Source of the DNA: Sphingomonas hankookensis
Lineage (GTDB): Bacteria > Pseudomonadota > Alphaproteobacteria > Sphingomonadales > Sphingomonadaceae
Reading direction: 5' to 3'
Assembly (NCBI RefSeq): GCF_028551275.1
Contig: NZ_CP117025.1
Coordinates: 558,001 to 622,000 of the forward strand
DNA: 64,000 nt
Below are positions 1 to 64,000 of this stretch, in pieces; position 1 is the stretch's first letter; every line of letters starts with the position of its first letter. Below the pieces are notes generated by a model. It searched no databases. It had not been told where the DNA came from and saw only the letters and a program-made list of their open reading frames with translations. The position numbers and the translations under genes were made by a program.

Positions 1-1217
1 AAGACATAGCGTGTCGGCCGCGTGCCGGTTTCGCGTCCCCGCGCGGCGTTGACCATCACCAGCGCATGGTTGGCGATGACGATATCCGCCTGCGCCGATG
101 CCCGCGCCGCGCGTTCGATGAAGCATTTGCGGTAATGCGGGCAGCCGGCATAGATGCACTCGCCCCGCCGGTCGGTCAGCGCGGTCGACCCGTTGCGCCG
201 GAACAGCGTCGGCAGCCAGCCGGGCAGGTCGCCGCCGACCATGTCGCCATCGGCGCTGTATGCCGCCCAGCGCGCGACCAGTTGCGCCAGCACCGCCGCC
301 CGCCCCTGAAACCCGCCCTGCAGCGCGTCCTCGAGGTTCAGCAGGCACAGATAATTCTCGCGCCCCTTGCGCGTCACCACCTTCGCGCGGCGCACGGCGG
401 GATCGGGAAAGACACGGGTGCTTTCCTGCGCCAGCTGGCGTTGCAACGCCTTGGTAAAGGTCGATACCCACACCGCGCCATCGGCGGTCTCGGACCAGAG
501 CGACGCGGGGGCGAGATAGCCCAAGGTCTTGCCGATGCCGGTCCCGGCCTCCGCCAGCACCAGATTGGGCGTGTCGCGCGCCACGCGCGGGGCAAAGGCA
601 ACGGCGGCGGCAGCGGCAAAGGCGCGCTGTCCCGGCCGTGCCTCCGCCGCACTCCCGGTCAGGCTCGCCAGCCGCTCGGCAACCGCATCGGGTGCCAGCG
701 TCACCGTGCGCGGATGGGCACGCGGCGGCGCCTCCTCCCATTCAGGCAATTTGCTGAACAGCCAGCGTTCGGCGGTATCCGGCTTGGGCAGCACCTGCCC
801 CAGCGCCGGTGCCCAGGGCCAGCGCAGCCGGAACAGCGACCGCGCGGCGGTCCACGCGCCTTCCTGTTCGGCCCAGGGCGCAGACGCGGTCGCGATCAGC
901 GCCGCCGCCGCCCGCCGCAACAGGTCGGCGATGCCCGCTTCGTCCGCCGGCAGCGGCAGGTCGAGCGCCTGCGCGATCCCCTTGGGCGTCGGCACCGCGA
1001 AGCGCGCGGGATGGACGAAGGCAAACAGCTCCAATAGGTCGAGCCCGGACAGCTCGGCATAGCCCAGCCGTTGCCCGATCAGCGGCGCGTTGAGCACGAT
1101 CGTCGGCGTATCCGCGACCAGCGCGATCGCCTCCCCCCGGCTGACCTCGCGCGTGCCGTCGCGGGTCGCGATCCAGACGCCCGAATGGCTGGCGTGCAGG
1201 GCGGGATAGGGGAGCAT
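1..1217 (-). CDS. DinG/XPD-type ATP-dependent DNA helicase (3' end outside window)
   Basis: Superfamily 2 helicase of the Rad3/XPD/DinG group, expected to unwind damaged or R-looped DNA. Only the first ~405 codons are present because the gene runs off the left edge. Walker A (AGTGIGKT) is at residues 224-231. Cysteines at 291, 354, 359 and 365 fit the four-cysteine Fe-S cluster that this family carries between helicase motifs I and II. The first ~200 residues precede the helicase core and are unassigned. ATG at 1217 is chosen because AAGGCGG ends four bases upstream. A GTTC-N7-GTTC LexA box lies 28 bases upstream, so SOS induction is likely. Family assignment is firm; the exact DinG role is inferred. 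Confidence 0.85.
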   Translation of the reverse strand, partial: MLPYPALHASHSGVWIATRDGTREVSRGEAIALVADTPTIVLNAPLIGQRLGYAELSGLDLLELFAFVHPARFAVPTPKGIAQALDLPLPADEAGIADLLRRAAAALIATASAPWAEQEGAWTAARSLFRLRWPWAPALGQVLPKPDTAERWLFSKLPEWEEAPPRAHPRTVTLAPDAVAERLASLTGSAAEARPGQRAFAAAAAVAFAPRVARDTPNLVLAEAGTGIGKTLGYLAPASLWSETADGAVWVSTFTKALQRQLAQESTRVFPDPAVRRAKVVTRKGRENYLCLLNLEDALQGGFQGRAAVLAQLVARWAAYSADGDMVGGDLPGWLPTLFRRNGSTALTDRRGECIYAGCPHYRKCFIERAARASAQADIVIANHALVMVNAARGRETGTRPTRYV

Positions 1218-1244
1218 GGAACCGCCTTACCGATCTACGCGCCA

Positions 1245-1259
1245 GAACGGAAGCGGAAC
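1245..1259 (-). promoter_or_regulatory. Probable LexA (SOS) box upstream of the DinG-like helicase
   Basis: Read on the minus strand the site is GTTCCGCTTCCGTTC, an exact GTTC-N7-GTTC direct repeat, which is the known alphaproteobacterial LexA operator. It ends 28 bases before the helicase ATG, a position suited to repression. The match and its placement before a DNA-repair helicase are seen; LexA binding is inferred. Confidence 0.6.
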
Positions 1260-1267
1260 GCGCCAAA

Positions 1268-1398
1268 TCCTCCCCGGCACGGGGAGGGGGACCAGCGAAG
1301 CAGGTGGAGGGGTCGGTCCACATACGGAAGGGTAACGTTGCGCCGCCCGCCCCCTCCACCATCCTTCGGATGGTCCCCCTCCCCATGAATGGGGAGGA
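1268..1398. repeat. Composite inverted-repeat intergenic element (type A)
   Basis: Two ~50-base arms, rich in CCTCCCC/GGGGAGG and CCTCCACC/GGTGGAGG, face each other across a short centre. Each arm also has its own small hairpin (CCCCGGCACGGGG on the left, CCATCCTTCGGATGG on the right). It fills the gap between the helicase start and the end of the next minus-strand gene. It has no coding potential of its own. This type of element is common between genes in sphingomonads. Confidence 0.7.
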
Positions 1399-1400
1399 GC

Positions 1401-1721
1401 TTAGTCGCCGATCTTCTCCCGCTGCCGCTCCGCCCAGTCGCGACCCTCGTCACCGCCCCACAACAGCCAAGCAATATACCCTGCCGACGGATCGTTGTCG
1501 TCGCCCCAGCTATGCGCCTTCGTATCCTTGTCGACCTTGTGCCGCGCGAAATAGCTGTGCATCGATTTGACGTCGGCGTCCGACATCGGCCCGCCATCGG
1601 CGATCTGCTTCGCCCGCTTTACGCCGACCTCGGTCCCGCCGCGATCGAACTTGTCGCGCAGCTTCAGGCCCTTTTCGGCGTTCGCCGCCATCTTCTTCGT
1701 CGGTTTGTGCTCGTCGGCCAT
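1401..1721 (-). CDS. Small conserved protein with KGLKLRDKF..GGTEVGV motif
   Basis: A 106-residue soluble, highly charged protein with no signal peptide or membrane segment. Residues ~17-33 read KGLKLRDKFDRGGTEVG and a later block reads SAGYIAWLLWGGDEG. The same two blocks occur, as far as I recall, in domains of phage-encoded proteins and in stand-alone proteins of alphaproteobacteria. No enzymatic motif is visible and I assign no function. ATG at 1721 is the only plausible start. It ends beside the type A repeat and lies 50 bases downstream of the bestrophin-like gene on the same strand, so the two could be co-transcribed. Confidence 0.75.
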   Translation of the reverse strand: MADEHKPTKKMAANAEKGLKLRDKFDRGGTEVGVKRAKQIADGGPMSDADVKSMHSYFARHKVDKDTKAHSWGDDNDPSAGYIAWLLWGGDEGRDWAERQREKIGD

Positions 1722-1771
1722 CGGCTATCCTCTCTGGACGGCTCAATCGTTTCAGCCGCTTGCCCGTTCCC

Positions 1772-2665
1772 TTACCACAGCACGCCCTTTTCGGGTTTCA
1801 GCGGTTCGGGCGCCGAATCGCCGATCGCCTGCAACAGGTCGATCTCGATCGTCCGGCACATCGCGGTCAGCGGCAGGTCGTGCACCGTATTGGCGAACGG
1901 ATCGGCCAGATCCTCGCCGATCTGCAACACCGCCAGGAACATCAGCCCGGCAAGACCCGAGCCGAGCGGCGTCGCAATGCCCAGCGTCTCGACCAGCCCG
2001 ATCGGCAGGACGATGCAGAACAGCCGCGTGAACAGCGACGGCAGGAAGCGATATTGCACCGGCAGCGGCGTGTTCTTGATCCGCTCCATCCCGCCCTGCG
2101 CATTGGCGATATCGATCAGCACGCTTTCGAGGCTGGTCTGCTGGATGCTGTCGATCCAGCCGCGCCGCTGCGCCTCGCCGATGCGGGCGCCGGTGCCGTC
2201 GAGCAGCCCGTTGGCGACATTGGTCCGGCCGAGCGGCTCACCCGCCTCTTCGCGCGACAGGAAGCGGTGGACGTCGTCCTTCGAATCCAGCCGCCGCAAC
2301 TGGCAGCGCAGCGCATTCACATAGGCGATATGGCGCAGCGCGATCGACCGTTTCAGGTCGCGCTTCGGCCCTTCATCCTCCGGACCGATGAAGGCGATCG
2401 CGCCACGCGCCAGGTTGCGCGATGCGTTGATCATCAGCCCCCAGAGCGAGCGCCCTTCCCACCAGCGCGCATAGGCCGAATTGACCCGAAAGCCGAGGAA
2501 CAGCGCCAGGGCCGAACCGAAGATGGTCAACGGCAACGACGGCGCTTTGAACGGCAGCACGAAATAGACGACGGTGACGATCACGTCCCAGATGAACAGG
2601 GCGAGCGCCGGCTTCCAGACTTCGGCGACGATGCGGGACAGGCGGGGGGCGTCGGATACGATCAT
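1772..2665 (-). CDS. Bestrophin-like (UPF0187/YneE) membrane channel protein
   Basis: A 297-residue inner-membrane protein of the bacterial bestrophin family, whose members form pentameric ion channels. Two hydrophobic segments lie near residues 17-55, followed by the family block FRVNSAYARWWEGR at ~58-71 and a cytosolic helical middle. Another hydrophobic pair lies at ~212-245, then the EDLADPF-type block near 250, typical of the family. Length is normal. It is divergent from lysS across 81 bases that hold two inverted repeats. Ion selectivity cannot be read from the sequence. Confidence 0.85.
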   Translation of the reverse strand: MIVSDAPRLSRIVAEVWKPALALFIWDVIVTVVYFVLPFKAPSLPLTIFGSALALFLGFRVNSAYARWWEGRSLWGLMINASRNLARGAIAFIGPEDEGPKRDLKRSIALRHIAYVNALRCQLRRLDSKDDVHRFLSREEAGEPLGRTNVANGLLDGTGARIGEAQRRGWIDSIQQTSLESVLIDIANAQGGMERIKNTPLPVQYRFLPSLFTRLFCIVLPIGLVETLGIATPLGSGLAGLMFLAVLQIGEDLADPFANTVHDLPLTAMCRTIEIDLLQAIGDSAPEPLKPEKGVLW

Positions 2666-2696
2666 CGTCGGACGCTACGCCCGACACGGGCCAAGG

Positions 2697-2726
2697 TTGC
2701 GTCGCAACAGGTGGAAATTATTCCAC
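2697..2726. promoter_or_regulatory. Two adjacent inverted repeats in the bestrophin/lysS divergent gap
   Basis: TTGCGTCGCAA (2697-2707) is a perfect 5-base inverted repeat around one base. GTGGAAATTATTCCAC (2711-2726) has 6-base arms around ATTA. Both sit between two divergent starts at 2665 and 2747, where operators or a promoter are expected. No regulator is recognised. Confidence 0.35.
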
Positions 2727-2746
2727 TTACCGCGTATCTGGACCGG

Positions 2747-4315
2747 ATGATCGACGCAGAACTTCGCAACGCAGCAATGGTTTCAAAGGCTTGGCCCTAT
2801 GAAGAGGCGCGCAAGCTGTTGAAGCGCTATCCGGACGGAAAGCCGGGCGGTGCGCCGATCCTGTTCGAAACCGGCTATGGCCCGTCGGGCCTGCCGCATA
2901 TCGGCACGTTCAACGAAGTGCTGCGCACGACGATGGTCCGCCGCGCGTTCGAGGAACTGTCGGACCAGCCGACCCGGCTGATCGCGTTCTCGGACGACAT
3001 GGACGGCCTGCGCAAGGTGCCGGACAATGTGCCGAACGGCGACATGCTGCGCGGCCATCTCGGCAAGCCGTTGAGCGAGATTCCCGATCCGTTCGGGACG
3101 CATTCGAGTTTCGCCGCGCACAACAACGCCCGGCTGCGCGCATTCCTCGACCAGTACGGCTTCGAGTACGAGTTCGCGTCGTCGACCGATTATTATCGCG
3201 GCGGGAAGTTCGACGAGGCGCTGAAGGACGTGCTGCGCAACATGCAGGCGATCCTTGACATCATGCTGCCGACGCTGGGCGCCGAACGCCGTGCGACCTA
3301 TTCGCCGGTGCTGCCGATCTCGCCGACCAGCGGCATCGTGCTGCAGGTGCCGGTCGAGGTGCTGGACGCCGATACCGGCATGGTCGCGTTCATGGACGGC
3401 GACACCCGCGTCGAACAATCGATCCTGTCGGGCGGCGCGAAGCTGCAATGGAAGGTCGACTGGGCGATGCGCTGGGTCGCCTTGGGCGTCGATTACGAGA
3501 TGGCCGGCAAGGACCTGATCGATTCGGTCACCCAGTCGTCGAAGATCGCCCGCGTGCTGGGCGCCCGCCCGCCCGAGGGCTTCAACTACGAAATGTTCCT
3601 CGACGAACATGGGCAGAAGATTTCGAAGTCGAAGGGCAACGGCCTCAGCCTCGAACAATGGCTGACCTATGGCCCGCCGGAAAGCGTCGCCTTCTACGCC
3701 TATCGCGAACCGAAAAAGGCCAAGCAGCTCCATCTGGGCGTGATCCCGCGCGCGATCGACGAATATTGGCAGTTCCGCGCCAATTACGATGCGCAGCCGA
3801 TCGAACAGAAGCTGGGCAACCCGGTCCATCACATCCATGGCGGCCCGCCGCCGGCGGAGACGTTGCCGGTCACCTTCGGCCTGCTGCTCAACCTCGTCGG
3901 CGTGATGGGGGAGGCGACCAAGCCGCAGGTGTGGGGCTATCTCGCCAACTATGTCAAAGATGCCAGCGCCGAGCGCTATCCGGCGCTCGACGCGCTGATC
4001 GACCATGCGCTGGCCTATGTCCGCGACGTGGCCGACAAGCCCGAACGCCGCGCCCCGACCGAGGTCGAACGCGCCGCGCTCGAACGACTCGACGCCGATC
4101 TGGCGGCGATGCCCGCCGATGCGAGTGCGGAGGATATCCAAAACGCGGTGTACGAGATCGGCAAGACCGCCGGGTTCGAGTCGCTCAGGGACTGGTTCAA
4201 GGCCTGCTACGAAACGCTGCTCGGCACGGCCCAGGGCCCGCGCATGGGCAGCTTCATCGCGCTCTACGGCATCGACAACACCCGCAAGCTGATCGCCGAG
4301 GCGCTGGCGCGCTGA
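2747..4315 (+). CDS. lysS: Lysyl-tRNA synthetase, class I
   Basis: Charges tRNA-Lys with lysine in the cytosol. This is the class I enzyme, found in archaea, spirochaetes and many alphaproteobacteria, not the usual bacterial class II form. The 522-residue product has a class I HIGH-type signature PHIGT at residues 50-54 and a KMSKS-type signature KISKS at 291-295. The anticodon-binding helical region follows to the C-terminus. ATG at 2747 gives the family's usual short lead-in (AWPYEEARKLLKRYP at 15-29); an internal ATG at 2777 would cut into it. The frame is open further upstream, but that part is antisense to the bestrophin gene. Confidence 0.95.
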   Translation: MIDAELRNAAMVSKAWPYEEARKLLKRYPDGKPGGAPILFETGYGPSGLPHIGTFNEVLRTTMVRRAFEELSDQPTRLIAFSDDMDGLRKVPDNVPNGDMLRGHLGKPLSEIPDPFGTHSSFAAHNNARLRAFLDQYGFEYEFASSTDYYRGGKFDEALKDVLRNMQAILDIMLPTLGAERRATYSPVLPISPTSGIVLQVPVEVLDADTGMVAFMDGDTRVEQSILSGGAKLQWKVDWAMRWVALGVDYEMAGKDLIDSVTQSSKIARVLGARPPEGFNYEMFLDEHGQKISKSKGNGLSLEQWLTYGPPESVAFYAYREPKKAKQLHLGVIPRAIDEYWQFRANYDAQPIEQKLGNPVHHIHGGPPPAETLPVTFGLLLNLVGVMGEATKPQVWGYLANYVKDASAERYPALDALIDHALAYVRDVADKPERRAPTEVERAALERLDADLAAMPADASAEDIQNAVYEIGKTAGFESLRDWFKACYETLLGTAQGPRMGSFIALYGIDNTRKLIAEALAR

Positions 4316-4343
4316 CCGCTGCAATTGACGTCACCCTCAAACC

Positions 4344-4428
4344 GTACCCCCGCGCAGGCGGGGGTCTAGGGTCAAGCAAAACAACGGGTTGCGTGTGCCG
4401 CCCTGGACCCCCGCCTGCGCGGGGGTAC
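4344..4428. repeat. Palindromic intergenic repeat (type B, copy 1)
   Basis: Two facing arms carry GTACCCCCGCGCAGGCGGGG and its complement; each arm is itself a GC hairpin (CCCCCGC..GCGGGGG). It lies between the convergent genes lysS and the LOG-family gene. Further copies are at 11230 and 36251. Each could form an RNA hairpin at the 3' end of either transcript. Confidence 0.75.
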
Positions 4429-4451
4429 GCTATCGAGCGAGAGGATGCGCC

Positions 4452-5315
4452 CTACTTCCGATCCTCGTAGAACTTCTTGACGACGTTCCAGCCTTCCTCC
4501 GCCGTCTCGACGAAGGTGATCAGGTCGAGATCGCGTTCCGAAATTACGCCTTCCTCGACCAGCGCGTCCCAGTTGACGACCCGGTCCCAGAATTCGCGGC
4601 CATAGAACAGCACCGGGATCGGCTCGATCTTGCCGGTCTGGATGAGGGTCAGCAGCTCGAAACTCTCGTCGAACGTGCCGAATCCGCCCGGGAACACCGC
4701 CACCGCGCGGGCGCGCAGCAGGAAGTGCATCTTGCGCAGCGCGAAATAATGGAACTGCATCGACAGCGCCGGGGTGACGTACGGGTTCGGCGCCTGCTCA
4801 TGCGGCAGGACGATGTTCAACCCGATCGATTCGGCCCCGGCCTCGTTCGCGCCGCGATTGGCCGCTTCCATGATCGACGGGCCGCCGCCCGAACACACGA
4901 CGAAGTGGCGCTTGCCGTTCAGATCGTCGGGAAACTGGCTGGCGTGGAAGGCAAGCTCGCGCGCCACGTCGTAATAATGCGACTTGGCGACGATCCGCTC
5001 GGCGATGGCGCGCGCTTTGTCGTCCTGCGCCAGGTCGAGCAGCACTTCGGCCTTTTCCGGCTCAGGAATGCGCGCCGAACCGTAGATGACGAAGGTCGAG
5101 GCGATGTTCGCCTCGTCGAGCAGCAGCGAGGGCTTGAGCAGCTCGAGCTGGAACCGCACCGGCCGCAAATCCTCGCGCAACAGGAACTCCATGTCCTGGA
5201 ACGCCAGTCGATAGGCGGGATGTTCGGTCTGGGGGGTCGACAGCTGCGCGCGGGCCGCTTCGGCTTCCTGCTTGGCCCCGCGGAACACGCGGGACGGTAC
5301 TTTTGTATCGGTCAT
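4452..5315 (-). CDS. LOG-family protein (Rossmann-fold nucleotide-binding, TIGR00730-like)
   Basis: A 287-residue cytosolic protein of the LOG/lysine-decarboxylase-like fold, whose characterised members are cytokinin or nucleoside-5'-monophosphate phosphoribohydrolases. The nucleotide-binding signature SGGGPSIMEAA is at residues 142-152 and the catalytic signature PGGFGTFDE at 209-217. The first ~70 residues are an N-terminal extension typical of the longer LOG form. ATG at 5315 is preferred: upstream reading enters the oppositely placed extensin-like gene region. It is convergent with lysS. Substrate is inferred from family only. Confidence 0.85.
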   Translation of the reverse strand: MTDTKVPSRVFRGAKQEAEAARAQLSTPQTEHPAYRLAFQDMEFLLREDLRPVRFQLELLKPSLLLDEANIASTFVIYGSARIPEPEKAEVLLDLAQDDKARAIAERIVAKSHYYDVARELAFHASQFPDDLNGKRHFVVCSGGGPSIMEAANRGANEAGAESIGLNIVLPHEQAPNPYVTPALSMQFHYFALRKMHFLLRARAVAVFPGGFGTFDESFELLTLIQTGKIEPIPVLFYGREFWDRVVNWDALVEEGVISERDLDLITFVETAEEGWNVVKKFYEDRK

Positions 5316-5364
5316 AGGTGGCGAAGTTGTAAGCACGCCTGCGAACAGCGGCAAGCGCCTTGCA

Positions 5365-6051
5365 TCATCGGCACAGCGGCCGCCCGCCCATGTCGAGATG
5401 GAAGTGGTTGCGGTGCGCGGCGTTATAGTCGGGGCCGAGCGTGGTGACGAACCGTTTGCAGGCCGATCGGTGCACGATGCGCAGGAACTCGCGCACCTGC
5501 GGGTCGGTGCTGTTCCAGTCGCGCTCCAGCACGATTCGCCGTCCGTCGGCCAGGGTGAAGCTGCCGATATCGACGGCATTTGCCAGGCCATGTTCCGACA
5601 CCCGCCCGGCGGAGCCTGCGCTGCCGCCGATGATCCCGCGACAGGCATAGGTGCCATAGCTATCGATCCGGACCACCTCGCTGCCCAGGATCTGCCGTGC
5701 GGCGGGCCGGACGCCGTGCCGGACCCAGCCGACCAACGCGCGCGCCACCGGACAGCGTATCGCCTTCAACCCCGAAACCGGTGTGCCGATATCGAGCAGC
5801 TGCACCGCGCCCAGCACGACGCAGCCCGATCCATAGTCGCGATCGGGCAGCGGGCTGAACCGCACCTCGGCCCGCGACAGGTCGGCGAAGCATTGCTGCG
5901 TATCGCGCGGCGTCGCGCCCGGCAGCGTCACCGGACCCGACGGGCGCTGCGCAATGGGACGGGGCGGGGGCGGGGCGTCGCGGCGTTCGCCACCGACACA
6001 GGCGGACAACAGCAACAGGGCAAGCGGAATCGACCGGTGGAACGCAACCAT
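5365..6051 (-). CDS. Extensin-like C-terminal domain lipoprotein
   Basis: A 228-residue exported lipoprotein. The signal peptide ends in a lipobox LLSAC with Cys18. After a Pro-rich linker comes the extensin-like domain with conserved cysteines. The segments SEHGLANAVDIG and HRNHFHLDMG resemble the zinc-binding SxHxxGxAxD and HxH elements of M15/VanY-type peptidases, so a role in peptidoglycan or cell-wall modification is plausible. ATG at 6051 is chosen because it places the hydrophobic signal directly at the N-terminus. It is 49 bases upstream of the LOG gene on the same strand. Confidence 0.8.
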   Translation of the reverse strand: MVAFHRSIPLALLLLSACVGGERRDAPPPPRPIAQRPSGPVTLPGATPRDTQQCFADLSRAEVRFSPLPDRDYGSGCVVLGAVQLLDIGTPVSGLKAIRCPVARALVGWVRHGVRPAARQILGSEVVRIDSYGTYACRGIIGGSAGSAGRVSEHGLANAVDIGSFTLADGRRIVLERDWNSTDPQVREFLRIVHRSACKRFVTTLGPDYNAAHRNHFHLDMGGRPLCR

Positions 6052-6165
6052 CGGCCGATATCGTTTCACGACGCCCGCCACGCGACAAGCGCCCTGCGCC
6101 GGTCCGTGCAATCGATGCCATCGATCCGGTTGGGGTAACCGCTGTCACAAGGGATTGCCTGCACT

Positions 6166-6189
6166 AGTAGTTTTTGAATATGTACTACT
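6166..6189. promoter_or_regulatory. AGTAGT-N12-ACTACT inverted repeat before the GntR gene
   Basis: A perfect 6-base inverted repeat, AGTAGT (6166-6171) and ACTACT (6184-6189), sits in an unusually AT-rich patch of the 209-base divergent gap. It ends 71 bases before the GntR start. It could be that regulator's own operator or part of its promoter. Binding is inferred. Confidence 0.4.
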
Positions 6190-6260
6190 TTCGGATGACC
6201 CGGTGACGGGCGACCTCACCCCGCGCGCCGGCAACGGACCGCTTCGCAAAGGAATGCAGC

Positions 6261-6917
6261 GTGACCATTCTCGTTCGAACCCTGTCCGATCGCGTGTTCG
6301 AAATCGTGCGGGAACGTATCGTCAGCGGCGCGCTGCCCGAAACCGTGCCGATCCGGCAGGATGCGCTAGCCAGCGAACTGGGCGTCAGCAAGATTCCCCT
6401 TCGCGAGGCACTCGCCCGCCTCGAACAGGAAGGCCTCGTCGCCGGACAGGCCAATCGCGGCTATACCGTGCGGCCGATGTCGGCGTTGCAGGCCGAGGAA
6501 ATCTACGAACTGCGCATCGCGGTGGAACCGAGCGCCGCCGCCTATGCCGCGCGCCATGCCGATGATCGCCACCGCGCGGCAGCGGTCGAGGCGTTCGACC
6601 GGCTGAAGGATGGCAGCGACGCCGACCTGCTCGACGCGGCGGCGCGCAACCGCGCCTTCCACGCCGCGCTGGTGGCCGCCGCCGGGCGCGACCTGACGAT
6701 CGAGCTGGTGCAGCGGCTGTCGGTGCTCGCCGAACGCTATGTCGTGGCGCACCTCCGTCCCGCCGGCCGCGGCGACCGCGCGCAGGAGGAACATCGCGCC
6801 TTGCTGGAGGCGTGGCTGGCGCGCGATGCCGACACGGTGCAGGCGATGCTCACCCGGCATCTGAACGACACGATCGAGGATCTGCGTGGCGAATTCGCGG
6901 CGGCGGCCGCCGCCTGA
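6261..6917 (+). CDS. GntR-family transcriptional regulator, FCD (FadR C-terminal) subfamily
   Basis: A 218-residue cytosolic DNA-binding regulator. The winged helix-turn-helix occupies residues ~8-70 (IRQDALASELGVSKIPLREAL). The all-helical FCD ligand domain follows (~75-215) with the LRIAVEPSAAAYAA block and later acidic and His residues that bind a metal in this family. Start is GTG at 6261, with AAGGAA about six bases upstream. It precedes an SGNH-like hydrolase and a cytochrome c on the same strand, which it may control. The effector is unknown; FCD regulators usually bind small organic acids. Confidence 0.9.
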   Translation: MTILVRTLSDRVFEIVRERIVSGALPETVPIRQDALASELGVSKIPLREALARLEQEGLVAGQANRGYTVRPMSALQAEEIYELRIAVEPSAAAYAARHADDRHRAAAVEAFDRLKDGSDADLLDAAARNRAFHAALVAAAGRDLTIELVQRLSVLAERYVVAHLRPAGRGDRAQEEHRALLEAWLARDADTVQAMLTRHLNDTIEDLRGEFAAAAAA

Positions 6918-6960
6918 CGCCGGGGTGGGCCGCCCCGTGGCGATCGGCTATAGCGCCGCG

Positions 6961-7815
6961 ATGGTTCGCTTTCTCTCCGGCGTCGTCGCCCTCCTGCTCG
7001 TCGCCGCGCCCGCTGCCGCCCGCGACATCCTGTTCATCGGCAACAGTTTTACCTTCGGCGCAGGCTCGCCGGTTGAACACTACCGCCCCGCCAGCGTAAC
7101 CGACCTGAACCGCGACGGGATTGGTGGCGTGCCCGCGCTGTTTCGCAGCTTCGCCGAACAGGCCGGGCTCGACTGGACGGTGTCGCTCGAAACCTCGCCG
7201 GGCAAGGATCTGGCGTTCCATTACGCCAACAAGCGCGCGGCGATCGACCGGCGCTGGGACGTGGTGATCCTGCAGGGCTATTCGACGCTCGACGCGGAAA
7301 AGCCGGGCGATGCGACGCGGCATGGCATTGCCGCCGGCCAGCTGGCGGCGCTGGTCCGCGCGCGCAATCCCAGGGCGCAGGTGAAGCTGGTCGAAACCTG
7401 GTCGCGCGCCGACCTGACCTATCGTTCCGGCAGCCGCTGGTCGGGCAAGCCGATCGCGACCATGGCGCAGGACCTGGCCGCCGCCAATCGCCGAGTCGCG
7501 CGGACGACCCCGGGAATCTCGGGCACGATCCCCGTGGGATTGGCGTGGAACCGCGCGATCGCAACCGGGGTGGCGGACGCCAACCCCTATGACGGGATCG
7601 ATCCCGGCAAGCTCGGGCTGTGGGCCGACGATCATTATCATGGCAGCACCGCCGGCTATTATCTGGAGGCGTTGGCCGTCTTCGGTCGCGTCACCGGCTA
7701 TGACGTCCGCCGCCTGGGTGCGAAGGAACGCTCGGCCGCCGATCTCGGCCTGACCGGGAACCAGGCGGTCGCGTTGCAGCGGATTGCGTGGGAAACGCTC
7801 CGCCGGAACCGCTGA
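6961..7815 (+). CDS. Exported SGNH/GDSL-like hydrolase
   Basis: A 284-residue protein with an N-terminal signal peptide ending near APAAARD. Mature residues begin with ILFIGNSFTFG, a GNS block I like the first motif of SGNH hydrolases, with Ser as nucleophile. WDVVILQGYSTL supplies the second block and DDHYHGSTAGYYLEAL the C-terminal Asp/His region. An esterase-type activity in the periplasm is inferred; no substrate can be read. ATG at 6961 starts the signal peptide. The stop overlaps the next gene's ATG (TGATG), so translation is probably coupled. Confidence 0.7.
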   Translation: MVRFLSGVVALLLVAAPAAARDILFIGNSFTFGAGSPVEHYRPASVTDLNRDGIGGVPALFRSFAEQAGLDWTVSLETSPGKDLAFHYANKRAAIDRRWDVVILQGYSTLDAEKPGDATRHGIAAGQLAALVRARNPRAQVKLVETWSRADLTYRSGSRWSGKPIATMAQDLAAANRRVARTTPGISGTIPVGLAWNRAIATGVADANPYDGIDPGKLGLWADDHYHGSTAGYYLEALAVFGRVTGYDVRRLGAKERSAADLGLTGNQAVALQRIAWETLRRNR

Positions 7816-8246
7816 TGCGACGGCTGGCGATGGTTGCGTTGCTGCTGCTGGCCGGCTGCGGCGGCGGCGATGCCGACCGGGCCGGACGGTTGCGCAGCGT
7901 CGGACCGAACCCCGATCTGGCCGCGCTGCTGCGGGTCGCTAATGTCGATGCCGGCCGCCGCGCGTTCGGACAGTGCGCGGCATGCCATACCATCGGCGCA
8001 GGCGGGCAGTCGCTCGCCGGTCCCAACCTCCACGCCATGATGGGCCGCGCCGTCGCGAGCAACCCGCGCTTCGGCTATACCCAGGCGCTGATCGACCATG
8101 GCGGACGCTGGAATGCGGCGCGGATGGACGCATGGCTCGCCGCACCGGCGGGGGTGGTGCCGGGCACGCGCATGGCCTTTGCCGGCGTGCGCGACCCGAT
8201 GGAGCGCGCCGATCTGATCGCCTATCTGCAGTCGGAGAGCCGGTAG
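7815..8246 (+). CDS. Lipoprotein cytochrome c, class I
   Basis: A 143-residue exported electron carrier. The signal peptide ends in lipobox LLAGC with Cys15, so it should be membrane-anchored by lipid. One haem c site CAACH (54-58) and an axial Met in GTRMAF (Met120) make it a mono-haem class I cytochrome c. Start ATG overlaps the stop of the SGNH-like gene by one base. The pairing with a hydrolase is unusual for a respiratory carrier and its redox partner is unknown. It is convergent with ribA, 34 bases away. Confidence 0.88.
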   Translation: MRRLAMVALLLLAGCGGGDADRAGRLRSVGPNPDLAALLRVANVDAGRRAFGQCAACHTIGAGGQSLAGPNLHAMMGRAVASNPRFGYTQALIDHGGRWNAARMDAWLAAPAGVVPGTRMAFAGVRDPMERADLIAYLQSESR

Positions 8247-8280
8247 CTACTCGCTCGCTGCCAGACGGGGGATCAGGTAG

Positions 8281-9342
8281 TTACAACTGATGCCCGGTCC
8301 GGTCGCGCTTGGTTGCCAGATAGCGTTCGTTGTGGGGGTTGGGGGGGAGATGGTGTGCAACCCGTTCGACCACGGTGATGCCGGTCGCCTCCAGCCCGGC
8401 GACCTTGGCCGGGTTGTTGGTCAGCAGGCGAATCTGCCGCTGGCCCAGTAACGACAGCATCCGCCCCGCCACCCCGAAATCGCGCGCGTCGATCGCGAAG
8501 CCCAGCCGGGTATTGGCGTCGACCGTGTCGAATCCCTGGTCCTGCAACGCATAGGCGCGCAGTTTGTTGACCAGTCCGATTCCGCGCCCTTCCTGCCGCA
8601 GATACAGCAGGATGCCCCAGTTCGCGTGCGATATGGCGTGGATCGCGGCGTGCAGCTGCGGCCCGCAATCGCATTTCAGGCTGCCCAGCACATCGCCGGT
8701 CAGGCATTCGCTGTGCAGCCGGACGAGCGGCGGGCGCCCGTCGGGCTGGCCGATGACCAGTGCGACATGCTCGCCCGCCGCATCGGGCGTGCGGAAGGCG
8801 ACGATCTCGCTCTGCTCGGCACCTGCCACCGGCAGCTTCGCCCGCGCGACGATGGCCAACCGGTTCGCATCCTCATGCGCGTCGATCGCCGCCGGAGTGA
8901 TCGTCACCTCGGCGCCCGTACCACCCGCAAAGAAGGCCGGCAGCAGCCCCGCGACTCGCGCCAGCCGCAGCGCGGCGGCGGCGGCAAGCGGGGCGGGCGA
9001 GTCGATCCCGCGAAACGGCCCCTTCATCGGCGTGGCGAGATCGAGCTGCGGATCGGCCAGCGCGGTCGCGGCGGCGAAATCGGTCCATGCCTCGCGCCGG
9101 ATCGACACCGGCTGGTCTGGCTCGGCCGCCGCGCGCTGGTTGACGATGCGCAGCGTTTCCGCCCGCCCGAACGACAACAGGATATGCGCCTGACCAACGG
9201 GGTCGAACCGCGCCAGCCGTTCGGCGTCCGCCGTCTCGATCGGCAACAGCGTCAGCGCCGTCTCGCCGGGCGCCGCGATCGCGATCGCCCAGCCGCGGCG
9301 AAGCGCATCGATCGCGCGGGCAACGTCGCGGGTTTCGCTCAA
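8281..9342 (-). CDS. ribA: GTP cyclohydrolase II
   Basis: First committed step of riboflavin synthesis: GTP to 2,5-diamino-6-ribosylamino-pyrimidinone phosphate. The C-terminal half carries the zinc cysteines in SECLTG..KCDCGPQL and the RQEGRGIGL catalytic loop. The N-terminal ~150 residues are not a recognisable DHBP synthase and look like a degenerate or different domain. No ATG or GTG fits: the best start is TTG at 9342, overlapping the TGA of xth (TTTGA), which implies translational coupling. Total length would be 353 residues. A slightly later start is possible. Confidence 0.88.
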   Translation of the reverse strand: MSETRDVARAIDALRRGWAIAIAAPGETALTLLPIETADAERLARFDPVGQAHILLSFGRAETLRIVNQRAAAEPDQPVSIRREAWTDFAAATALADPQLDLATPMKGPFRGIDSPAPLAAAAALRLARVAGLLPAFFAGGTGAEVTITPAAIDAHEDANRLAIVARAKLPVAGAEQSEIVAFRTPDAAGEHVALVIGQPDGRPPLVRLHSECLTGDVLGSLKCDCGPQLHAAIHAISHANWGILLYLRQEGRGIGLVNKLRAYALQDQGFDTVDANTRLGFAIDARDFGVAGRMLSLLGQRQIRLLTNNPAKVAGLEATGITVVERVAHHLPPNPHNERYLATKRDRTGHQL

Positions 9343-10133
9343 AATGCGAACTCGGTGACGATCGGGATATGGTCGCTGGGCTTCAGCCAGTTGCGGCAAT
9401 CCTCGTGGACGCGGTGCGCCGTCGCCTTGGCCGCCACGTCGCGGCTGGCCCACATATGGTCGAGTCGCCGCCCGCGATCCGACGCCGCCCAGTCCTTCGC
9501 GCGGTAGCTCCACCAGGTGAACAGCCGCTCGGGCGCCGGAATGAACTGCCGCCCCAGATCGACCCAGTCGTTCGCCGCCTGCAACCGGCCCAGCGCCTCG
9601 ACCTCGATCGGGGTATGGCTGACGACGTCGAGCAGCTGCTTGTGGCTCCACACGTCGCTTTCCAGTGGCGCGATGTTGAAGTCGCCGACCAGCAGCGTCG
9701 GGATGCCCGCCAGCCCCGCCGACCACGTCGTCATGCGTTCGATGAAGTCCAGCTTCTGCCCGAACTTCGGATTCACCTCGCGGTCGGGCACGTCGCCGCC
9801 CGCCGGGATGTAGACATTCTCGATCCTGAGCCCATTGGCCAGCCGCACGCCGATATGCCGCGCCTCGCCATTGGCCTGCCAGTCGAGCCGGTCATCCTCG
9901 GCCAGCGGCACCTTCGACACGACGGCGACCCCGTGGTGCATCCGCTGCCCGTTGATCGCGATATGGGTATAGCCCAGCCGCCGCAGCGGATCGTGCGGGA
10001 AATCCTGGTTCACCACCTTCGTCTCCTGCAGGCACAGCACGTCGGGCTGCGCCTCGCGCAGGAATTTTTCGACAATGTCCATGCGGAAGCGGACGGAATT
10101 GATGTTCCACGAAGCGACCGAAAGCGTGTCCAT
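9339..10133 (-). CDS. xth: Exodeoxyribonuclease III (AP endonuclease)
   Basis: Repairs abasic sites and 3'-blocked ends in DNA. The 264-residue product is a complete exonuclease-endonuclease-phosphatase domain: WNINSVRFR at 9-17, metal-binding Glu37 in LQETKV, GDFNIAP in the middle and the catalytic SDHIPI block at the C-terminus. ATG at 10133 matches the family N-terminus. It lies 54 bases downstream of the terminator hairpin of the candidate small RNA, so it needs its own promoter or read-through. It overlaps ribA by four bases. Confidence 0.93.
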   Translation of the reverse strand: MDTLSVASWNINSVRFRMDIVEKFLREAQPDVLCLQETKVVNQDFPHDPLRRLGYTHIAINGQRMHHGVAVVSKVPLAEDDRLDWQANGEARHIGVRLANGLRIENVYIPAGGDVPDREVNPKFGQKLDFIERMTTWSAGLAGIPTLLVGDFNIAPLESDVWSHKQLLDVVSHTPIEVEALGRLQAANDWVDLGRQFIPAPERLFTWWSYRAKDWAASDRGRRLDHMWASRDVAAKATAHRVHEDCRNWLKPSDHIPIVTEFAF

Positions 10134-10185
10134 GGCCACCGCCTGTATCGCCGCAAATGCGCTCGCGCCAGATGGCGGACGGCGC

Positions 10186-10226
10186 AAAAGGAAAGGCCCC
10201 CGCTCCGGGGGCATGGAGCGAGGGCC
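10186..10226 (-). terminator. Strong intrinsic terminator of the candidate small RNA
   Basis: On the minus strand GGCCCTCGCTCC (10226-10215) pairs with GGAGCGGGGGCC (10206-10195) through 12 pairs with one G-U. The loop is ATGCCCCC, and TTTCCTTTT (10194-10186) follows. There is no protein gene immediately upstream on this strand, which argues for a stand-alone transcript ending here. Confidence 0.8.
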
Positions 10227-10306
10227 GACCTAGCGTTGGTCACGCAGGCGGGCGTTGGAGACCCGGGCAACAGGGGGGAAAATCCCGGACGCGCCCCAAC
10301 GCCGCA
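10187..10306 (-). ncRNA. Candidate structured small RNA upstream of xth
   Basis: No reading frame explains this stretch, but the minus strand folds well. GGCGTTGGGG pairs with CTCCAACGCC (ten pairs, one G-U), enclosing TCCGGG/CCCGGG (six pairs, one U-G) with a loop holding TTTTCCCCCC. A linker follows, then a 12-pair terminator with T-tract. A promoter-like CTTGGC-N16-TATGAA (10340-10313) would start transcription near 10306, giving ~120 bases. The C-rich loops recall alphaproteobacterial small RNAs that target G-rich ribosome binding sites. Structure is seen; transcription, ends and function are inferred. I could not match it to 6S, SRP, RNase P or tmRNA. Confidence 0.45.
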
Positions 10307-10398
10307 GAAACGTTCATAGGGTCAGAAACCTGTCGCCAAGATGAACGTCATGCGTATTTTTTGGAATTTGGCCGTATTGGCTGGCTTTGAACCATGGT

Positions 10399-10511
10399 GC
10401 GGTACCGGCCCACTCCCCCACTCCCCCACTCCCCCACTCCCCCACTCCCCCACTCCGTCACCCGTCAGGATACTGCGCGGGTGGCGGGGCGGGGGAGCGG
10501 GCCGGTACCGC
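10399..10511. repeat. Element with 21-base terminal inverted repeats around an 8-base tandem array
   Basis: The ends are 21-base inverted repeats with one mismatch (10399-10419 and 10491-10511), beginning GCGGTACCGGCCC. Just inside the left end is a tandem array of CACTCCCC, about six copies at exact 8-base period (10411-10456). The element lies in the 400-base gene-free stretch between lolA and xth; the rest of that stretch holds the candidate small RNA and otherwise shows nothing recognisable. Copy-number variation between strains is likely. Confidence 0.75.
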
Positions 10512-10533
10512 CTCCACGTCAGTGGATCAGGCG

Positions 10534-11154
10534 TTAGCGGCGCACGCGGCGCGGTTCGTTGAAGCGGAAGGCATTGTCCGCGACCGGCAAGTTGAACTGC
10601 TGATTCGTCAGCCGCACCGTGGTCCGATTCGCCTGCGCGTCGAGCGCGACCCAGCCCTGCAGCATCAGCCCGGCGGGCGCGGATGGCTGTCGCGCGAAGA
10701 TCATCGTGATCCGGCCATATTCGGGGCGTTTCGGATCATAGGCCTCGACGCTGACGATTCGCGGATCGTTCGACGGCACGACCTTCGCGAATTTCGACGC
10801 ATCGCGTTCGGGGTTCAGCAGGATGCCGAGCGGCGAGTTGCCGATCGGCCAGCGCTGCTTCTGCCCGACCTGATAATCGAGGAAGTAGAGCGACTTGCCA
10901 TCCGACACGAGCAGGATCGGCACGCCCTTCTCATATTGGAAGCGGATCTTGCCCGGCTTCTTCAGCGTCAGCTTGCCGGTCAGCACCCGGCCGTTGCGGT
11001 CGGTCTGCGAAAAATCCGCGGTCATCGTCTGCGTCGCCGCCAGATGCCGCTGGACCGAGGCAAGGTCGTTCTGCGGTGCCTGCGCATGCAGGGCAACGGG
11101 GGCGGCAAGGGCGAACGCGAGCGCGAGCGGGCGAATGGGGCGTCTCCAGATCAT
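10534..11154 (-). CDS. lolA: Outer-membrane lipoprotein carrier protein LolA
   Basis: Periplasmic chaperone that ferries lipoproteins from the LolCDE complex to the outer membrane. The 206-residue precursor has a signal peptide ending ALHAQA. The mature part shows the LolA pattern: MTADFSQTDRNGR, LTLKKPGKIRFQYE, then DGKSLYFLD and GNSPLGILL. ATG at 11154 begins the signal peptide; codons upstream to 11178 add no recognisable sequence. It has the usual length for the family. A type B repeat lies upstream, so it probably has its own promoter in 11155-11229. Confidence 0.9.
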   Translation of the reverse strand: MIWRRPIRPLALAFALAAPVALHAQAPQNDLASVQRHLAATQTMTADFSQTDRNGRVLTGKLTLKKPGKIRFQYEKGVPILLVSDGKSLYFLDYQVGQKQRWPIGNSPLGILLNPERDASKFAKVVPSNDPRIVSVEAYDPKRPEYGRITMIFARQPSAPAGLMLQGWVALDAQANRTTVRLTNQQFNLPVADNAFRFNEPRRVRR

Positions 11155-11229
11155 GGGGCAGGGGTAGGATCGGCGCATTGAACGCGGCGTGAACCCATGG
11201 GTTGCGCGGTCGTGGCCATACTGAATCGC

Positions 11230-11311
11230 GTACCCCCGCGCAGGCGGGGGTCCAGAGCCAACAACGCAGCGCGGCGCGTGGAACCCTGGACCCCCGCCTG
11301 CGCGGGGGTAC
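11230..11311. repeat. Palindromic intergenic repeat (type B, copy 2)
   Basis: It has the same arms as at 4344: GTACCCCCGCGCAGGCGGGG facing its complement, here only ~35 bases apart. It lies between the ends of glpX and the start of lolA, both on the minus strand, and could serve as the glpX 3' hairpin. Confidence 0.75.
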
Positions 11312-11334
11312 GGTGGTTGCTTTGCAGCCGCCCC

Positions 11335-12294
11335 TTACAGCCGGTGTTCGCCCTTCACCCAGCGCACCGTGCCCGAGCTGGCGCGCATCACGACGCTCTC
11401 GGTCGTCATCTTGCCCGGCATCCGCTTGACGCCGGCGAGCAGCGACCCGTCGGTCACGCCGGTCGCGGCAAAAATGCAGTCGCCGCGCGCCAGTTCGGTC
11501 AGGTCGTACTGCTTGTCGAGGTCGGTCACGCCCCACTTCGCCGCGCGGGCGCGTTCGTCGTCGTTGCGGAACACCAGCCGCCCCTTGAACTGCCCGCCGG
11601 TGCAGCGCAGCGCGGCGGCGGCCAGCACGCCCTCCGGCGCGCCGCCCTGGCCCATATAGAGGTCGATGGTGGTGTCGGGGTCGCTGGTCGCGATCACGCC
11701 GGCCACGTCGCCGTCGCCGATCAGCATCACGCCGCAGCCGACCGCGCGCAGTTCGGCGATCATCGCTTCGTGGCGCGGACGGTTGAGGACGCAGACGATG
11801 ATGTCGTGCGGATCGACGCCCTTGGCCTTCGCCACCGCCTTCACATTTTCGGTCGGCGACTTGTCGAGGTCGATGATCCCGGCGGGATAGCCCGGACCGC
11901 AGGCGATCTTGTCCATATAGACGTCGGGGGCGTTGAGCAGGCCGCCCTTTTCGGCGATCGCCAGCACGGCCAGGCTGTTCGGGCCGGCGGTGGCGCAGAT
12001 CGTGGTGCCCTCCAGCGGATCGAGTGCGATGTCGATCTCCGGGCCTTTGCCCAGGCCCACCTTCTCGCCGATGAACAGCATCGGTGCCTCGTCGCGCTCG
12101 CCCTCGCCGATGACGACGGTGCCGTCCATGTAAAGTTCGTTCAGCGCGGCGCGCATCGCTTCGACCGCGGCGGCGTCGGCCGCCTTTTCGTCGCCCCGCC
12201 CGACCAGCGTCGACGCGGCGATCGCCGCCGCTTCGGTGACGCGCACCATTTCGAGGACGAGCACGCGATCGAGGGTGTTGCTGACAGGCTGCAT
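11335..12294 (-). CDS. glpX: Fructose-1,6-bisphosphatase, class II
   Basis: Gluconeogenic hydrolysis of fructose-1,6-bisphosphate to fructose-6-phosphate. The 319-residue protein shows the GlpX metal and phosphate motifs: GEGERDEAPM from residue 63 and DPLEGTT at 92-98, followed by GGAPEGVLAAAALRC near residue 215. Length is normal for the family. ATG at 12294 is the natural start. Upstream lies a direct repeat of CGTTTAA that may be part of its control region. In alphaproteobacteria this enzyme can also act on sedoheptulose-1,7-bisphosphate; that cannot be decided here. Confidence 0.93.
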   Translation of the reverse strand: MQPVSNTLDRVLVLEMVRVTEAAAIAASTLVGRGDEKAADAAAVEAMRAALNELYMDGTVVIGEGERDEAPMLFIGEKVGLGKGPEIDIALDPLEGTTICATAGPNSLAVLAIAEKGGLLNAPDVYMDKIACGPGYPAGIIDLDKSPTENVKAVAKAKGVDPHDIIVCVLNRPRHEAMIAELRAVGCGVMLIGDGDVAGVIATSDPDTTIDLYMGQGGAPEGVLAAAALRCTGGQFKGRLVFRNDDERARAAKWGVTDLDKQYDLTELARGDCIFAATGVTDGSLLAGVKRMPGKMTTESVVMRASSGTVRWVKGEHRL

Positions 12295-12313
12295 TGGACG
12301 AAGCTCCCGGCCG

Positions 12314-12329
12314 TTAAACGGATTAAACG
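12314..12329 (-). promoter_or_regulatory. Direct repeat CGTTTAA-N2-CGTTTAA upstream of glpX
   Basis: Two copies of CGTTTAA (minus strand) separated by TC lie 20 to 35 bases before the glpX start. They stand out as AT-rich in a GC-rich setting. The two copies are 9 bases apart, close to one helical turn, as for a dimeric or repeat-binding regulator. No known consensus fits exactly. Confidence 0.25.
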
Positions 12330-12406
12330 CGGCGATAGGCGACCTGCCCTTGTCGGGCAAGGGATGTTGTGGATAACCTTGTGTATCGGCGACGAAAGGC
12401 ACGGGC

Positions 12407-12766
12407 ATGACGGCGTGGGCGATGCTTCTGGCGATGGCGCAGGATGGCGGAGCCGCCGCCGCGATGATGGCGCGGGCGCGCAGCATGACCCAGGTCGTCC
12501 AGCCCTGTCGCATCGACGCCGATCCGGACGAGATCGTGGTGTGCGCCGCGCGGACCGCCGACCGGTTCCGCGTTCCGCTGGTCACCCCTCCGGCAGAAGG
12601 CGATCCCAAGGCGGTCGACGCGCTGGGCGAGCGGGAGCGCCTGCTCGCCGTGCCGCAACCGGCCTGCGGAACCGCGGCGTTCCTGCAAGGGTGTGGCTTT
12701 GTCGGGGTGACCGCCTCGACCCGCAGGGGCGGCAGCATCGGCCGTGCGCGACCGCTGGCGCGGTAG
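12407..12766 (+). CDS. Small exported protein of unknown function
   Basis: 119 residues with a short hydrophobic, Ala/Met-rich N-terminus that may be a signal or anchor. The block CRIDADPDEIVVCAARTADRF is followed by RVPLV and a second cysteine-containing region QPACGTAAFLQGCG, giving four cysteines that could form disulfides. Proteins with a DEIVVC..R..RYRxP theme are frequent in sphingomonads, but I know of no function. ATG at 12407 has GAAAGG about eight bases upstream. A second small exported protein follows 42 bases later. Confidence 0.65.
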   Translation: MTAWAMLLAMAQDGGAAAAMMARARSMTQVVQPCRIDADPDEIVVCAARTADRFRVPLVTPPAEGDPKAVDALGERERLLAVPQPACGTAAFLQGCGFVGVTASTRRGGSIGRARPLAR

Positions 12767-12808
12767 CAACCAAAGTTTCGCCAAGACGTTCGGAACGAAC
12801 GATCTTTG

Positions 12809-13087
12809 ATGGGGGCGTCGATGTTGCTATCCGTGCTGCTTATGATGGCGCAGGCGGCGCCAACACCGACCAAGCTCGGCGTCGCCGATCCGGTCAACTG
12901 CATCGTGACGCCCCGGGCACTGGGCTGTCCGGATCGCAAGAACGACCGCTATCGCCTCGACGACGACACGCCCGAATTCGACCACAAGGCCGACGGCCTG
13001 CGGCAGGGAACGCCGCGTTGCGGACTGATGGGGATGCCGGTGTGCCCCAGCAACGGGCGTCCGATCCTGACCAGTCGCCCGCAGTAA
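12809..13087 (+). CDS. Small exported protein of unknown function
   Basis: About 92 residues with an N-terminal hydrophobic stretch ending AQAAPTP, likely a cleaved signal peptide. Four cysteines occur in NCIVTPRALGCP, PRCGLMG and PVCPSNG, again suggesting disulfide bonds. A DRYRLDDDTPEFD segment echoes the DRFRVPLV segment of the preceding gene, so the two may be distant relatives. ATG at 12809 is listed; an ATG at 12821 is also possible and has GGGGGC about three bases upstream. It is convergent with the YciE-like gene. Confidence 0.65.
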   Translation: MGASMLLSVLLMMAQAAPTPTKLGVADPVNCIVTPRALGCPDRKNDRYRLDDDTPEFDHKADGLRQGTPRCGLMGMPVCPSNGRPILTSRPQ

Positions 13088-13089
13088 CC

Positions 13090-13111
13090 GGGGCGGCCTC
13101 GCGACCGCCCC
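13090..13111. terminator. GC hairpin between convergent genes
   Basis: GGGGCGG (13090-13096) pairs with CCGCCCC (13105-13111) around eight bases. It sits between the 3' ends of a plus-strand gene (13087) and a minus-strand gene (13119) and could act on both strands. No T-tract follows on either side, so efficiency is uncertain. Confidence 0.45.
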
Positions 13112-13118
13112 GCCCACC

Positions 13119-13634
13119 TCATGCCTCGGCCAGTTCGGCCTGCGCATTGACCTTGTGCTCGGCCATGGTCGTCAGCTTCTCGTCGGTGGCACGTTCCTCG
13201 GCCAGCGTTTCGGCGAGCAGCGCGGCGATATCCTCGCGGCCCAGCTGCCGAGCCCAGGCGATCAGCGTGCCGTAGCGGGTGATCTCATAATGCTCGACCG
13301 CCTGTGCCGAGGCGATCAGCGCGGCGTCCAGCACCTTCTTGTCGCCGATTTCACCGGCAACCTCGTTCGCTTCCTTGATGATGCCGTCGATGGCGGGGCA
13401 GCTGACCGCCTTCTTGGTCGCGCCGTGCAGCTGGAATATCTGCTCCAGCCGGCGGATCTGCCCTTCGGTTTCGGCCAGATGGCGTTCGAACCCGGCCTTC
13501 AATTCGGGGTCGGTCGCCTTGGCCGCCATCTTGGGCAATGCCTTCAGAATCTGGTTCTCGGCATAATAGACATCCTGCAGCTGATGGACGAACAGATCGT
13601 CGAGCGTCGCAATATCCTTGGAAAACAATCCCAT
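13119..13634 (-). CDS. YciE/YciF-type ferritin-like protein (DUF892)
   Basis: A 171-residue all-helical cytosolic protein of the DUF892 ferroxidase-like family, often induced under osmotic, oxidative or stationary-phase stress. The family N-terminus is clear (DLFVHQLQDVYYAENQILKALP). Carboxylate and His ligands of the four-helix bundle appear as FERHLAETEGQ and AVEHYEITRYGTL. Start ATG at 13634 has AAGGAT about six bases upstream. It is a single gene, 71 bases from hisN on the same strand. Iron binding is inferred from the family. Confidence 0.88.
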   Translation of the reverse strand: MGLFSKDIATLDDLFVHQLQDVYYAENQILKALPKMAAKATDPELKAGFERHLAETEGQIRRLEQIFQLHGATKKAVSCPAIDGIIKEANEVAGEIGDKKVLDAALIASAQAVEHYEITRYGTLIAWARQLGREDIAALLAETLAEERATDEKLTTMAEHKVNAQAELAEA

Positions 13635-13705
13635 GACGTGATCCTTCGCAAAGGGGGGCGTGCCGTCCCAACGATGCGGCGCGCGCCCGGTTGCGAAGAA
13701 AATCG

Positions 13706-14488
13706 TCAGTGGCCGCGACAGCCGAGCAGGTCGACGACATCCTCCAGCCGCGCGGCGTCGCCCAGTGCAATGACCTCACCGATGCTGCCGGCATGGAGCG
13801 GATCGCCCGACCAGTCGCTCATCGTGCCGCCCGCGCCCTCGACGACCGGCACCAGCGCGGCGAAGTCGTGCAGCTTCAGCCCCGCCTCCACCACCAGGTC
13901 GATATGGCCGGACGCCAGCGTGCCATAGGAATAGCAATCGCCGCCGAGCACGGTCGATCGGACCTTGGCCTCGACATGTTCGAACCCGTGGAGCTGCCCG
14001 TCGTCGAACAGCGCCGGGCTGGTGGTCGCCAGCAGCGCATCCGCAAGATCGCGACAGCGACGGGTTCGGGCCGGTTGCCCGTTGAAGGTCGTGCCGCGCC
14101 CGACCGCGCCGACCCAGCGTTCGCCGATGATCGGCTGATCGATCACGCCCAGTACCGGCCAGCCGTCCTCGACCAGCGCGATCAGCGTGCCGAAGATTGG
14201 CCGCCCGGCGATGAACGATCGCGTGCCGTCGATCGGGTCGAGCACCCATACGCGCCCGCTGGTCCCCTCCGACACGCCATATTCCTCGCCCTGGATGCCG
14301 TCCGAGGGGCGTTCGCGCTCGATGATCGCACGCATCGCCGCCTCCGCTTCGCGATCGGCCAGCGTCACCGGCGAGGCATCGTCCTTGATCTCCAGCCCGT
14401 AATTGCTGCGGAATCGCGGGCGGATCGCGGCGCCGGCGGCGTCGGCCAGCTGGGCGGCAAGGGTCAGGTCGGCGGCGGTGACGGGCAT
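13706..14488 (-). CDS. hisN: Histidinol-phosphatase of the inositol-monophosphatase family
   Basis: Lithium-sensitive Mg-dependent sugar/alcohol phosphatase; in alphaproteobacteria this branch supplies the histidinol-phosphatase step of histidine synthesis. Metal-binding motifs are GEE at residues 67-69, DPIDGT at 84-89 and KLHDFAALVP near 208-217, in the correct order. The 260-residue length is normal. ATG at 14488 fits the family start. The symbol rests on similarity to HisN-type sequences; another IMPase substrate cannot be excluded. Confidence 0.82.
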   Translation of the reverse strand: MPVTAADLTLAAQLADAAGAAIRPRFRSNYGLEIKDDASPVTLADREAEAAMRAIIERERPSDGIQGEEYGVSEGTSGRVWVLDPIDGTRSFIAGRPIFGTLIALVEDGWPVLGVIDQPIIGERWVGAVGRGTTFNGQPARTRRCRDLADALLATTSPALFDDGQLHGFEHVEAKVRSTVLGGDCYSYGTLASGHIDLVVEAGLKLHDFAALVPVVEGAGGTMSDWSGDPLHAGSIGEVIALGDAARLEDVVDLLGCRGH

Positions 14489-14585
14489 GGCGGGCCTTTG
14501 CGTTGGGAACCCCCAGATAGGCGGTGACGCCGACAAAGCGCAAACGATGCTCGCGGTTGTCGCAAATGCCTGTCACATCACGTGC

Positions 14586-15578
14586 ATGATCGCTCTCACC
14601 CTGCTCGCCGCCGCCGCCCAGCCGCAACTGCGCATCGTCGCCGAACCGCCCGCCTCGGTCGCGGCGGCGGAAGGCGGCGTGACGGTGTTCGTCCTGAACG
14701 AAGGGGCGAGCGAGGCAGACGCCACGCCGGCGCCGATGGAGGTCGTCACCGCCGATCAGGTGCCGCTCAGGATCGTGCCGGTCGACACCGCCCCCGCCCG
14801 GGTCGCGCCGGGCGGCTTCCGCGCGATCCGCTACCGCATTGCCCCGGTGGCGGTCGCGGCGACTTCGGCACCGGCCTCGCCAAAGGGCGAAACGGTGGTC
14901 GCGACCGCGAGCGGTCAGGCGTCGGGCCTGCTCGCCCGGTTCGAACCGCACCAACCGATCTATGGTGCGTTCGGGCTGGGGTCGGACGGCGCCAAGCTGC
15001 AACTGAGCCTCGCCTTCCGCCCGTTCGACGGTGCCGGCGCGCTGGACGGGGTGCGGCTGGCGTGGACGCAGACGATGTTCTGGGCCATCGACCGGTCGTC
15101 GGGGCCGTTCCGATCGACCAACTACAGCCCCGAAGTCTATTATCAGCGGCAGATCGACGACCGGATCGTCGCCGCGGCGGGCTATGCGCATGATTCGAAC
15201 GGGCGCGATGCCGGGTCGATCGACGTGAACCGGATCTTCGCTTCGGCCAGCTATGTCCTGCCGCTGGGCGACGACTGGCGGGTCGAGGCGACGCCCAGGG
15301 CATGGACCTATGTCGGCACCGGCTATCGCGATCTCGACCGTTATTGGGGCAACTGGTCGCTGGGTGGCGCGATCGGACAGGTCGACGGGCTGCGCATCGC
15401 CGCCACGCTGCGCAATCCGCTGGGCAGCCGCCGCGCGGGCGAGCTGTTCCTGTCCTTTCCCGTCGGGCGCACCGGTCTGTACGTTTTCGGACAGGCCTTT
15501 GCCGGTTATGGCGAGGCGATCGACGATTACGCCCTGCGCTCGTCCAGCGCGCGGCTGGGAGTCGCCTTCACCCGCTGA
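14586..15578 (+). CDS. pldA: Outer-membrane phospholipase A (OMPLA-like)
   Basis: Outer-membrane beta-barrel that hydrolyses misplaced phospholipids and so helps keep lipid asymmetry. The catalytic block AHDSNGRD puts His202, Ser204 and Asn205 in the family's HxSNG pattern. The following strands (SYVLPLGDDWRVEATPRAW, TLRNPLGSRRAGELFLSF) look like amphipathic beta strands, and the protein ends in an aromatic-poor SARLGVAFTR strand. The first ~110 residues after a short signal form an extra, probably periplasmic, domain. ATG at 14586 begins the signal. It is divergent from hisN. Confidence 0.8.
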   Translation: MIALTLLAAAAQPQLRIVAEPPASVAAAEGGVTVFVLNEGASEADATPAPMEVVTADQVPLRIVPVDTAPARVAPGGFRAIRYRIAPVAVAATSAPASPKGETVVATASGQASGLLARFEPHQPIYGAFGLGSDGAKLQLSLAFRPFDGAGALDGVRLAWTQTMFWAIDRSSGPFRSTNYSPEVYYQRQIDDRIVAAAGYAHDSNGRDAGSIDVNRIFASASYVLPLGDDWRVEATPRAWTYVGTGYRDLDRYWGNWSLGGAIGQVDGLRIAATLRNPLGSRRAGELFLSFPVGRTGLYVFGQAFAGYGEAIDDYALRSSSARLGVAFTR

Positions 15579-15645
15579 GGCCAGCCGCTGGCGCGCCGCG
15601 GCCAAGCTGCTAGAATGAGGCAACTTCGCGCAAGGAACCTACTCG

Positions 15646-16197
15646 ATGCGTCTCGCCCTGTTCGCCGCTGCCCTGACCCTGCCGTTCGCTGCCCCGCTGT
15701 CCGCCGCGCTGGCGCCCGGTGCTCGCGCGCCCGACTTCACGACCAAGGCCGCGATCGCCGGCAAGGCGTTCACGCTCAACCTGCGCTCGCAGCTGCGTAA
15801 AGGTCCGGTGGTGCTCTATTTCTTCCCGGCGGCGTTCACCGGCGGCTGCAATGCGGAGGCAAAGGCGTTCGCCGACGCGGTCGACGATTTCAAGGCGGCC
15901 GGCGCGACCGTCATCGGCATGTCGGCCGACGATATCGGCAAGCTGCAGGAATTTTCGAAGGCCCATTGCGCCGGCCGGTTCGCTGTCGCGAGCGCGGGGC
16001 CGCGCGTGATCCAGGGATTCGACGTGGCCCTCAACCGCCCGGCGGGTGCCGATGGCAAGCCGCGCACCATGACCACGCGCACCAGCTATGTCATTGACCG
16101 CGATGGCAAGATCGCCTTCGTCCATTCCGACATGAACCCGGCCGATCATGTCCGCTCGACTTTGGAGGCGGTGCGCGCGTTGGGCAGGCGCGGCTGA
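15646..16197 (+). CDS. Exported peroxiredoxin (AhpC/TSA family)
   Basis: A 183-residue thiol peroxidase with an N-terminal signal peptide (to about LSAALA), so it probably acts in the periplasm. The peroxidatic cysteine is Cys68 in AAFTGGCNAEA, a variant of the usual FTPVCTxE loop, and Cys108 in KAHCAG is a candidate resolving cysteine. VLYFFPAAFT and SYVIDRDGKIAFVHSD are typical thioredoxin-fold strands. The start is ATG at 15646. Reductant and substrate are not evident. It stands alone between pldA and the diguanylate cyclase. Confidence 0.85.
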   Translation: MRLALFAAALTLPFAAPLSAALAPGARAPDFTTKAAIAGKAFTLNLRSQLRKGPVVLYFFPAAFTGGCNAEAKAFADAVDDFKAAGATVIGMSADDIGKLQEFSKAHCAGRFAVASAGPRVIQGFDVALNRPAGADGKPRTMTTRTSYVIDRDGKIAFVHSDMNPADHVRSTLEAVRALGRRG

Positions 16198-16321
16198 GCC
16201 GCCCGCCGCAATCGTGGATTTAGGGTAAATTTCCGCGAAACCCGATTTTAGCAAAGGCGCGCTACGCCCATTCCGTACAATCCGGCACATCGGGTGCGGG
16301 GTGGGGGCAGAGGGGCCGGGC

Positions 16322-17404
16322 GTGTATCTGGAAAAAATCGGCGACGGTGGGGCATCGGCCGGACACGGTCTGATCCATGCCGTCCTCGCTTTTCTGGAGG
16401 ACCAGCGGCTCGATCCCACGCCGCTCAACTACAGCTTCGCCTACCGCGTCGTCAGCGAACCGGCGGGCGCGCTGGCGCTGGAGGTTGCGCGGCGGACCGA
16501 TGGCGGCATCCGCCTGACCGGCGGCGAGGTCGAACAGTTGGGCAATGCGATCGACGGGGCGGCGGATGTCGCCGCCGGGCGACCCAATGCTCCGCCCGTG
16601 ACGCCGACCGCTCCCGCGACCCCCGAACCGGACATCGCCGCCGCCGAAGCTTTGGTCACCGAAACGCTGCGCCAGGTCGCGGGCTTTGCGACGATGGTGT
16701 CGGAAATCCGCAGCGAAACGCAGGATTTCGGCCGCGACCTGGCCGCCAGCGCCGATGCGTTGCAACGCTCGACCCCCATCGCCAGCACCGATGCCGCCGT
16801 TGCCGAACTGGCACGGATCACCGCCGCGATGCGCGCGCGGGTCGAGATTGCCGAGGCGCGGCTGGAACAGGCGACGCGCGAGGCGAGCGACCTGCGCGAA
16901 CAACTGGCCGCCGCGCATGACGATGCGCGCCGCGACCCGCTGACCGACCTGCCCAATCGCCGCGCCTTCGAGGAAGCGGTCGAGGCTGCCCAGCATGGGC
17001 CGGTCCATATCGCGATGTGCGATGTCGATCATTTCAAGGCGATCAACGACCAGCACGGCCATCCGGTCGGCGACCGCGTGTTGCGCGCCATCGGGACGAC
17101 GCTGGCGCGCGAATGCCCCGGCCATCTGGTCGCGCGCTATGGCGGGGAGGAATTTGCCGTGCTGATCACCGGCATCGGCACCGGCGCGGCCCGGGCGCTC
17201 CTGGAAAAGGCGCGGATCGCGGTCGGCAAGCGCCGCTATCGCCTGCGCGAGAGCGATACGCTGGTCAACGGCATCACCCTGTCGGCCGGATTGGTCACGA
17301 TGACGCCGGGCGAAAGGCTGTTGTCGGCGATCGAGCGGGTCGATGCCCTCTTGTACGAGGCGAAGCGCCATGGCCGCAACCAATCGGTTGGCGAAAATGG
17401 CTGA
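16322..17404 (+). CDS. Diguanylate cyclase (GGDEF) with unassigned N-terminal domain
   Basis: Makes cyclic di-GMP from two GTP. The GGDEF domain begins at RRDPLTDLPNRRAFEE (~203-218) and carries the active-site GGEEF at 274-278. No RxxD inhibitory site precedes it. The first ~100 residues (NYSFAYRVVSEPAGALALEV) form an unassigned domain, followed by a Pro-rich linker and a helical coiled-coil segment (~160-203). No membrane segments are seen, so it is cytosolic. GTG at 16322 has GAGGGGCC just upstream; GTG at 16301 is the alternative. It precedes the sigma-54 promoter region by ~80 bases. Confidence 0.88.
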   Translation: MYLEKIGDGGASAGHGLIHAVLAFLEDQRLDPTPLNYSFAYRVVSEPAGALALEVARRTDGGIRLTGGEVEQLGNAIDGAADVAAGRPNAPPVTPTAPATPEPDIAAAEALVTETLRQVAGFATMVSEIRSETQDFGRDLAASADALQRSTPIASTDAAVAELARITAAMRARVEIAEARLEQATREASDLREQLAAAHDDARRDPLTDLPNRRAFEEAVEAAQHGPVHIAMCDVDHFKAINDQHGHPVGDRVLRAIGTTLARECPGHLVARYGGEEFAVLITGIGTGAARALLEKARIAVGKRRYRLRESDTLVNGITLSAGLVTMTPGERLLSAIERVDALLYEAKRHGRNQSVGENG

Positions 17405-17416
17405 TAAATGGGGTAA

Positions 17417-17470
17417 TGCACCGGCAAGAATTGCCAACACCGTGCACTTTGTAAAAACTATTGTTACAAA
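17417..17470. promoter_or_regulatory. Cluster of inverted repeats upstream of the sigma-54 promoter
   Basis: GGCAAGAATTGCC (17423-17435) is a perfect 5-base inverted repeat around GAA. It is flanked by TGCAC (17417-17421) and GTGCA (17442-17446). TTTGTAA (17448-17454) and TTACAAA (17464-17470) form a second, 7-base inverted repeat. Both lie 16-70 bases upstream of the -24 element, where an enhancer-binding activator or another regulator could bind. The regulator is unknown. Confidence 0.45.
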
Positions 17471-17485
17471 TCAATAACATATTAA

Positions 17486-17502
17486 TTGGCACGCCCCCTG
17501 CA
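17486..17502 (+). promoter_or_regulatory. Near-consensus sigma-54 (-24/-12) promoter
   Basis: The site TTGGCACGCCCCCTGCA matches the sigma-54 consensus TTGGCACG-N4-TTGCA at every defined base except one (C for T at the start of the -12 block). GG (17488-17489) and GC (17500-17501) are exactly ten bases apart, as required. Transcription should start near 17513, 44 bases before the ATG of a 35-residue peptide. It is in AT-rich non-coding DNA, which makes a chance match less likely. Confidence 0.7.
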
Positions 17503-17556
17503 ATGCAATGTGCATAGCCGGCGAGATGGCTCGCACGGCACCAGGGAGTAGCCACC

Positions 17557-17664
17557 ATGATCCGTACCGAAACCCTTCGCCAGCACGTCGCCGCCCTGTT
17601 CGGTGCGCTGCTCGTCTCCACGCTGTTGCTGTCGGTCGCCGCGCCGGTCGTGCCGATCGCCTGA
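17557..17664 (+). CDS. 35-residue single-span membrane peptide
   Basis: A very short gene with a good ribosome binding site (GGGAG, nine bases before ATG). The peptide starts with a charged/polar MIRTETLRQH, then one hydrophobic stretch of about 20 residues (AALFGALLVSTLLLSVAAP) and ends VVPIA. That is the form of a small inner-membrane peptide or an uncleaved signal-like anchor. I do not recognise a function. It is the only gene downstream of a strong sigma-54 promoter match, and its stop is two bases from the convergent FAD-dependent gene. The promoter and ribosome binding site are the main support. Confidence 0.6.
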   Translation: MIRTETLRQHVAALFGALLVSTLLLSVAAPVVPIA

Positions 17665-17666
17665 CC

Positions 17667-19295
17667 TCAGCCTTTGGCGATCATGGCGCGGGCGACCGCT
17701 TCGGCGACCTTGATCCCGTCCACCGCCGCCGACAGGATGCCGCCGGCATAGCCGGCGCCTTCGCCCGCCGGAAACAGGTTGGCGGTGTTGATGCTCTGGA
17801 AATCCTCCCCCCGCGTGATCCGCACCGGGGACGAGGTGCGGGTTTCGACCCCGGTCATAACCGCATCGGGATGGTCGTAGCCCGGAATCGTCCGCCCGAA
17901 CGCGACCAGTGCCTCGCGCATCGCGGTGATCGCGAATTCGGGCAGGCATTCGGACAGGTCGGTCAGTGTCACCCCAGGCCGGTAGGAGGGCAGCACGCTG
18001 CGCAGCGCGGTCGATGGCCGCCCGGCCAAAAAATCACCGATCAGCTGCGCCGGCGCACGATAATCGCCGCCGCCCGCGGCATAGGCGCGTTCCTCCAGCT
18101 GCCGCTGGAACGCGATTCCCGCCAGCGGGTGCCCCGGATAGTCGCGCGCCGGATCGATGCCGACGACGATGCCGGAATTGGCGTTGCGTTCGTTGCGCGA
18201 ATATTGGCTCATGCCGTTGGTCGCGACCCGGCCCGGTTCGGACGTCGCCGCCACCACCGTGCCGCCCGGACACATGCAGAAGCTGTAGACGGTGCGCTGG
18301 TTGGCGCAATGGTGCGACAGCGTATAGGCCGCCGCGCCCAGGTCGGGATGGCCGGCGCACGCCCCGAAGCGGGCCTGGTCGATCCAGCTTTGCGGATGCT
18401 CGATACGTACGCCGATCGAAAACGGCTTGGGTTCGAGGAAGACCCCGCGATCGTGCAGCATGTGGAACGTGTCGCGCGCGCTGTGCCCCAGCGCCAGCAC
18501 CACCGGACCGTCCGCCGCCAGCGTCTCGCCGGTCGACAGCTTCAGCCCCGTCAGCCGTCGGGTGCCGTCCGGGCGTTCCTCCAGTTCGATATCGTCGACC
18601 CGGTGCGAGAAGCGATATTCCCCGCCCAGTTCCTCGACGGTCGCGCGCATCGATTCGACCATGGTGACGAGGCGGAAGGTGCCGATATGCGGATGCGCCT
18701 CGGTCAGGATTTCCTCCGGCGCGCCGGCCTTCACGAATTCGGTCAGCACCTTGCGGCCCAGATGGCGCGGGTCCTTGATCTGGCTCCACAATTTGCCGTC
18801 GGAAAAGGTGCCGGCGCCGCCCTCGCCGAACTGCACGTTCGATTCGGGGTTCAGCTCGCTCCGCCGCCACAGGCCCCAGGTATCCTGCGTCCGCTGGCGC
18901 ACAACCTTGCCGCGTTCGAGGATGATCGGGCGGAACCCCATCTGCGCCAGGATCAGCCCGGCGAACAATCCGCACGGCCCCGCGCCGACGACGATCGGGC
19001 GCGGCCCGGCATAATCGGCGGGCATCTTGGTCACGAAACGATAGCCGGTATCGGGCGTCGTGGCGACATTGCGGTCGCGCTTGGTGCGGTTGAGCACCTG
19101 GCCTTCGTTCCTGACCGTCACGTCGACCGAATAGACGAGCTGGATATCATCCTTGTCGCGCGCATCATGCGCCCGGCGCGCAATGGTGTAGCGAACGAGG
19201 TCGCGCGGCGTAATGCGCAACCGCTCCCGGATCGCGGCGGCCAGTGCCTCTTCGGGATGGTTGAGCGGTAGTTTCAATTCGGTGATGCGCAGCAT
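17667..19295 (-). CDS. FAD-dependent dehydrogenase of unknown substrate (COG2509-type)
   Basis: A 542-residue cytosolic flavoprotein. An N-terminal ~95-residue region precedes the dinucleotide-binding motif PIVVGAGPCGLFAGLIL near residue 98, followed by the ERGKVVRQRTQDTW block and GEGGAGTFSDGKL, typical of the uncharacterised dehydrogenases near HI0933/COG2509. A second FAD block NLFPAGEGAGYAGGI lies near the C-terminus, and a cysteine pair CMCPGG in the middle. ATG at 19295 fits the family. It overlaps nothing and has no obvious pathway neighbour. The reaction is unknown. Confidence 0.85.
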   Translation of the reverse strand: MLRITELKLPLNHPEEALAAAIRERLRITPRDLVRYTIARRAHDARDKDDIQLVYSVDVTVRNEGQVLNRTKRDRNVATTPDTGYRFVTKMPADYAGPRPIVVGAGPCGLFAGLILAQMGFRPIILERGKVVRQRTQDTWGLWRRSELNPESNVQFGEGGAGTFSDGKLWSQIKDPRHLGRKVLTEFVKAGAPEEILTEAHPHIGTFRLVTMVESMRATVEELGGEYRFSHRVDDIELEERPDGTRRLTGLKLSTGETLAADGPVVLALGHSARDTFHMLHDRGVFLEPKPFSIGVRIEHPQSWIDQARFGACAGHPDLGAAAYTLSHHCANQRTVYSFCMCPGGTVVAATSEPGRVATNGMSQYSRNERNANSGIVVGIDPARDYPGHPLAGIAFQRQLEERAYAAGGGDYRAPAQLIGDFLAGRPSTALRSVLPSYRPGVTLTDLSECLPEFAITAMREALVAFGRTIPGYDHPDAVMTGVETRTSSPVRITRGEDFQSINTANLFPAGEGAGYAGGILSAAVDGIKVAEAVARAMIAKG

Positions 19296-19373
19296 CGGGC
19301 CATTTAGCGTGGGCCGCCGCACATCGCCATGGCCGCGATTGTCCGCGGCCGTCGATCGCGATAGCGAGGGGGC

Positions 19374-21782
19374 ATGATCGGAACGTTGCTCCGCTGCCTC
19401 CTGTCGCTGCTGCTGGCGGCGGCGAGTGTGCCCGCGCTGGCCCAGACCGTGGCCGCCCCCGACTATGGCAGCATGCTCGACCGTGCGGCCGACGAACTGG
19501 GCCGGGTCGACGGCGCGCTCGATACCCGGTTGGAACGCAGCGACCGCGACGAATTGCGCGCCCGGGCACAGGCGGTGCGGGCGAGCACGCTCGACACCGC
19601 GCAACAGCTGACCGGCGACATGGCACGGATCGAGGCGCGGCTGGCGCAGCTGGGTCCGGCATCGTCGGGCGAGGACCCTGCGATCCGCGACGAGCGTGCG
19701 GCACTCACCCGACAACGCACGACGATCGATTCGGCGACGAAGCGCGCGAAACTGCTGTCGGTGGAGGCGCAGCAGCTGATCGACGAGATTCAGGAAGGGC
19801 AGGCGGCGGAGCTGAACCAGAAGCTGTTCGGGCGCGGTGCATCGCCGCTGACGCCGGCATTCTGGAGCGCGATCCTGCGGTCGATGCCGCGCGACCTGCA
19901 CCGGATCGAACGCTTCGTCGCGGCCGAGGTCGCGACGATCCGCGCCGCGCCCTGGGCACAGGCTTGGCCGGCGCTGCTGGGTTTCGCCATCGCGATCCTG
20001 TTGCTGGGCCCTGCGCGGCTGGCGGCGGCACGGGTCGGGCAGCGCCTGCTGATCGAGGGTGCACCGGGGCGGCGGGTGCGGCGGTCGGCCAATGCGCTCG
20101 GCCGTATCCTCGTCGGCACGCTCGCGCCGCTGCTGGCCGCCGCCGCGCTGCTGACCGGTGCGCGCTGGGCGGGGCTGGTCGCGTCGCGCTGGGACCCGAT
20201 GCTCGATCAATGGCTGGTGGCGATCGGCTTTGCGGCCTTTTCCAGCGCGGTGCTGGGCGCGACGTTGATGCGGCGCAGCCCCAGCTGGCGGATCGCGCCG
20301 GTCAGCGATGCGGTGGCGACGCGGTTCCGGCCCTATTCCTTCGTGCTGGCGGGGTTGGCCGGCTGTGTGATCGCGCTCGATGCCGCGGACACCGCGATCG
20401 GCACCAGTCCGGCGATCCGCATAGCGACCCATTCGCTGCTGGCGCTGGCGCATATCCTGCTGATCGCCGGCAGCCTGTTCACGCTGGGCCGGATGCGGGC
20501 CGAGGCGAACGCGGCGGAGGAGGGCGCCGCCGACGCCCCGGCGCATACCGGGCTGGCGGCGATGCAGCTGTTCGCGTGGAGCATCGCCGGGGTGGCGTTG
20601 CTGGCGCTGGCGGCGGGCTATGTCGGGTTCAGCCTGTTCGTGGGGCAGATGGCGGCATGGACGCTGGTGCTGGGCGCGGCGGTCTATCTGGTGCTCGCCG
20701 CGACCGACGATGTCGCGACATCGGTGTTCGAACGGGGCAGCCGGCTGGGCGCCGCGCTGACCCGGGGCCTCGGCCTGCGCGGCGGGACGGTCGACCAGTT
20801 CGGGGTGCTGCTCTCGGGCGTGCTGCGGGTGTTGATCGCGGTCGTCGCCGTCGCCCTGTGGCTGTTGCCGTTCGGCGGCAGCGGCGTGTCCGACGCGCTG
20901 ACCCGGCTGGGCGACCTTGCGCGCGGGGTGCAGATCGGCGGTGTCACCATCTCGCCCGGTGCGATCCTGCGCAGCATCGTCGTGCTGGCGATCGGGCTGG
21001 CGCTGGTGCGCGGCTTCATGCGCTGGCTGGAGGGGCGCTACCTGCCCGCCACCGACCTGGATGGCAGCGGGCGCAATTCGGTCAGCCTCGTCGCGCGCTA
21101 TGTCGGTATCGCGCTGGCCGTGATCTGGGCGCTGGCGTCGCTGGGCATCGGGGTGGAGCGGATCGCGCTGCTGCTCTCCGCGCTGTCGGTCGGCATCGGG
21201 TTCGGGTTGCAGGCGATTACCCAGAATTTCGTCTCCGGGCTGATCCTGCTCGCAGAACGCCCGATCAAGATCGGCGACCTGATCCGGGTCGGCACCGACG
21301 AGGGCGATGTGAAGCGGATCAGCGTGCGATCGACCGAGATCACGCTCGCCGATCATTCGACGCTGATCGTGCCCAATTCCGAACTCATCACCAAATCGGT
21401 GCTGAACAAGACGCTGGCCAGCCCCTTGGGGCGCATCCAGATCCAGTTCTCGGTTCCGATCAACGCCGATGCGGCGGCGGTGCAGCAGCTGGTGCTGGAT
21501 GCGTTTGCACGCGAAGAGGCGGTGCTGGACGACCCCGCGCCCAGTGCGTTCATCGACGCGATCGTCAACGATCGCATCGCGTTCAACTGTTTCGCGCATG
21601 TCGAATCGCCGCGCGCCGCCTACCGCGCGCGCAGCAACATCCTGCTCGAACTGCTCACCCGTTTCCGGGCGGAGGGGATCGAGATGGGCACGGTGCCGCA
21701 GCGCCTGGAACTGGTGACGATGCCCGGCGACCCGGTTCCCCCCTTGCCAGTCGATCCCGCCGGCGGCACGGCACGCGCATGA
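19374..21782 (+). CDS. MscS-type mechanosensitive channel with N-terminal DUF3772 domain
   Basis: An 802-residue inner-membrane channel protein thought to release solutes on hypo-osmotic shock. A signal peptide (1-24, ending PALAQ) leads to a periplasmic DUF3772 helical domain (~30-185). About ten membrane segments follow. The pore helix and MscS beta domain are at ~600-680 (LSVGIGFGLQAITQNFVSGLILLAERPIKIGD) and the cytosolic vestibule continues to ~780. ATG at 19374 begins the signal. Its TGA overlaps the ATG of the hydrolase gene by two bases. A second, shorter MscS homologue is at 38415. Confidence 0.9.
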   Translation: MIGTLLRCLLSLLLAAASVPALAQTVAAPDYGSMLDRAADELGRVDGALDTRLERSDRDELRARAQAVRASTLDTAQQLTGDMARIEARLAQLGPASSGEDPAIRDERAALTRQRTTIDSATKRAKLLSVEAQQLIDEIQEGQAAELNQKLFGRGASPLTPAFWSAILRSMPRDLHRIERFVAAEVATIRAAPWAQAWPALLGFAIAILLLGPARLAAARVGQRLLIEGAPGRRVRRSANALGRILVGTLAPLLAAAALLTGARWAGLVASRWDPMLDQWLVAIGFAAFSSAVLGATLMRRSPSWRIAPVSDAVATRFRPYSFVLAGLAGCVIALDAADTAIGTSPAIRIATHSLLALAHILLIAGSLFTLGRMRAEANAAEEGAADAPAHTGLAAMQLFAWSIAGVALLALAAGYVGFSLFVGQMAAWTLVLGAAVYLVLAATDDVATSVFERGSRLGAALTRGLGLRGGTVDQFGVLLSGVLRVLIAVVAVALWLLPFGGSGVSDALTRLGDLARGVQIGGVTISPGAILRSIVVLAIGLALVRGFMRWLEGRYLPATDLDGSGRNSVSLVARYVGIALAVIWALASLGIGVERIALLLSALSVGIGFGLQAITQNFVSGLILLAERPIKIGDLIRVGTDEGDVKRISVRSTEITLADHSTLIVPNSELITKSVLNKTLASPLGRIQIQFSVPINADAAAVQQLVLDAFAREEAVLDDPAPSAFIDAIVNDRIAFNCFAHVESPRAAYRARSNILLELLTRFRAEGIEMGTVPQRLELVTMPGDPVPPLPVDPAGGTARA

Positions 21783-22531
21783 TCCTGCTCAGCGACGAAT
21801 TTGCCGACCTGCCCTGCGCGACAGGCGGCGTGATGCGTACCCATGTCTTTCGTCCGGTGGGCGAGGGGCGGTTTCCCGGCGTAGTGCTCTATTCCGAAAT
21901 CTATCAGGTGACCGCACCGATCCGCCGGCTGGCGGCGTTCATCGCGGGGCACGGCTATGTCGTCGCGGTGCCGGAAGTGTATCACGAATATGAAGCGCCC
22001 GGCACGGTGCTGGCCTATGACCAGCCGGGCACCGATCGCGGCAACGACCTGAAATTCACCAAGCCGGTCGCAGGGTTCGACGCCGATGCGACGCTGGTGA
22101 TCGACTGGTTGACGCAGCATCCCGCCTGCTCGGGACGGATCGGCGTCGCGGGCGTGTGCCTTGGCGGGCACCTGGCCTATCGCGCCGCGCTCGATTCGAG
22201 GGTGCTGGCGGCGGCCTGTTTCTACCCGACCGATATCCATTCGGGGACGCTGGGCGAAGGGCGCTCAGACGACAGCCTTTCGCGGATCGGTGAGATCGGC
22301 GCGGAGATGCTGTTCGTGTGGGGGCGGCAGGACCCGCATGTGCCCTATGCCGGAAGGCAGGCGATCCGCGACGCGCTGGAGGCGGCGGGGACGCGGTACG
22401 AATGGCATGAGGTGAATGCACAGCATGCCTTCCTGCGCGACGAGGGGCCGCGCTATGATCCGGCGCTGTTCGTGAGCACGACGGGGTGGATGCTGGCATT
22501 GTTCGCGCGGGTGCTGGGCGGGCGGGTTTGA
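21779..22531 (+). CDS. Dienelactone hydrolase family protein
   Basis: A 250-residue cytosolic alpha/beta hydrolase. The nucleophile elbow is GVCLGG with Cys as nucleophile, as in true dienelactone hydrolases, and AQHAF near residue 219 supplies the His. FVWGRQDPHVP carries the Asp. Native substrate is unknown; the family opens lactones or cleaves small esters. It overlaps the upstream channel gene (ATGA), so the two are probably co-translated, although no functional link is known. A type D repeat follows the gene. Confidence 0.85.
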   Translation: MILLSDEFADLPCATGGVMRTHVFRPVGEGRFPGVVLYSEIYQVTAPIRRLAAFIAGHGYVVAVPEVYHEYEAPGTVLAYDQPGTDRGNDLKFTKPVAGFDADATLVIDWLTQHPACSGRIGVAGVCLGGHLAYRAALDSRVLAAACFYPTDIHSGTLGEGRSDDSLSRIGEIGAEMLFVWGRQDPHVPYAGRQAIRDALEAAGTRYEWHEVNAQHAFLRDEGPRYDPALFVSTTGWMLALFARVLGGRV

Positions 22532-22551
22532 GGTACAACCAAACCACTCCC

Positions 22552-22671
22552 GTTTGCTTCGAGCGCAGGTTCGAGCCTGTCGAGAACCGAAGTCGAGAAG
22601 GGCGTGCCCAAAGCGGCCGGGTTCTCGACGGACGCTTCTCGACAAGCTCGAAGCTGCTCGAACCGAACGGG
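22552..22671. repeat. 120-base interspersed repeat (type D, copy 1)
   Basis: Nearly identical, in the same orientation, to 56988-57106. It begins GTTTGCTTCGAGCGCAGG and ends CTGCTCGAACCGAACGGG. Internal inverted segments (GCTTCGAGC / GCTCGAAGC; TGTCGAGAACC / GGTTCTCGACG) allow a long hairpin. It lies between convergent genes and does not code. Confidence 0.85.
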
Positions 22672-22680
22672 TGGGTGCAG

Positions 22681-23103
22681 CTACCCGACCTTCCCGATCC
22701 CCAACCGCGGAATCTCGATCTTCGGGCAACGATCCATCACCACCTGCAACCCCGCAGCTTCCGCCCGCGCAGCGGCTTCCGCATTGACCACCCCCAGTTG
22801 CATCCACACCGCCTTCGCGCCCGCCGCGATCGCCGCGTCGACTGCCTCACCCGCGGCGGCCGAATTGCGGAAGATGTCGACGATGTCGATCGACTCGCCG
22901 ATCTGGTCGAGGTCGCGGAACACGAACTCGCCGTGCAGATGCTCGCCGGTGATCTGCGGATTGACCGGGATCACGCGGTAGCCGCGCTGCTGGAGATAGG
23001 CCATCACGCCATAGGATGCCCGGTCGGGCCGGTCCGACGCACCGACCAGCGCGATGGTCCGCGCCTCGGTGAGCAGGGTGCGGATGCCATCGTCGTCGAG
23101 CAT
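22681..23103 (-). CDS. CoA-binding domain protein (YccU-like)
   Basis: A 140-residue single-domain Rossmann protein of the CoA_binding_2 family. The nucleotide-binding GASDRPDRASYGVM block is at ~21-34, RVIPVNPQI at ~43-51 and VWMQLGVVN at ~99-107, as in YccU-type proteins. Such proteins bind CoA or acyl-CoA; the cellular role is unknown. Its ATG lies one base after the stop of the Mrp gene on the same strand, so the two form an operon with mrp first. Confidence 0.85.
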   Translation of the reverse strand: MLDDDGIRTLLTEARTIALVGASDRPDRASYGVMAYLQQRGYRVIPVNPQITGEHLHGEFVFRDLDQIGESIDIVDIFRNSAAAGEAVDAAIAAGAKAVWMQLGVVNAEAAARAEAAGLQVVMDRCPKIEIPRLGIGKVG

Positions 23104-23104
23104 G

Positions 23105-24076
23105 TCAGTTCCTCTGCAGCCAGTCGCCGACCTTGGCGGCTATCGACAGGAACGGCTCTGCTTCCGCCCCGTTCCCGGCGGCCGGCGGCGTTCCGGCGTC
23201 CGACGCGGTGCGGATGTCGATCGTCAGCGGAATGCGCCCGAGGAACGGGATGCTAAGCGTCTCGGCCTTCGCCTCCGCCCCGCCGGTCCCGAACGGATCG
23301 GACAGCCCCCCGCAATGCGGACAGCAATAGCCGGCCATATTCTCCACCAGCCCGATGATCGGCACCCCGGCCTTGGTGAACAGGTCGATCGCGCGCGTCG
23401 CGTCGATCAGCGCCAGGTCCTGCGGCGTCGACACGATCACCGCGCCGGCCGGCTTGTGCTTCTGGATCATGGTCAGCTGCACGTCGCCGGTGCCCGGCGG
23501 CATGTCGACGACCAGCGTGTCGACCATCTCCCAATGGGCGTCGACCAACTGGGTCAGCGCGCCCGCCGCCATCGGTCCGCGCCACGCGATCGCCTGGCCC
23601 CCCGGGACCAGCTGCCCCATCGACAAGAGCGGCACGCCGACCCCGGTCGCGACCGGGACCAGCTTCTTGTCATGCGCCTCGGCCTTGATTCCTTCGACGC
23701 CCAGCAGGCGCGGCTGCGACGGGCCGTAGATGTCGGCATCGACCATTCCGACCTTCCGGCCGCTGCGCGCCAGCGCGATGGCGAGGTTGGCCGACAGCGT
23801 CGATTTGCCGACCCCGCCCTTGCCACTGGCGACGGCAATGATCCGCTGCTGCACCCGTTCGCTGGTCTGCGCCACGCGCACGCTGGCGATGCCGGGCGCG
23901 GTCGAGGCCGCCGCCTTCACATCGGCCTCCAGCGCGTCGCGCGCCGCCGGGGGCAGGCCGGTGACGTCGAGGATGATGCTCGCCGAATCGCCGGTCACGC
24001 GGACCGTGGCGCGTCCGGCCGCGATGGGGCCAAGCAGCGCGTCGAGCGCGGCGGCGGGGTTCGATGCGGAAGCCAT
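23105..24076 (-). CDS. apbC: Mrp/NBP35-type Fe-S cluster carrier ATPase
   Basis: P-loop scaffold or carrier that delivers Fe-S clusters to apoproteins. The 323-residue protein has an N-terminal MIP18-like (DUF59) domain (~5-70), then the deviant Walker A SGKGGVGKST (84-93), VDADIYGPSQPRLL and DMPPGTGDVQLT. A CxxC cluster-binding pair is in GYCCPHCGG near residue 250. ATG at 24076 gives the usual start. It is divergent from hflK across 114 bases and co-transcribed with the CoA-binding gene. Confidence 0.92.
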   Translation of the reverse strand: MASASNPAAALDALLGPIAAGRATVRVTGDSASIILDVTGLPPAARDALEADVKAAASTAPGIASVRVAQTSERVQQRIIAVASGKGGVGKSTLSANLAIALARSGRKVGMVDADIYGPSQPRLLGVEGIKAEAHDKKLVPVATGVGVPLLSMGQLVPGGQAIAWRGPMAAGALTQLVDAHWEMVDTLVVDMPPGTGDVQLTMIQKHKPAGAVIVSTPQDLALIDATRAIDLFTKAGVPIIGLVENMAGYCCPHCGGLSDPFGTGGAEAKAETLSIPFLGRIPLTIDIRTASDAGTPPAAGNGAEAEPFLSIAAKVGDWLQRN

Positions 24077-24190
24077 GGCGGCGATGTAGCGTTCGAACGG
24101 CGCGTTACCACTGTAAAACGCAAGGCGGCCCCCTATAAAGGATGGATGCGATGGATCATGGGGCGGCGCGCACGCGCGCAAGTGCTGGGG

Positions 24191-25282
24191 ATGAGCGACA
24201 AGGGCCCATGGGGCGGCGGAGGCGATTCCGGTAATGGATCGGGCGGCGGTGGCGGCGATGACGGCCCGCGCAATCCCTGGTCGATGCCGCCGGCGGGCAA
24301 GCGCGGCAAGATCGGCGGATCGACCTCGCTCGACGATTTCCTGAAGCGCGCGCGCAGCGGCGGTCCGGGCGGCGGCCCGTCCTTTCCGGCGAATGCCGGC
24401 CGGCTGTGGCTGGCGGCGGTTGCCGCGCTGATCCTGGTATGGATCGCCTTCACCAGCTTCCATTCGATCGGCCCGCAGGAACGCGGCGTCGTGACGATGT
24501 TCGGCAAATATACCGGCACGCTCAATCCCGGCATCCAGTTCACGCTGCCAGCACCGATCATGCGGGTGCAGGTGGAGGACGTGCAGAACACCCGCACCGA
24601 AAGTTTCCCGGCGGGCGGTAATCAGGCGAATCTGATGCTGACCGGCGACCAGAATATCGTCGACCTCGCCTATTCGGTGCGCTGGAACATCAAGAGCCCC
24701 GAGGACTATGTCTTCGAGATCAAGAACCCGCAGGAAACCGTTCGCGCGGTGGCCGAAAGCGCGATGCGCGCGGCGGTCGCGAGCAAGAACCTGACGCAGG
24801 CGATCGGTTCGGGCCGTGGCGAGATCGAGGCGGACGTCCAGACCCGGATGCAGACGCTGCTCGACGAATATCAGTCGGGCGTGCGCGTGCTGGGCGTCAG
24901 CATCCAGAAGGCGCAGGCCCCGGCCGAGGTCGACGACGCGTTCAAGGCGGTGACGGCGGCGCAGCAGGAGGCGCAGTCGAACCTCAACCGCTCGCGCGCC
25001 TATGCGCAGCAGGTGATCGCGCGGGCGCAAGGTGATGCGACCGAATTCGACAAGATCTACGAACAATATCGCATGGCCCCCGACGTGACGCGCCGGCGGC
25101 TCTATTACGAGACCATGGAGCAGGTGTTGAACCGCGCCGACAAGACGATCGTCCAGCCCGGCGTTCAGGCTTATCTGCCGCTGCCCGAGGTCCGTCGCCA
25201 GCAACAGGCGACCCCCGAGCCGGAGGCGCCGGCCCCGGCGCCGCAGGCCCAGTCCACGCAAGCGACGGGAGCGGCACGATGA
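24191..25282 (+). CDS. hflK: FtsH protease modulator HflK
   Basis: SPFH/prohibitin-type inner-membrane protein that with HflC surrounds and restrains the FtsH protease. The 363-residue protein begins with a Gly-rich cytosolic tail, has one membrane span (~74-92, LWLAAVAALILVWIAF) and then the periplasmic band-7 domain (SIGPQERGVVTMFGKY onward). It ends in a Pro/Gln-rich tail. ATG at 24191 (SDKGPWGGG) is typical; ATGs further upstream add only basic residues. It overlaps hflC by four bases (ATGA). Confidence 0.93.
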   Translation: MSDKGPWGGGGDSGNGSGGGGGDDGPRNPWSMPPAGKRGKIGGSTSLDDFLKRARSGGPGGGPSFPANAGRLWLAAVAALILVWIAFTSFHSIGPQERGVVTMFGKYTGTLNPGIQFTLPAPIMRVQVEDVQNTRTESFPAGGNQANLMLTGDQNIVDLAYSVRWNIKSPEDYVFEIKNPQETVRAVAESAMRAAVASKNLTQAIGSGRGEIEADVQTRMQTLLDEYQSGVRVLGVSIQKAQAPAEVDDAFKAVTAAQQEAQSNLNRSRAYAQQVIARAQGDATEFDKIYEQYRMAPDVTRRRLYYETMEQVLNRADKTIVQPGVQAYLPLPEVRRQQQATPEPEAPAPAPQAQSTQATGAAR

Positions 25283-26148
25283 ACCGCGCGCTCCGCAATC
25301 CGATGACGGCGGGCATCGCGCTGCTGGTGCTGGTCATCCTGCTGTTCAGCACGATCGTGATCGTGCCGGAAACGCGCCAGGCGGTGATCCTGCGCTTCCA
25401 GCAGCCGGTCGGCATCCTCAATCCCTATCGCGCCGAACAGCCGTTCGGCCGCACCGGGGCCGGGCTGGTCGCCAAGATTCCGTTCTTCGACCGCGTGGTG
25501 TGGATCGACAAGCGGGTGCTGGACATCGAGCTGAACAACCAGCCGGTGCTGTCGACCGACCAGCTGCGGCTCGAGGTCGACGCCTTTGCCCGGTTCCGCA
25601 TCGTCGATCCGTTGCAGGCGGTGATCTCGACCGGTTCGACCGCCAATACCGAGGAACGCGTCGCCAACCAGCTCGAACCGCTGCTGTCGTCGGCGCTGCG
25701 CGCCGAACTGGGCCGTCGTCCGTTCGCGGCGCTGCTCAGCCCGGAACGCGGCGCGGTGATGGACAATATCCAGAACGCGCTGCAGCGGACCGCTCGGCAA
25801 TATGGTGCCGAAATCGTCGACGTGCGGATCAAGCATGCCGACCTGCCCGATGGCAGCCCGCTGCAATCGGCGCTGGCGCGGATGCGGTCGGCCCGCGAAC
25901 AGGAAGCGGCGACGATCCAGGCACAGGGGCAGCGCGACGCGCAGGTCGTGCGCGCCAATGCCGAGGCGGAAGCGGCACGCATCTATGCCGCCAGCTTCGG
26001 CAAGGACGCCGATTTCTACGCCTTCTGGCGGGCGATGCAGTCCTATCGCGCGACCTTTGCCGGCGCGCCGGGGCAGAGCGGAACGACGTCGATCATCCTG
26101 TCGCCGGAGAACGGCTATCTCCGCGAATTCGGTGGCCGGGAACGCTAG
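25279..26148 (+). CDS. hflC: FtsH protease modulator HflC
   Basis: Partner of HflK in the FtsH-modulating membrane complex. The 289-residue protein has a membrane anchor at ~10-29 (GIALLVLVILLFSTIVIV) and a band-7 domain starting VPETRQAVILRFQQP. The coiled-coil part (MRSAREQEAATIQAQGQRDA) follows near residue 205. The hflK overlap supports co-translation at about equal amounts. degP follows after 93 bases, an order common in alphaproteobacteria that groups membrane and periplasmic protein quality control. Confidence 0.93.
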   Translation: MNRALRNPMTAGIALLVLVILLFSTIVIVPETRQAVILRFQQPVGILNPYRAEQPFGRTGAGLVAKIPFFDRVVWIDKRVLDIELNNQPVLSTDQLRLEVDAFARFRIVDPLQAVISTGSTANTEERVANQLEPLLSSALRAELGRRPFAALLSPERGAVMDNIQNALQRTARQYGAEIVDVRIKHADLPDGSPLQSALARMRSAREQEAATIQAQGQRDAQVVRANAEAEAARIYAASFGKDADFYAFWRAMQSYRATFAGAPGQSGTTSIILSPENGYLREFGGRER

Positions 26149-26241
26149 GGCGCTCCCGGACATTCAAACCGCGTTCAGCAACGTAGTGGCAGGTTCGTTC
26201 CCGAAGGGGTTGCGAGCCATATTCGAGAGGACCATCCAACC

Positions 26242-27768
26242 GTGCGTTACGCCTACGCCATTACTTCCGCACTCTTGCTGGGCGGCGCTGCCGCCACCTT
26301 GACCCTCAACCCGTCGGACGCCCAGACCGCGCAGAACGAGCCGGGGGCGATCAACGCAGTCTCCGCCCCGCGCGCCGGCGCGCCGATGAGCTTTGCCGAC
26401 ATGGTGACGCGCCTGTCGCCGGCGGTCGTCAATATCTCGACCACGCAGCGCATCACCGTGCCGCAGCAGGCGAACCCCTTCTCGGGCACGCCGTTCGAGC
26501 AGTTCTTCGGCGGACGTGGCGGGGGGGCGACGCCCCGGACGCAGGAGGCGCAGTCGCTCGGCTCGGGGTTCCTGATCTCCAGCGACGGCTATATCGTCAC
26601 CAACAACCATGTGGTGTCGGCGGGCGCACAGGGTGCCACGGTCGAATCGATCACCGTGACGCTGGCCGATCAGAAGGAATATAAGGCGCGACTGGTCGGC
26701 CGCGACGAGCTGTCGGACCTCGCGGTGCTGAAGATCGACGGCGCGACCTTCCCCTATGTGCGCTTCGGTGATTCGCGCCAGACGCGGGTCGGCGACTGGA
26801 TTTTGACCATCGGCAATCCGCTGGGCCAGTCGGGCACGGTCACCGCCGGCATCGTGTCGGCACTGAACCGCGTCGGACAGGGGCCGTATGATCGCTTCAT
26901 CCAGACCGACGCCGCGATCAACCGCGGCAATTCGGGCGGGCCGATGTTCGACATGCAGGGCAATGTCATCGGCATCAATTCGCAGATCCTGTCGCCGACC
27001 GGCGGCAATATCGGCATCGGCTTCGCGATCCCGGCCGAACAGGCCAAACCGATCGTCGACAAGCTGATGAAGGGACAGTCCGTTGCGCGCGGCTATCTGG
27101 GTCTGACGCAGCAGGAAATCAGCGCCGACATCGCCACCGCGCTGAACATCACCAAGGATCGCGGTGCGCTGGTGAACGGCGTCTCGCCGGGCGAACCGGC
27201 GGCGCGTGCCGGCATTCGTCCGGGCGACGTCATCCTCGCAGTCAACGGCAAGGAAATCACGCCGCAGCAGTCGCTGACCTATCTGGTCGGCAACGAGGCG
27301 CCGGGCAGCCGCGTCAACCTCGACGTGCTGCGGGACGGCCGTCGTCAGCAGATTGCGGTAACGCTCGGCACTCGCCCCTCGAACGATCAGCTGGCGGCGC
27401 AGACCGAACAGTTCGATCCCGACACCGCGCCGACGACGCCGCGCGCCAGCACCAATCTGGCGGCGACCGCCGGGCTGGTCGTACAGCCGCTGACCCCGGC
27501 GATCGCCCGGCAGTTGCGGCTCGATTCGACCATCCGCGGTGTCGTCGTCGCGGATGTCGATCCGAACAGCGATGCCGCGACCAAGGGTCTGCGCCGTGGC
27601 GTGGTGATCCAGAGCGTCAATCGTCAGCCGGTGACGTCCGAAGCTGAACTGGCCCGTGCGATTCAGCAGGCGCGCGCATCCGGTGCCAAGCAGGTGCTGA
27701 TCTATGCCCAGCTGCCCGGATCGCTCTTCGCGCAGTTCGTGCCGGTCGGCATCGACGCCGCCAAGTAA
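26242..27768 (+). CDS. degP: Do-family periplasmic serine protease/chaperone (DegP/DegQ)
   Basis: Degrades or refolds misfolded envelope proteins. The 508-residue precursor has a signal peptide (to ~28), a trypsin-like domain with the triad His123 (TNNHVV), Asp159 (LSDLAVLK) and Ser231 (GNSGGP), and two PDZ domains (~280-370 and ~410-500). Start is GTG at 26242 with GAGAGGA ~11 bases upstream; the N-terminal signal supports it. A strong terminator follows, closing the hflK-hflC-degP group. Confidence 0.95.
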
Positions 27769-27779
27769 CGGTGGCGATG

Positions 27780-27813
27780 GGGGCGGTGGAGCGATCCACC
27801 GCCCCTTTTCTTT
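27780..27813 (+). terminator. Intrinsic terminator after degP
   Basis: A perfect 10-pair stem GGGGCGGTGG (27780-27789) / CCACCGCCCC (27796-27805) with loop AGCGAT is followed by TTTTCTTT. It lies 12 bases after the degP stop and separates it from the HerA-like gene. Confidence 0.9.
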
Positions 27814-27880
27814 GTCCGCCAGCCATGATGGACCCTTGCCCGAAACGCGGTACATATCGGCGCAGTATGAAGGGCAGGCC

Positions 27881-29548
27881 ATGACCGACACCGAACTCTT
27901 TATCGGCGCTACCGCCGACGGCATCCGCCAGTCGCTGGTCCTGAAACGCGCCAATCGCCACGGCCTGATCGCCGGCGCGACCGGTACCGGCAAGACGGTG
28001 ACGTTGCAGGGGCTGGCCGAGAATTTCTCCGCCGCCGGGGTGCCGGTGTTCGTGGCGGACGTGAAGGGCGACCTGTCGGGCATCGCCATGGCGGGCAGCG
28101 CCACCGCCAAGCCCCACGCCGCCTTTGCCGAACGCGCCGCCGCGATCGGTGACAGCGACTGGCAGTATCGCGACACCCCGGTCGTGTTCTGGGACCTGTT
28201 CGGCGAGGCGGGCCATCCGATCCGCGCCACCGTGTCGGAAATGGGGCCGGTGCTGCTTGGGCGCATGCTCAACCTGAACGACGTGCAGGACGGGGTGCTG
28301 ACCATCGCCTTCCATGTCGCCGACGCGGAAGGGCTGCTGCTGCTCGACCTCGACGATTTGCAAGCGATGCTGGCGCATGTCGCCGAACGGGCGGACGAAC
28401 TGACCACCCGCTACGGCAATGTCAGCAAGCAATCGGTCGGTGCGATCCAGCGCGCGCTGCTGCAGCTGCGGGGGCAGGGCGGCGACCGCTTCTTCGGCGA
28501 ACCGGCGCTCGACCTGGCGGACTTCATGCGCGTCGCCGACGATGGGCGCGGCATCGTATCGGTGCTCGCCGCCGACAAGCTGATGGCGTCGCCCCGGCTC
28601 TACGCCACCTTCCTGTTGTGGCTGTTGTCCGAATTGTTCGAAACGCTGCCCGAGGTGGGCGACCCCGACAAGCCGAAGCTGGTGTTCTTCTTCGACGAGG
28701 CACATCTGCTGTTCGACGATGCGCCCGACGCGCTGGTCGACAAGGTGGAACAGGTCGTCCGCCTGATCCGGTCGAAGGGCGTCGGCATCTATTTCGTGAC
28801 GCAGAACCCGATCGACATTCCCGACGCGATCGCCGGACAGTTGGGCAACCGCGTGCAGCATGCGCTGCGCGCCTTCACGCCCAAGGAACAGCGCGCGATC
28901 CGCGCCGCCGCCGAAACCTTCCGCCCCAATCCCAGGCTGGACGTGGCACAGGCCATCACCGAACTGAAGACCGGCGAGGCGCTGGTGTCGGTATTGCAGG
29001 CCGATGGTTCGCCCAGCCCGGTCGAACGCACGTTGATCCGGCCGCCCCGCTCGCGCGTCGGGCCGGTCACGGCGGTCGAACGCGGCATCCTGATGCAGAC
29101 CGACGCGGTCGGCGACCGCTACGACACCGCGATCGATCGTGAATCCGCCGCCGAGCTGCTGGGCGCCAAGGCCGACGAGGCTGCCGCCGCCGCCGCCGCG
29201 ACCAAGGCGCAGGCCGCCGCCGACAAGGAAGCCGCGCTCAAGGCGAAGGAGGACGCCCGCCTCGCCAAGGAAGCAGAGCGCCAGCGCATCGCAGACCAAC
29301 GCGCTACCGACCGTGCCGCGCGCGAGGACGAACGCGCCGCGCGTGCTGCCGAGCGCGAGGCGGCGAACAACCCATGGACCCGCGCCACGCAATCGGCGAC
29401 CCGGTCGGCCGGGTCGGCGGTCGGGCGCATCGTCGTCAACGAGATCGGCAAGCAGGTGTTCGGTACGACGCGCGGCGGTCGCGCCAAGAGCGGCGGACTG
29501 GTCGGCGGGCTGCTGCGCGGCGTTCTGGGCGGGTTGTTCCGCGGGTAA
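27881..29548 (+). CDS. HerA-like ATPase (DUF853, YjgR-type)
   Basis: A 555-residue cytosolic P-loop ATPase of the HerA/FtsK-like group. Walker A is AGATGTGKT at 31-39 and Walker B is LVFFFDEAH with Asp272-Glu273. The segment [13 protein letters not shown] and the arginine-containing [11 protein letters not shown] block match the DUF853 family. After ~430 it carries an Ala/Glu/Lys/Arg-rich helical stretch of ~90 residues, then a Gly-rich tail ([20 protein letters not shown]). The DNA or protein substrate is unknown. ATG at 27881 has GAAGGGC upstream. The AraC-type gene begins four bases after its stop. Confidence 0.9.
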
Positions 29549-29552
29549 CGTC

Positions 29553-30482
29553 ATGGATGTACAGGATATCACTGGCGGGACGGAGACGCCCGGCATCCCC
29601 CCATCGCTGTTCGACATGCGACCCGGCATGGCGATCCGCTATGACGCGCCCGATCCCCGGCTGGCGGATTATGTTACCGGCTATCACCTGTACGCCGCTA
29701 GCGGGCCGGGTGCGATGGGCCTCGAAAACTGGTTCCTGCCCGGTACGGCGAATGTCCGCGTCACGCTGAACGCCGGTCCGATCGCGGTATCGATCGGCCG
29801 GTTCCGCAGCGACCCGTTGCCGCAGGCCAGCCTGTTCGGGCCGACCAGCCATGCGATCCACACCGTCACGAATGGCGGGGCGATGATCGGTTTCGGCATC
29901 AGTGCGCTCGGCTGGTCGCGTTTCTTCGACGGGCCGGCGGATCGTTATGCCGACCGGATCGAGCCGCTATCGGCCGCCGCGCGACCGGGCTTTGCCGACC
30001 GGCTGGTGACGTTGCTGTCGGCGGTGCGCGACGAACATGGCGTGAAGCCGGCGCTCGACCGCTTCCTGCTCGCCGAACTCGGGCCACGGGTCGCCGACGA
30101 AGACCAGATTCGCAGCATCGCCCGCATGGTGACCGATGATCGTCCCAATGCGGTGGCGGACACGGCGGCGGAATGGGGCCTGTCGCCCGAACGGCTGCGG
30201 CGGTTGTGCAAGCGGCATTTCGGCTTCGTGCCGAAGACGCTGCTGATCCGCGCGCGCTTCCTCCGGTCGCTGGTGCCGCTGATCGAGGCGAAAGGCGACC
30301 TCGACTATTCGCGGATCGATCCGGGCTATGTCAGCGCGTCGCATTTCCTGCGCGATGCCCATGCGGTGCTCGGCACCACGCCGCGCCGTTTCCTGCACGC
30401 GCAGACCGAGTTTCTGGTCGCCAGCCTGCGCGCACGGGCGGCGGTGCTGGGCAGCGCGACGCAGGCGCTGCACCGGTTGTAG
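29553..30482 (+). CDS. AraC-type helix-turn-helix regulator
   Basis: A 309-residue transcription factor. The N-terminal ~180 residues resemble the DUF6597/AraC-binding type seen in YesN-like regulators (ADYVTGYHLYAASGP, GPTSHAIHTV). The C-terminal DNA-binding region has ADTAAEWGLSPERLRRLCKRHFG and SRIDPGYVSASHFLRDAHAVLGTTPRRF, the second helix-turn-helix of AraC proteins. ATG at 29553 starts four bases after the HerA-like stop, suggesting one transcript. Its target and effector are unknown. It is convergent with the GH130 gene. Confidence 0.82.
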   Translation: MDVQDITGGTETPGIPPSLFDMRPGMAIRYDAPDPRLADYVTGYHLYAASGPGAMGLENWFLPGTANVRVTLNAGPIAVSIGRFRSDPLPQASLFGPTSHAIHTVTNGGAMIGFGISALGWSRFFDGPADRYADRIEPLSAAARPGFADRLVTLLSAVRDEHGVKPALDRFLLAELGPRVADEDQIRSIARMVTDDRPNAVADTAAEWGLSPERLRRLCKRHFGFVPKTLLIRARFLRSLVPLIEAKGDLDYSRIDPGYVSASHFLRDAHAVLGTTPRRFLHAQTEFLVASLRARAAVLGSATQALHRL

Positions 30483-30500
30483 CCACCGCCCGATGGCGCC

Positions 30501-31781
30501 TCACATCGCGGCGAGCAGCGCCTCGATCGTCACGAATGCGAACGCCACCGAGCTATCGGCCACGCCATAGGGAATGAATATCCGGTCGCCATGGCGCAGT
30601 GCGCCGCACGAATAGACGACGTTGGGCACATAGCCCTCGCGGTCCTCGTTCGCCGCCGCGAGGATCGGTTCGCGGGTGCGACCGATGACCTTGGACGGAT
30701 CGTCCTTGTCGAGCAGCACCGCGCCGATCGCATATTTGCGCATCGCGCCGACGCCGTGGGTCAGCAGCAGCCAGCCCTGATCGATCTCGATCGGCGGGCC
30801 GCAATTGCCGATCTGCACCAGCTCCCACGGGTAGACGGGCTTCAACAGCAGCTCCCCCTCGTCCCAATGGGTCAGCGTGTCGGACTTGATCAGGAACAGG
30901 TTTTCCCCGTCCTGCCGCCCGATCATCATATATTGGCCGTTCACCTTGCGCGGGAACAGGCCCATGCCCTTGTTGCGCGCCGCGCTGCCGGTCATCGGCA
31001 CCAGGTCGAACGCGCGGAAGTCGCGGGTGCGCAGCAGCTCCGACTGGATCATCGACCCGTTATAAGCGGTATAGGTGCCGAGCCACTCGGCGGTGCCGTC
31101 GTCATGGGTGAAGTGGACGAGGCGCATGTCCTCCAGCCCCTTCGACTGCGCCTGGGTGATCGGGAAGATCACCGTGCCGGACAGCGTCGAGTCGCGGTGG
31201 CGATAGACGGTCACTTCGCCCTCGGGTGCTTCGTCCTCGTCGCCGACCGCATCGGCGGCGGTGGCGAAGGGCGGCTCGGGCGCCAGCACCAGTTCGTTCT
31301 CGTCGGTGATGATGCCTTCGCGGAACGCCACTGACGAGATATGGCCTTCGCCAACCGCGCGCAGCGACATCAGTATGCGGAGCGACCCTTCCGGCATGCC
31401 CGACTGGTCGAAATGCGGCACCGCGCTAGGATTCATCAGCGCGGCGGCGGCATAGCTATATTCATGGCAGAAATAGGCACCGATCAGCTGGCGCTTCTCA
31501 TCGCTGATCGTGCTGCCGTCGAGGCCGAGCACCGCTTCGATCTCGTCATAGCGAGTCATGAACACCCGGCGCGTCTGCCAGTGACGTGCCTCGAAATCCT
31601 TGAGCACGGTTTCGAGTTGCGCGCGCGTTTCGGCAGGCGTCATCGCCAGCACTTCGCCGACCAGCCGCTCGGTCCGGCTGGGGGCCGAACCATTGCGCTG
31701 CCAAGCGATGTGAAACGGGCGCACCACCACGCGCGAGGGATCGGCGTACAGCCGGAGGGGGTGGTTGTAGAGTTCCAGCAT
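30501..31781 (-). CDS. Glycoside hydrolase family 130 protein (mannoside phosphorylase-like)
   Basis: A 426-residue cytosolic five-bladed-propeller protein of the GH130 type; known members phosphorolyse or hydrolyse beta-mannosides. Propeller blocks appear as TYTAYNGSMIQSELLRTRDF, NKGMGLFPRKVNGQYMMIGRQDGEN and TREPILAAANEDREGYVPNVVYSCG. The first ~100 residues are an extra N-terminal helical part. ATG at 31781 is preferred over the TTG at 31793. It lies 40 bases downstream of a large GT4 glycosyltransferase on the same strand, so the two likely act on one glycan. Substrate not readable. Confidence 0.85.
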   Translation of the reverse strand: MLELYNHPLRLYADPSRVVVRPFHIAWQRNGSAPSRTERLVGEVLAMTPAETRAQLETVLKDFEARHWQTRRVFMTRYDEIEAVLGLDGSTISDEKRQLIGAYFCHEYSYAAAALMNPSAVPHFDQSGMPEGSLRILMSLRAVGEGHISSVAFREGIITDENELVLAPEPPFATAADAVGDEDEAPEGEVTVYRHRDSTLSGTVIFPITQAQSKGLEDMRLVHFTHDDGTAEWLGTYTAYNGSMIQSELLRTRDFRAFDLVPMTGSAARNKGMGLFPRKVNGQYMMIGRQDGENLFLIKSDTLTHWDEGELLLKPVYPWELVQIGNCGPPIEIDQGWLLLTHGVGAMRKYAIGAVLLDKDDPSKVIGRTREPILAAANEDREGYVPNVVYSCGALRHGDRIFIPYGVADSSVAFAFVTIEALLAAM

Positions 31782-31821
31782 TCGCGCGTCCAACTATTCC
31801 CGGCCGAAGCCGCGGCCGGAT

Positions 31822-34089
31822 TCAGGCCACGGCGCGGCGCGGGTCTGCCACGGAAGCGCGGCCCTTTGAAAGGGCGGAAATCGCACAGGATGCCAATTGC
31901 AGCGCGAGAATCGACTCCGCCCCCTGATTGCGGTTCAATCCGGTGGGCATCAGCCCGTCGAAACAGCCGCCATCATGGGCGGTCGCCAGCGGCAGGTCGA
32001 GGTCGTTGGCGCCGAGATACCAGTTATAGGCCTTCACCGCCTCGTCACGCCACTTGGCATCGCCGGTCGCGTCCCATGCGGCGACGCAGGCTTCGACCGT
32101 CGCCTGCGCCTCCAGCGGCTGCTGGTCGAAGGGCAGCGGTTCGGCGAAGGGCCGGCCGAAGCTCTCGGTGCCGACCGCGCGGAAGCGGCCTTCGGGCGAG
32201 GTCTGGCGGGCGACGATCCAGTCGAGCGTGTCGATCCCGACCTTGACGAAATCTTCGCGCCCCAGCGCCTTGCCGGCGCGGATCATCGCTTCGGGCAGGC
32301 GGGCATTGTCATAGGCCAGCACGATTTCGAACCAGCCCCATTCGGGACGACGGCTCGCGTCGAGCAGGGTGACCAGTTCCTCGCCGAAGCGGGTCGCGAT
32401 CTCCGTGGAGAGCGCATGGCCCGGATTGACCTCCAGCATCGCTACCGCGCCGAGCATGGCAAAGGCACGCGCGCGCGGGCTGTCGAGGTCGAGCGCGATC
32501 GAGGCGGTCTGTTCGTAAAGCGACATCGCCCAGTCGCGATGCTTGCGTGCCTGCGCATCGCGCGCGGTGATCGCCAGCGCCCACAAGGTGCGGCCGTTGG
32601 AGTCCTCCGACCCTTCATCCTCGCACCAGGTCCGGTCGAAATTCATGAAGTTGCGGAACCGGCGACGGTCCGGGTTCCACGCATATTGCAGGAACGACGC
32701 ATAGATGGTTGTCCATTTGTCGCGGACGACAGGGTCAAGGTCCTCGATCTGCGACATCAGGATCAGCGCGCGGGCGTTATCGTCAATGCAATAGCCGTGC
32801 CGGCGGTCGGGCACCGAATAGATCGAATGCTGCAACATGCCGGTCGCATCGCTCATCCGCTCGACCGCCGCGAAGTCGGGCTTCAGCGCGGTCAGGTCGG
32901 CGCTGGTGCGCACCCGCCGGGGACGCGCCGCGACGGCGCGTGCAACCTCCGTCATCGCGGCTTCCGCAAGGCAGGGGAACAGCATCGTCCGACCGCGGGC
33001 ATAGGCACGGGCAGCGAGGCCGTCGCGACGGGCGTCATTGCCCAGCAGGTCGACGATCTCACGCGCGAATGCCGCCGAGTCGCCGAAATCGACGAGGACG
33101 CCATGGTCGTCCGCCAGGATTTCGGTCGCGTGGACATAAGGGGTCGATACCACGACCTTGCCCACGCCGACGGCATAGGACAGCGTGCCCGAGGTGATCT
33201 GCGCCGGGTTGCTGTACGGAGTAACGTACAGGTCGGCGGCCTGAAGATAATCGAGCAGTTCGTCCTGTTCGACGAAGCCGTCGAGGAAGCAGACATTGTC
33301 GGCCACGCCCAGCGACGCCGCCTGCGCCTTCAGCCGGTCGCGATAGGCTTCGCCTTCATGGGCGACCAGATGGGGGTGGGTAGCGCCCAGCACGACATAG
33401 AGTGCATCGGGATGCGACGCAGCGACCGTCGGCATCGCCTCGATCATCGTCTCGATCCCCTTGTTCGGGGCGAGCAGGCCGAAGGTCAGGATGACCGGGC
33501 GACCGCTCCAGCCGAAGCGGGCCTTCATCGATTCGGGCTGGACGAACGGACGGTCGTGCACGCCGTGCGGGATCATCGCGATCTTGCGCGCGTCGGTGCC
33601 GTGCACCCGCATCAGGATGTCGCGACCCTTGTCGGCCATGACGATGATCTTGGACGCGCGGCGCAGCAGCGCTTCGAGCACGCGGCGTTCGTCGGCATTG
33701 GGATGTTCGAGGATGGTGTGCAGCGTGACGACGACGGGCACGTTCACCCGGTCGAGCAGCGCGACGATATGCTCGCCCGCCGGACCGCCATAAATGCCAT
33801 ATTCGTGCTGGACCCACACCGCCTGCGCGCCACTCGCCTCGATCCGGCGTGCCGCGTCGAGATACGCGATGCGGTCGTTCTGCGCGATCGCGTGGGTAAC
33901 TTCCGGCGGATAGGCATAGGCGCCGAGCCGGTCGTCCATCGCATAGACGTCGACCGCCAGCGCGGGATAGCGATCGCGCAACGCGTTGAACGTATCGGTG
34001 GTAAAGGTCGCGAGCCCGCATTTGCGCGGCAGGAAATTACCGATCAGCGCGATGCGATCAAGCGAATCCAGGGCGACCCCGTGGTCCAT
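31822..34089 (-). CDS. GT4 glycosyltransferase fused to an alpha-helical toroid-like domain
   Basis: A 755-residue protein in two parts. Residues ~10-390 are a GT-B fold: FLPRKCGLATFT start, ILTFGLLAPNKGIE before the nucleotide-sugar pocket, and SNPAQITSGTLSYAVGVGKVVV near 310. Residues ~400-740 are helical repeats with SVPDRRHGYCIDDNARAL and PEWGWFEIVLAYDNARLPEAMI, similar to alpha/alpha-barrel glycan-processing domains. No signal or membrane segment is seen. ATG at 34089 has GAGGAA seven bases upstream. It is paired with GH130, suggesting a cytosolic mannoside or storage-glycan system. Confidence 0.85.
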   Translation of the reverse strand: MDHGVALDSLDRIALIGNFLPRKCGLATFTTDTFNALRDRYPALAVDVYAMDDRLGAYAYPPEVTHAIAQNDRIAYLDAARRIEASGAQAVWVQHEYGIYGGPAGEHIVALLDRVNVPVVVTLHTILEHPNADERRVLEALLRRASKIIVMADKGRDILMRVHGTDARKIAMIPHGVHDRPFVQPESMKARFGWSGRPVILTFGLLAPNKGIETMIEAMPTVAASHPDALYVVLGATHPHLVAHEGEAYRDRLKAQAASLGVADNVCFLDGFVEQDELLDYLQAADLYVTPYSNPAQITSGTLSYAVGVGKVVVSTPYVHATEILADDHGVLVDFGDSAAFAREIVDLLGNDARRDGLAARAYARGRTMLFPCLAEAAMTEVARAVAARPRRVRTSADLTALKPDFAAVERMSDATGMLQHSIYSVPDRRHGYCIDDNARALILMSQIEDLDPVVRDKWTTIYASFLQYAWNPDRRRFRNFMNFDRTWCEDEGSEDSNGRTLWALAITARDAQARKHRDWAMSLYEQTASIALDLDSPRARAFAMLGAVAMLEVNPGHALSTEIATRFGEELVTLLDASRRPEWGWFEIVLAYDNARLPEAMIRAGKALGREDFVKVGIDTLDWIVARQTSPEGRFRAVGTESFGRPFAEPLPFDQQPLEAQATVEACVAAWDATGDAKWRDEAVKAYNWYLGANDLDLPLATAHDGGCFDGLMPTGLNRNQGAESILALQLASCAISALSKGRASVADPRRAVA

Positions 34090-34188
34090 CTGCGTTCCTC
34101 TGTGCGTTGCAATATCCGCGCGATAACCGGCGGTGTCCGCAAACAGAAACATTTCGACAGGATGAATGGTTGCATACCATTGTGCGCT

Positions 34189-34218
34189 GCGACACGATTC
34201 CGTGGCGAACCGTGTCGC
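34189..34218. terminator. GC-rich hairpin after queF
   Basis: Twelve-base arms GCGACACGATTC (34189-34200) and GAACCGTGTCGC (34207-34218) pair at 11 of 12 positions around CGTGGC. It begins 12 bases past the queF stop on the minus strand. No T-tract follows, so it may terminate weakly, protect the queF 3' end, or be an operator for the downstream GT4 gene. Confidence 0.4.
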
Positions 34219-34229
34219 GGCTGCGACGA

Positions 34230-34682
34230 TCAGCCCCGGCCGCGATATCCCGGCACGTCCTGATCCGGAATCCATACCGCCTTGGGAGGTTCCCCCGACT
34301 GCCAGAACACGTCGATCGGAATGCCCCCGCGCGGATACCAATAGCCGCCGATGCGCAGCCATACCGGCTGCATTTCCGCCACCAGCCGTTCGGCGATGCC
34401 GACGGTGCAATCCTCGTGGAAGGCGGCATGGTTGCGGAAGCTGCCAAGGAAGAGCTTCAGCGATTTCGATTCGACGATCGTCTCCCCGGGCACATAGTCG
34501 ATCACCAGATGCGCGAAATCCGGCTGGCCGGTCACCGGGCAGAGCGAGGTGAATTCCGGCGCGGTGAAGCGCACCAGATAGGGCGTGCTGCGCGGGTTGG
34601 GAACATAATCGAGTTCGGCGGCTTCCGGAGTGGTCGGAAGCGGGCTGGCCTGGCCAAGGAATTTCGGGTCCATGGCCCCCAT
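34230..34682 (-). CDS. queF: NADPH-dependent 7-cyano-7-deazaguanine (preQ0) reductase
   Basis: Reduces preQ0 to preQ1 in queuosine synthesis for tRNA. The ~150-residue unimodular form has the catalytic Cys48 in [14 protein letters not shown], Asp55, the QueF motif [15 protein letters not shown] (71-85) and FHE at 88-90. Start is uncertain between ATG at 34682 and ATG at 34673, three codons apart. It is divergent from the photolyase gene with only ~20 bases between, so the promoters must overlap the coding starts. Confidence 0.93.
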
Positions 34683-34702
34683 GTAGAAGGGACGGCGCAC
34701 AA

Positions 34703-36250
34703 ATGGAACGGGTGCTGATCCCGATACTGGGCGACCAATTGTCGTTCCATCTGTCGTCGCTGGCCGATGCCGACCCCGATGACACCACGATCCTGATGAT
34801 GGAGGTGGTGGAGGAAGCGACCTATGTCCGCCATCACCCCAAGAAGATCGCGTTCCTGTTCGCCGCGATGCGCCACCATGCTGCCGCCTTGGAAGAGGCG
34901 GGCTGGAGCGTCGATTATGTCCGGCTCGACGATCCCGACAATGCCGGCAGCTTTACCGGAGAGATTGCCCGCGCGGTCGAGCGGCATGATCCGACGCGGA
35001 TCGTCGTCACCGAAGCCGGCGAATGGCGGGTGCAGGTGATGCTGGAGGCGTGGGAGACGATCTTCGGCATTCCCGTCGCGATCCGCCCCGACACGCGCTT
35101 CATTTGCTCGCACGACCGGTTCAACGCCTGGGCAGACGACCGGCGCGAGCTGCGCATGGAGTTCTTCTATCGCGAGATGCGGCGTGAGACCGGGCTGCTG
35201 ATGGACGGGGCGAAGCCGGTCGGGGGCAAATGGAATTTCGACCGCGACAATCGCAAACCCGCACGCCGCGACCTGCTGATCCCCCGCCCGCTGTCGTTCA
35301 AGCCAGATGCGGTGACGCAGGACGTGCTGGCGCTGGTCGCCGACCGGTTCGGCGACCATGTCGGCACGCTCGACGGGTTCGACTTCGCAGTGACGCGCAA
35401 GGATGCGTTGCGCCAGCAACGTGCCTTCCTCACCCATGCGCTGCCCGGCTTCGGTGACAATCAGGACGCGATGCTGACCGGCGAGCCCTATCTGTGGCAC
35501 GCCGTTCTTTCGCCATACATCAATGCCGGGCTGCTCGATCCGCTCGACCTCTGCAAGGCGGTCGAGAAGGAATATGATGCGGGCAAGGTGCCGATCAACG
35601 CGGCGGAAGGGTTCATCCGGCAGATCATCGGCTGGCGCGAATTCGTCCGCGGCATCTATTGGCGTGAGGGGCCGGACTATGTCACCCGCAACTTTCTCGG
35701 CGCCAAACGCGACCTGCCGGGCTTCTACTGGACCGGGGAGACCGACATGCACTGCCTGTCCCAGGCGATCGGGCAGACGCTGGACCATGCCTATGCCCAT
35801 CATATCCAGCGGTTGATGGTCACCGGCAATTTCGCGCTGCTGATCGGCGCCGAGCCGCAACAGGTGCATCGCTGGTATCTGGAGGTCTATGCCGATGCCT
35901 ATGAATGGGTCGAACTGCCCAATACGCTGGGGATGAGCCAGTTCGGCGATGGCGGGCTGCTGGGGTCGAAGCCCTATGCCTCGTCGGGGGCCTATATCGA
36001 CCGGATGTCGGATTATTGCGGTCCCTGCCGCTATGACGTGAAGCAGCGTACCGGTCCCGATGCATGCCCGTTCAACGCGCTGTACTGGGACTTCATCGCG
36101 CGCAATCGCGAGAAGCTGGGCAACAATCCGCGCATGGCGATGCCATACCGGACGTGGGACAAGATGGCTGAGGAGACCCGGCAGGAACTGCGCGGCCAGG
36201 CGAAGGGGTTTTTGCAGGCCTTGGACAAGCTACCGAAATATGCGGGGTAA
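34703..36250 (+). CDS. phrB: Fe-S bacterial cryptochrome/(6-4) photolyase (PhrB-type)
   Basis: Light-driven DNA repair enzyme that binds FAD and a [4Fe-4S] cluster; the Agrobacterium PhrB homologue repairs (6-4) photoproducts. The 515-residue protein has four cluster cysteines at 351 (DMHCLSQ), 439 and 442 (DYCGPC) and 455 (DACPFN), one residue off the spacing known for PhrB. The FAD-binding helical region includes [17 protein letters not shown] at 364-380. The N-terminal photolyase-related domain begins [15 protein letters not shown] at 34703 is clear. It is divergent from queF. Confidence 0.93.
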
Positions 36251-36335
36251 GCGTATCCCCGCGCAGGCGGGGATCCAGAGCCAAAACGGGCCAGCGGCTT
36301 ACTTGGCCCTGGATCTCGCCTGCGCAGGGGTACGA
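36251..36335. repeat. Palindromic intergenic repeat (type B, copy 3)
   Basis: A diverged copy of the elements at 4344 and 11230: the left arm is GTATCCCCGCGCAGGCGGGG, and the right arm carries TCTCGCCTGCGCAGGGGTAC, which has lost some pairing. It lies between the same-strand genes phrB and sseA and could act as the phrB 3' hairpin. Confidence 0.7.
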
Positions 36336-36397
36336 TACGCTGCCGTCTTTTGCTCCGGCGCTTGACCCGCCGCGTCGCACGCCTAAGCCTTCCTCCC

Positions 36398-37228
36398 ATG
36401 CAACCGCTCGTCTCCACCGCATGGCTCGCCGATCGGCTCGGTACCCCCGGCCTCGTCGTCCTCGACGCGACCTTCGTGCCCGTTCAGCCCGATCCGCCCC
36501 GCGACGAAGCCGCCGAATTCGCCGTGGCCCACATTCCGGGTGCGCGGTTCCTTGACCTGCGCGCGCTGTCGACCGGGCAGGCGACGTCGCTGCCCGCCGC
36601 CGACAAGGTGGCGGGACGGCTGGGCGAATTGGGCCTGACCGACGATGTGCAGGTGGTGCTGTACGACAATTCGCCGCATCGCACCGCGGCAAGGGGCTGG
36701 TGGCTGCTGCGGCGCTTCGCCCGCGGGCTGCCGGTGGCGATCCTCGATGGTGGCCTTGGCAAATGGCAGGCCGAGGGGCGACCGGTCGAGACAGGCGAGA
36801 GCGTGACGACCCCGACCCGCGTCGCGGCCGATCCCGATCTGGCCGCCGTGCGGACCAAGGCGATGGTGCTGGCGGGGCTGGAGAAAGAGGGCACGCAACT
36901 CGTGGATGCCCGATCGCCGGCACGGTTCGACGGGAGCGAGGCCGATCCGCGCGGGCTGCCGTCGGGCCATATTCCGGGCAGCATCAACCTGCATTACGCC
37001 CGCTTCTTTCGCGAGGACGGGACGTGGCGGTCGCCCGACGAACTCGGCGGTCTGTTCGCCGAAGCGGGAATCGATCTCGACCGGCCGATCACCACCACCT
37101 GCGGGTCGGGCATCACCGCCGCGATCCCCGCCTTCGCGCTGCATCTGCTCGGCCGCGATGCCGCGCTGTATGACGGCAGCTGGACCGAATGGGCCGCCGA
37201 TCCGCAGACGCCGAAGGTGACGGCATGA
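36398..37228 (+). CDS. sseA: Sulfurtransferase (3-mercaptopyruvate sulfurtransferase/rhodanese)
   Basis: Transfers sulfur from 3-mercaptopyruvate or thiosulfate to thiol acceptors. The 276-residue protein has two rhodanese domains (~5-130 and ~155-270). The catalytic cysteine is Cys235 in the loop CGSGITAA, the MST-type CGSGxxA loop. HIPGARFLDL and HIPGSINLHY mark the two domain cores. ATG at 36398 is chosen. Its stop overlaps metC (ATGA), linking it to cysteine/methionine sulfur metabolism. Confidence 0.92.
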   Translation: MQPLVSTAWLADRLGTPGLVVLDATFVPVQPDPPRDEAAEFAVAHIPGARFLDLRALSTGQATSLPAADKVAGRLGELGLTDDVQVVLYDNSPHRTAARGWWLLRRFARGLPVAILDGGLGKWQAEGRPVETGESVTTPTRVAADPDLAAVRTKAMVLAGLEKEGTQLVDARSPARFDGSEADPRGLPSGHIPGSINLHYARFFREDGTWRSPDELGGLFAEAGIDLDRPITTTCGSGITAAIPAFALHLLGRDAALYDGSWTEWAADPQTPKVTA

Positions 37229-38418
37229 GCGCTTCCGACCCGAGCCACGCGCCCGAGACACAGGTCGTCACCGGCGGACGCCGCGACGAATGGACCGGCG
37301 GGGTGGTCAACGTTCCCGTCTGGCGGGCCTCGACGATCCTGTACGACGACGTCGCCGACCTGCGCGCGGCGGCGGGCAAGGATACCCATCACCGGCTCTA
37401 TTACGGCCGGCGCGGCACCCCGACGCAATGGTCGTTGGCCGCGGCGCTGACCGAACTGGAGCCGGGGGCCGAGGGCACGTTGCTCTATCCGTCGGGCGTC
37501 GCGGCGATCACCACCGCGTTGCTCGCATTCCTGAAGCCCGGCGATCATCTGCTGCTGCCCGACAGCGCCTATGACCCGACCCGCGCCTTCGCACACGGCA
37601 TGTTGAAGACGATCGGCATCGAGACGACGCTGTACGATCCGGTCGTCGGCGCGGGGATCGCCGATCTGATGACGCCGGCGACCAAGGTGCTGTTCCTCGA
37701 AAGCCCGGGCAGCCTCACCTTCGAAGTGCAGGACGTGCCGGCGATGACGGCGATCGCGCGCGAACGCGGCATCACGACCATCCTCGACAACACCTGGGCC
37801 ACGCCGCTGCTGTTCCCGGCGATGGCGCATGGCGTCGACGTGACGATTATGGCCTGCACCAAATATGTCGTCGGCCATTCCGACGCGATGCTGGGATCGG
37901 CCACCGCCGTCGCATCGCACTGGCAGCGCCTGCGCGATGCGACCTATCAACTGGGCCAGCATGTCGGGCCGGACGATGCGGCGCTCGGTGCGCGAGGCCT
38001 GCGCACCATGGCGGTGCGGCTGAAACAGCATGGAGAATCGTCGATCCGCATCGCGCGGTGGCTGGCCGAACAGCCCGAGGTGGCGCGGGTGCTGCATCCG
38101 GCGTTGCCCGGCTGTCCGGGGCACGACATTTTCCGGCGCGATTTCCGGGGCAGCGCCGGGCTGTTCGCCTTCGTCCTGAACGGTGGCAGCGATGCCGGTC
38201 GGGTAGCGCTGATCGACGGGCTGAAGCTGTTCGGGATCGGCTATAGCTGGGGCGGGTTCGAAAGCCTCGCGCTGCCGATCGATCCGCATCGCTATCGCAG
38301 CGTCACGCGGCGCCAAGCGGAAGGACCGATGATCCGGTTGCAGATCGGGCTGGAGAATAGTGACGATCTGATGGCCGATCTTGCCGCGGGCCTCGCGCGG
38401 TTCCGGGCGGCGCCGTGA
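37225..38418 (+). CDS. metC: Cystathionine beta-lyase
   Basis: PLP enzyme that cleaves cystathionine to homocysteine, pyruvate and ammonia in methionine synthesis. The 397-residue protein carries the Cys/Met-metabolism fold: YGRRGTPTQWSL near 55, SGVAAITTALLAF near 91 and the PLP lysine Lys213 in CTKYVVGHSD. YSWGGFESLALP near the C-terminus is typical of MetC. ATG at 37225 overlaps the sseA stop, and its own stop overlaps the next start (GTGA). The three genes read as one operon. Confidence 0.92.
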   Translation: MSASDPSHAPETQVVTGGRRDEWTGGVVNVPVWRASTILYDDVADLRAAAGKDTHHRLYYGRRGTPTQWSLAAALTELEPGAEGTLLYPSGVAAITTALLAFLKPGDHLLLPDSAYDPTRAFAHGMLKTIGIETTLYDPVVGAGIADLMTPATKVLFLESPGSLTFEVQDVPAMTAIARERGITTILDNTWATPLLFPAMAHGVDVTIMACTKYVVGHSDAMLGSATAVASHWQRLRDATYQLGQHVGPDDAALGARGLRTMAVRLKQHGESSIRIARWLAEQPEVARVLHPALPGCPGHDIFRRDFRGSAGLFAFVLNGGSDAGRVALIDGLKLFGIGYSWGGFESLALPIDPHRYRSVTRRQAEGPMIRLQIGLENSDDLMADLAAGLARFRAAP

Positions 38419-39695
38419 ACGACCTTGCCGCCGGGCTGGCCGGACAGGGATTGCCGGTGGCGGACGGGCGGGAACTGATCGAAGCCGGCATCGTCCTGGG
38501 GCTGGTGCTGCTGTCGCTGCTGCTTGGCTGGCTGGCCGGGCGCTGGGCGGGGCCGCACCTGACCGATTTGTGGCGGCAGCGGGTCGGCGACCATGCCGTC
38601 GGCCTCGCATCGCGGATGTGCGATATCGTCCGGCACCTGGTGGCGGTCGTGGCGCTCGCGCTGGTGGCGCAGGTCCGCGACTGGGGGGCATTGGGCGATA
38701 TCGTCGTCGGGGTTGCGCTGGCGGCGGCCGTTGCGCGGCTGGCGATGCAGCTGCTGCGCGGCGTCAACCTTGCCCGGTGGCTGGCATGGGCGGTGGCGTC
38801 GATCCTGTTCGTCGCGGTGCTGGCCGGATCGGTCGGCGGGCTGGAGCCGATCACCACCACGCTCGACGCGATCGGTTTCTCGGTAGGGCGCAGGCGCCTG
38901 TCGCTGCTGGCGCTGGTCAGTGCGCTGCTGACCGCCGTCGTGCTCTATGCCGTGGTGCGCGTTGCCAACAAGCTGGTCAGCCATGCGGTCGGGCAGGCGC
39001 GGAGCCTCGACCCCGCACAGAAACTGCTGGCGCAGAAGCTGGCGTCGATCGCGGTGGTCATCACCGCCTTCTTCTTCGGCATCGACCTGCTCGGCATCGA
39101 TCTCACGACCTTCGCGATCTTTTCGGGCGGGCTGGGCCTCGCGGTCGGCTTCGGGTTGCAGAAGACGGTCGGTAACCTGATCGCGGGCATCATCCTGTTG
39201 ATGGACCGGTCGATCAAGCCGGGCGACGTGATCGTCGTCGGCGACAGCTTCGGCTGGGTCAACAAGATCGGCGTGCGCGCGGTGTCGGTCATCACCCGCG
39301 ACGGCAAGGAACACCTGATCCCCAACGAAAACCTGATGACCCAGGAGGTGGAGAACTGGTCCTTTTCCGACCGCAACGTGCGTGTGCGCATTCCGGTCGG
39401 GGTAGGGTATGAAACCGACCTCAGGCTCGCACAGAAGCTGATGCTGCAGGCGGCGACCGAAAGCCCGCGCGTGCTGCGCAGCCCGGCGCCCAATGTCTGG
39501 CTGATCTCCTATGGCGAATATGCGGTCGAGCATGAGATATTGGCGTGGATCAGCGATCCCGAGCAGGGGGTGGGCAATGTGCGGTCCGACGTGCTCAACC
39601 GGTTGTGGGACCTGTTCGGCGAGCATGGGATCAAGATTCCGGTGCCGCGGCGGGAGTTGATGTTCAAGGAGGCGTTGAAGGTGGCGAAGGACTGA
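38415..39695 (+). CDS. MscS-family mechanosensitive ion channel
   Basis: A 426-residue inner-membrane channel of the MscS superfamily. Roughly five membrane segments occupy 20-225. The pore helix and channel domain follow (FSGGLGLAVGFGLQKTVGNLIAG near 237-260, then MDRSIKPGDVIVVGD). The cytosolic vestibule runs to the C-terminus. Start is GTG at 38415, overlapping the metC TGA. Why a channel sits in a sulfur-metabolism operon is not clear. It is shorter than the DUF3772 channel at 19374 and lacks the periplasmic domain. Confidence 0.88.
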   Translation: MNDLAAGLAGQGLPVADGRELIEAGIVLGLVLLSLLLGWLAGRWAGPHLTDLWRQRVGDHAVGLASRMCDIVRHLVAVVALALVAQVRDWGALGDIVVGVALAAAVARLAMQLLRGVNLARWLAWAVASILFVAVLAGSVGGLEPITTTLDAIGFSVGRRRLSLLALVSALLTAVVLYAVVRVANKLVSHAVGQARSLDPAQKLLAQKLASIAVVITAFFFGIDLLGIDLTTFAIFSGGLGLAVGFGLQKTVGNLIAGIILLMDRSIKPGDVIVVGDSFGWVNKIGVRAVSVITRDGKEHLIPNENLMTQEVENWSFSDRNVRVRIPVGVGYETDLRLAQKLMLQAATESPRVLRSPAPNVWLISYGEYAVEHEILAWISDPEQGVGNVRSDVLNRLWDLFGEHGIKIPVPRRELMFKEALKVAKD

Positions 39696-39701
39696 CAGGA
39701 T

Positions 39702-39800
39702 CGTCATTCCGGCGAAGGCCGAAATCGATGGACAGACCGACGTCGCGAACCTTGCGAAGCGGCCCGTATCCATGGATCCCGGCCTTCGCCGGGATGACGA
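39702..39800. repeat. Palindromic intergenic repeat (type C, copy 1)
   Basis: The arms are CGTCATTCCGGCGAAGGCC (left) and GGCCTTCGCCGGGATGACG (right), ~60 bases apart, a unit very common in sphingomonad and other alphaproteobacterial intergenic DNA. Reading frames through it give peptides such as DPGLRRDDD, which inflate the apparent N-terminus of the downstream gene. Confidence 0.8.
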
Positions 39801-39849
39801 TGGGTATGAGGGCTACCGGACTCCATCATCACCCCCTATCTTGCCGTCC

Positions 39850-40980
39850 GTGACCACCATCACCGCTCGTATCGCCGAGGGCGTCCGCGCCGTGCCTGCC
39901 GACCAGTGGGATGCCTGCGCGGGCACGGGCAATCCGTTCCTCCGCCACGCCTTCCTGTCGGCACTGGAGGAATCGGGCAGCGTCGGGCCGGGATCGGGGT
40001 GGCAACCGCTGCCGATCATCGTCGACGATGCCGACGGCGTGCCTGCCGCCATCGCGCCGGCCTATGCCAAGGGGCACAGCCAGGGCGAATATGTGTTCGA
40101 CCATAGCTGGGCCGATGCGTGGGAGCGGGCCGGGGGCGATTATTATCCCAAGCTGCAGATCGCGGCACCGTTCACCCCGGTGCCCGGCCCCCGGCTGCTG
40201 TTGCGCGACGGGGCCGATGCCGCCGCGCTGATCGGCGCGGTCGAGGCAGTGGTGCGGCAGAACGGGCTGTCGTCGGCCCATGCGACGTTCGTGGAGGAAG
40301 CGCAGCTGCCGGCGTTCGAAGCGGCGGGCTGGCTGACGCGGGCGGGCACGCAGTTTCACTGGGCCAATCGCGGCTATGAGAGCTTTGAGGATTTCCTGAA
40401 CGATCTGGCCAGCCGCAAGCGCAAGGCGATCCGCAAGGAACGCGCCGCCGCGCTGGACGGGCTGACCGTCCGGCACCTGACCGGGCGCGAACTGACCGAG
40501 GCGCATTGGGACGCCTTCTGGACCTTCTATCAGGATACCGGCAGCCGCAAATGGGGCCGCCCCTATCTCACCCGCCCCTTCTTCTCGTTGCTGTCGGAAA
40601 CGATGCCGGACGCGGTGTTGCTGATCCTCGCCGAGCGGGGCGGGCGGCCGATCGCCGGGGCGCTGAACCTGATCGGCGGCGACGCGCTGTACGGCCGCTA
40701 TTGGGGGGCGGTGGAGGAGGTGCCGTTCCTCCATTTCGAGCTATGCTATTATCAGGCGATCGACGCCGCCATCGCGCGGCGGTTGCAGCGGGTCGAGGCC
40801 GGCGCCCAAGGCGAGCACAAGCTGGCGCGGGGCTATGTGCCGGTAACGACGTGGTCGGCCCATTTCCTGCCCGATCCCGGCTTTCGCCGCGCGGTGGCGG
40901 ACTTCCTGGATCGGGAGCGGGCGGCGGTTGGGCAGGAACAGGAATTTCTGAGCGAGCTGACGCCGTTTCGGCGGGCGTAG
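39850..40980 (+). CDS. GNAT/peptidogalycan-type acyltransferase-like protein (DUF482)
   Basis: A 376-residue cytosolic protein of the COG3146 family, related to GNAT/FemAB folds. Family blocks include NPFLRHAFLSALEESG near 25-40, ANRGYESFEDFLNDLASRKRK near 173 and LNLIGGDALYGRYWG near 275. GEHKLARGYVPVTTWSAHF lies near 320. The reaction is unknown. Start GTG at 39850 is chosen because everything upstream in frame is translated repeat (DPGLRRDDD). TTG at 39841 is possible. It is convergent with the small minus-strand gene at 41125. Confidence 0.8.
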   Translation: MTTITARIAEGVRAVPADQWDACAGTGNPFLRHAFLSALEESGSVGPGSGWQPLPIIVDDADGVPAAIAPAYAKGHSQGEYVFDHSWADAWERAGGDYYPKLQIAAPFTPVPGPRLLLRDGADAAALIGAVEAVVRQNGLSSAHATFVEEAQLPAFEAAGWLTRAGTQFHWANRGYESFEDFLNDLASRKRKAIRKERAAALDGLTVRHLTGRELTEAHWDAFWTFYQDTGSRKWGRPYLTRPFFSLLSETMPDAVLLILAERGGRPIAGALNLIGGDALYGRYWGAVEEVPFLHFELCYYQAIDAAIARRLQRVEAGAQGEHKLARGYVPVTTWSAHFLPDPGFRRAVADFLDRERAAVGQEQEFLSELTPFRRA

Positions 40981-41003
40981 GGTCCAGTCGCCCCGGCCAA
41001 AAA

Positions 41004-41087
41004 CGTCACCCCAGCGCAGGCTGGGGTCTCCAGCGGCTCCTGTCTCGCCCTGTTACCGGGAGATCCCCGCCTTCGCCGGGATGACGT
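41004..41087. repeat. Palindromic intergenic repeat (type C, copy 2)
   Basis: The left arm holds CGTCACCCCAGCGCAGGCTG and the right arm GATCCCCGCCTTCGCCGGGATGACG without its last bases; the two arms appear to come from different variants of the family. It lies between convergent genes ending at 40980 and 41125. Confidence 0.75.
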
Positions 41088-41124
41088 CCATGGCCAAGGA
41101 GAGAAGCAGGCTGCGTAGCTCGCC

Positions 41125-41451
41125 TTACTTCTTCCCCATCAGGCCACCCAGCCCGCCGGGCAGCATGTCGCCGATCCCGCCGAGCGCGCCGGGATTGACG
41201 TCGAGGCCGAGCAGCTGCGCGAACTGGCCCAGCGCATCGGGACCGCCGACTTCGGACAGGATCGCCTCGATCTGATGGCGCGACACGCCGCTATGGTCGG
41301 CGGCTTCCTGCGCCGGGTCGGCATGGCCGGCGAACTTGGCGAGCAGGCCGAGGACGGTCTGTACCTGTTCCTGCGAAATCCCCGCCTTTTCGGCGATGGC
41401 GGGCAGGTCGAATTGGCCGGCCAGCTTCAAGGCGTTGTTCAGCAGGTCCAT
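41125..41451 (-). CDS. Small Gly-rich protein of unknown function
   Basis: A 108-residue protein with no signal peptide. The N-terminal part is helical (LLNNALKLAGQF, GISQEQVQTVLGLLAKF), the middle SGVSRHQIEAILSEVGG looks like a small helix-turn unit, and the tail is Gly/Leu-rich (GGIGDMLPGGLGGLMGKK). It is reminiscent of short DUF937/YidB-like proteins, but I cannot assign it. Its ATG overlaps the stop of the upstream GT-C-like gene (TGATG), so it is the last gene of that operon. Function unknown. Confidence 0.7.
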   Translation of the reverse strand: MDLLNNALKLAGQFDLPAIAEKAGISQEQVQTVLGLLAKFAGHADPAQEAADHSGVSRHQIEAILSEVGGPDALGQFAQLLGLDVNPGALGGIGDMLPGGLGGLMGKK

Positions 41452-43100
41452 CAGTTTTTCCTTACCGGTTCGTTGGCCGCCATCTGTCGCGACGGATGAC
41501 GGCGGGGTTTGGCGAACGGACGATTGCCCAGATCGCTCCATGTCAGGTCGGGCGGCGGGACGCTATGGTCGATCCGGAAGACCGCGCTGCGGCCGCTCCG
41601 CCACAGCGGCACCAGCCCCTGTTCCAGTCGCCGGTCATATTGGGGCGGGCGGATCAGCCAGACATAATCGAACGCGTCGCGCGGGAATTTGTACAGCGCA
41701 CCGGCGATCGGCCGCCAATATTCGCGGGGGCATTTGACGTCGGTCACCAGTTCGGACGGATCGTGCGAGAAGCCGCGTGCTTCCTTGTACCGGACCGTCA
41801 GCAGCTGCCCACCGGCCATCGACCATTGGTCGTTGGCATAGGCCTGGCGCCGGGCGAGCGCGATGCCGGGCAGATGCTGCAGCCGGGTCATGCGCCATTC
41901 GTTGTAGCAGGTCTCACCAACGAACGTGACCAGCCGCGCGCCGACCGGCACATGGTCCAACGCCGCCAGTTCGCGGTCGTAATCGCGGTCGTACAGCCAG
42001 AAGCTGTAGGTGGTCGCAGCCATCCGCCCGACGAAGATCGCCAGGCCGATCGCCGCCAGCACCCCGGCATGACGGATCGACAGGCCGGGCTTGGGCCGGA
42101 GCGCGATCAGGCTGATCCCGAACAGATAGGGGACCAGCCGCATATCGGCATAGGCCGACCCGAACACGATGCGCGGCAACAGGACATAGACGGCGATCAG
42201 GAACAGCGCAGACAGGCCCAGATTGCGCGAATAGCCGATGTTCGGATCGCGCAACCCCTTGAACAGGACGAGGTAGAAGACGGCGACCGAAGCGAGGTCG
42301 TAGAGCTGCCAGCGGTCGCGCAGCGTCATCGTCATCCACTGCATCTTCGCGCGCCAGTTGAACCAGTCGGCGGTCTGTCCGCCGACATGGCCGCCCGAGC
42401 GCCACAGCAGCATCAGCAGCGCAGGGGGCGCAAGGACGAGGCAATGGAGCCCGGCATGGAAGGCGGCGGCGAACCAGTTGCGACGCTTGTCATGCTCGCG
42501 GATCAGCTCGGCCGAGGCGGCCAGCACGCCCAGCGTGCCCCAGCCGAAGGTGTGGGTCAGCCAGATCAGTCCGGCTACGGGTACGAACACCACCCCGCGC
42601 AGCACCAGCCGCCCCTGCCGCCCCAGTCGCAGCCATAGCGCGAAGGCGTTGAGCGCCAGCGCCATCGAAAGCACGAAATTGGCGAAGCCGAAATGGAACG
42701 GAAAGCTGTAGACGATCGGCAGCGCGAACAGCGCGGTCGCCGGGATGCGGCCATGCACTTCGCGCGCGATCCACAACAGGCCAACGGCGGTCAGCGCCGG
42801 GATCGTCAGGATGATGAGCTTGACGGCAGGTTCGAGCCCGATCAGCGGTTCGAGCAGCCAGACGAGCAGGTCGACGCCGAGATTGCCGATCAGGCTCCAG
42901 TCGAAATTATACCAGTCATGGAACCAGGGCGCCTGTCCGGTGTCCCACATCTGCTGGACGCGGTAGCGGCCCATATGTCCCGGCAGGTCGACCATCGGCG
43001 GGATGTCGGGCCATAGCAGCGGCACCGCCGCCAGCACCGCCATCAGTGCGACGAACCAGCGCGTCTGCCACCAACGGAGCTGTTCGGCGGATCGGGTCAT
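41451..43100 (-). CDS. Polytopic membrane protein, possible GT-C-type glycosyltransferase
   Basis: A 549-residue protein with roughly ten or more membrane segments and a hydrophilic C-terminal ~140 residues. The first loop holds WPDIPPMVDLPGHMGRYRV, where Asp residues could serve as the acidic GT-C motif. The pattern (first helix, acidic loop, many helices, soluble tail) resembles lipid-linked-sugar transferases, but no signature is decisive. It is 19 bases downstream of another GT-C-like gene and overlaps the small gene after it. A role in moving a sugar or lipid group to an envelope glycan is inferred. Confidence 0.7.
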   Translation of the reverse strand: MTRSAEQLRWWQTRWFVALMAVLAAVPLLWPDIPPMVDLPGHMGRYRVQQMWDTGQAPWFHDWYNFDWSLIGNLGVDLLVWLLEPLIGLEPAVKLIILTIPALTAVGLLWIAREVHGRIPATALFALPIVYSFPFHFGFANFVLSMALALNAFALWLRLGRQGRLVLRGVVFVPVAGLIWLTHTFGWGTLGVLAASAELIREHDKRRNWFAAAFHAGLHCLVLAPPALLMLLWRSGGHVGGQTADWFNWRAKMQWMTMTLRDRWQLYDLASVAVFYLVLFKGLRDPNIGYSRNLGLSALFLIAVYVLLPRIVFGSAYADMRLVPYLFGISLIALRPKPGLSIRHAGVLAAIGLAIFVGRMAATTYSFWLYDRDYDRELAALDHVPVGARLVTFVGETCYNEWRMTRLQHLPGIALARRQAYANDQWSMAGGQLLTVRYKEARGFSHDPSELVTDVKCPREYWRPIAGALYKFPRDAFDYVWLIRPPQYDRRLEQGLVPLWRSGRSAVFRIDHSVPPPDLTWSDLGNRPFAKPRRHPSRQMAANEPVRKN

Positions 43101-43119
43101 ACCCTTGCGTCCTTACGGG

Positions 43120-44907
43120 CTAGGCAGGCGGGCTCGCAAGAGGGCGGACCACCCGCCATACCAATATTGGCGAGTCGGGAATTGCGACCGGTTGCAACCA
43201 GTCGAAACGCTCGCCCCGCTCCAGCCGCGCCCACAGGCCGTGGGGGGCGGCATTGGCATAGGCCAGATTTTCCGAAATGCCCGGACAGCCGACGACATAA
43301 TCGACCCCGCGCCCGAGGATCGCGCTGCGCGACAGGTCGGGCCGGGCCATGAAGCTGGCGATGACGAACCGCATGGCGGGGGCGTTGCGATGATAGCCGC
43401 TGGCGATCGGCCGGAGGCGGCTCGATGCGACGATCGCCGGCCCGATATCGAGCGGGGCGAGGATCGTGGCGCCTGCCGGCAGCGCTGCCAGCGGTACGAC
43501 GTCGGGCTGGCGTGGGCAGACGGGCTTTTCCCCAGTCAGATAGGGCCGCGGGATCGATACGACCGCACGGTCCGGCACGCCCAGCAGCAACAGGATGCCG
43601 GTCAGCACCAGTCCCGGCGCCGCGATCGCCGCGACACCCAGCAGGGCGGCGAGGCGGCGGAGCGGCGGCACGATGGCCCGCGCGCGGGCGAGGCGGTCGG
43701 CGACGATCGCCGCCACCGGGGGAATGGCGAGCGCATTGGCGAGCGCGGCGGATCGCAGCACGATAAGGCCGCACAGCGTGGCCGCGATCAGCAGGCCGAG
43801 CAGGATCGTCCAGGGCTCCCGCCGGTGCCCCGGTGCCGCCAGCACCCGACGCAGGGTCACCACGACCGCGACCGCCGTCAAGGTGAAGCTGCCGGCGATC
43901 GTCGGCCAATATTGATGCCAGACCGGCAGCCCCTCGGCGATATTGAGGAACCAGACGCGGTAGGTCAGCGGATCGAGCATTCCGAACGGCCCGCGGGCGC
44001 ACTCGCTGGCGAGCAGCGCCATCGTCGCGACCGTCGCCGCGCCGGTCACGGCCAGCAGCGCGAACCGCCCGACGGGCGACCGCAGCGGGGCCAGCGTCGC
44101 CAGAGCGAGGCCGATCCCGGCGATGCCGATCGTCGCCAGCCATGCCGGGTCGATCGCGTCGCAGGCCGGGCTGGCCCAACCGGGACCACGGGTGACGAGG
44201 TGGAGCAGCAGCGTGGCCAGCGCCATCGTCAGGCCGAAGCCGCGCGTCTGCGCCGCCCGCGCCGGCACGAATACCCAGGCCAGCCCCGCCGCGGCAATCA
44301 GCGCGAGGAGGAAGGCGAATCCTTCGAACGAAATCGTGACGAGCAGCGCGCCACCCAGTCCCGCGACGATCCCGCTGCGCCCGTCGCGGCGCAGGATCAG
44401 CGCGGCGGCAGCCAGCAGCCCGCTGGCGATCTGCCAGCCATGATGGTCGATGCGCAGCGGTTGCAGCTGGCTGAGCAATGGCGTCGTCAGCGGCACCATG
44501 ACCATCGCGGCCAGTGCCGCTGGCCGCCCGGCCAGCCGGCGGGTGATCGCCGCGACCAGTGTCATGACGACACCCAGCGTGACGAGCGGGACGGCGATCG
44601 CCGCGATCCGCTCGGCAGCGGCGTCCCCGACGATGCCGCGCAGCGCGAGGACGACCGCCGCCAGCGGCAGGTCGACCAGCCGCGACCAGTGCATCGTCAG
44701 CCCCGGACCTGCAAAGCCATGCTGTCCGACGTCCCACCAGCTCTGCCCGTCGAGCAGCGCGCGTACTTCGAGCAGGCGCATGATGTCGTCGGGATCGTAC
44801 ATGCGCAGCGGACCGATGCGCGGGATCGCGCACAGGATCAGGACCAGCGAAACGAACCCCCAGACCGCGACCGGCGAGGGCGTGTCGCGCCCCGCCGCCT
44901 CGCTCAC
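43120..44907 (-). CDS. Polytopic membrane protein, GT-C/oligosaccharyltransferase-like
   Basis: A 595-residue protein with about a dozen membrane segments. The first periplasmic loop carries MYDPDDIMRLLEVRALLDG, an acidic DDxMR motif followed by LTMHWSRLVDLPLA, as in GT39/STT3-type membrane transferases. A soluble C-terminal part (~480-595) follows. Start is GTG at 44907, overlapping the flavoprotein stop (GTGA), which implies coupling. Donor is probably a polyprenyl-phosphate sugar; acceptor unknown. Confidence 0.75.
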   Translation of the reverse strand: MSEAAGRDTPSPVAVWGFVSLVLILCAIPRIGPLRMYDPDDIMRLLEVRALLDGQSWWDVGQHGFAGPGLTMHWSRLVDLPLAAVVLALRGIVGDAAAERIAAIAVPLVTLGVVMTLVAAITRRLAGRPAALAAMVMVPLTTPLLSQLQPLRIDHHGWQIASGLLAAAALILRRDGRSGIVAGLGGALLVTISFEGFAFLLALIAAAGLAWVFVPARAAQTRGFGLTMALATLLLHLVTRGPGWASPACDAIDPAWLATIGIAGIGLALATLAPLRSPVGRFALLAVTGAATVATMALLASECARGPFGMLDPLTYRVWFLNIAEGLPVWHQYWPTIAGSFTLTAVAVVVTLRRVLAAPGHRREPWTILLGLLIAATLCGLIVLRSAALANALAIPPVAAIVADRLARARAIVPPLRRLAALLGVAAIAAPGLVLTGILLLLGVPDRAVVSIPRPYLTGEKPVCPRQPDVVPLAALPAGATILAPLDIGPAIVASSRLRPIASGYHRNAPAMRFVIASFMARPDLSRSAILGRGVDYVVGCPGISENLAYANAAPHGLWARLERGERFDWLQPVAIPDSPILVWRVVRPLASPPA

Positions 44908-46424
44908 GCCGCCGCCCGGATCGCGGTCGGCACCGCGCGGACGCTGGCGAGGGCGGCCTGTTCGCCTTCGCGGCCCGCCTCGTGATATTCGGCGTCCTCG
45001 TTCACCTGCCACACATCGTGGATGCGCGCGCCGGCGAGGATGTTGCGGACGGTCAGCATCGCCGTCATCATCGCATGATCCTGGTTATTGTAGCGGTGCA
45101 TGCCGTTGCGACCGACCATGTGCAGCGTCGGGAAACGGGTTTCCAGTTCGGTGCGCAGCGCCTCGACCCGGTCGGCATAGCCTTCGTCATAGACCGGATA
45201 GGCTTTCGGCTGGCGCACGACCGCACCGCCGACCACGTCCTTGGCATCGACCAGCTTGAGCGTCGCCAGTTCGCGCGTCGCCTGCGCGATCAGATCGTCG
45301 TCGCTGCTGGCCCATAGCCCGTCGCCCTCGAAGCAGAAATATTCGAGGCCGACGCACGCGATGGCTGGATCGGGCACCATTTCGGGCGACCAGCTGCGGA
45401 AATTCTGGACGCGGCCGACCTTCACCCGGTTGTCGTGGATGTAGATCCAGTTGTCGGGGAACAGGTCGCTCGACCGGATCATCAGCGCGACGGTCAGGAA
45501 GTCGCGGTAGCGCAGGGCGCTGGCGTCGGGCAGCGTCGCGGGCAGCGGATGGATGCGCGAGGCGAGTTCACGAAGCGGCGCCGAGGAGATGACGTGGCGC
45601 GCGGTGATAATCCGCGTCGAATCGTCGGCGCGGTCGGTCGCCACCATCCGCCAGCGATCCGCCGCCACATCATGTTCCAGCGTGCGCAGCGCATGGCCCA
45701 TCAGCACGGTATTGCCGCCCGCGACGACATGGTCGCGCGCTGCTTCCCACATCATCCCCGGCCCCTTGCGCGGATAGCGGAAGCTTTCGAGCAGGGTCTT
45801 GGCCGCCATGCCGTCATTGGGTTTGCGGTTGAGACCCAGCGACCGCTTGAGCCCGTCGAGCACCGCCGCGCCGAGGCTCAGCCCCTTGATCCGCTGCGCC
45901 GCCCAGTCCGCCGACATGGTGTCGCACGGCATGCCCCACACCTTCTCGGTATAGGTCTTGAAGAAGATCGAATAGAGTTTGTGGCCGAACTGGTTGACGA
46001 CCCAGTCCTCGAACGAGGCGACCGTACGGCGGGGGAACAGCTTGGCCTTGGCATAGCTCGCCATGCACAGCGCGGAGGTGACGAGGCCGAGATTGCCGAG
46101 CGCCTCGAACGCGCGCAGCGGATAGCTGTAGAATTTGCCGCCATAGAAGATGCGGCTCATCCGCGGGCGGTCGATGAAGTCGTCGGGCAGAATCTCGTTC
46201 CACAGCGCCACGACTTCCTGCGATTTCGAAAAGAAGCGGTGGCCGCCGATATCGAAGCGGAAACCGTCATGCTCGACGGTGCGGCTGATCCCGCCGACAT
46301 AGCGCGGGTCCTGTTCGATGACGGTGACCGACAGCCCGGCCTTGGTCAGCAGATAGGCGGCGGTAAGGCCGGCCGGACCGGCGCCGACGATCGCCACGTC
46401 CACATTGTCGCTAGCCACCCGCAC
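44904..46424 (-). CDS. UDP-galactopyranose mutase-like FAD oxidoreductase
   Basis: A 506-residue cytosolic flavoprotein. The FAD-binding VAIVGAGPAGLTAAYLL has GAGPAG at 14-19, followed by GGISRTVEHDGFRFDIGGHRFF, the block shared by UDP-galactopyranose mutase-like proteins and other flavin amine-oxidase-type enzymes. NGMHRYNNQDHAMMTAML near 460 is the C-terminal FAD part. Start is GTG at 46424 with GGGGAG just upstream. It is first in a four-gene operon with two GT-C-like proteins, so sugar-nucleotide or polyprenyl-sugar modification is a reasonable inference. A CtrA-like site is upstream. Confidence 0.82.
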   Translation of the reverse strand: MRVASDNVDVAIVGAGPAGLTAAYLLTKAGLSVTVIEQDPRYVGGISRTVEHDGFRFDIGGHRFFSKSQEVVALWNEILPDDFIDRPRMSRIFYGGKFYSYPLRAFEALGNLGLVTSALCMASYAKAKLFPRRTVASFEDWVVNQFGHKLYSIFFKTYTEKVWGMPCDTMSADWAAQRIKGLSLGAAVLDGLKRSLGLNRKPNDGMAAKTLLESFRYPRKGPGMMWEAARDHVVAGGNTVLMGHALRTLEHDVAADRWRMVATDRADDSTRIITARHVISSAPLRELASRIHPLPATLPDASALRYRDFLTVALMIRSSDLFPDNWIYIHDNRVKVGRVQNFRSWSPEMVPDPAIACVGLEYFCFEGDGLWASSDDDLIAQATRELATLKLVDAKDVVGGAVVRQPKAYPVYDEGYADRVEALRTELETRFPTLHMVGRNGMHRYNNQDHAMMTAMLTVRNILAGARIHDVWQVNEDAEYHEAGREGEQAALASVRAVPTAIRAAA

Positions 46425-46467
46425 AACTCCCCCGCTTCGTTCGAAACGGTCGGTGCCATGCGAGTGG

Positions 46468-46482
46468 CTAAAATGTGGTTAA
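46468..46482 (-). promoter_or_regulatory. CtrA-like site upstream of the flavoprotein operon
   Basis: On the minus strand the bases read TTAACCACATTTTAG, that is TTAA-N7-TTAG, one base from the CtrA consensus TTAA-N7-TTAA. It is 44 bases before the operon's GTG start, in a short AT-rich gap. A single site with one mismatch is weak evidence. Confidence 0.3.
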
Positions 46483-46498
46483 GGCAATCTTACGTCGA

Positions 46499-47716
46499 TC
46501 AGCGATCCCGCCGGCCGAGCAGGCGCAGGCGCAGCGCGTTCAGCTTGATGAAGCCGGCCGCGTCGCGCTGGTCATAGGCGCCCTGATCGTCCTCGAACGT
46601 CACGACCTTTTCGCTGTAGAGCGAATTGGGCGACCGGCGGCCGATGACATGGACCCCGCCCTTGTACAGCTTGAGGCGGACTTCGCCCGACACCTTGTGC
46701 TGGCTGTGGTCGATCGCCGCCTGCAGCATCTCGCGCTCCGGCGAGAACCAGAAGCCGTTATAGACCAGCTCGGCATAGCGCGGGGCCAGTTCGTCCTTCA
46801 GGTGCGCGGCACCGCGGTCGAGCGTGATCTGTTCGATCGCCCGGTGCGCGGCGTGCAGGATCGTGCCGCCCGGCGTTTCGTACATGCCGCGCGACTTCAT
46901 GCCGACGAAGCGGTTCTCGACCAGGTCGAGCCGGCCGATACCGTGCGCACGGCCGAGTTCGTTGAGCTTGGCGAGCAGCGTGGCGGGCGACATGCCCTCA
47001 CCATCGACCGCGACCGCGTCACCGCGTTCGAACGCGACGGTGATGACCTGCGGCGTATCGGGCGCATCCTCCGGGTTCACCGTGCGCGAGAAGACGTAGT
47101 CGGGCACCTCGTCCCACGGATCCTCCAGCACCTTCCCCTCGGACGAGGTGTGCAGCAGGTTCGCGTCGGTCGAGAAGGGCGATTCGCCGCGCTTGTCCTT
47201 GGGCACCGGAATCTGGTGCTGTTCGGCGAAGGCGATCAGCGCGCTGCGGCTGGTCAGGTCCCATTCGCGCCACGGCGCGATGACCTTGATGTCGGGCTGC
47301 AGCGCATAATAGCCGAGTTCGAAGCGGACCTGGTCGTTGCCCTTGCCGGTCGCGCCATGGCTGACCGCGTCGGCATTGACCGCCTTCGCGATCTCGATCT
47401 GGCGCTTGGCGATCAGCGGGCGTGCGATGGAGGTGCCGAGCAGGTACAGCCCTTCATACAGCGCGTTCGACCGCATCATCGGGAACACGAAGTCGCGGAC
47501 AAATTCCTCGCGCAGGTCGTCGATGAAGATATGCTCGGGCTTGATGCCCATCAGCTCGGCCTTCTTGCGCGCCGGCTCGAGTTCCTCGCCCTGGCCGAGG
47601 TCGGCGGTGAAGGTCACGACTTCGCAATTATATTCCTGCTGCAGCCATTTGAGGATGACGCTGGTGTCGAGGCCGCCCGAATAGGCGAGGACGACGCGAT
47701 TGATGGACTCGGCCAT
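46499..47716 (-). CDS. argG: Argininosuccinate synthase
   Basis: Joins citrulline and aspartate with ATP to make argininosuccinate in arginine synthesis. The 405-residue protein starts with the PP-loop AYSGGLDTS at 11-19 and carries [11 protein letters not shown] near 119 and [13 protein letters not shown] near 330, all typical of the type I enzyme. ATG at 47716 fits the family; the frame stays open further upstream, into the argG/EF-hand gap. It is divergent from the EF-hand gene. Its end lies 74 bases upstream of the flavoprotein operon start. Confidence 0.97.
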
Positions 47717-47851
47717 GGGCGGCTCCTTGGGAATGCAGTGGTTCGGCGCGCGGTTAGGCGACGCGGGGCCGCCGCGCAAGGACACGCGCTTGCGCAGGCG
47801 CGAATGCGGTGCAATCGTGTCGCACATTTCCCCTTTTCGGAAAGAAACCCG

Positions 47852-48175
47852 ATGTTCCTCGCCGTCCTTGCCCTTGCGCTGCAGACCGCTCCCGCGCCCG
47901 CCCCGGCAACCCCGCCCGCGCCGGTGGTCGAACCGGCGGCCGAGGACGAGACCGAGTTTTTCGGCATTTTCGACAAGGACAAGGACGGCACGATCAGCAA
48001 GGCCGAGTTCGACGTGATGAGCGCCCAGATCGATGCCGAAGCGGCGAAGCAGGACCCGTCGCAGAAAGGGCAGGCAGCCGCCGGCCTCGCCACCGCCTTC
48101 GCGCTGATGGACCAGAACAAGGACGGCCGGATCACGCGGGAAGAGTTTCGCGCGGTGGTGAAGGCGGGGCAGTAA
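47852..48175 (+). CDS. Exported EF-hand calcium-binding protein
   Basis: A 107-residue small protein with a short hydrophobic N-terminus (LAVLALALQ) and a Pro/Ala-rich linker, so it is probably exported or membrane-tethered. Two canonical EF-hand loops are at 41-52 ([12 protein letters not shown]) and 87-98 ([12 protein letters not shown]), with acidic residues at positions 1, 3, 5 and 12 in the first and at 1 and 12, with Asn/Asp at 3 and 5, in the second. Calcium binding is likely; partner unknown. ATG at 47852 has GGAAAG eight bases upstream. Confidence 0.85.
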
Positions 48176-48183
48176 CGAAAGTC

Positions 48184-48268
48184 GACGTCACCTCAGCGCA
48201 GGCTGGGTCTCCCCGTTGTGAAACGCGCTCCTCGCCGCGCGAGACCCCAGCCTACGCTGGGGTGACGT
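48184..48268. repeat. Palindromic intergenic repeat (type C, copy 3)
   Basis: The left arm CGTCACCTCAGCGCAGGCTG faces GACCCCAGCCTACGCTGGGG and TGACGTTT across ~35 bases. It lies between the convergent EF-hand and smc genes and could form a hairpin at either 3' end. Confidence 0.75.
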
Positions 48269-48292
48269 TTCTTGGTTGTGTGGGGGGCTGTT

Positions 48293-51200
48293 CTACTCCG
48301 CCGCGAGCAGTCCCGTCGCGCCGCCCAGATCGACCGATACCAGCCGGCTGACCCCGCGTTCGACCATCGTCACGCCGAACAGCCGGTGCATCCGGCTCAT
48401 CGTCGCGGCATTGTGGGTCACGATCAGGTAGCGGGTGTCGGTATCGGCGGCCATGCGGTCGAGCAGGTCGCAGAAGCGATCGATATTGGCATCGTCCAGC
48501 GGCGCGTCGACCTCGTCGAGCACGCAGATTGGCGACGGGTTGGTCAGGAACAGCGCGAAGATCAGCGCGACGGCGGTCAGCGCCTGTTCGCCGCCCGACA
48601 GCAGGGTCAGCGATTGCAGCCGCTTGCCCGGCGGCTGGGCGAGGATTTCGAGGCCCGCTTCCAACGGATCGTCCGAATCGACCAGCGCGAGCTGCGCCTG
48701 CCCGCCGTCGAACAGCGCGCCGAACAGGCGGCGGAAATGGCCGTCGACCGCGTCGAACGCCGTCAGCAGCCGCGCGCGCCCTTCGCGGTTGAGCGTGCCG
48801 ATCGATCCGCGCAGCCGCTGTACCGCTTCGGCCAGTTCGGCACGTTCGGCGGTGGTCTCGCCCTGTGCCGCTTCCAGTTCGGCCAGTTCGGTGTCGGCGA
48901 TCAAATTGACCGGGCCGATCCGGTCGCGGTCGGCGAGCAGCCGGTCGTGCGCGGCACTCTCGTCGGTCGCATCGCCCACCTCCGTGCCGACAAAGCCGAT
49001 GCGCGGCAGCAGCGGCGGGGGGCATTGGAAGCGTTCGCCCGACAACCGCCCCATTTCCAGCCGGCGCTGTTCCTGCGCGTCGGCCCGCGCGGACGCGCCG
49101 GCGCGGCGTTCGCGGGCCGAGGCGAGCGATTCGGCGATGGTACTGCCCGCCCGCTCGGCGGCGCGCAGGCGGGTTTCGGCCGCGGTTTCGAGCGTAGCCG
49201 CCTCGGTCGCGGCGCGGCGTAGATCGCCGAGCGCGCCATCGACCTGCGCCAGCTCCGCGGCAAGGGCCGCTGGCCGGTCGCGCAACGCCGCGCGGTCGGC
49301 GGCGAGCGTGGCGGCTCGCGCCTCGACCTCGGCAATGCGGTGATCGGCATCGGTAGCGCGCGATCGCCACGCGGACAGTTCGGTCTTCGCCGTCTCCAGC
49401 CGTTCGCGGTCGCGCCTGAGGGCGGCGTCGAGCGCGGAACGGGCCGAGCGGGCGTCGGCCATCTGCGTCCGCGCGGTCGCCGCTGCGCCCGCCAGCGCCG
49501 CGACGCGGCCGGCGGTCGCGCTGCGATTGGGTAGCTGGCCAAGCGCGGCATCGGCGCGGTCGCTCTCGTCCTGCGCCTCGATCAGGTCGGCGCGGAGGCG
49601 TTGCAGACGGGCGGCAACGTCGTCGGCGCGCGCCTGTGCCCGTTCGATCGCGGCGGTGGCGCGATCTTCGGCGCGCAATGCCTCGCGGGCCTGCGCTTCG
49701 GCCTGTTCGAGCGTGCGGCGGGCGGCGGCGAGGGTCGTTCGCGCATCGGCGATCGCGGCATCGGCGGCGGCGAGTGCCGCGTCGGCGGTGTCGCGGCGGG
49801 TGATCAGTGCCGGGCGTTCCTGCCCCAACGCCCGCAGCCGGTTGGCGCGGGCGAGGCGTTCGGCGGCGGCGGCCCCCGATCCGGCTCGGGCACGCAGGCC
49901 GTCCCAGCGGCGCATCGCCCCGTCGAGCGTCACCAGCCGTTGCCCGACCGCCAGCGTCGTGCCCTCGTCGCGTTCCACGACCAGCACCTGCGCCAAACGC
50001 CGGGCGAGCGCGGGGGCGGCAACCTGCGCCGATAGTCGCCCGATGCCGTGCGGCACCGGCGGACCATCGGCCCTGTTCCCGGCATCCTCCCAATAGCGGT
50101 CGTCCGCCGGATCGGTCCCGGCGTCGAGATCGTCGCCCAGCGCCGCCGCCAATGCCGCTTCGAACCCCGGCTCGACGCGTACCGAATCGATGATCCGCGC
50201 CCGCCCGCTTCGCCGGAGCGCGCGTTCGAGCGCGCCGATCTCCCCGTCCAACGCGGCGAGTTCGGCGGCGGCGGTCGCGCGGTCGGCCTGTGCCCGGCCG
50301 CGCGCCTCCTGCGCGGATCGTTCGGCGGCATCGGCATGGGCGATGGTGGTGCGGGCGGTGTCGGCGCTGGCCAGTGCTGCCGCGCGACGCTCGACGGCTG
50401 CCGTCCGCTCGACGGTCAGCGGTGCGAGCGCCGGCAATGCCCCCTGTTCGGCGAGCGCACGCGCTTCGTCGCGGCGCGCGCGGTCGAGGCGGATGCGCGC
50501 TGCGTCCTGTGCGGCGGCGGCGACGCGAGCCTCGGCCAGTTCGGCGGCCTGGGCCGCGACCGCTTCGCCATGGGCGGCATCGGCGGCCATCGCGGCCTCG
50601 GTCGCCCGGACCAGCGCCCCGTCCAGTTCGGGGAGGCGTGCCGCCGCATCGGCGATAGCCTGCGTCAGCCGCGCGATCTCGTCGGTCAGCCGCGCCGCTG
50701 CATTGGCGGCATCGCCGGCCAGAGCCGCCTCGCGCGCGCGATCCTCGCTCAGCCGCGTGGCCTGCGCCTCCAGATCGGCCAGCCGCCGGGTCGCGGCATG
50801 GGCCTGCGCCTGCAACCGTTCGCGGGCATGGCCGGCATCGGCCGCGCGCTGCCGCAGTTCCTGCGCGGTCGCGCGGGCGGCGGCCAAGGCCTGCGTCGCG
50901 GCGGTTTGTTCGGCGAGCGACTCCGCCTGCGCGCTGCCGTGGCTGGCGACGAGGGTTTCGGCGGCGTTCGCCTCCGCCCTGGCGGCATCGGCGGCGGTGG
51001 CGGCATCGCGCCAGCGGGCATAGATGGCGCGCGCCTCGGCGATGCGGATCGCGTCGGTCAGTTCGCGATAGCGGGCGGCGATCCGCGCCTGCCGCCGGAG
51101 GACGGCGGCGCGGGCATCCTGTTCCTGCGCCATTTCGCCCAGCCGGTCGAGATTGGTCTCCGTGGCGCGCAGCTTTCCCTCGGCATCCTTGCGGCGAATA

Positions 51201-51736
51201 TGCAACCCGGAGATGCCGGCGGCGTCCTCCAGCATCGCGCGGCGTTCGGCGGGGCGGGCGGCGATGACCGCGCCGATCCGGTTCTGGCTGACGAGCGCGG
51301 GCGAATGCGCGCCGGTCGCGGCATCGGCGAACAGCAGCGACACGTCCTTCGCCCGCACGTCGCGACCGTTGATACGATAGGCGGAGCCGGCACCGCGTTC
51401 GATCCGGCGGACGATCTCGACCTCGTCGCCCGCTGCATCCTCGGCAAGAATCGCGACCTCGGCAAAGTCGCGGGGCGGGCGGGTTTCGGTGCCGGCAAAG
51501 ATGACATCGTCCATGCCGGCGCCGCGCAGCGATTTCACGCTGTTCTCGCCCATGGTCCAGCGCAGCGCTTCGAGCAGGTTCGACTTGCCGCAGCCATTGG
51601 GGCCGACCACGCCGGTCAGCCCGCGTTCGATCACCAGATCGGCGGGGTCGACGAAGCTCTTGAATCCGCTCAGCCGCAGTCGTCGGAGCGTCAGCCCCGG
51701 CGCGCGTGAAGTGGCCGCGTCGTCACCCGCGGCCAT
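48293..51736 (-). CDS. smc: Chromosome segregation protein SMC
   Basis: Large coiled-coil ATPase that compacts and helps segregate the chromosome with ScpA/ScpB. The 1147-residue protein has Walker A GPNGCGKSN near 45-53 and a long N-terminal coiled coil. A hinge (~510-640) and a second coiled coil follow, then the signature LSGGEQALTA and Walker B VLDEVDAPLDD near 1045-1075. Length is normal. ATG at 51736 is five bases from the stop of the upstream thioredoxin-like gene. The coiled coils are very Ala/Arg-rich, as in GC-rich genomes. Confidence 0.96.
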   Translation of the reverse strand: MAAGDDAATSRAPGLTLRRLRLSGFKSFVDPADLVIERGLTGVVGPNGCGKSNLLEALRWTMGENSVKSLRGAGMDDVIFAGTETRPPRDFAEVAILAEDAAGDEVEIVRRIERGAGSAYRINGRDVRAKDVSLLFADAATGAHSPALVSQNRIGAVIAARPAERRAMLEDAAGISGLHIRRKDAEGKLRATETNLDRLGEMAQEQDARAAVLRRQARIAARYRELTDAIRIAEARAIYARWRDAATAADAARAEANAAETLVASHGSAQAESLAEQTAATQALAAARATAQELRQRAADAGHARERLQAQAHAATRRLADLEAQATRLSEDRAREAALAGDAANAAARLTDEIARLTQAIADAAARLPELDGALVRATEAAMAADAAHGEAVAAQAAELAEARVAAAAQDAARIRLDRARRDEARALAEQGALPALAPLTVERTAAVERRAAALASADTARTTIAHADAAERSAQEARGRAQADRATAAAELAALDGEIGALERALRRSGRARIIDSVRVEPGFEAALAAALGDDLDAGTDPADDRYWEDAGNRADGPPVPHGIGRLSAQVAAPALARRLAQVLVVERDEGTTLAVGQRLVTLDGAMRRWDGLRARAGSGAAAAERLARANRLRALGQERPALITRRDTADAALAAADAAIADARTTLAAARRTLEQAEAQAREALRAEDRATAAIERAQARADDVAARLQRLRADLIEAQDESDRADAALGQLPNRSATAGRVAALAGAAATARTQMADARSARSALDAALRRDRERLETAKTELSAWRSRATDADHRIAEVEARAATLAADRAALRDRPAALAAELAQVDGALGDLRRAATEAATLETAAETRLRAAERAGSTIAESLASARERRAGASARADAQEQRRLEMGRLSGERFQCPPPLLPRIGFVGTEVGDATDESAAHDRLLADRDRIGPVNLIADTELAELEAAQGETTAERAELAEAVQRLRGSIGTLNREGRARLLTAFDAVDGHFRRLFGALFDGGQAQLALVDSDDPLEAGLEILAQPPGKRLQSLTLLSGGEQALTAVALIFALFLTNPSPICVLDEVDAPLDDANIDRFCDLLDRMAADTDTRYLIVTHNAATMSRMHRLFGVTMVERGVSRLVSVDLGGATGLLAAE

Positions 51737-51740
51737 GGGG

Positions 51741-52475
51741 TCAGGCGCCGGCGCCCTTCAGCGCTGCCTCGATCTGTGGCCAAGTCACCGCATTCTCGAC
51801 CTTTTCGCCATTGATCAGGAAGGTCGGGGTGCCGGTGACGGTCGCGCCGCCTTCTTCGGTGATCTTCACCACCTGTTGCAGCAGGTTCTGGTCGGCGAGG
51901 CACTGGCGCGCCTTCGCCTCGGGCACGCCGCGCTGCTTGACGAAATCGACGAAGCCGGCGGCATCGGCCCAGCCGGTAACCGCCTGCAAGGGCGGGATCG
52001 ACTGCAACCGCGCCTGTTCGGCCTGCGGGATCGCCTGCATCCGCTCCAGCGTCGCCGCCTGGTCCTGATACATGGCTTCGAGTAGCGGGAAGAAGGTCGC
52101 CGTGCCGTTGCAGCGGCCGAGCACCGCCGCCGCCAGATCGGGCGCGCCGTGCACCGCGAAGTCGCGGAATTCGAAGCTCACCTTGCCGGTCGAGACATAG
52201 TTGTTGATGAGCGGTTCGTTGCCTTCGCGGGCAAAGGCCCCGCAGGTCGGGCAGGTGCGCGAACCATATTCGACCAGCTTCACCGCCGCGTCGGGGTTAC
52301 CGATGCGATAGCCGCCCTCCGGCGTGACCGCGACCATGTCGGTCCATTTCTTGCCGGCCGGCGCGGCGACATTGGCGACCGGCGCGGCGGCGCTGCCATT
52401 GGTGCCGGTGCCGGAATCACCACCGCCACAGGCCGACAACAGGCCAAGCGCGATCAGGGGGAAGGCGAAACGCAT
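51741..52475 (-). CDS. DsbA-like thioredoxin-domain lipoprotein
   Basis: A 244-residue exported thiol-disulfide oxidoreductase. Lipobox LLSAC with Cys16 indicates lipid anchoring. The redox motif is CPTC (75-78), followed by the helical insertion of the DsbA family and TGTPTFLINGEKVE, whose cis-Pro-containing loop completes the active site. It probably forms or isomerises disulfides in envelope proteins. It sits between a related thioredoxin gene and smc on one transcript, an order I know from sphingomonads, but no functional link to SMC is known. Confidence 0.85.
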   Translation of the reverse strand: MRFAFPLIALGLLSACGGGDSGTGTNGSAAAPVANVAAPAGKKWTDMVAVTPEGGYRIGNPDAAVKLVEYGSRTCPTCGAFAREGNEPLINNYVSTGKVSFEFRDFAVHGAPDLAAAVLGRCNGTATFFPLLEAMYQDQAATLERMQAIPQAEQARLQSIPPLQAVTGWADAAGFVDFVKQRGVPEAKARQCLADQNLLQQVVKITEEGGATVTGTPTFLINGEKVENAVTWPQIEAALKGAGA

Positions 52476-52497
52476 GGGATCTACTCTCTTCTAAGGA

Positions 52498-53190
52498 TCA
52501 GGAGGCGGTCAGGAACGGCTTGAGCGTCGCCCAGTCATGGGCTTCGACCTTCTTGCCGTTGACCTCGAAGCTGGGTGTGCCTTCGACGCCGGCCGCCTGC
52601 GCCGCTTCGGCAATGGCGATCACCCGCTTCTGTGCGGCTTCGTCGTTCAGGCAGGCGGTGATCTTCGCATCGTCCACGCCCTGTCCCCGCACCAGCGTGC
52701 GCAGCCCGGTGGCAGCGGCGAGCTGTTCCAGCCGCTTGCCGATGGTCGGGGTCGGCTGCTGCGCGGGCGGCGTCGCGGCGAATGCCTCGGCCTTGTCGAG
52801 CATCGCGCTCTGCTGCGCGAAGATCGCGTCATGCGCCGCCAGGAAGCGGTTCGCCCCGCCACAGCGCGCGAGTAGCGCGGCGGTCAGGTCGAGCGCGTCG
52901 CGCGGGAGCGTGCGATATTCGACGCGTACCTTGCCGGAGCGGGTCAGCGCGGTCAGCTCGGGCTTCGCATCGCGGGCGAAGGCGGCGCAGTGCGAACAGG
53001 TATAGCTGGCCCATTCGACCAGTTGCACCCGCGCCATCGGATTGCCGACCGCGATGCCGCCGGTCGGCAGCATCGTGACGCTGTTGGTCCAGTTGCGCGC
53101 GGTCGCCGCCTTGGCCGGGGCCTGCGCCTTGGCCGGGGGCATCCCGAACAGCGCGAGGATGAACGAACAGAGCAGGATGAGGATACGCAT
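52498..53190 (-). CDS. DsbA-like thioredoxin-domain protein, periplasmic
   Basis: A 230-residue exported protein with a cleavable signal peptide (to ~PAKAQA). The redox motif is CSHC (65-68), preceded by VEWASYTC, and GTPSFEVNGKKVE supplies the cis-Pro loop. It is a paralogue of the lipoprotein that follows (similar layout: TNSVTMLPTGG / TDMVAVTPEGG). The different redox motif (CSHC versus CPTC) suggests different redox potential. Its ATG overlaps the DUF721 stop (TGATG). Confidence 0.85.
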   Translation of the reverse strand: MRILILLCSFILALFGMPPAKAQAPAKAATARNWTNSVTMLPTGGIAVGNPMARVQLVEWASYTCSHCAAFARDAKPELTALTRSGKVRVEYRTLPRDALDLTAALLARCGGANRFLAAHDAIFAQQSAMLDKAEAFAATPPAQQPTPTIGKRLEQLAAATGLRTLVRGQGVDDAKITACLNDEAAQKRVIAIAEAAQAAGVEGTPSFEVNGKKVEAHDWATLKPFLTAS

Positions 53191-53723
53191 CAGCGGACCT
53201 TGCCGAGGATCGGAATGGCGGGGGGCGGCGGGGCGGCGACCGCACCGGCGAGTGCGGCAAGCACCTCGCGCAGCTCGGGATCGGCGATGTCGCGCAGGCT
53301 TTCGTGCATTTCGGCCGGGACCGGCGGCGGTTCACGGCGCGGCGGCACCGGGCGGCGCGGGCGGACCTCGCCGTGCCGGAACTGGAGCCGGGCGACCGCC
53401 GGATAGCCGAAGAAGCGATTCACCCGCTCGACGATTTCGGGCGCGATATGCTGCATCATCGTGCCATGCGCGCCCGATACGATCAGCGTCAGCGTTCCGT
53501 CGGCGCGCTTGCCCGGCGGGAAGCGGATCGATTCGGGGGCGGACACGCGGGCGAAGCGTTCGCCGACGATCTCGCCCCAGCGGCTCACCACCGCCGACTG
53601 GACGAAACCGAACTTGCGGAACGCCGCGCCGCCGATATCGGGCAGCAATTCGGCCACGGGCCGCGCACCGCCACGCCGGCGGGGTTCGGGAATCGTCGCA
53701 TGGGGGCGGGGGCGCGTCGTCAT
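53190..53723 (-). CDS. DUF721/DciA-family protein
   Basis: About 177 residues. The DUF721 core is clear: AFRKFGFVQSAVVSRWGEIVGERFARVSAPESI, then LTLIVSGAHGTMMQHIAPEIVERVNRFFGY. DciA proteins of this family help load the replicative helicase DnaB where DnaC is absent, but the family is broad. The C-terminal extension is Pro-rich and basic. Start is ATG at 53723 or ATG at 53732. It is divergent from mutY by ~30 bases and is first in the operon ending with smc. Confidence 0.82.
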   Translation of the reverse strand: MTTRPRPHATIPEPRRRGGARPVAELLPDIGGAAFRKFGFVQSAVVSRWGEIVGERFARVSAPESIRFPPGKRADGTLTLIVSGAHGTMMQHIAPEIVERVNRFFGYPAVARLQFRHGEVRPRRPVPPRREPPPVPAEMHESLRDIADPELREVLAALAGAVAAPPPPAIPILGKVR

Positions 53724-53751
53724 TGTCGGCATCCCATGCCATAGAGCCGAC

Positions 53752-54783
53752 GTGGACGCCAAGCATCTCTCTGTCGCCGAACGGTTGCTCGACTGGTATG
53801 ATCGCAACCATCGTTCCCTGCCGTGGCGCAGCCCGCCCGGAACGGCAGCGCCCGATCCGTACCGCGTGTGGCTATCGGAGGTGATGCTCCAGCAGACGCA
53901 GGTGGCGAGCGTGCGGCCCTATTTCGAGGCGTGGACCGCGCGCTGGCCGTCGTTCGCGGCGCTGGCGGCGGCGGACGATGCCGATGTCATGGCGGCATGG
54001 GCGGGGCTGGGCTATTATGCCCGCGCCCGCAACCTGCTGGCCTGCGCGCGGGTCGTCGCGGCGCGGGGCGGGCTGCCCGACACCGAAAGCGATCTGCGCA
54101 AGCTGCCGGGGATCGGCGACTATACGGCGGCGGCGATCGCGGCGATCGCCTTTGGCCGGCGGGCGGTGGTGGTCGATGCCAATGTCGAGCGGGTCGTGTC
54201 GCGCTTGTTCGCGGTTGCGGAGCCCTTGCCCGGTGCCCGCCCGGCGATCCGCGCGGGCACCGATACGATCACGCCGGACGCCCGCGCGGGCGATTTCGCG
54301 CAGGCGATGATGGACCTGGGGTCGATGGTCTGCACCGCCCGCTCGCCGCGCTGCCTGCTCTGCCCCCTGCGCGACGATTGCGCGGCCTATGCGATGGGCA
54401 CGCCCGACGCCTTTCCGGTCAAGGCTGTGAAGAAGGCGAAGCCGCAGCGATTCGGCACGCTGTTCTGGGCGGAACGGGACGGGCGGGTGCTGCTGGTGCG
54501 GCGGCCGGACAAGGGGATGCTGGGCGGTATGCGCGCGCTGCCGACCGGGCCGTGGAGCGATAGCGATCCGGGCGCCGAAGGCGCGCCGTTCGCCGCCGAC
54601 TGGCGCGCCATCGGTCTGGTCCGCCATGGTTTTACCCATTTCGATCTTGCCTGCACCGTCATGGTGGCGGATGCAGTCGACGACACCGCGCAGGGCGAAT
54701 GGTGGCCGGTCGCGGACCTTGAAGCCGCCGGCATGCCGACGCTGTTCGCGCGGGCGATAACGGCTGTGGAGGGAATGCGATGA
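53752..54783 (+). CDS. mutY: A/G-specific adenine DNA glycosylase
   Basis: Removes adenine mispaired with 8-oxoguanine. The 343-residue protein has the catalytic Glu43 in LSEVMLQQTQ, the helix-hairpin-helix LPGIGDYTAAAIAAIAFG with Asp142 in VDANVERV, and Fe-S cysteines at 194, 201, 204 and 210 in the C-x6-C-x2-C-x5-C pattern. A Nudix-like C-terminal domain (~230-340) recognises 8-oxoG. Start is GTG at 53752; no ATG fits. The stop overlaps the serine hydrolase start (ATGA). Confidence 0.94.
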   Translation: MDAKHLSVAERLLDWYDRNHRSLPWRSPPGTAAPDPYRVWLSEVMLQQTQVASVRPYFEAWTARWPSFAALAAADDADVMAAWAGLGYYARARNLLACARVVAARGGLPDTESDLRKLPGIGDYTAAAIAAIAFGRRAVVVDANVERVVSRLFAVAEPLPGARPAIRAGTDTITPDARAGDFAQAMMDLGSMVCTARSPRCLLCPLRDDCAAYAMGTPDAFPVKAVKKAKPQRFGTLFWAERDGRVLLVRRPDKGMLGGMRALPTGPWSDSDPGAEGAPFAADWRAIGLVRHGFTHFDLACTVMVADAVDDTAQGEWWPVADLEAAGMPTLFARAITAVEGMR

Positions 54784-56111
54784 GGGGTGAGAACCGGGTC
54801 CGAAATATGCTGGCGCTGACCGGCGCGCTGTTGCTGGTGCAGCCGGCGGTGGCTTGGGCACAGGCCGCTCCGCCGCGCGCGCCCGCCCGCCCGGCGGTCC
54901 GTGCACTGCCCGCAACCGACGGGATGGTCCGCAGCTATGTCGCGCAGAAGAAGGCGCCGGGCATGGTGGTGATCGTCGGCGGGCCGGACTGGACCAGCGC
55001 GCATGCCGCCGGCCGGGTCGCCACCGACGCCAATGCCGCGTCGGCCAATGTCGATACGCTGTGGCGCGTCTATTCGATGACCAAGCCGATCACCGGCATG
55101 GCGGCGATGATGCTGGTCGAGGACGGCAAGCTGAAGCTCGACCAGCCGATCAGCGACTTCATCCCCGGCTTCAAGTCGATGAAGGTGCTGACCGACCCCG
55201 ACAAGAGCCTCGCCAGCCGGCCGGCGACCACGCCGATCACCGTGCGCCATCTGCTGACCCACACCGCCGGCCTTGGCTACAGCATCGTGACCAAGGGGCC
55301 GTTGCTCAAGGAATATGAGCGGTTGGGCATCGTGCCGGCAGCGGTCAACGCGCAGGCCGAGGTCGCGATGGCGCAGGCACGGCCGAAATCGCTGGAGGAA
55401 TTCGCCAACCGCGTCGCCACCCTGCCGCTGATCGCCGAACCGGGGACGAAGTGGAGCTATTCGATCGGGCTGGACGTACTGGGTCGGGTGATCGAGGTGG
55501 CTTCGGGCATGTCGTTCGAGCGGTTCTTGCAGACGCGGATGTTCGGTCCGCTGGGCATGACGTCGACCTATTGGACGGTCCCGGCGGCGCAGAAGGGGCG
55601 GTTGGTCACCAACTATGCCTGGGCCGGCGACAATCTGGTGCCGGTCGATCCGGGCGCCACGTCGGTCTGGCTGTCGCCGCCGAGCTTCCCCTATGGCGGA
55701 GCGGGTCTCGTCATGTCGGCGGCGGATTACGACCGGTTTCTTCACATGCTCCAGAATGGCGGCACGTTGAACGGCAAGCGGGTGATGAAACCGGCCACGG
55801 TGGCGCTGGGCATGTCGAACCTGTTGCCGGCCGGCGTGACCTTTGGCGGGGTCGACGGGGCTACCGGTGGGCAGGCGGGGCCGAAAATGGGCTTTGGCGC
55901 GGGCGGTTCGGTGTATCTGGAAACGCTGCCCGGACGGCCGGGCAAGGGCACCTATGGCTGGGGCGGGGCGGCCGGCACGGTCGCGTTCGTCGATCCGGTG
56001 CGGCAGGTGCGCGGGACCCTCATGGTCAATTACTTCCCGGCGGACAAATGGCCGCTGCGCGACGATCTGGTGAAGGCATTGGCCAGCGATCTTGCCGGGC
56101 CGGTGCGATGA
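54780..56111 (+). CDS. Class C beta-lactamase-like serine hydrolase, exported
   Basis: A 443-residue exported enzyme of the beta-lactamase/penicillin-binding fold. After a signal peptide (to ~AWAQ), Ser99 is in the SMTK (SxxK) motif. The second motif is Tyr227 in WSYSIG, where the usual Asn of YxN is replaced. Such proteins are often esterases or D-amino-acid peptidases, so antibiotic resistance should not be assumed. ATG at 54780 overlaps mutY; ATG at 54807 would also keep the signal. It overlaps nudC by four bases. Confidence 0.82.
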   Translation: MRGENRVRNMLALTGALLLVQPAVAWAQAAPPRAPARPAVRALPATDGMVRSYVAQKKAPGMVVIVGGPDWTSAHAAGRVATDANAASANVDTLWRVYSMTKPITGMAAMMLVEDGKLKLDQPISDFIPGFKSMKVLTDPDKSLASRPATTPITVRHLLTHTAGLGYSIVTKGPLLKEYERLGIVPAAVNAQAEVAMAQARPKSLEEFANRVATLPLIAEPGTKWSYSIGLDVLGRVIEVASGMSFERFLQTRMFGPLGMTSTYWTVPAAQKGRLVTNYAWAGDNLVPVDPGATSVWLSPPSFPYGGAGLVMSAADYDRFLHMLQNGGTLNGKRVMKPATVALGMSNLLPAGVTFGGVDGATGGQAGPKMGFGAGGSVYLETLPGRPGKGTYGWGGAAGTVAFVDPVRQVRGTLMVNYFPADKWPLRDDLVKALASDLAGPVR

Positions 56112-56962
56112 TCGGCTTTACCGGCGTGGCGCTGGTCCGTGCCGACAATGAGCGCGACGATCCGGCCGCATTCGCCCGGTGCCTGGCCGATCCGGCGGCG
56201 CGGCTGCTGGTGCTGACCGGATTGGAGCCGCCGGTGGCGGAGGACGGGGCGCTGCAGCTGGCTGCGATGGACCCGGCGCGCCGCGATGCGCTGCTGCTCG
56301 GCTATCTGGAGGGCGCGCCGCTGTTCGTGGCGGGCGAGGGCGACGGCAGCGCGCCGGCTATGCGGTCGCCCGCGCTGATGGCCGCGCTGGCGGAGATGCC
56401 GGCGGCTGACGTCGCGCTCTACGGCATCGCGCGCAGCCTGGTCGACTGGCATTCGCGGCATGGTTTCTGTGCGCGGTGCGGCCATGCGAGCGTCGTCGCG
56501 CGTGGCGGTTGGGCGCGGTCGTGTCCGGGATGCGGCGCGCTGCATTTTCCGCGGACCGACCCGGTGGTCATCATGGCGGTCGAGCATGACGACCGCGTGC
56601 TGCTGGGTCGCCAGCCGAGCTGGCCGGCAGGACGCTATTCGGCGCTGGCCGGATTCGTCGAGGTCGGGGAATCAATCGAGGAAGCGGTCGCGCGCGAGGT
56701 GCTGGAGGAAGCGGGTGTCGCGGTTGCCGGCGTGCGCTATGTCGCCAGCCAGCCCTGGCCGTTTCCGTCGCAGCTGATGATCGCGTGCATCGCGACGGCG
56801 GCGGACGATGCACTCCGGATCGATGCGACCGAGCTGGAGGACGCGTTCTGGGCGACGCGGGACGAGGTTCGCGCGGCGCTGGCCGGGGATACGACGCGGT
56901 TCATCGCGCCGCCGGGCCATGCGATTGCGCGGAGTCTGTTGATGGCGTGGGTGGTGGGGTGA
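56108..56962 (+). CDS. nudC: NAD+ diphosphatase, Nudix (NudC)
   Basis: Cleaves NAD(H) to NMN and AMP, and can remove NAD caps from RNA. The 284-residue protein has an N-terminal domain, a zinc ribbon with Cys 121, 124, 139 and 142, the Nudix box at 182-204 (GFVEVGESIE..EVLEEAGV) and the NudC-specific SQPWPFPSQ at 214-222. ATG at 56108 overlaps the serine hydrolase stop (ATGA). Function with mutY is not known, but both deal with oxidised or non-canonical nucleotides. Confidence 0.93.
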   Translation: MIGFTGVALVRADNERDDPAAFARCLADPAARLLVLTGLEPPVAEDGALQLAAMDPARRDALLLGYLEGAPLFVAGEGDGSAPAMRSPALMAALAEMPAADVALYGIARSLVDWHSRHGFCARCGHASVVARGGWARSCPGCGALHFPRTDPVVIMAVEHDDRVLLGRQPSWPAGRYSALAGFVEVGESIEEAVAREVLEEAGVAVAGVRYVASQPWPFPSQLMIACIATAADDALRIDATELEDAFWATRDEVRAALAGDTTRFIAPPGHAIARSLLMAWVVG

Positions 56963-56987
56963 CTTAAGCCCCCTTCACCTCGCCGCC

Positions 56988-57106
56988 GTTTGCTTCGAGC
57001 GCAGGTTCGAGCTTGTCGAGAACCGAAGTCGAGAAGGGGTTGCCCCAAGCAATAGGTTCTCGACGGACGCTTCTCGACAGGCTCGAAGCTGCTCGAACCG
57101 AACGGG
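56988..57106. repeat. 119-base interspersed repeat (type D, copy 2)
   Basis: Nearly identical to 22552-22671 in the same orientation, differing at a few positions in the outer arms and in the centre. Like the other copy it lies between convergent genes, here nudC and pheA. It contains inverted segments that can fold into a long hairpin, and it does not code. Confidence 0.85.
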
Positions 57107-57123
57107 GTGCGCAGAGGGAAATT

Positions 57124-58014
57124 CTACCCCCGCTCCCTTGCCCGCCCGTAGCTCCCCAGCAACCGCACCCATTTGCTGTGGAACCGCAGTTCGTCGAGCG
57201 CGCGGTCGACATGCGGCTCGCCCGGCCGTCCTTCGATGTCGCAGAAGAACTCCGTCGCGGCGAAGGTGCCGCCGCGCTGGTAGCTTTCCAGCTTCGTCAT
57301 GTTGACGCCGTTGGTCGCGAAGCCGCCCATCGCCTTGTAGAGCGCGGCGGGTAGGTTCTTCACCTCGAACACCAAAGTCGTCATGCACGGCCCCTCGGGC
57401 AGTTCGGGCGGCGCGGCGCGGGCGAGGACGACGAAGCGGGTCGTATTATGGTCGGCATCGGCAATGTCGTCGGCCAGCAGTTGCAGCCCGTACAGCTCGG
57501 CTGCCGCCGGGGGGGCGAGTGCCGCCACCGTCGGGTCGCCGATCGCCGCGACCGATGCCGCCGCACCCGCGGTGTCGGGATGCGCTACCGGCTCGATCCC
57601 GCGCGCGCTCAGCCAGTGGCGGCATTGGCCCAGCGCCTGTTCGTGGCTCATCGCCTGACGAATGCCCTCGACCGGGCCCAGACCCATCAGCGCATGGCGA
57701 ATCGGCAGGAAATGTTCGCCGGTGATGACCAGCCCGGATTCGGGCAGCAGGAAATGCATGTCCGCCACGCGCCCATGCAGCGAATTTTCGATCGGGATGA
57801 TCGCGCAGTCCGCCTGTCCGACACGCACCGCATCGATCGCATCGGCAAAGCCGAAACAGGGCAGCGGCAGGCCGTCGGGAAACGCCTGTGTCAGCGCGAC
57901 ATGCGAATTGGCGCCGGGTGCGCCCTGAAAGGCGACGGTGCGATTCGGGTCGCGCGCGGCGGCTTCGATCATCTGCGCCACCAGCGGGCGCGCGGGTGCG
58001 GCGTATTTCTGCAT
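57124..58014 (-). CDS. pheA: Prephenate dehydratase
   Basis: Converts prephenate to phenylpyruvate for phenylalanine synthesis. The 296-residue protein has the dehydratase signature TVAFQGAPGANSHVAL near 26-41 and DHNTTRFVVLAR near 187-198 (the TRF motif is catalytic). The C-terminal ACT domain (~205-290) contains GVNMTKLESYQ, the phenylalanine-binding region. It has no chorismate mutase domain, as is usual in alphaproteobacteria. ATG at 58014 fits. It is divergent from the cytochrome c gene. Confidence 0.94.
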   Translation of the reverse strand: MQKYAAPARPLVAQMIEAAARDPNRTVAFQGAPGANSHVALTQAFPDGLPLPCFGFADAIDAVRVGQADCAIIPIENSLHGRVADMHFLLPESGLVITGEHFLPIRHALMGLGPVEGIRQAMSHEQALGQCRHWLSARGIEPVAHPDTAGAAASVAAIGDPTVAALAPPAAAELYGLQLLADDIADADHNTTRFVVLARAAPPELPEGPCMTTLVFEVKNLPAALYKAMGGFATNGVNMTKLESYQRGGTFAATEFFCDIEGRPGEPHVDRALDELRFHSKWVRLLGSYGRARERG

Positions 58015-58130
58015 GGGGTGCGGCGATTATCGGTCGCGGGGGCAGGCGGCAACCCTGTCTTGCCAGTATCGGATGCCGCCTCTAAGCATGGCCCCAAACA
58101 GAACCACATTTAGGTGAGACGGCTCAGGGC

Positions 58131-58811
58131 ATGGACGACCGGACGAACACCATCGCAGGTTGGGTATTGGCCGGTTGCGCCGCTGCCCTCGGACTTTCCA
58201 TCGCCAGCGGCATGGTGTTTCACTCCGGTCCGCCGGAAAAGCCGGGCTATCCGGTCGAGGGCGCCGCCGAAGCCGGGGGTGGCGCTGCCGCCGCCGTGCC
58301 GATCGCCACGCTGCTCGCCACCGCCGACGTCGCCAAGGGCGCGGAAGTGTTCAAGAAATGCGCCGCCTGCCACACGGTGAACCAGGGCGGGGCCAACGGC
58401 ATCGGTCCGAACCTGTGGGGCGTGCTGGGCAAGAAGCACGGCCATATTCCGGGATTCGCCTATTCGAGCGCGCTGACCGGTATCCCGGGCAACTGGGACT
58501 TCGATTCGATGAATGCGTGGCTGACGTCCCCGCGCAAATATGCGCCGGGCACCAAGATGACCTTTGCGGGTCTGGGCAGCGCCGAGGACCGGGCGAACGT
58601 CATCGCCTATCTCAATTCGCAGGGATCGAACCTGCCGCTGCCGGCCGCTCCCGCCGCGGGTGCCGAGGCGGCGCCGGCCGAGGCGGAGGGCAATGTCGCG
58701 GAGGGGGCTCCGGCCAACACCGCCGACGTCGTCAACGCCGCGACCCCGGCATCGGGCGCGCCGTCGGTCGATCCGGCCGCGGCGGAACAGGCGGCGAAGA
58801 AGGGCCAGTAA
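58131..58811 (+). CDS. Membrane-anchored cytochrome c (CycM-like)
   Basis: A 226-residue mono-haem class I cytochrome c, likely a carrier between the bc1 complex and a terminal oxidase. An uncleaved N-terminal anchor (~9-29) leads to a linker and the haem domain with CAACH (77-81) and axial Met143 in GTKMTF. After ~165 an Ala/Pro/Glu-rich tail of ~60 residues follows, which is unusual and probably extended. ATG at 58131 gives the anchor at the N-terminus. A long inverted repeat follows the gene. Confidence 0.88.
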   Translation: MDDRTNTIAGWVLAGCAAALGLSIASGMVFHSGPPEKPGYPVEGAAEAGGGAAAAVPIATLLATADVAKGAEVFKKCAACHTVNQGGANGIGPNLWGVLGKKHGHIPGFAYSSALTGIPGNWDFDSMNAWLTSPRKYAPGTKMTFAGLGSAEDRANVIAYLNSQGSNLPLPAAPAAGAEAAPAEAEGNVAEGAPANTADVVNAATPASGAPSVDPAAAEQAAKKGQ

Positions 58812-58835
58812 CGGCCCGGCTTCGGAAAGAAGAAT

Positions 58836-59108
58836 GGGGGTCACGCGGAGGCGCGAAGGGGTTGCGGTTGGTGCCGCCCTCCAGTGTTCCCGCTGGCTCG
58901 AATAGAAGAAGAAATTGGTTCGCGCAGAGGCGCAGAGAGGTTGCGTTTGCTGCCACCTTGCGCTCGATCGGTAGACCGTCGCGCCCGCTTCGGCTTAAGA
59001 TGAGGCCGCTGGCGCGGATGAGGACGCGGCAAACGCAACCTCTCTGCGCCTCTGCGCCTCTGCGCGAAATCTAATCTTCTTCTTCGCGTCTCCGCGCCTC
59101 CGCGTGAA
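58836..59108. repeat. Nested inverted repeat (type E), ~270 bases
   Basis: Two nested arm pairs fill most of the 349-base gap between convergent genes. Outer: GGTCACGCGGAGGCGCGAAG (58839 on) faces CTTCGCGTCTCCGCGCCTCC (to 59102). Inner: GCGCAGAGGCGCAGAGAGGT (58921 on) faces ACCTCTCTGCGCCTCTGCGC (59038 on). The RNA could form a long two-part hairpin. I see no gene in this stretch. Confidence 0.8.
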
Positions 59109-59160
59109 AACCACCTGCTACTCGCTTACGCCATTACGTGGACCAACCGTCCGGCCACAC

Positions 59161-59844
59161 TCAGACCGACACCGGTTCCAGCCCGAGCAACCGCGCCACC
59201 TCGTCGAAGCCATGCGCGATCTCGGTCACGCCGAGCGCGCGCAGGCGGTCGTCATGGCCGACGCCGCAATGGGACCCGGCGCACAGCCCGATCACGCGGG
59301 CGCCGGATGCAACGGCGCCGGTGACACCGACCGGCGAATCCTCGAGGATCGCGCAGTCCTCGATCGCGACGCCGAGCTGCTTCGCCCCGTACCGATAGAG
59401 GTCGGGCGCGGGCTTGCCGTTCGCGACATGCTCCTTGCCGCTGTAGATATGGTCGCCGAACGCGTCGCGGATGCCGAGATGGTCCAGATGCGTCGCGATC
59501 CATTGGGTCGTGCTGGACGACACGATCGCGCGCGGCAGGTCGGCGGGGAGCGACCGGACGAAGGCGACCGCCCCGGCCACCGCCTCGACCCCCTCTGCCA
59601 GCACGCGGGCATCCTCGATGGCGCGCGCGTCCCAGAAGCCGTCGGGCACCGGGCCGCCGACCCATTTCTCGATCGCCTGGGTGAAGTGGTCGCCCGACAG
59701 GCCCATGAAATTGGCCATGGAATCGGCGGCGCTGGTCGGATGGCCCGCCTGGGTCAGGAAGTCAGCGATCTGGCGGTTGCCGGCAAATTCGCTTTCCAGC
59801 AGCACGCCGTCAAAGTCGAACAACAGGGCTTTCGGACGGGTCAT
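59161..59844 (-). CDS. HAD-superfamily phosphatase (beta-phosphoglucomutase/GPH-like)
   Basis: A 227-residue cytosolic HAD hydrolase. The nucleophile motif is FDFDGVLLES with Asp10 and Asp12, motif II is IVSSSTT, the Lys motif is GKPAPDLY and motif IV is AILEDSPVG. The cap insertion follows Asp12, as in subclass I enzymes. Substrate is unknown. Start ATG at 59844 is preferred because AAGGA is correctly placed for the second of two adjacent ATGs (59847, 59844). It is 10 bases downstream of the YggS gene on the same strand. Confidence 0.88.
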   Translation of the reverse strand: MTRPKALLFDFDGVLLESEFAGNRQIADFLTQAGHPTSAADSMANFMGLSGDHFTQAIEKWVGGPVPDGFWDARAIEDARVLAEGVEAVAGAVAFVRSLPADLPRAIVSSSTTQWIATHLDHLGIRDAFGDHIYSGKEHVANGKPAPDLYRYGAKQLGVAIEDCAILEDSPVGVTGAVASGARVIGLCAGSHCGVGHDDRLRALGVTEIAHGFDEVARLLGLEPVSV

Positions 59845-59854
59845 CATCGTTCCT

Positions 59855-60520
59855 TTACTGGCCCCGCGCGCCGAACAGGGCGGAGCCGATGCGGACATGG
59901 GTCGCGCCGAGCGTCACGGCGGTTTCGAAATCGTCGGACATGCCCATGCTGAGGCCGGTGAGGCCATGGTCGCGGGCGAGCTTGGCGGTCAGCGCGAAAT
60001 AGGGCGCGGCGTCGAGGCCGGCGGGCGGCACGCACATGAGCCCGGCGACGGGAAGCCCGGCGGCCTTCGCCTCGGCCAGCAGCGCGGGCAGGTCCGACAG
60101 CGCGCAGCCGCCCTTTTGCGGTTCGTCACCGATATCGACCTGGAGGAAACAGGCGGGCGCGCGGCCGGTCTTGTCGATCGCCTTGGCCAGCGCGGCGACC
60201 AGCGAGGGGCGGTCGACCGAATGGATCGCGTCGAACAGGCGGACGGCATCCTCGGCCTTGTTCGACTGGAGCTGACCGACCAGATGCAGTTCGATGCCGG
60301 GCGTAAGCTCCTGCAATGCCGGCCATTTGCCTTGCGCTTCCTGTACCCGGTTTTCGCCGAACACGCGCTGTCCGGCGTCGATCAGCGGCTGGATCGCGGC
60401 GGCGTCATGGGTCTTGCTGACGGCGATCAGCGTCGTCGCGCCGCGGGGGCGGCGGGCGATCGATTCGGCATGGGCGATCCGGTCGCGAACGAGGCCGAGC
60501 GGGGTGTCGGTTTTGGTCAT
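59855..60520 (-). CDS. YggS-family PLP-binding protein (PLP homeostasis)
   Basis: A 221-residue PLP-binding protein of the YggS/PROSC family, which helps control free pyridoxal phosphate. The PLP lysine is Lys36 in LIAVSKTH, followed by FGENRVQEAQGK near 54, HLVGQLQSNKA near 79 and LSMGMSDDFETAV near 188, typical of the family. ATG at 60520 is chosen. It lies 22 bases from the divergent ThiE-like gene and forms a two-gene unit with the HAD gene. Confidence 0.93.
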   Translation of the reverse strand: MTKTDTPLGLVRDRIAHAESIARRPRGATTLIAVSKTHDAAAIQPLIDAGQRVFGENRVQEAQGKWPALQELTPGIELHLVGQLQSNKAEDAVRLFDAIHSVDRPSLVAALAKAIDKTGRAPACFLQVDIGDEPQKGGCALSDLPALLAEAKAAGLPVAGLMCVPPAGLDAAPYFALTAKLARDHGLTGLSMGMSDDFETAVTLGATHVRIGSALFGARGQ

Positions 60521-60542
60521 CGCGCGCGCTATAGAGGCCGCC

Positions 60543-61073
60543 ATGCGCCGCCGCCACCCTTTGCCGACCCGCTGGCTGATGACCGATGAACGGTTGGGCG
60601 AGGCATTGCCGGCGATGGTGGCGAAGTTGCCGCGGGGGAGTGGTGTCGTGTTCCGGCATTATGCCACACCCGAAGGGGAACGGCGGCGGAAGTTTACACA
60701 GGTGCGGCGGATCGCGCGGGCGCGGGGGCTGGTGCTGCTGGTGGCGGGGCCGCCGCTGCGGGGTGGCGATGGGGTGCACGGAAGAAAGGCGTGCAAGACC
60801 AAGGGGTTGGCGACGCGGCCGGTGCATTCGATGCGTGAACGCATCGCCGCCGAGCGGGCGGGGGTCGATGGCATCTTCGTTTCGCCCGTCTTTCCCACCC
60901 GGTCGCATCCCGGTGCGCGGGCGCTGGGGCGGGTGCGGTTCCAGCGGCTGATCGTGGGTGCGCGCGTGCCGGTCATCGCGCTGGGCGGGATGACGGCGGC
61001 ACGGGCGCGGACGCTGAAGGGGATTGCCGGCTGGGCGGCGATCGATGCCTGGGGGTCGTTGCCCCCGGCTTGA
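60543..61073 (+). CDS. Divergent ThiE/TenI-like protein
   Basis: A 176-residue TIM-barrel-type protein related to thiamine-phosphate synthase but shorter than the usual ~210 residues. Family-like blocks are RWLMTDERL, RARGLVLLVAG, AGVDGIFVSPVFPTRSHPGARALG and PVIALGGM. The conserved VHLGQ of true ThiE is replaced by GVHGRKACKTK, so phosphate binding and activity may differ. Its C-terminal codons run into a type F repeat (WGSLPPA), so the true end may once have been different. It is convergent with the TonB-dependent receptor. Confidence 0.75.
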   Translation: MRRRHPLPTRWLMTDERLGEALPAMVAKLPRGSGVVFRHYATPEGERRRKFTQVRRIARARGLVLLVAGPPLRGGDGVHGRKACKTKGLATRPVHSMRERIAAERAGVDGIFVSPVFPTRSHPGARALGRVRFQRLIVGARVPVIALGGMTAARARTLKGIAGWAAIDAWGSLPPA

Positions 61074-61126
61074 TCCGGGGGGGGGGCGAAGAAGAAGCGG
61101 GACCCCGGGTCGAGCCCGGGGTGACG
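61062..61126. repeat. GC hairpin pair (type F) with a ten-G run
   Basis: Hairpin CCCCCGG-CTTGAT-CCGGGGG (61062-61081) and hairpin CCCCGGG-TCGAG-CCCGGGG (61103-61121) lie side by side. Between them is a run of ten G (61077-61086), a likely slippage site. The left hairpin overlaps the last codons of the ThiE-like gene. It separates convergent genes and could terminate both transcripts. Confidence 0.65.
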
Positions 61127-61147
61127 ATGGGAGGGAGATAGGTCGCG

Positions 61148-63262
61148 TCAGAACTTCGCGCGTAGTTCGGCGAAGACGGTGCGCGGGTCGCCGGGGAAGT
61201 GGCCGGTCTGTGCCGAGAAGCCCGAGGCGGCGTACACCGTGTCGAAGAGGTTATCGACCCGGAGCATCAGTTCGGCAAAGCCCAGCTGCTGCGTGATCGA
61301 CGCGTCGAAGATGGTGTAGGGCCGGACCGTCTGTCCGGCGAGGCTGATGCGGCGCGAGACATGTTCGCCGCCGAACGCAAGGGCGGTCCGGATCACCGGC
61401 AGCTGATAGCGGGTCCAGAAGCCGAGCTTGTGCGCAGGGGCATTGGCGAAGCGGGTGCCGACCGCGTTGGTGATCGCCTGTCCCGGCGCGGTGGCGGTGA
61501 TCCGCGCGTCATTATACCCATAGTTGGCGAGCAGCACCCAGTTGCGGGTGAGGTCGGTGGTCAGGTCGAGTTCGACCCCCTTGCTGGTCACCTGCCCGAT
61601 CGGGCGCAGCTGATCGACGCCATTGACCGGGGGCAACGCGGGATCGACCTGCAGGATGTTTTCGCGGACGATGCGGTACAGCGCGGCATTCGCCTGCAAC
61701 CGGCCGTCGAACAGGAGCGATTTGACGCCGCCTTCCCACTGGTTGCCGGTGACCGGCGCGAACGGGCCGCCGGCGTCGGTCGCCTGCGACGCGCTGGCCT
61801 GCGGTTCGAATCCCTGCGACCAGCTGACATAGAGCGACAGGTCGGTGCGTGGCTGATAGATCGCGCCGCCGCGGAAGGTGACGTCGCTGTCGGCATAGCG
61901 CGAGCGGGCGGTGACGCGGTTGCCGGTGGCGACGGTCACGCCATCGTCGAACCGGTCGTAGCGCAGCCCGCCGACCAGCAGAAACTGCTCGGTCAGCGAA
62001 ATCTGATCCTGCGCATAAAAGCCATAGCGGGTCGAGCGGGTGTCGGTGACGGTGAAGGGCAGCGCCATCGCCCGCGTGGCATCCCCGTCCGAGCGGCCAT
62101 AGACCGGGCGGCTGAGGCTCAAGGGCAGCACGCCGCTGCGCAGGATGCGCGAGCGCAGGATATTCGTTTCGCGAAACCAGTCGCCGCCGAACTGGAACCG
62201 GTGCTCCATGCCGAGCAATGTCGTGGTCGCGGTCGCATTGGCGGCGAAGGACAGGCCGTCGACCGGGCGGACCTGATCGCGGAATTCGCGCAGCACCAGA
62301 TCGGGGTTGGCGGCGTTGCGCCCGCGCGGCTCGTGATATTTCTGCCGCTCGGTCGCCTTGAAGTAGCGGGCGCCGACATCGAACGTGATCGCGTCGCCGA
62401 TCGCGGTCGCATAGCGCGCCTGGGTCGCGGTCGAGGTCAGGTGGAGGAAATCGCTCTTTTCATTGGCGTTCCAGCGGATCGAGCCGAGGAAGCGCCCGCT
62501 ATCGTCGACCAGCACCCCGCGCAGCCGGTTGGCGCGCAGATAATTGTCATAGGTCGTGACCTGCACCGTCAGCAGCCCGCCGGGATTGGTGCGGATCGAC
62601 AGGCCGGCATCGCCGATCAGCGACTTGTTCAGCGTGTTGAAGCGATAGGGCCGCATCGCTTCGTAGAAGCCGCCGAGGCGGTAGCTGACCACGCCATCGG
62701 CATCGATCCGGTCGGTCGCCTCCGCCGAGATGCCGAACCGGTCGTAATTGCCGGCAGTGACGACGGTGCGCAGCGCGGCGCGGTCCGACGGCGTCTTCGA
62801 CACGTAATTGATGATGCCGCCGGGCGATCCTGGGCCGAAGAACAGCCCGGCAGGACCCTTGAGCACCTCGACCCGGTCGATGTTGAACAGTTGCGGGACC
62901 GAAAAGCCGATGAACGGATTGCCGCGCTGTCCGTCGTAGAAGGACTGGTCCTGGCGGAAGCCGCGAAAGGTGACGCCGGCATAGCTGAATGCGCTGACGC
63001 CCGAGATATTGCGATAGATGTCGGTCGCGTCGCGCGCGCCCTGATCGACGAACAGGTCGGCATTGATGACCTGCAGCGCCTGCGGAATGTCGAGCGGGTC
63101 CTGTGCCGATTTGCCAACGGTGGTGACGAGCGTGCGGTAGAGTTGCTGGGCGCGGCCCTGCACGATGATCTCGTCATCGGCGGGCGGGTCTGCGCGGTCC
63201 TGTGCCAGTGCCGGAACCGAAACCATGGCCGCGCCCGCGACCGACATCCAAAACCGCTTCAC
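61148..63262 (-). CDS. TonB-dependent siderophore receptor
   Basis: A 704-residue outer-membrane receptor for ferric siderophores. The signal peptide ends near PALAQ. A TonB-box-like region (DEIIVQGR) is followed by the plug domain: VTFRGFRQDQSFYDGQRG and VEVLKGPAGLFFGPGSPGGIINY. The 22-strand barrel ends with the TonB-receptor C-terminus (YAASGFSAQTGHFPGDPRTVFAELRAKF in outline). Start is GTG at 63262, with GGGGGTG just upstream, giving KRFWMSVAG and a signal peptide. A Fur-like box lies just upstream. The siderophore is not predictable. Confidence 0.92.
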   Translation of the reverse strand: MKRFWMSVAGAAMVSVPALAQDRADPPADDEIIVQGRAQQLYRTLVTTVGKSAQDPLDIPQALQVINADLFVDQGARDATDIYRNISGVSAFSYAGVTFRGFRQDQSFYDGQRGNPFIGFSVPQLFNIDRVEVLKGPAGLFFGPGSPGGIINYVSKTPSDRAALRTVVTAGNYDRFGISAEATDRIDADGVVSYRLGGFYEAMRPYRFNTLNKSLIGDAGLSIRTNPGGLLTVQVTTYDNYLRANRLRGVLVDDSGRFLGSIRWNANEKSDFLHLTSTATQARYATAIGDAITFDVGARYFKATERQKYHEPRGRNAANPDLVLREFRDQVRPVDGLSFAANATATTTLLGMEHRFQFGGDWFRETNILRSRILRSGVLPLSLSRPVYGRSDGDATRAMALPFTVTDTRSTRYGFYAQDQISLTEQFLLVGGLRYDRFDDGVTVATGNRVTARSRYADSDVTFRGGAIYQPRTDLSLYVSWSQGFEPQASASQATDAGGPFAPVTGNQWEGGVKSLLFDGRLQANAALYRIVRENILQVDPALPPVNGVDQLRPIGQVTSKGVELDLTTDLTRNWVLLANYGYNDARITATAPGQAITNAVGTRFANAPAHKLGFWTRYQLPVIRTALAFGGEHVSRRISLAGQTVRPYTIFDASITQQLGFAELMLRVDNLFDTVYAASGFSAQTGHFPGDPRTVFAELRAKF

Positions 63263-63281
63263 ACCACCCCCGATGTATTGA

Positions 63282-63296
63282 TGCAATTCGCTCGCA
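63282..63296 (-). promoter_or_regulatory. Fur-like box upstream of the siderophore receptor
   Basis: On the minus strand TGCGAGCGAATTGCA is a partial inverted repeat resembling the alphaproteobacterial iron-responsive pattern TGCGA-N5-TCGCA/TTGCA. It lies 20 bases before the GTG start. A Fur/Irr-type role fits a siderophore receptor, but the match is imperfect. Confidence 0.4.
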
Positions 63297-63424
63297 TTAG
63301 CGAACGAACATGGAGGATGCAATCCAATTGCGAACGATCCGCAAAAAGGATGACATTGTAACGCAGCCGAACCGGAACGCGGCGGCGTTCCGACCGTTGG
63401 AGGGCGCATAAGGGGAAAAGCGGG

Positions 63425-64000
63425 ATGGCCGACAACGATACGCAGCGCGCGACGCCCGGTTACGGCCGGGTCGCGGCGATGACGGTGATGGTACTGGCGA
63501 TCGTTGGCGCGGCGTGGCTGTTGGTCAGCATGATGCGGCTGGTGCTGCTGGTGTTCGCCGCGACGACGATCGCGGTGCTGTTCAGCGCGGTGGCCAACCG
63601 GATCGAGCGATGGACGCGGCTGCCGCGCGGGCTGGCGCTGGCGCTGTCGGTCATCCTGCTGCTCGGTACGGTGATCGGCATCTTCTATGCGTTCGGCGCG
63701 CAGCTGGCGCAGCAGTTCGACACGATCCAGGAACAGATCCCGGCGGCATTCCAGGCGGTGCAGCGTCAGCTCGACAGCTGGGGACTGGGCGAGCCGTCGC
63801 GCGAATTGCTGACGCAGGGCAGCAGCGACCTGTCGACGATCATGTCGCGCGCGGGCGGCTATGCCCTGTCGATCGGGTCGGGGCTGTCGGATGCGGTGCT
63901 GGTGCTGGTCGGGGCGATTTTCCTGGCGGCCGATCCCGAACTCTATCGCCGGGGGCTGGTGACGCTGGTGCCGCCCAAGGCCGAGGGCGTCGCGCGCAAG
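63425..64000 (+). CDS. AI-2E family transporter (3' end outside window)
   Basis: First 192 codons of an inner-membrane protein of the AI-2E/PerM family. Hydrophobic segments near 17-57 (VAAMTVMVLAIVGAAWLL, MRLVLLVFAATTIAVLFSAV) and 67-85 fit the first spans, followed by a periplasmic helical loop (TIQEQIPAAFQAVQRQLDSWG) and another span near 150-170. The family exports or extrudes varied substrates and AI-2 transport should not be assumed. ATG at 63425 has AAGCGGG a few bases upstream. It is divergent from the receptor gene. Confidence 0.85.
   Translation, partial: MADNDTQRATPGYGRVAAMTVMVLAIVGAAWLLVSMMRLVLLVFAATTIAVLFSAVANRIERWTRLPRGLALALSVILLLGTVIGIFYAFGAQLAQQFDTIQEQIPAAFQAVQRQLDSWGLGEPSRELLTQGSSDLSTIMSRAGGYALSIGSGLSDAVLVLVGAIFLAADPELYRRGLVTLVPPKAEGVARK

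Follow-up and report, generated by a model that had tools for sequence, protein, structure and literature searches.

A conserved 35-residue membrane peptide gene of Sphingomonas hankookensis is probably a stand-alone member of the PspF/sigma-54 phage-shock regulon

Introduction

Behind a diguanylate cyclase gene of Sphingomonas hankookensis lies an open reading frame of only 35 codons that appears to have a sigma-54 promoter to itself. Is such a small peptide made, is the promoter element genuine, and to which activator and which cellular response would the pair belong? The locus is part of a stretch of 64,000 nucleotides (contig NZ_CP117025.1, positions 558,001 to 622,000), the whole of which we call the window. 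An initial annotation of this DNA had suggested a small-protein regulator of envelope, exopolysaccharide or c-di-GMP-linked behaviour. Our comparison with related genomes points with good confidence to another, more specific answer, namely that the gene belongs to the PspF/sigma-54 phage-shock regulon as a unit of its own and encodes a single-span inner-membrane peptide of ~35 residues. We place the peptide in this regulon because of the control sites found across the family and because of the operon linkage of its homologues. Loci of the pspF-pspABC type occur in some Alphaproteobacteria according to the accessible part of a 2024 paper (PMC11237479). A literature search limited to journal articles readable without subscription (preprints excluded) gave, among the matches listed, none on a PspF regulon or on such peptides in sphingomonads.

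Results

The locus in the window

The features of the locus are listed in Table 1. The -24 part of the promoter, TTGGCACG (17486-17493), is followed by CCCC and then by CTGCA (17498-17502). The GG is located at 17488-17489 and the GC at 17500-17501 with 10 bases in between, just as the initial annotation had it. The predicted product, MIRTETLRQHVAALFGALLVSTLLLSVAAPVVPIA, contains one strong hydrophobic span of 19 residues with a mean Kyte-Doolittle value of 2.34. A purine block with the consensus CAGGGAG is present in the ribosome-binding-site region of 36 aligned relatives. The upstream gene had been described as a diguanylate cyclase and its domain match confirms this.

The -24/-12 pattern by itself is not informative: with at most two mismatches it occurs 273 times in the S. 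hankookensis genome compared to 368 times for the reversed control. As it is no commoner than the control, a single match proves nothing, and we hold the element to be real because it is conserved in the relatives.

Table 1. Features of the peptide locus, in positions of the window; distances of the PspF-type sites run from the site centre to the T of the -24 element.
Feature	Position	Strand	Remarks
GGDEF diguanylate cyclase gene, upstream neighbour	16301..17404	+	PF00990, 115.6 bits; GGEEF signature read directly
Degenerate PspF-type site TGGCGAAAATGGCTG	17389..17403	.	3 mismatches; centre 91 nt upstream; overlaps end of cyclase gene
Degenerate PspF-type site TGGGGTAATGCACCG	17409..17423	.	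2 mismatches; centre 71 nt upstream; taken singly no better than chance (P 0.23)
Degenerate PspF-type site CGGCAAGAATTGCCA	17422..17436	.	3 mismatches to TGGYG-N5-CRCCA; centre 58 nt upstream
Inverted repeat TTGTAAAAACTATTGTTACAA	17449..17469	.	not conserved
IHF-like site AATCAATAACATA	17469..17481	+	1 mismatch to WATCAANNNNTTR; between activator sites and promoter
Sigma-54 -24/-12 promoter TGGCACGCCCCCTGCA	17487..17502	+	read directly; predicted start ~17513
5' leader hairpin near predicted transcript start	17517..17539	+	predicted fold
Ribosome binding site AGGGAG	17543..17548	+	8 nt before ATG
35-aa single-span membrane peptide gene	17557..17664	+	ATG at 17557; stop included, ends at 17664

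Conservation of the peptide

A search with a single peptide sequence gave matches in 51 of 251 genus genomes and in 2 of 149 sampled family genomes; for the family it was too insensitive and we set it aside. With a 24-row profile the peptide was detected (E ≤0.01) in 234 of the 251 sampled genus genomes and in 215 of the 223 of good quality, where the quality mark was set at 90% completeness and at most 5% contamination. Of the 17 genus genomes in which it was not detected, 9 fall below this mark. In the loci examined with this profile, each of the 135 matches with E <1e-3 (120 non-redundant) begins with an ATG at the expected start or close to it, measures 34-41 aa and ends in a small/apolar tail. 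Across an alignment of 54 rows two prolines are invariant, A35 is nearly invariant and the C-terminal residues are among the best conserved. For 43 independent pairs we computed a dN/dS of 0.33, and between the window and one relative (L021) the peptide is identical, with 11 synonymous and 0 nonsynonymous changes. These substitution patterns indicate that purifying selection acts on the protein sequence and they support the earlier idea that a tiny membrane peptide is translated here.

It could still be argued that there is no functional peptide and that the locus produces a regulatory RNA or carries a fortuitous ORF. The leaders of the family are enriched in 5' hairpins (see below) and the ORF is tiny and without a known domain: the window peptide matches nothing in Pfam (E 0.01) or NCBIfam, and when all 54 members were compared with Pfam no family matched more than one of them (best E 0.023). 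A database search with a 41-aa member returned five proteins, one labelled 'hypothetical protein' and the others without a name. Against this stand the similar ATG position, length and C-terminus across the 135 matches as well as the substitution patterns, and we regard the absence of a functional peptide as extremely improbable.

Some loci hold more than one small ORF. At L134 and at L228, L235, L236 and L248 one promoter precedes a tandem of peptide copies. At 89 of 118 loci (e.g. L030, L039 and L042) the peptide is succeeded by another membrane ORF, of ~30 aa, which the window does not have.

Conservation of the promoter and the leader

The -24/-12 element was found in 118 of 119 non-redundant loci, at 10-11 of the 12 consensus positions and 50-63 nt before the ATG. 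One further non-redundant locus (L127) was left out of the count as its upstream sequence is missing. The single locus without the element is one copy of the tandem pair at L134. Farther upstream, at 280-400 nt, a stretch taken as the control reached a score of at least 9 in 1 of 119 loci. The dedicated sigma-54 promoter proposed by the initial annotation is thus supported. That annotation had also named conservation in relatives as the check to run, and with these counts for the peptide and the promoter its reading was not refuted.

The fold predicted for the leader of the window is unremarkable on its own (z -0.83). Stems of at least 6 pairs are formed by 42% of 81 leaders compared to 5.8% of shuffles. 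RNAalifold predicted no pair on a MAFFT alignment of the leaders, possibly owing to a one-base shift in loop register between clades. The covariation support for a stem is mixed: a chosen stem of 5 pairs is formed by 79% of the cells and by 75% in column shuffles, changes on both sides are seen at 4 of its 5 pairs, and the partner slid by one column gave a covariation score of 0.269 compared to 0.230 for the stem as named. A known RNA in the leader was rejected, the search of Rfam (E ≤1) having returned one microRNA match at chance level (E 0.97).

Sites upstream of the promoter

We then looked for activator sites in the upstream regions of 94 peptide loci, a set of reduced redundancy. Allowing up to one mismatch, 62% of them have the palindrome TGGYG-N5-CRCCA, compared to 1.9% of dinucleotide shuffles. 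The spacer is exactly 5; other spacers from 0 to 12 reach at most 16%. The centres of the palindromes fall mainly into the bins at 60-64, 80-84 and 100-104 nt upstream of the -24 element. IHF-like sites were counted within 45 nt upstream of the -24 element, with at most one mismatch to the IHF consensus WATCAANNNNTTR. They were present in 38% of the 94 loci compared to 5% of shuffles, and IHF may bind between activator and promoter.

In the window itself the palindromes are degenerate. The site CGGCAAGAATTGCCA lies just outside the 60-64 nt bin, which holds 27 of the 54 loci with a best score of at least 6 on the pspA-derived matrix described below. The best match of the window promoter to that matrix is TGGCGAAAATGGCTG with 2.5 bits (P 0.03 in shuffles), and the number of sites that it carries at up to two mismatches is no higher than expected by chance (P 0.23). 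For this strain the PspF claim therefore rests on the family, and as the sites are weak the response to PspF may be weak or lost here.

Two inverted repeats had initially been taken for activator sites. This holds in so far as the family has conserved sites upstream and CGGCAAGAATTGCCA is near their position, albeit with 3 mismatches. It does not hold for the repeat TTGTAA-N9-TTACAA, which at no more than one mismatch is limited to 3 of 118 loci (a single species accounts for two) and which we rejected as a general activator site. In its own genome it is the only mismatch-free match to TTGTNA-N9-TNACAA, and judging from its distribution the repeat is lineage-specific.

Which activator

The S. 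hankookensis genome codes for seven enhancer-binding proteins. Two were assigned by NCBIfam equivalogs, PspF (TIGR02974, 465 bits, cut-off 443.55) and PrsR (TIGR02915, 671.8 bits, cut-off 502.6). From their sequences and neighbours the other five are read as NtrC, NtrX, FlbD, DctD and an orphan response regulator. The pspF gene adjoins the pspA operon in divergent orientation, and its product shares 51% identity with E. coli PspF, the C-terminal HTH being similar too. The orphan protein, of the response-regulator type, is encoded at about 151145 of contig C1 (L153). PrsR is encoded at about 385162 of the same contig (L154), where a kinase-like gene precedes and a TPR-like gene follows, and the genome seems to possess a PEP-CTERM regulatory set.

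To obtain a description of PspF sites that is independent of the peptide loci we used the promoters of pspA, a gene that 60 of 61 genus genomes possess. A sigma-54 promoter was found in the expected place at 24 of 30 pspA loci, and the six loci where none scored at least 10 there were set aside. The best site is of the type CTTGGCGTATTTTCCCAA and is located 72-85 nt upstream (81-85 nt in 23 of the 24 promoters); the pspA promoter of S. hankookensis also has a consensus-like PspF-type site. The matrix built from these 24 promoters scores at least 6 bits in 57% of the 94 peptide promoters compared to 1.1% of shuffles (p about 1e-49), while ~43% of the peptide promoters stay below 6 bits.

The same type of site is present at known PspF targets. 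In E. coli K-12 we found sites 93 nt (1 mismatch) and 73 nt (2 mismatches) upstream of pspA, 20 bp apart, and a single site 60 nt upstream of pspG (2 mismatches). These numbers are like those in the accessible part of PMC3709507, according to which there are two UAS at pspA and a single one at pspG, with assistance from IHF. In shuffles of the E. coli stretches pspA gave P 0.02, with one of its two sites inside the stretch, and pspG gave P 0.10, which is not above chance.

The palindrome combined with the promoter pattern matched 22 times in 101 genus genomes compared to 2 times for the reversed pattern. The matches comprise 14 peptide loci, one pspA operon headed by a small membrane ORF (L166), three PspC-like genes (L165, L170, L177), three loci coding for proteins with an RYC motif (L168, L178, L180) and one probable chance match (L175). 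The PspC-like genes are stand-alone genes of ~100 aa with their own sigma-54 promoter and PspF-type site. Only the protein of L170 was tested, and it contains a PspC domain (28.2 bits, cut-off 25). The RYC proteins are small and secreted-looking, have a second Cys and are encoded behind a PspF-type site and a sigma-54 promoter. The one from L168 has no match in Pfam. These proteins are possible further members of the regulon.

Several observations could be taken to favour a different activator, either PrsR acting at a PEP-CTERM/exopolysaccharide box or one of NtrC, NtrX, FlbD, DctD and the orphan regulator. All are among the seven proteins of this genome, and the window's own PspF-type sites are weak. 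In genes with a PEP-CTERM box, too, a sigma-54 promoter is combined with an upstream activator motif. The accessible text of PMC1569441 describes this box as a motif 1 with TTTACA that ends 32-92 nt before the sigma-54 element, and the repeat TTGTAA-TTACAA recalls this motif. However, its 3' end is only 17 nt from the -24 element and thus outside the described range, it is not conserved, and the peptide has no PEP motif. The PrsR/PEP-CTERM reading was rejected on the basis of motif, spacing and conservation. Furthermore, the site that is conserved in the family is shared with the pspA promoters and similar to the E. coli targets of PspF. Comparing these sites, PspF is most likely the activator of the peptide promoter, and control by any of the other proteins is very improbable.

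Homologues outside the genus and the cyclase neighbour

A 54-row profile detected the peptide (E ≤0.001) in 54 of 328 family genomes and 18 of 96 genera, and 47 of the 54 genomes lie outside the genus. We examined 24 loci from these 47 genomes. Within 400 nt the next gene is pspC in 19 cases and pspA in 4, compared to 0 for the reverse-strand control. For example, the 61-aa protein encoded downstream in Sphingobium indicum BiD32 (L216) has a PspC domain with 56.3 bits. The promoter was found with at least 10 of 12 positions at 23 of the 24 loci, counting one that is clipped at a contig end (L245); the one that lacks it (L233) is the second copy in a tandem. In at least six genomes (G046, G053, G464, G500, G512 and G542) the homologue is located 195-222 nt from pspF in divergent orientation. 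PspF itself was detected in 306 of the 328 family genomes, leaving 22 negative; all 54 with the peptide are among the 306, which is weak evidence as PspF is so common in the family. Within the genus none of 118 loci has a psp gene downstream of the peptide within 800 nt.

A small membrane ORF also precedes pspA in the genus: at 23 of the 24 pspA promoters an ORF of 35-51 aa was found in this place. The S. hankookensis genome has one of 47 aa between the sigma-54 promoter and pspA (L156/L206, about 2566616 of contig C1).

The distribution of the diguanylate cyclase is different. The C-terminal GGDEF signature is located directly upstream of the peptide in 104 of 118 genus loci and downstream in none of them, and such an arrangement might suggest that the peptide works with the cyclase, for instance as its membrane anchor or inhibitor. 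But the peptide has its own sigma-54 promoter, and the signature is absent upstream of all 24 loci from other genera, where pspC or pspA is next in 23. As the cyclase adjoins the peptide only within the genus we read it as a conserved neighbour and not as a partner; a c-di-GMP partnership is very improbable. Of the role first proposed for the peptide, the exopolysaccharide and c-di-GMP part finds no support. The link to the cell envelope is supported and can be refined, with PspF as the most likely activator, to the phage-shock regulon and thus to inner-membrane stress.

Discussion

Considering the sequence evidence as a whole, the peptide is most likely a new small component of the PspF/sigma-54 phage-shock regulon, a response that is known as such. 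The closest parallel is PspG of the enterobacteria. It is likewise a small inner-membrane protein whose gene lies apart from the pspA operon and has a sigma-54 promoter and a PspF site to itself, and in E. coli the type of this site and its distance of 60 nt resemble those of the peptide family, although that single site gives P 0.10 by shuffles. PspG is larger, with 80 aa (a 243-bp gene) compared to 35 aa. The Pfam family PspG (PF09583) was matched by none of 54 peptide members (E 0.1) and in none of 101 genus genomes, whereas the E. coli control was positive. In its predicted control the peptide is like pspG, with no sequence relation found between the two.

The small membrane ORF in front of pspA has a similar layout to the window peptide, with a polar head, one span and a small/apolar tail (often ..GAVGPAIA). 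It is the first ORF behind a PspF-type sigma-54 promoter and, unlike the window peptide, it heads the pspA operon. The sequence relation between the two is weak and mainly runs via members from other genera reached by the same profile. E. coli YohP, too, is a tiny membrane protein with one span and a link to the phage-shock response, which it provokes by lowering the membrane potential according to the accessible part of PMC12719787.

We propose the following mechanism. Stress at the inner membrane would draw PspA off PspF, and PspF would then bind the palindromes 60-90 nt upstream of the promoter. IHF would bend the DNA between these sites and the promoter so that PspF could remodel the sigma-54 RNA polymerase bound there. 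A short mRNA with a 5' hairpin would be transcribed and translated, and the peptide would be inserted so that the Arg-containing head faces the cytoplasm and the short P-x-x-P-I-A tail the periplasm. Finally, it may act in the membrane together with PspA, PspB and PspC, either limiting the damage or tuning the response. This last step is the least certain one and we put it forward only tentatively.

Within the same regulon the peptide could also be secreted. Residues 1-28 would then be a signal peptide that is cut near S-A-A/V-A-A, and the released P-x-x-P-I-A piece would be active in the periplasm or beyond as a signal or an effector. The layout of the peptide is like that of a signal peptide, the best conserved residues include those of the C-terminus with both prolines, and some of the peptides in front of pspA have longer tails. 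However, the released piece would be just 6-8 residues long and the length of the peptide is nearly constant (34-41 aa). We consider this unlikely and prefer a peptide that stays in the membrane.

A broader idea is that most PspF transcripts of the Sphingomonadaceae, whether from the pspA operon, from the pspC operon in other genera or from the stand-alone unit, start with a tiny single-span peptide and that all these peptides form one divergent family. They might then be an unrecognised effector or feedback arm of the response that is translated first and in excess, in place of the enteric PspG and PspD. We regard this as a serious possibility but do not lean towards it. Our confidence was lowered slightly because of the stand-alone PspC-like genes, which start 49 nt after their promoters and in all three cases leave no room for a leading peptide.

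If the peptide belongs to the regulon as proposed, the site, the spacing and the targets of PspF can be read across one alphaproteobacterial family, and the regulon would include a family of peptides of fewer than 40 residues that is absent from Pfam and NCBIfam. As these peptides are widely conserved, the role of tiny membrane peptides in envelope stress becomes open to direct testing.
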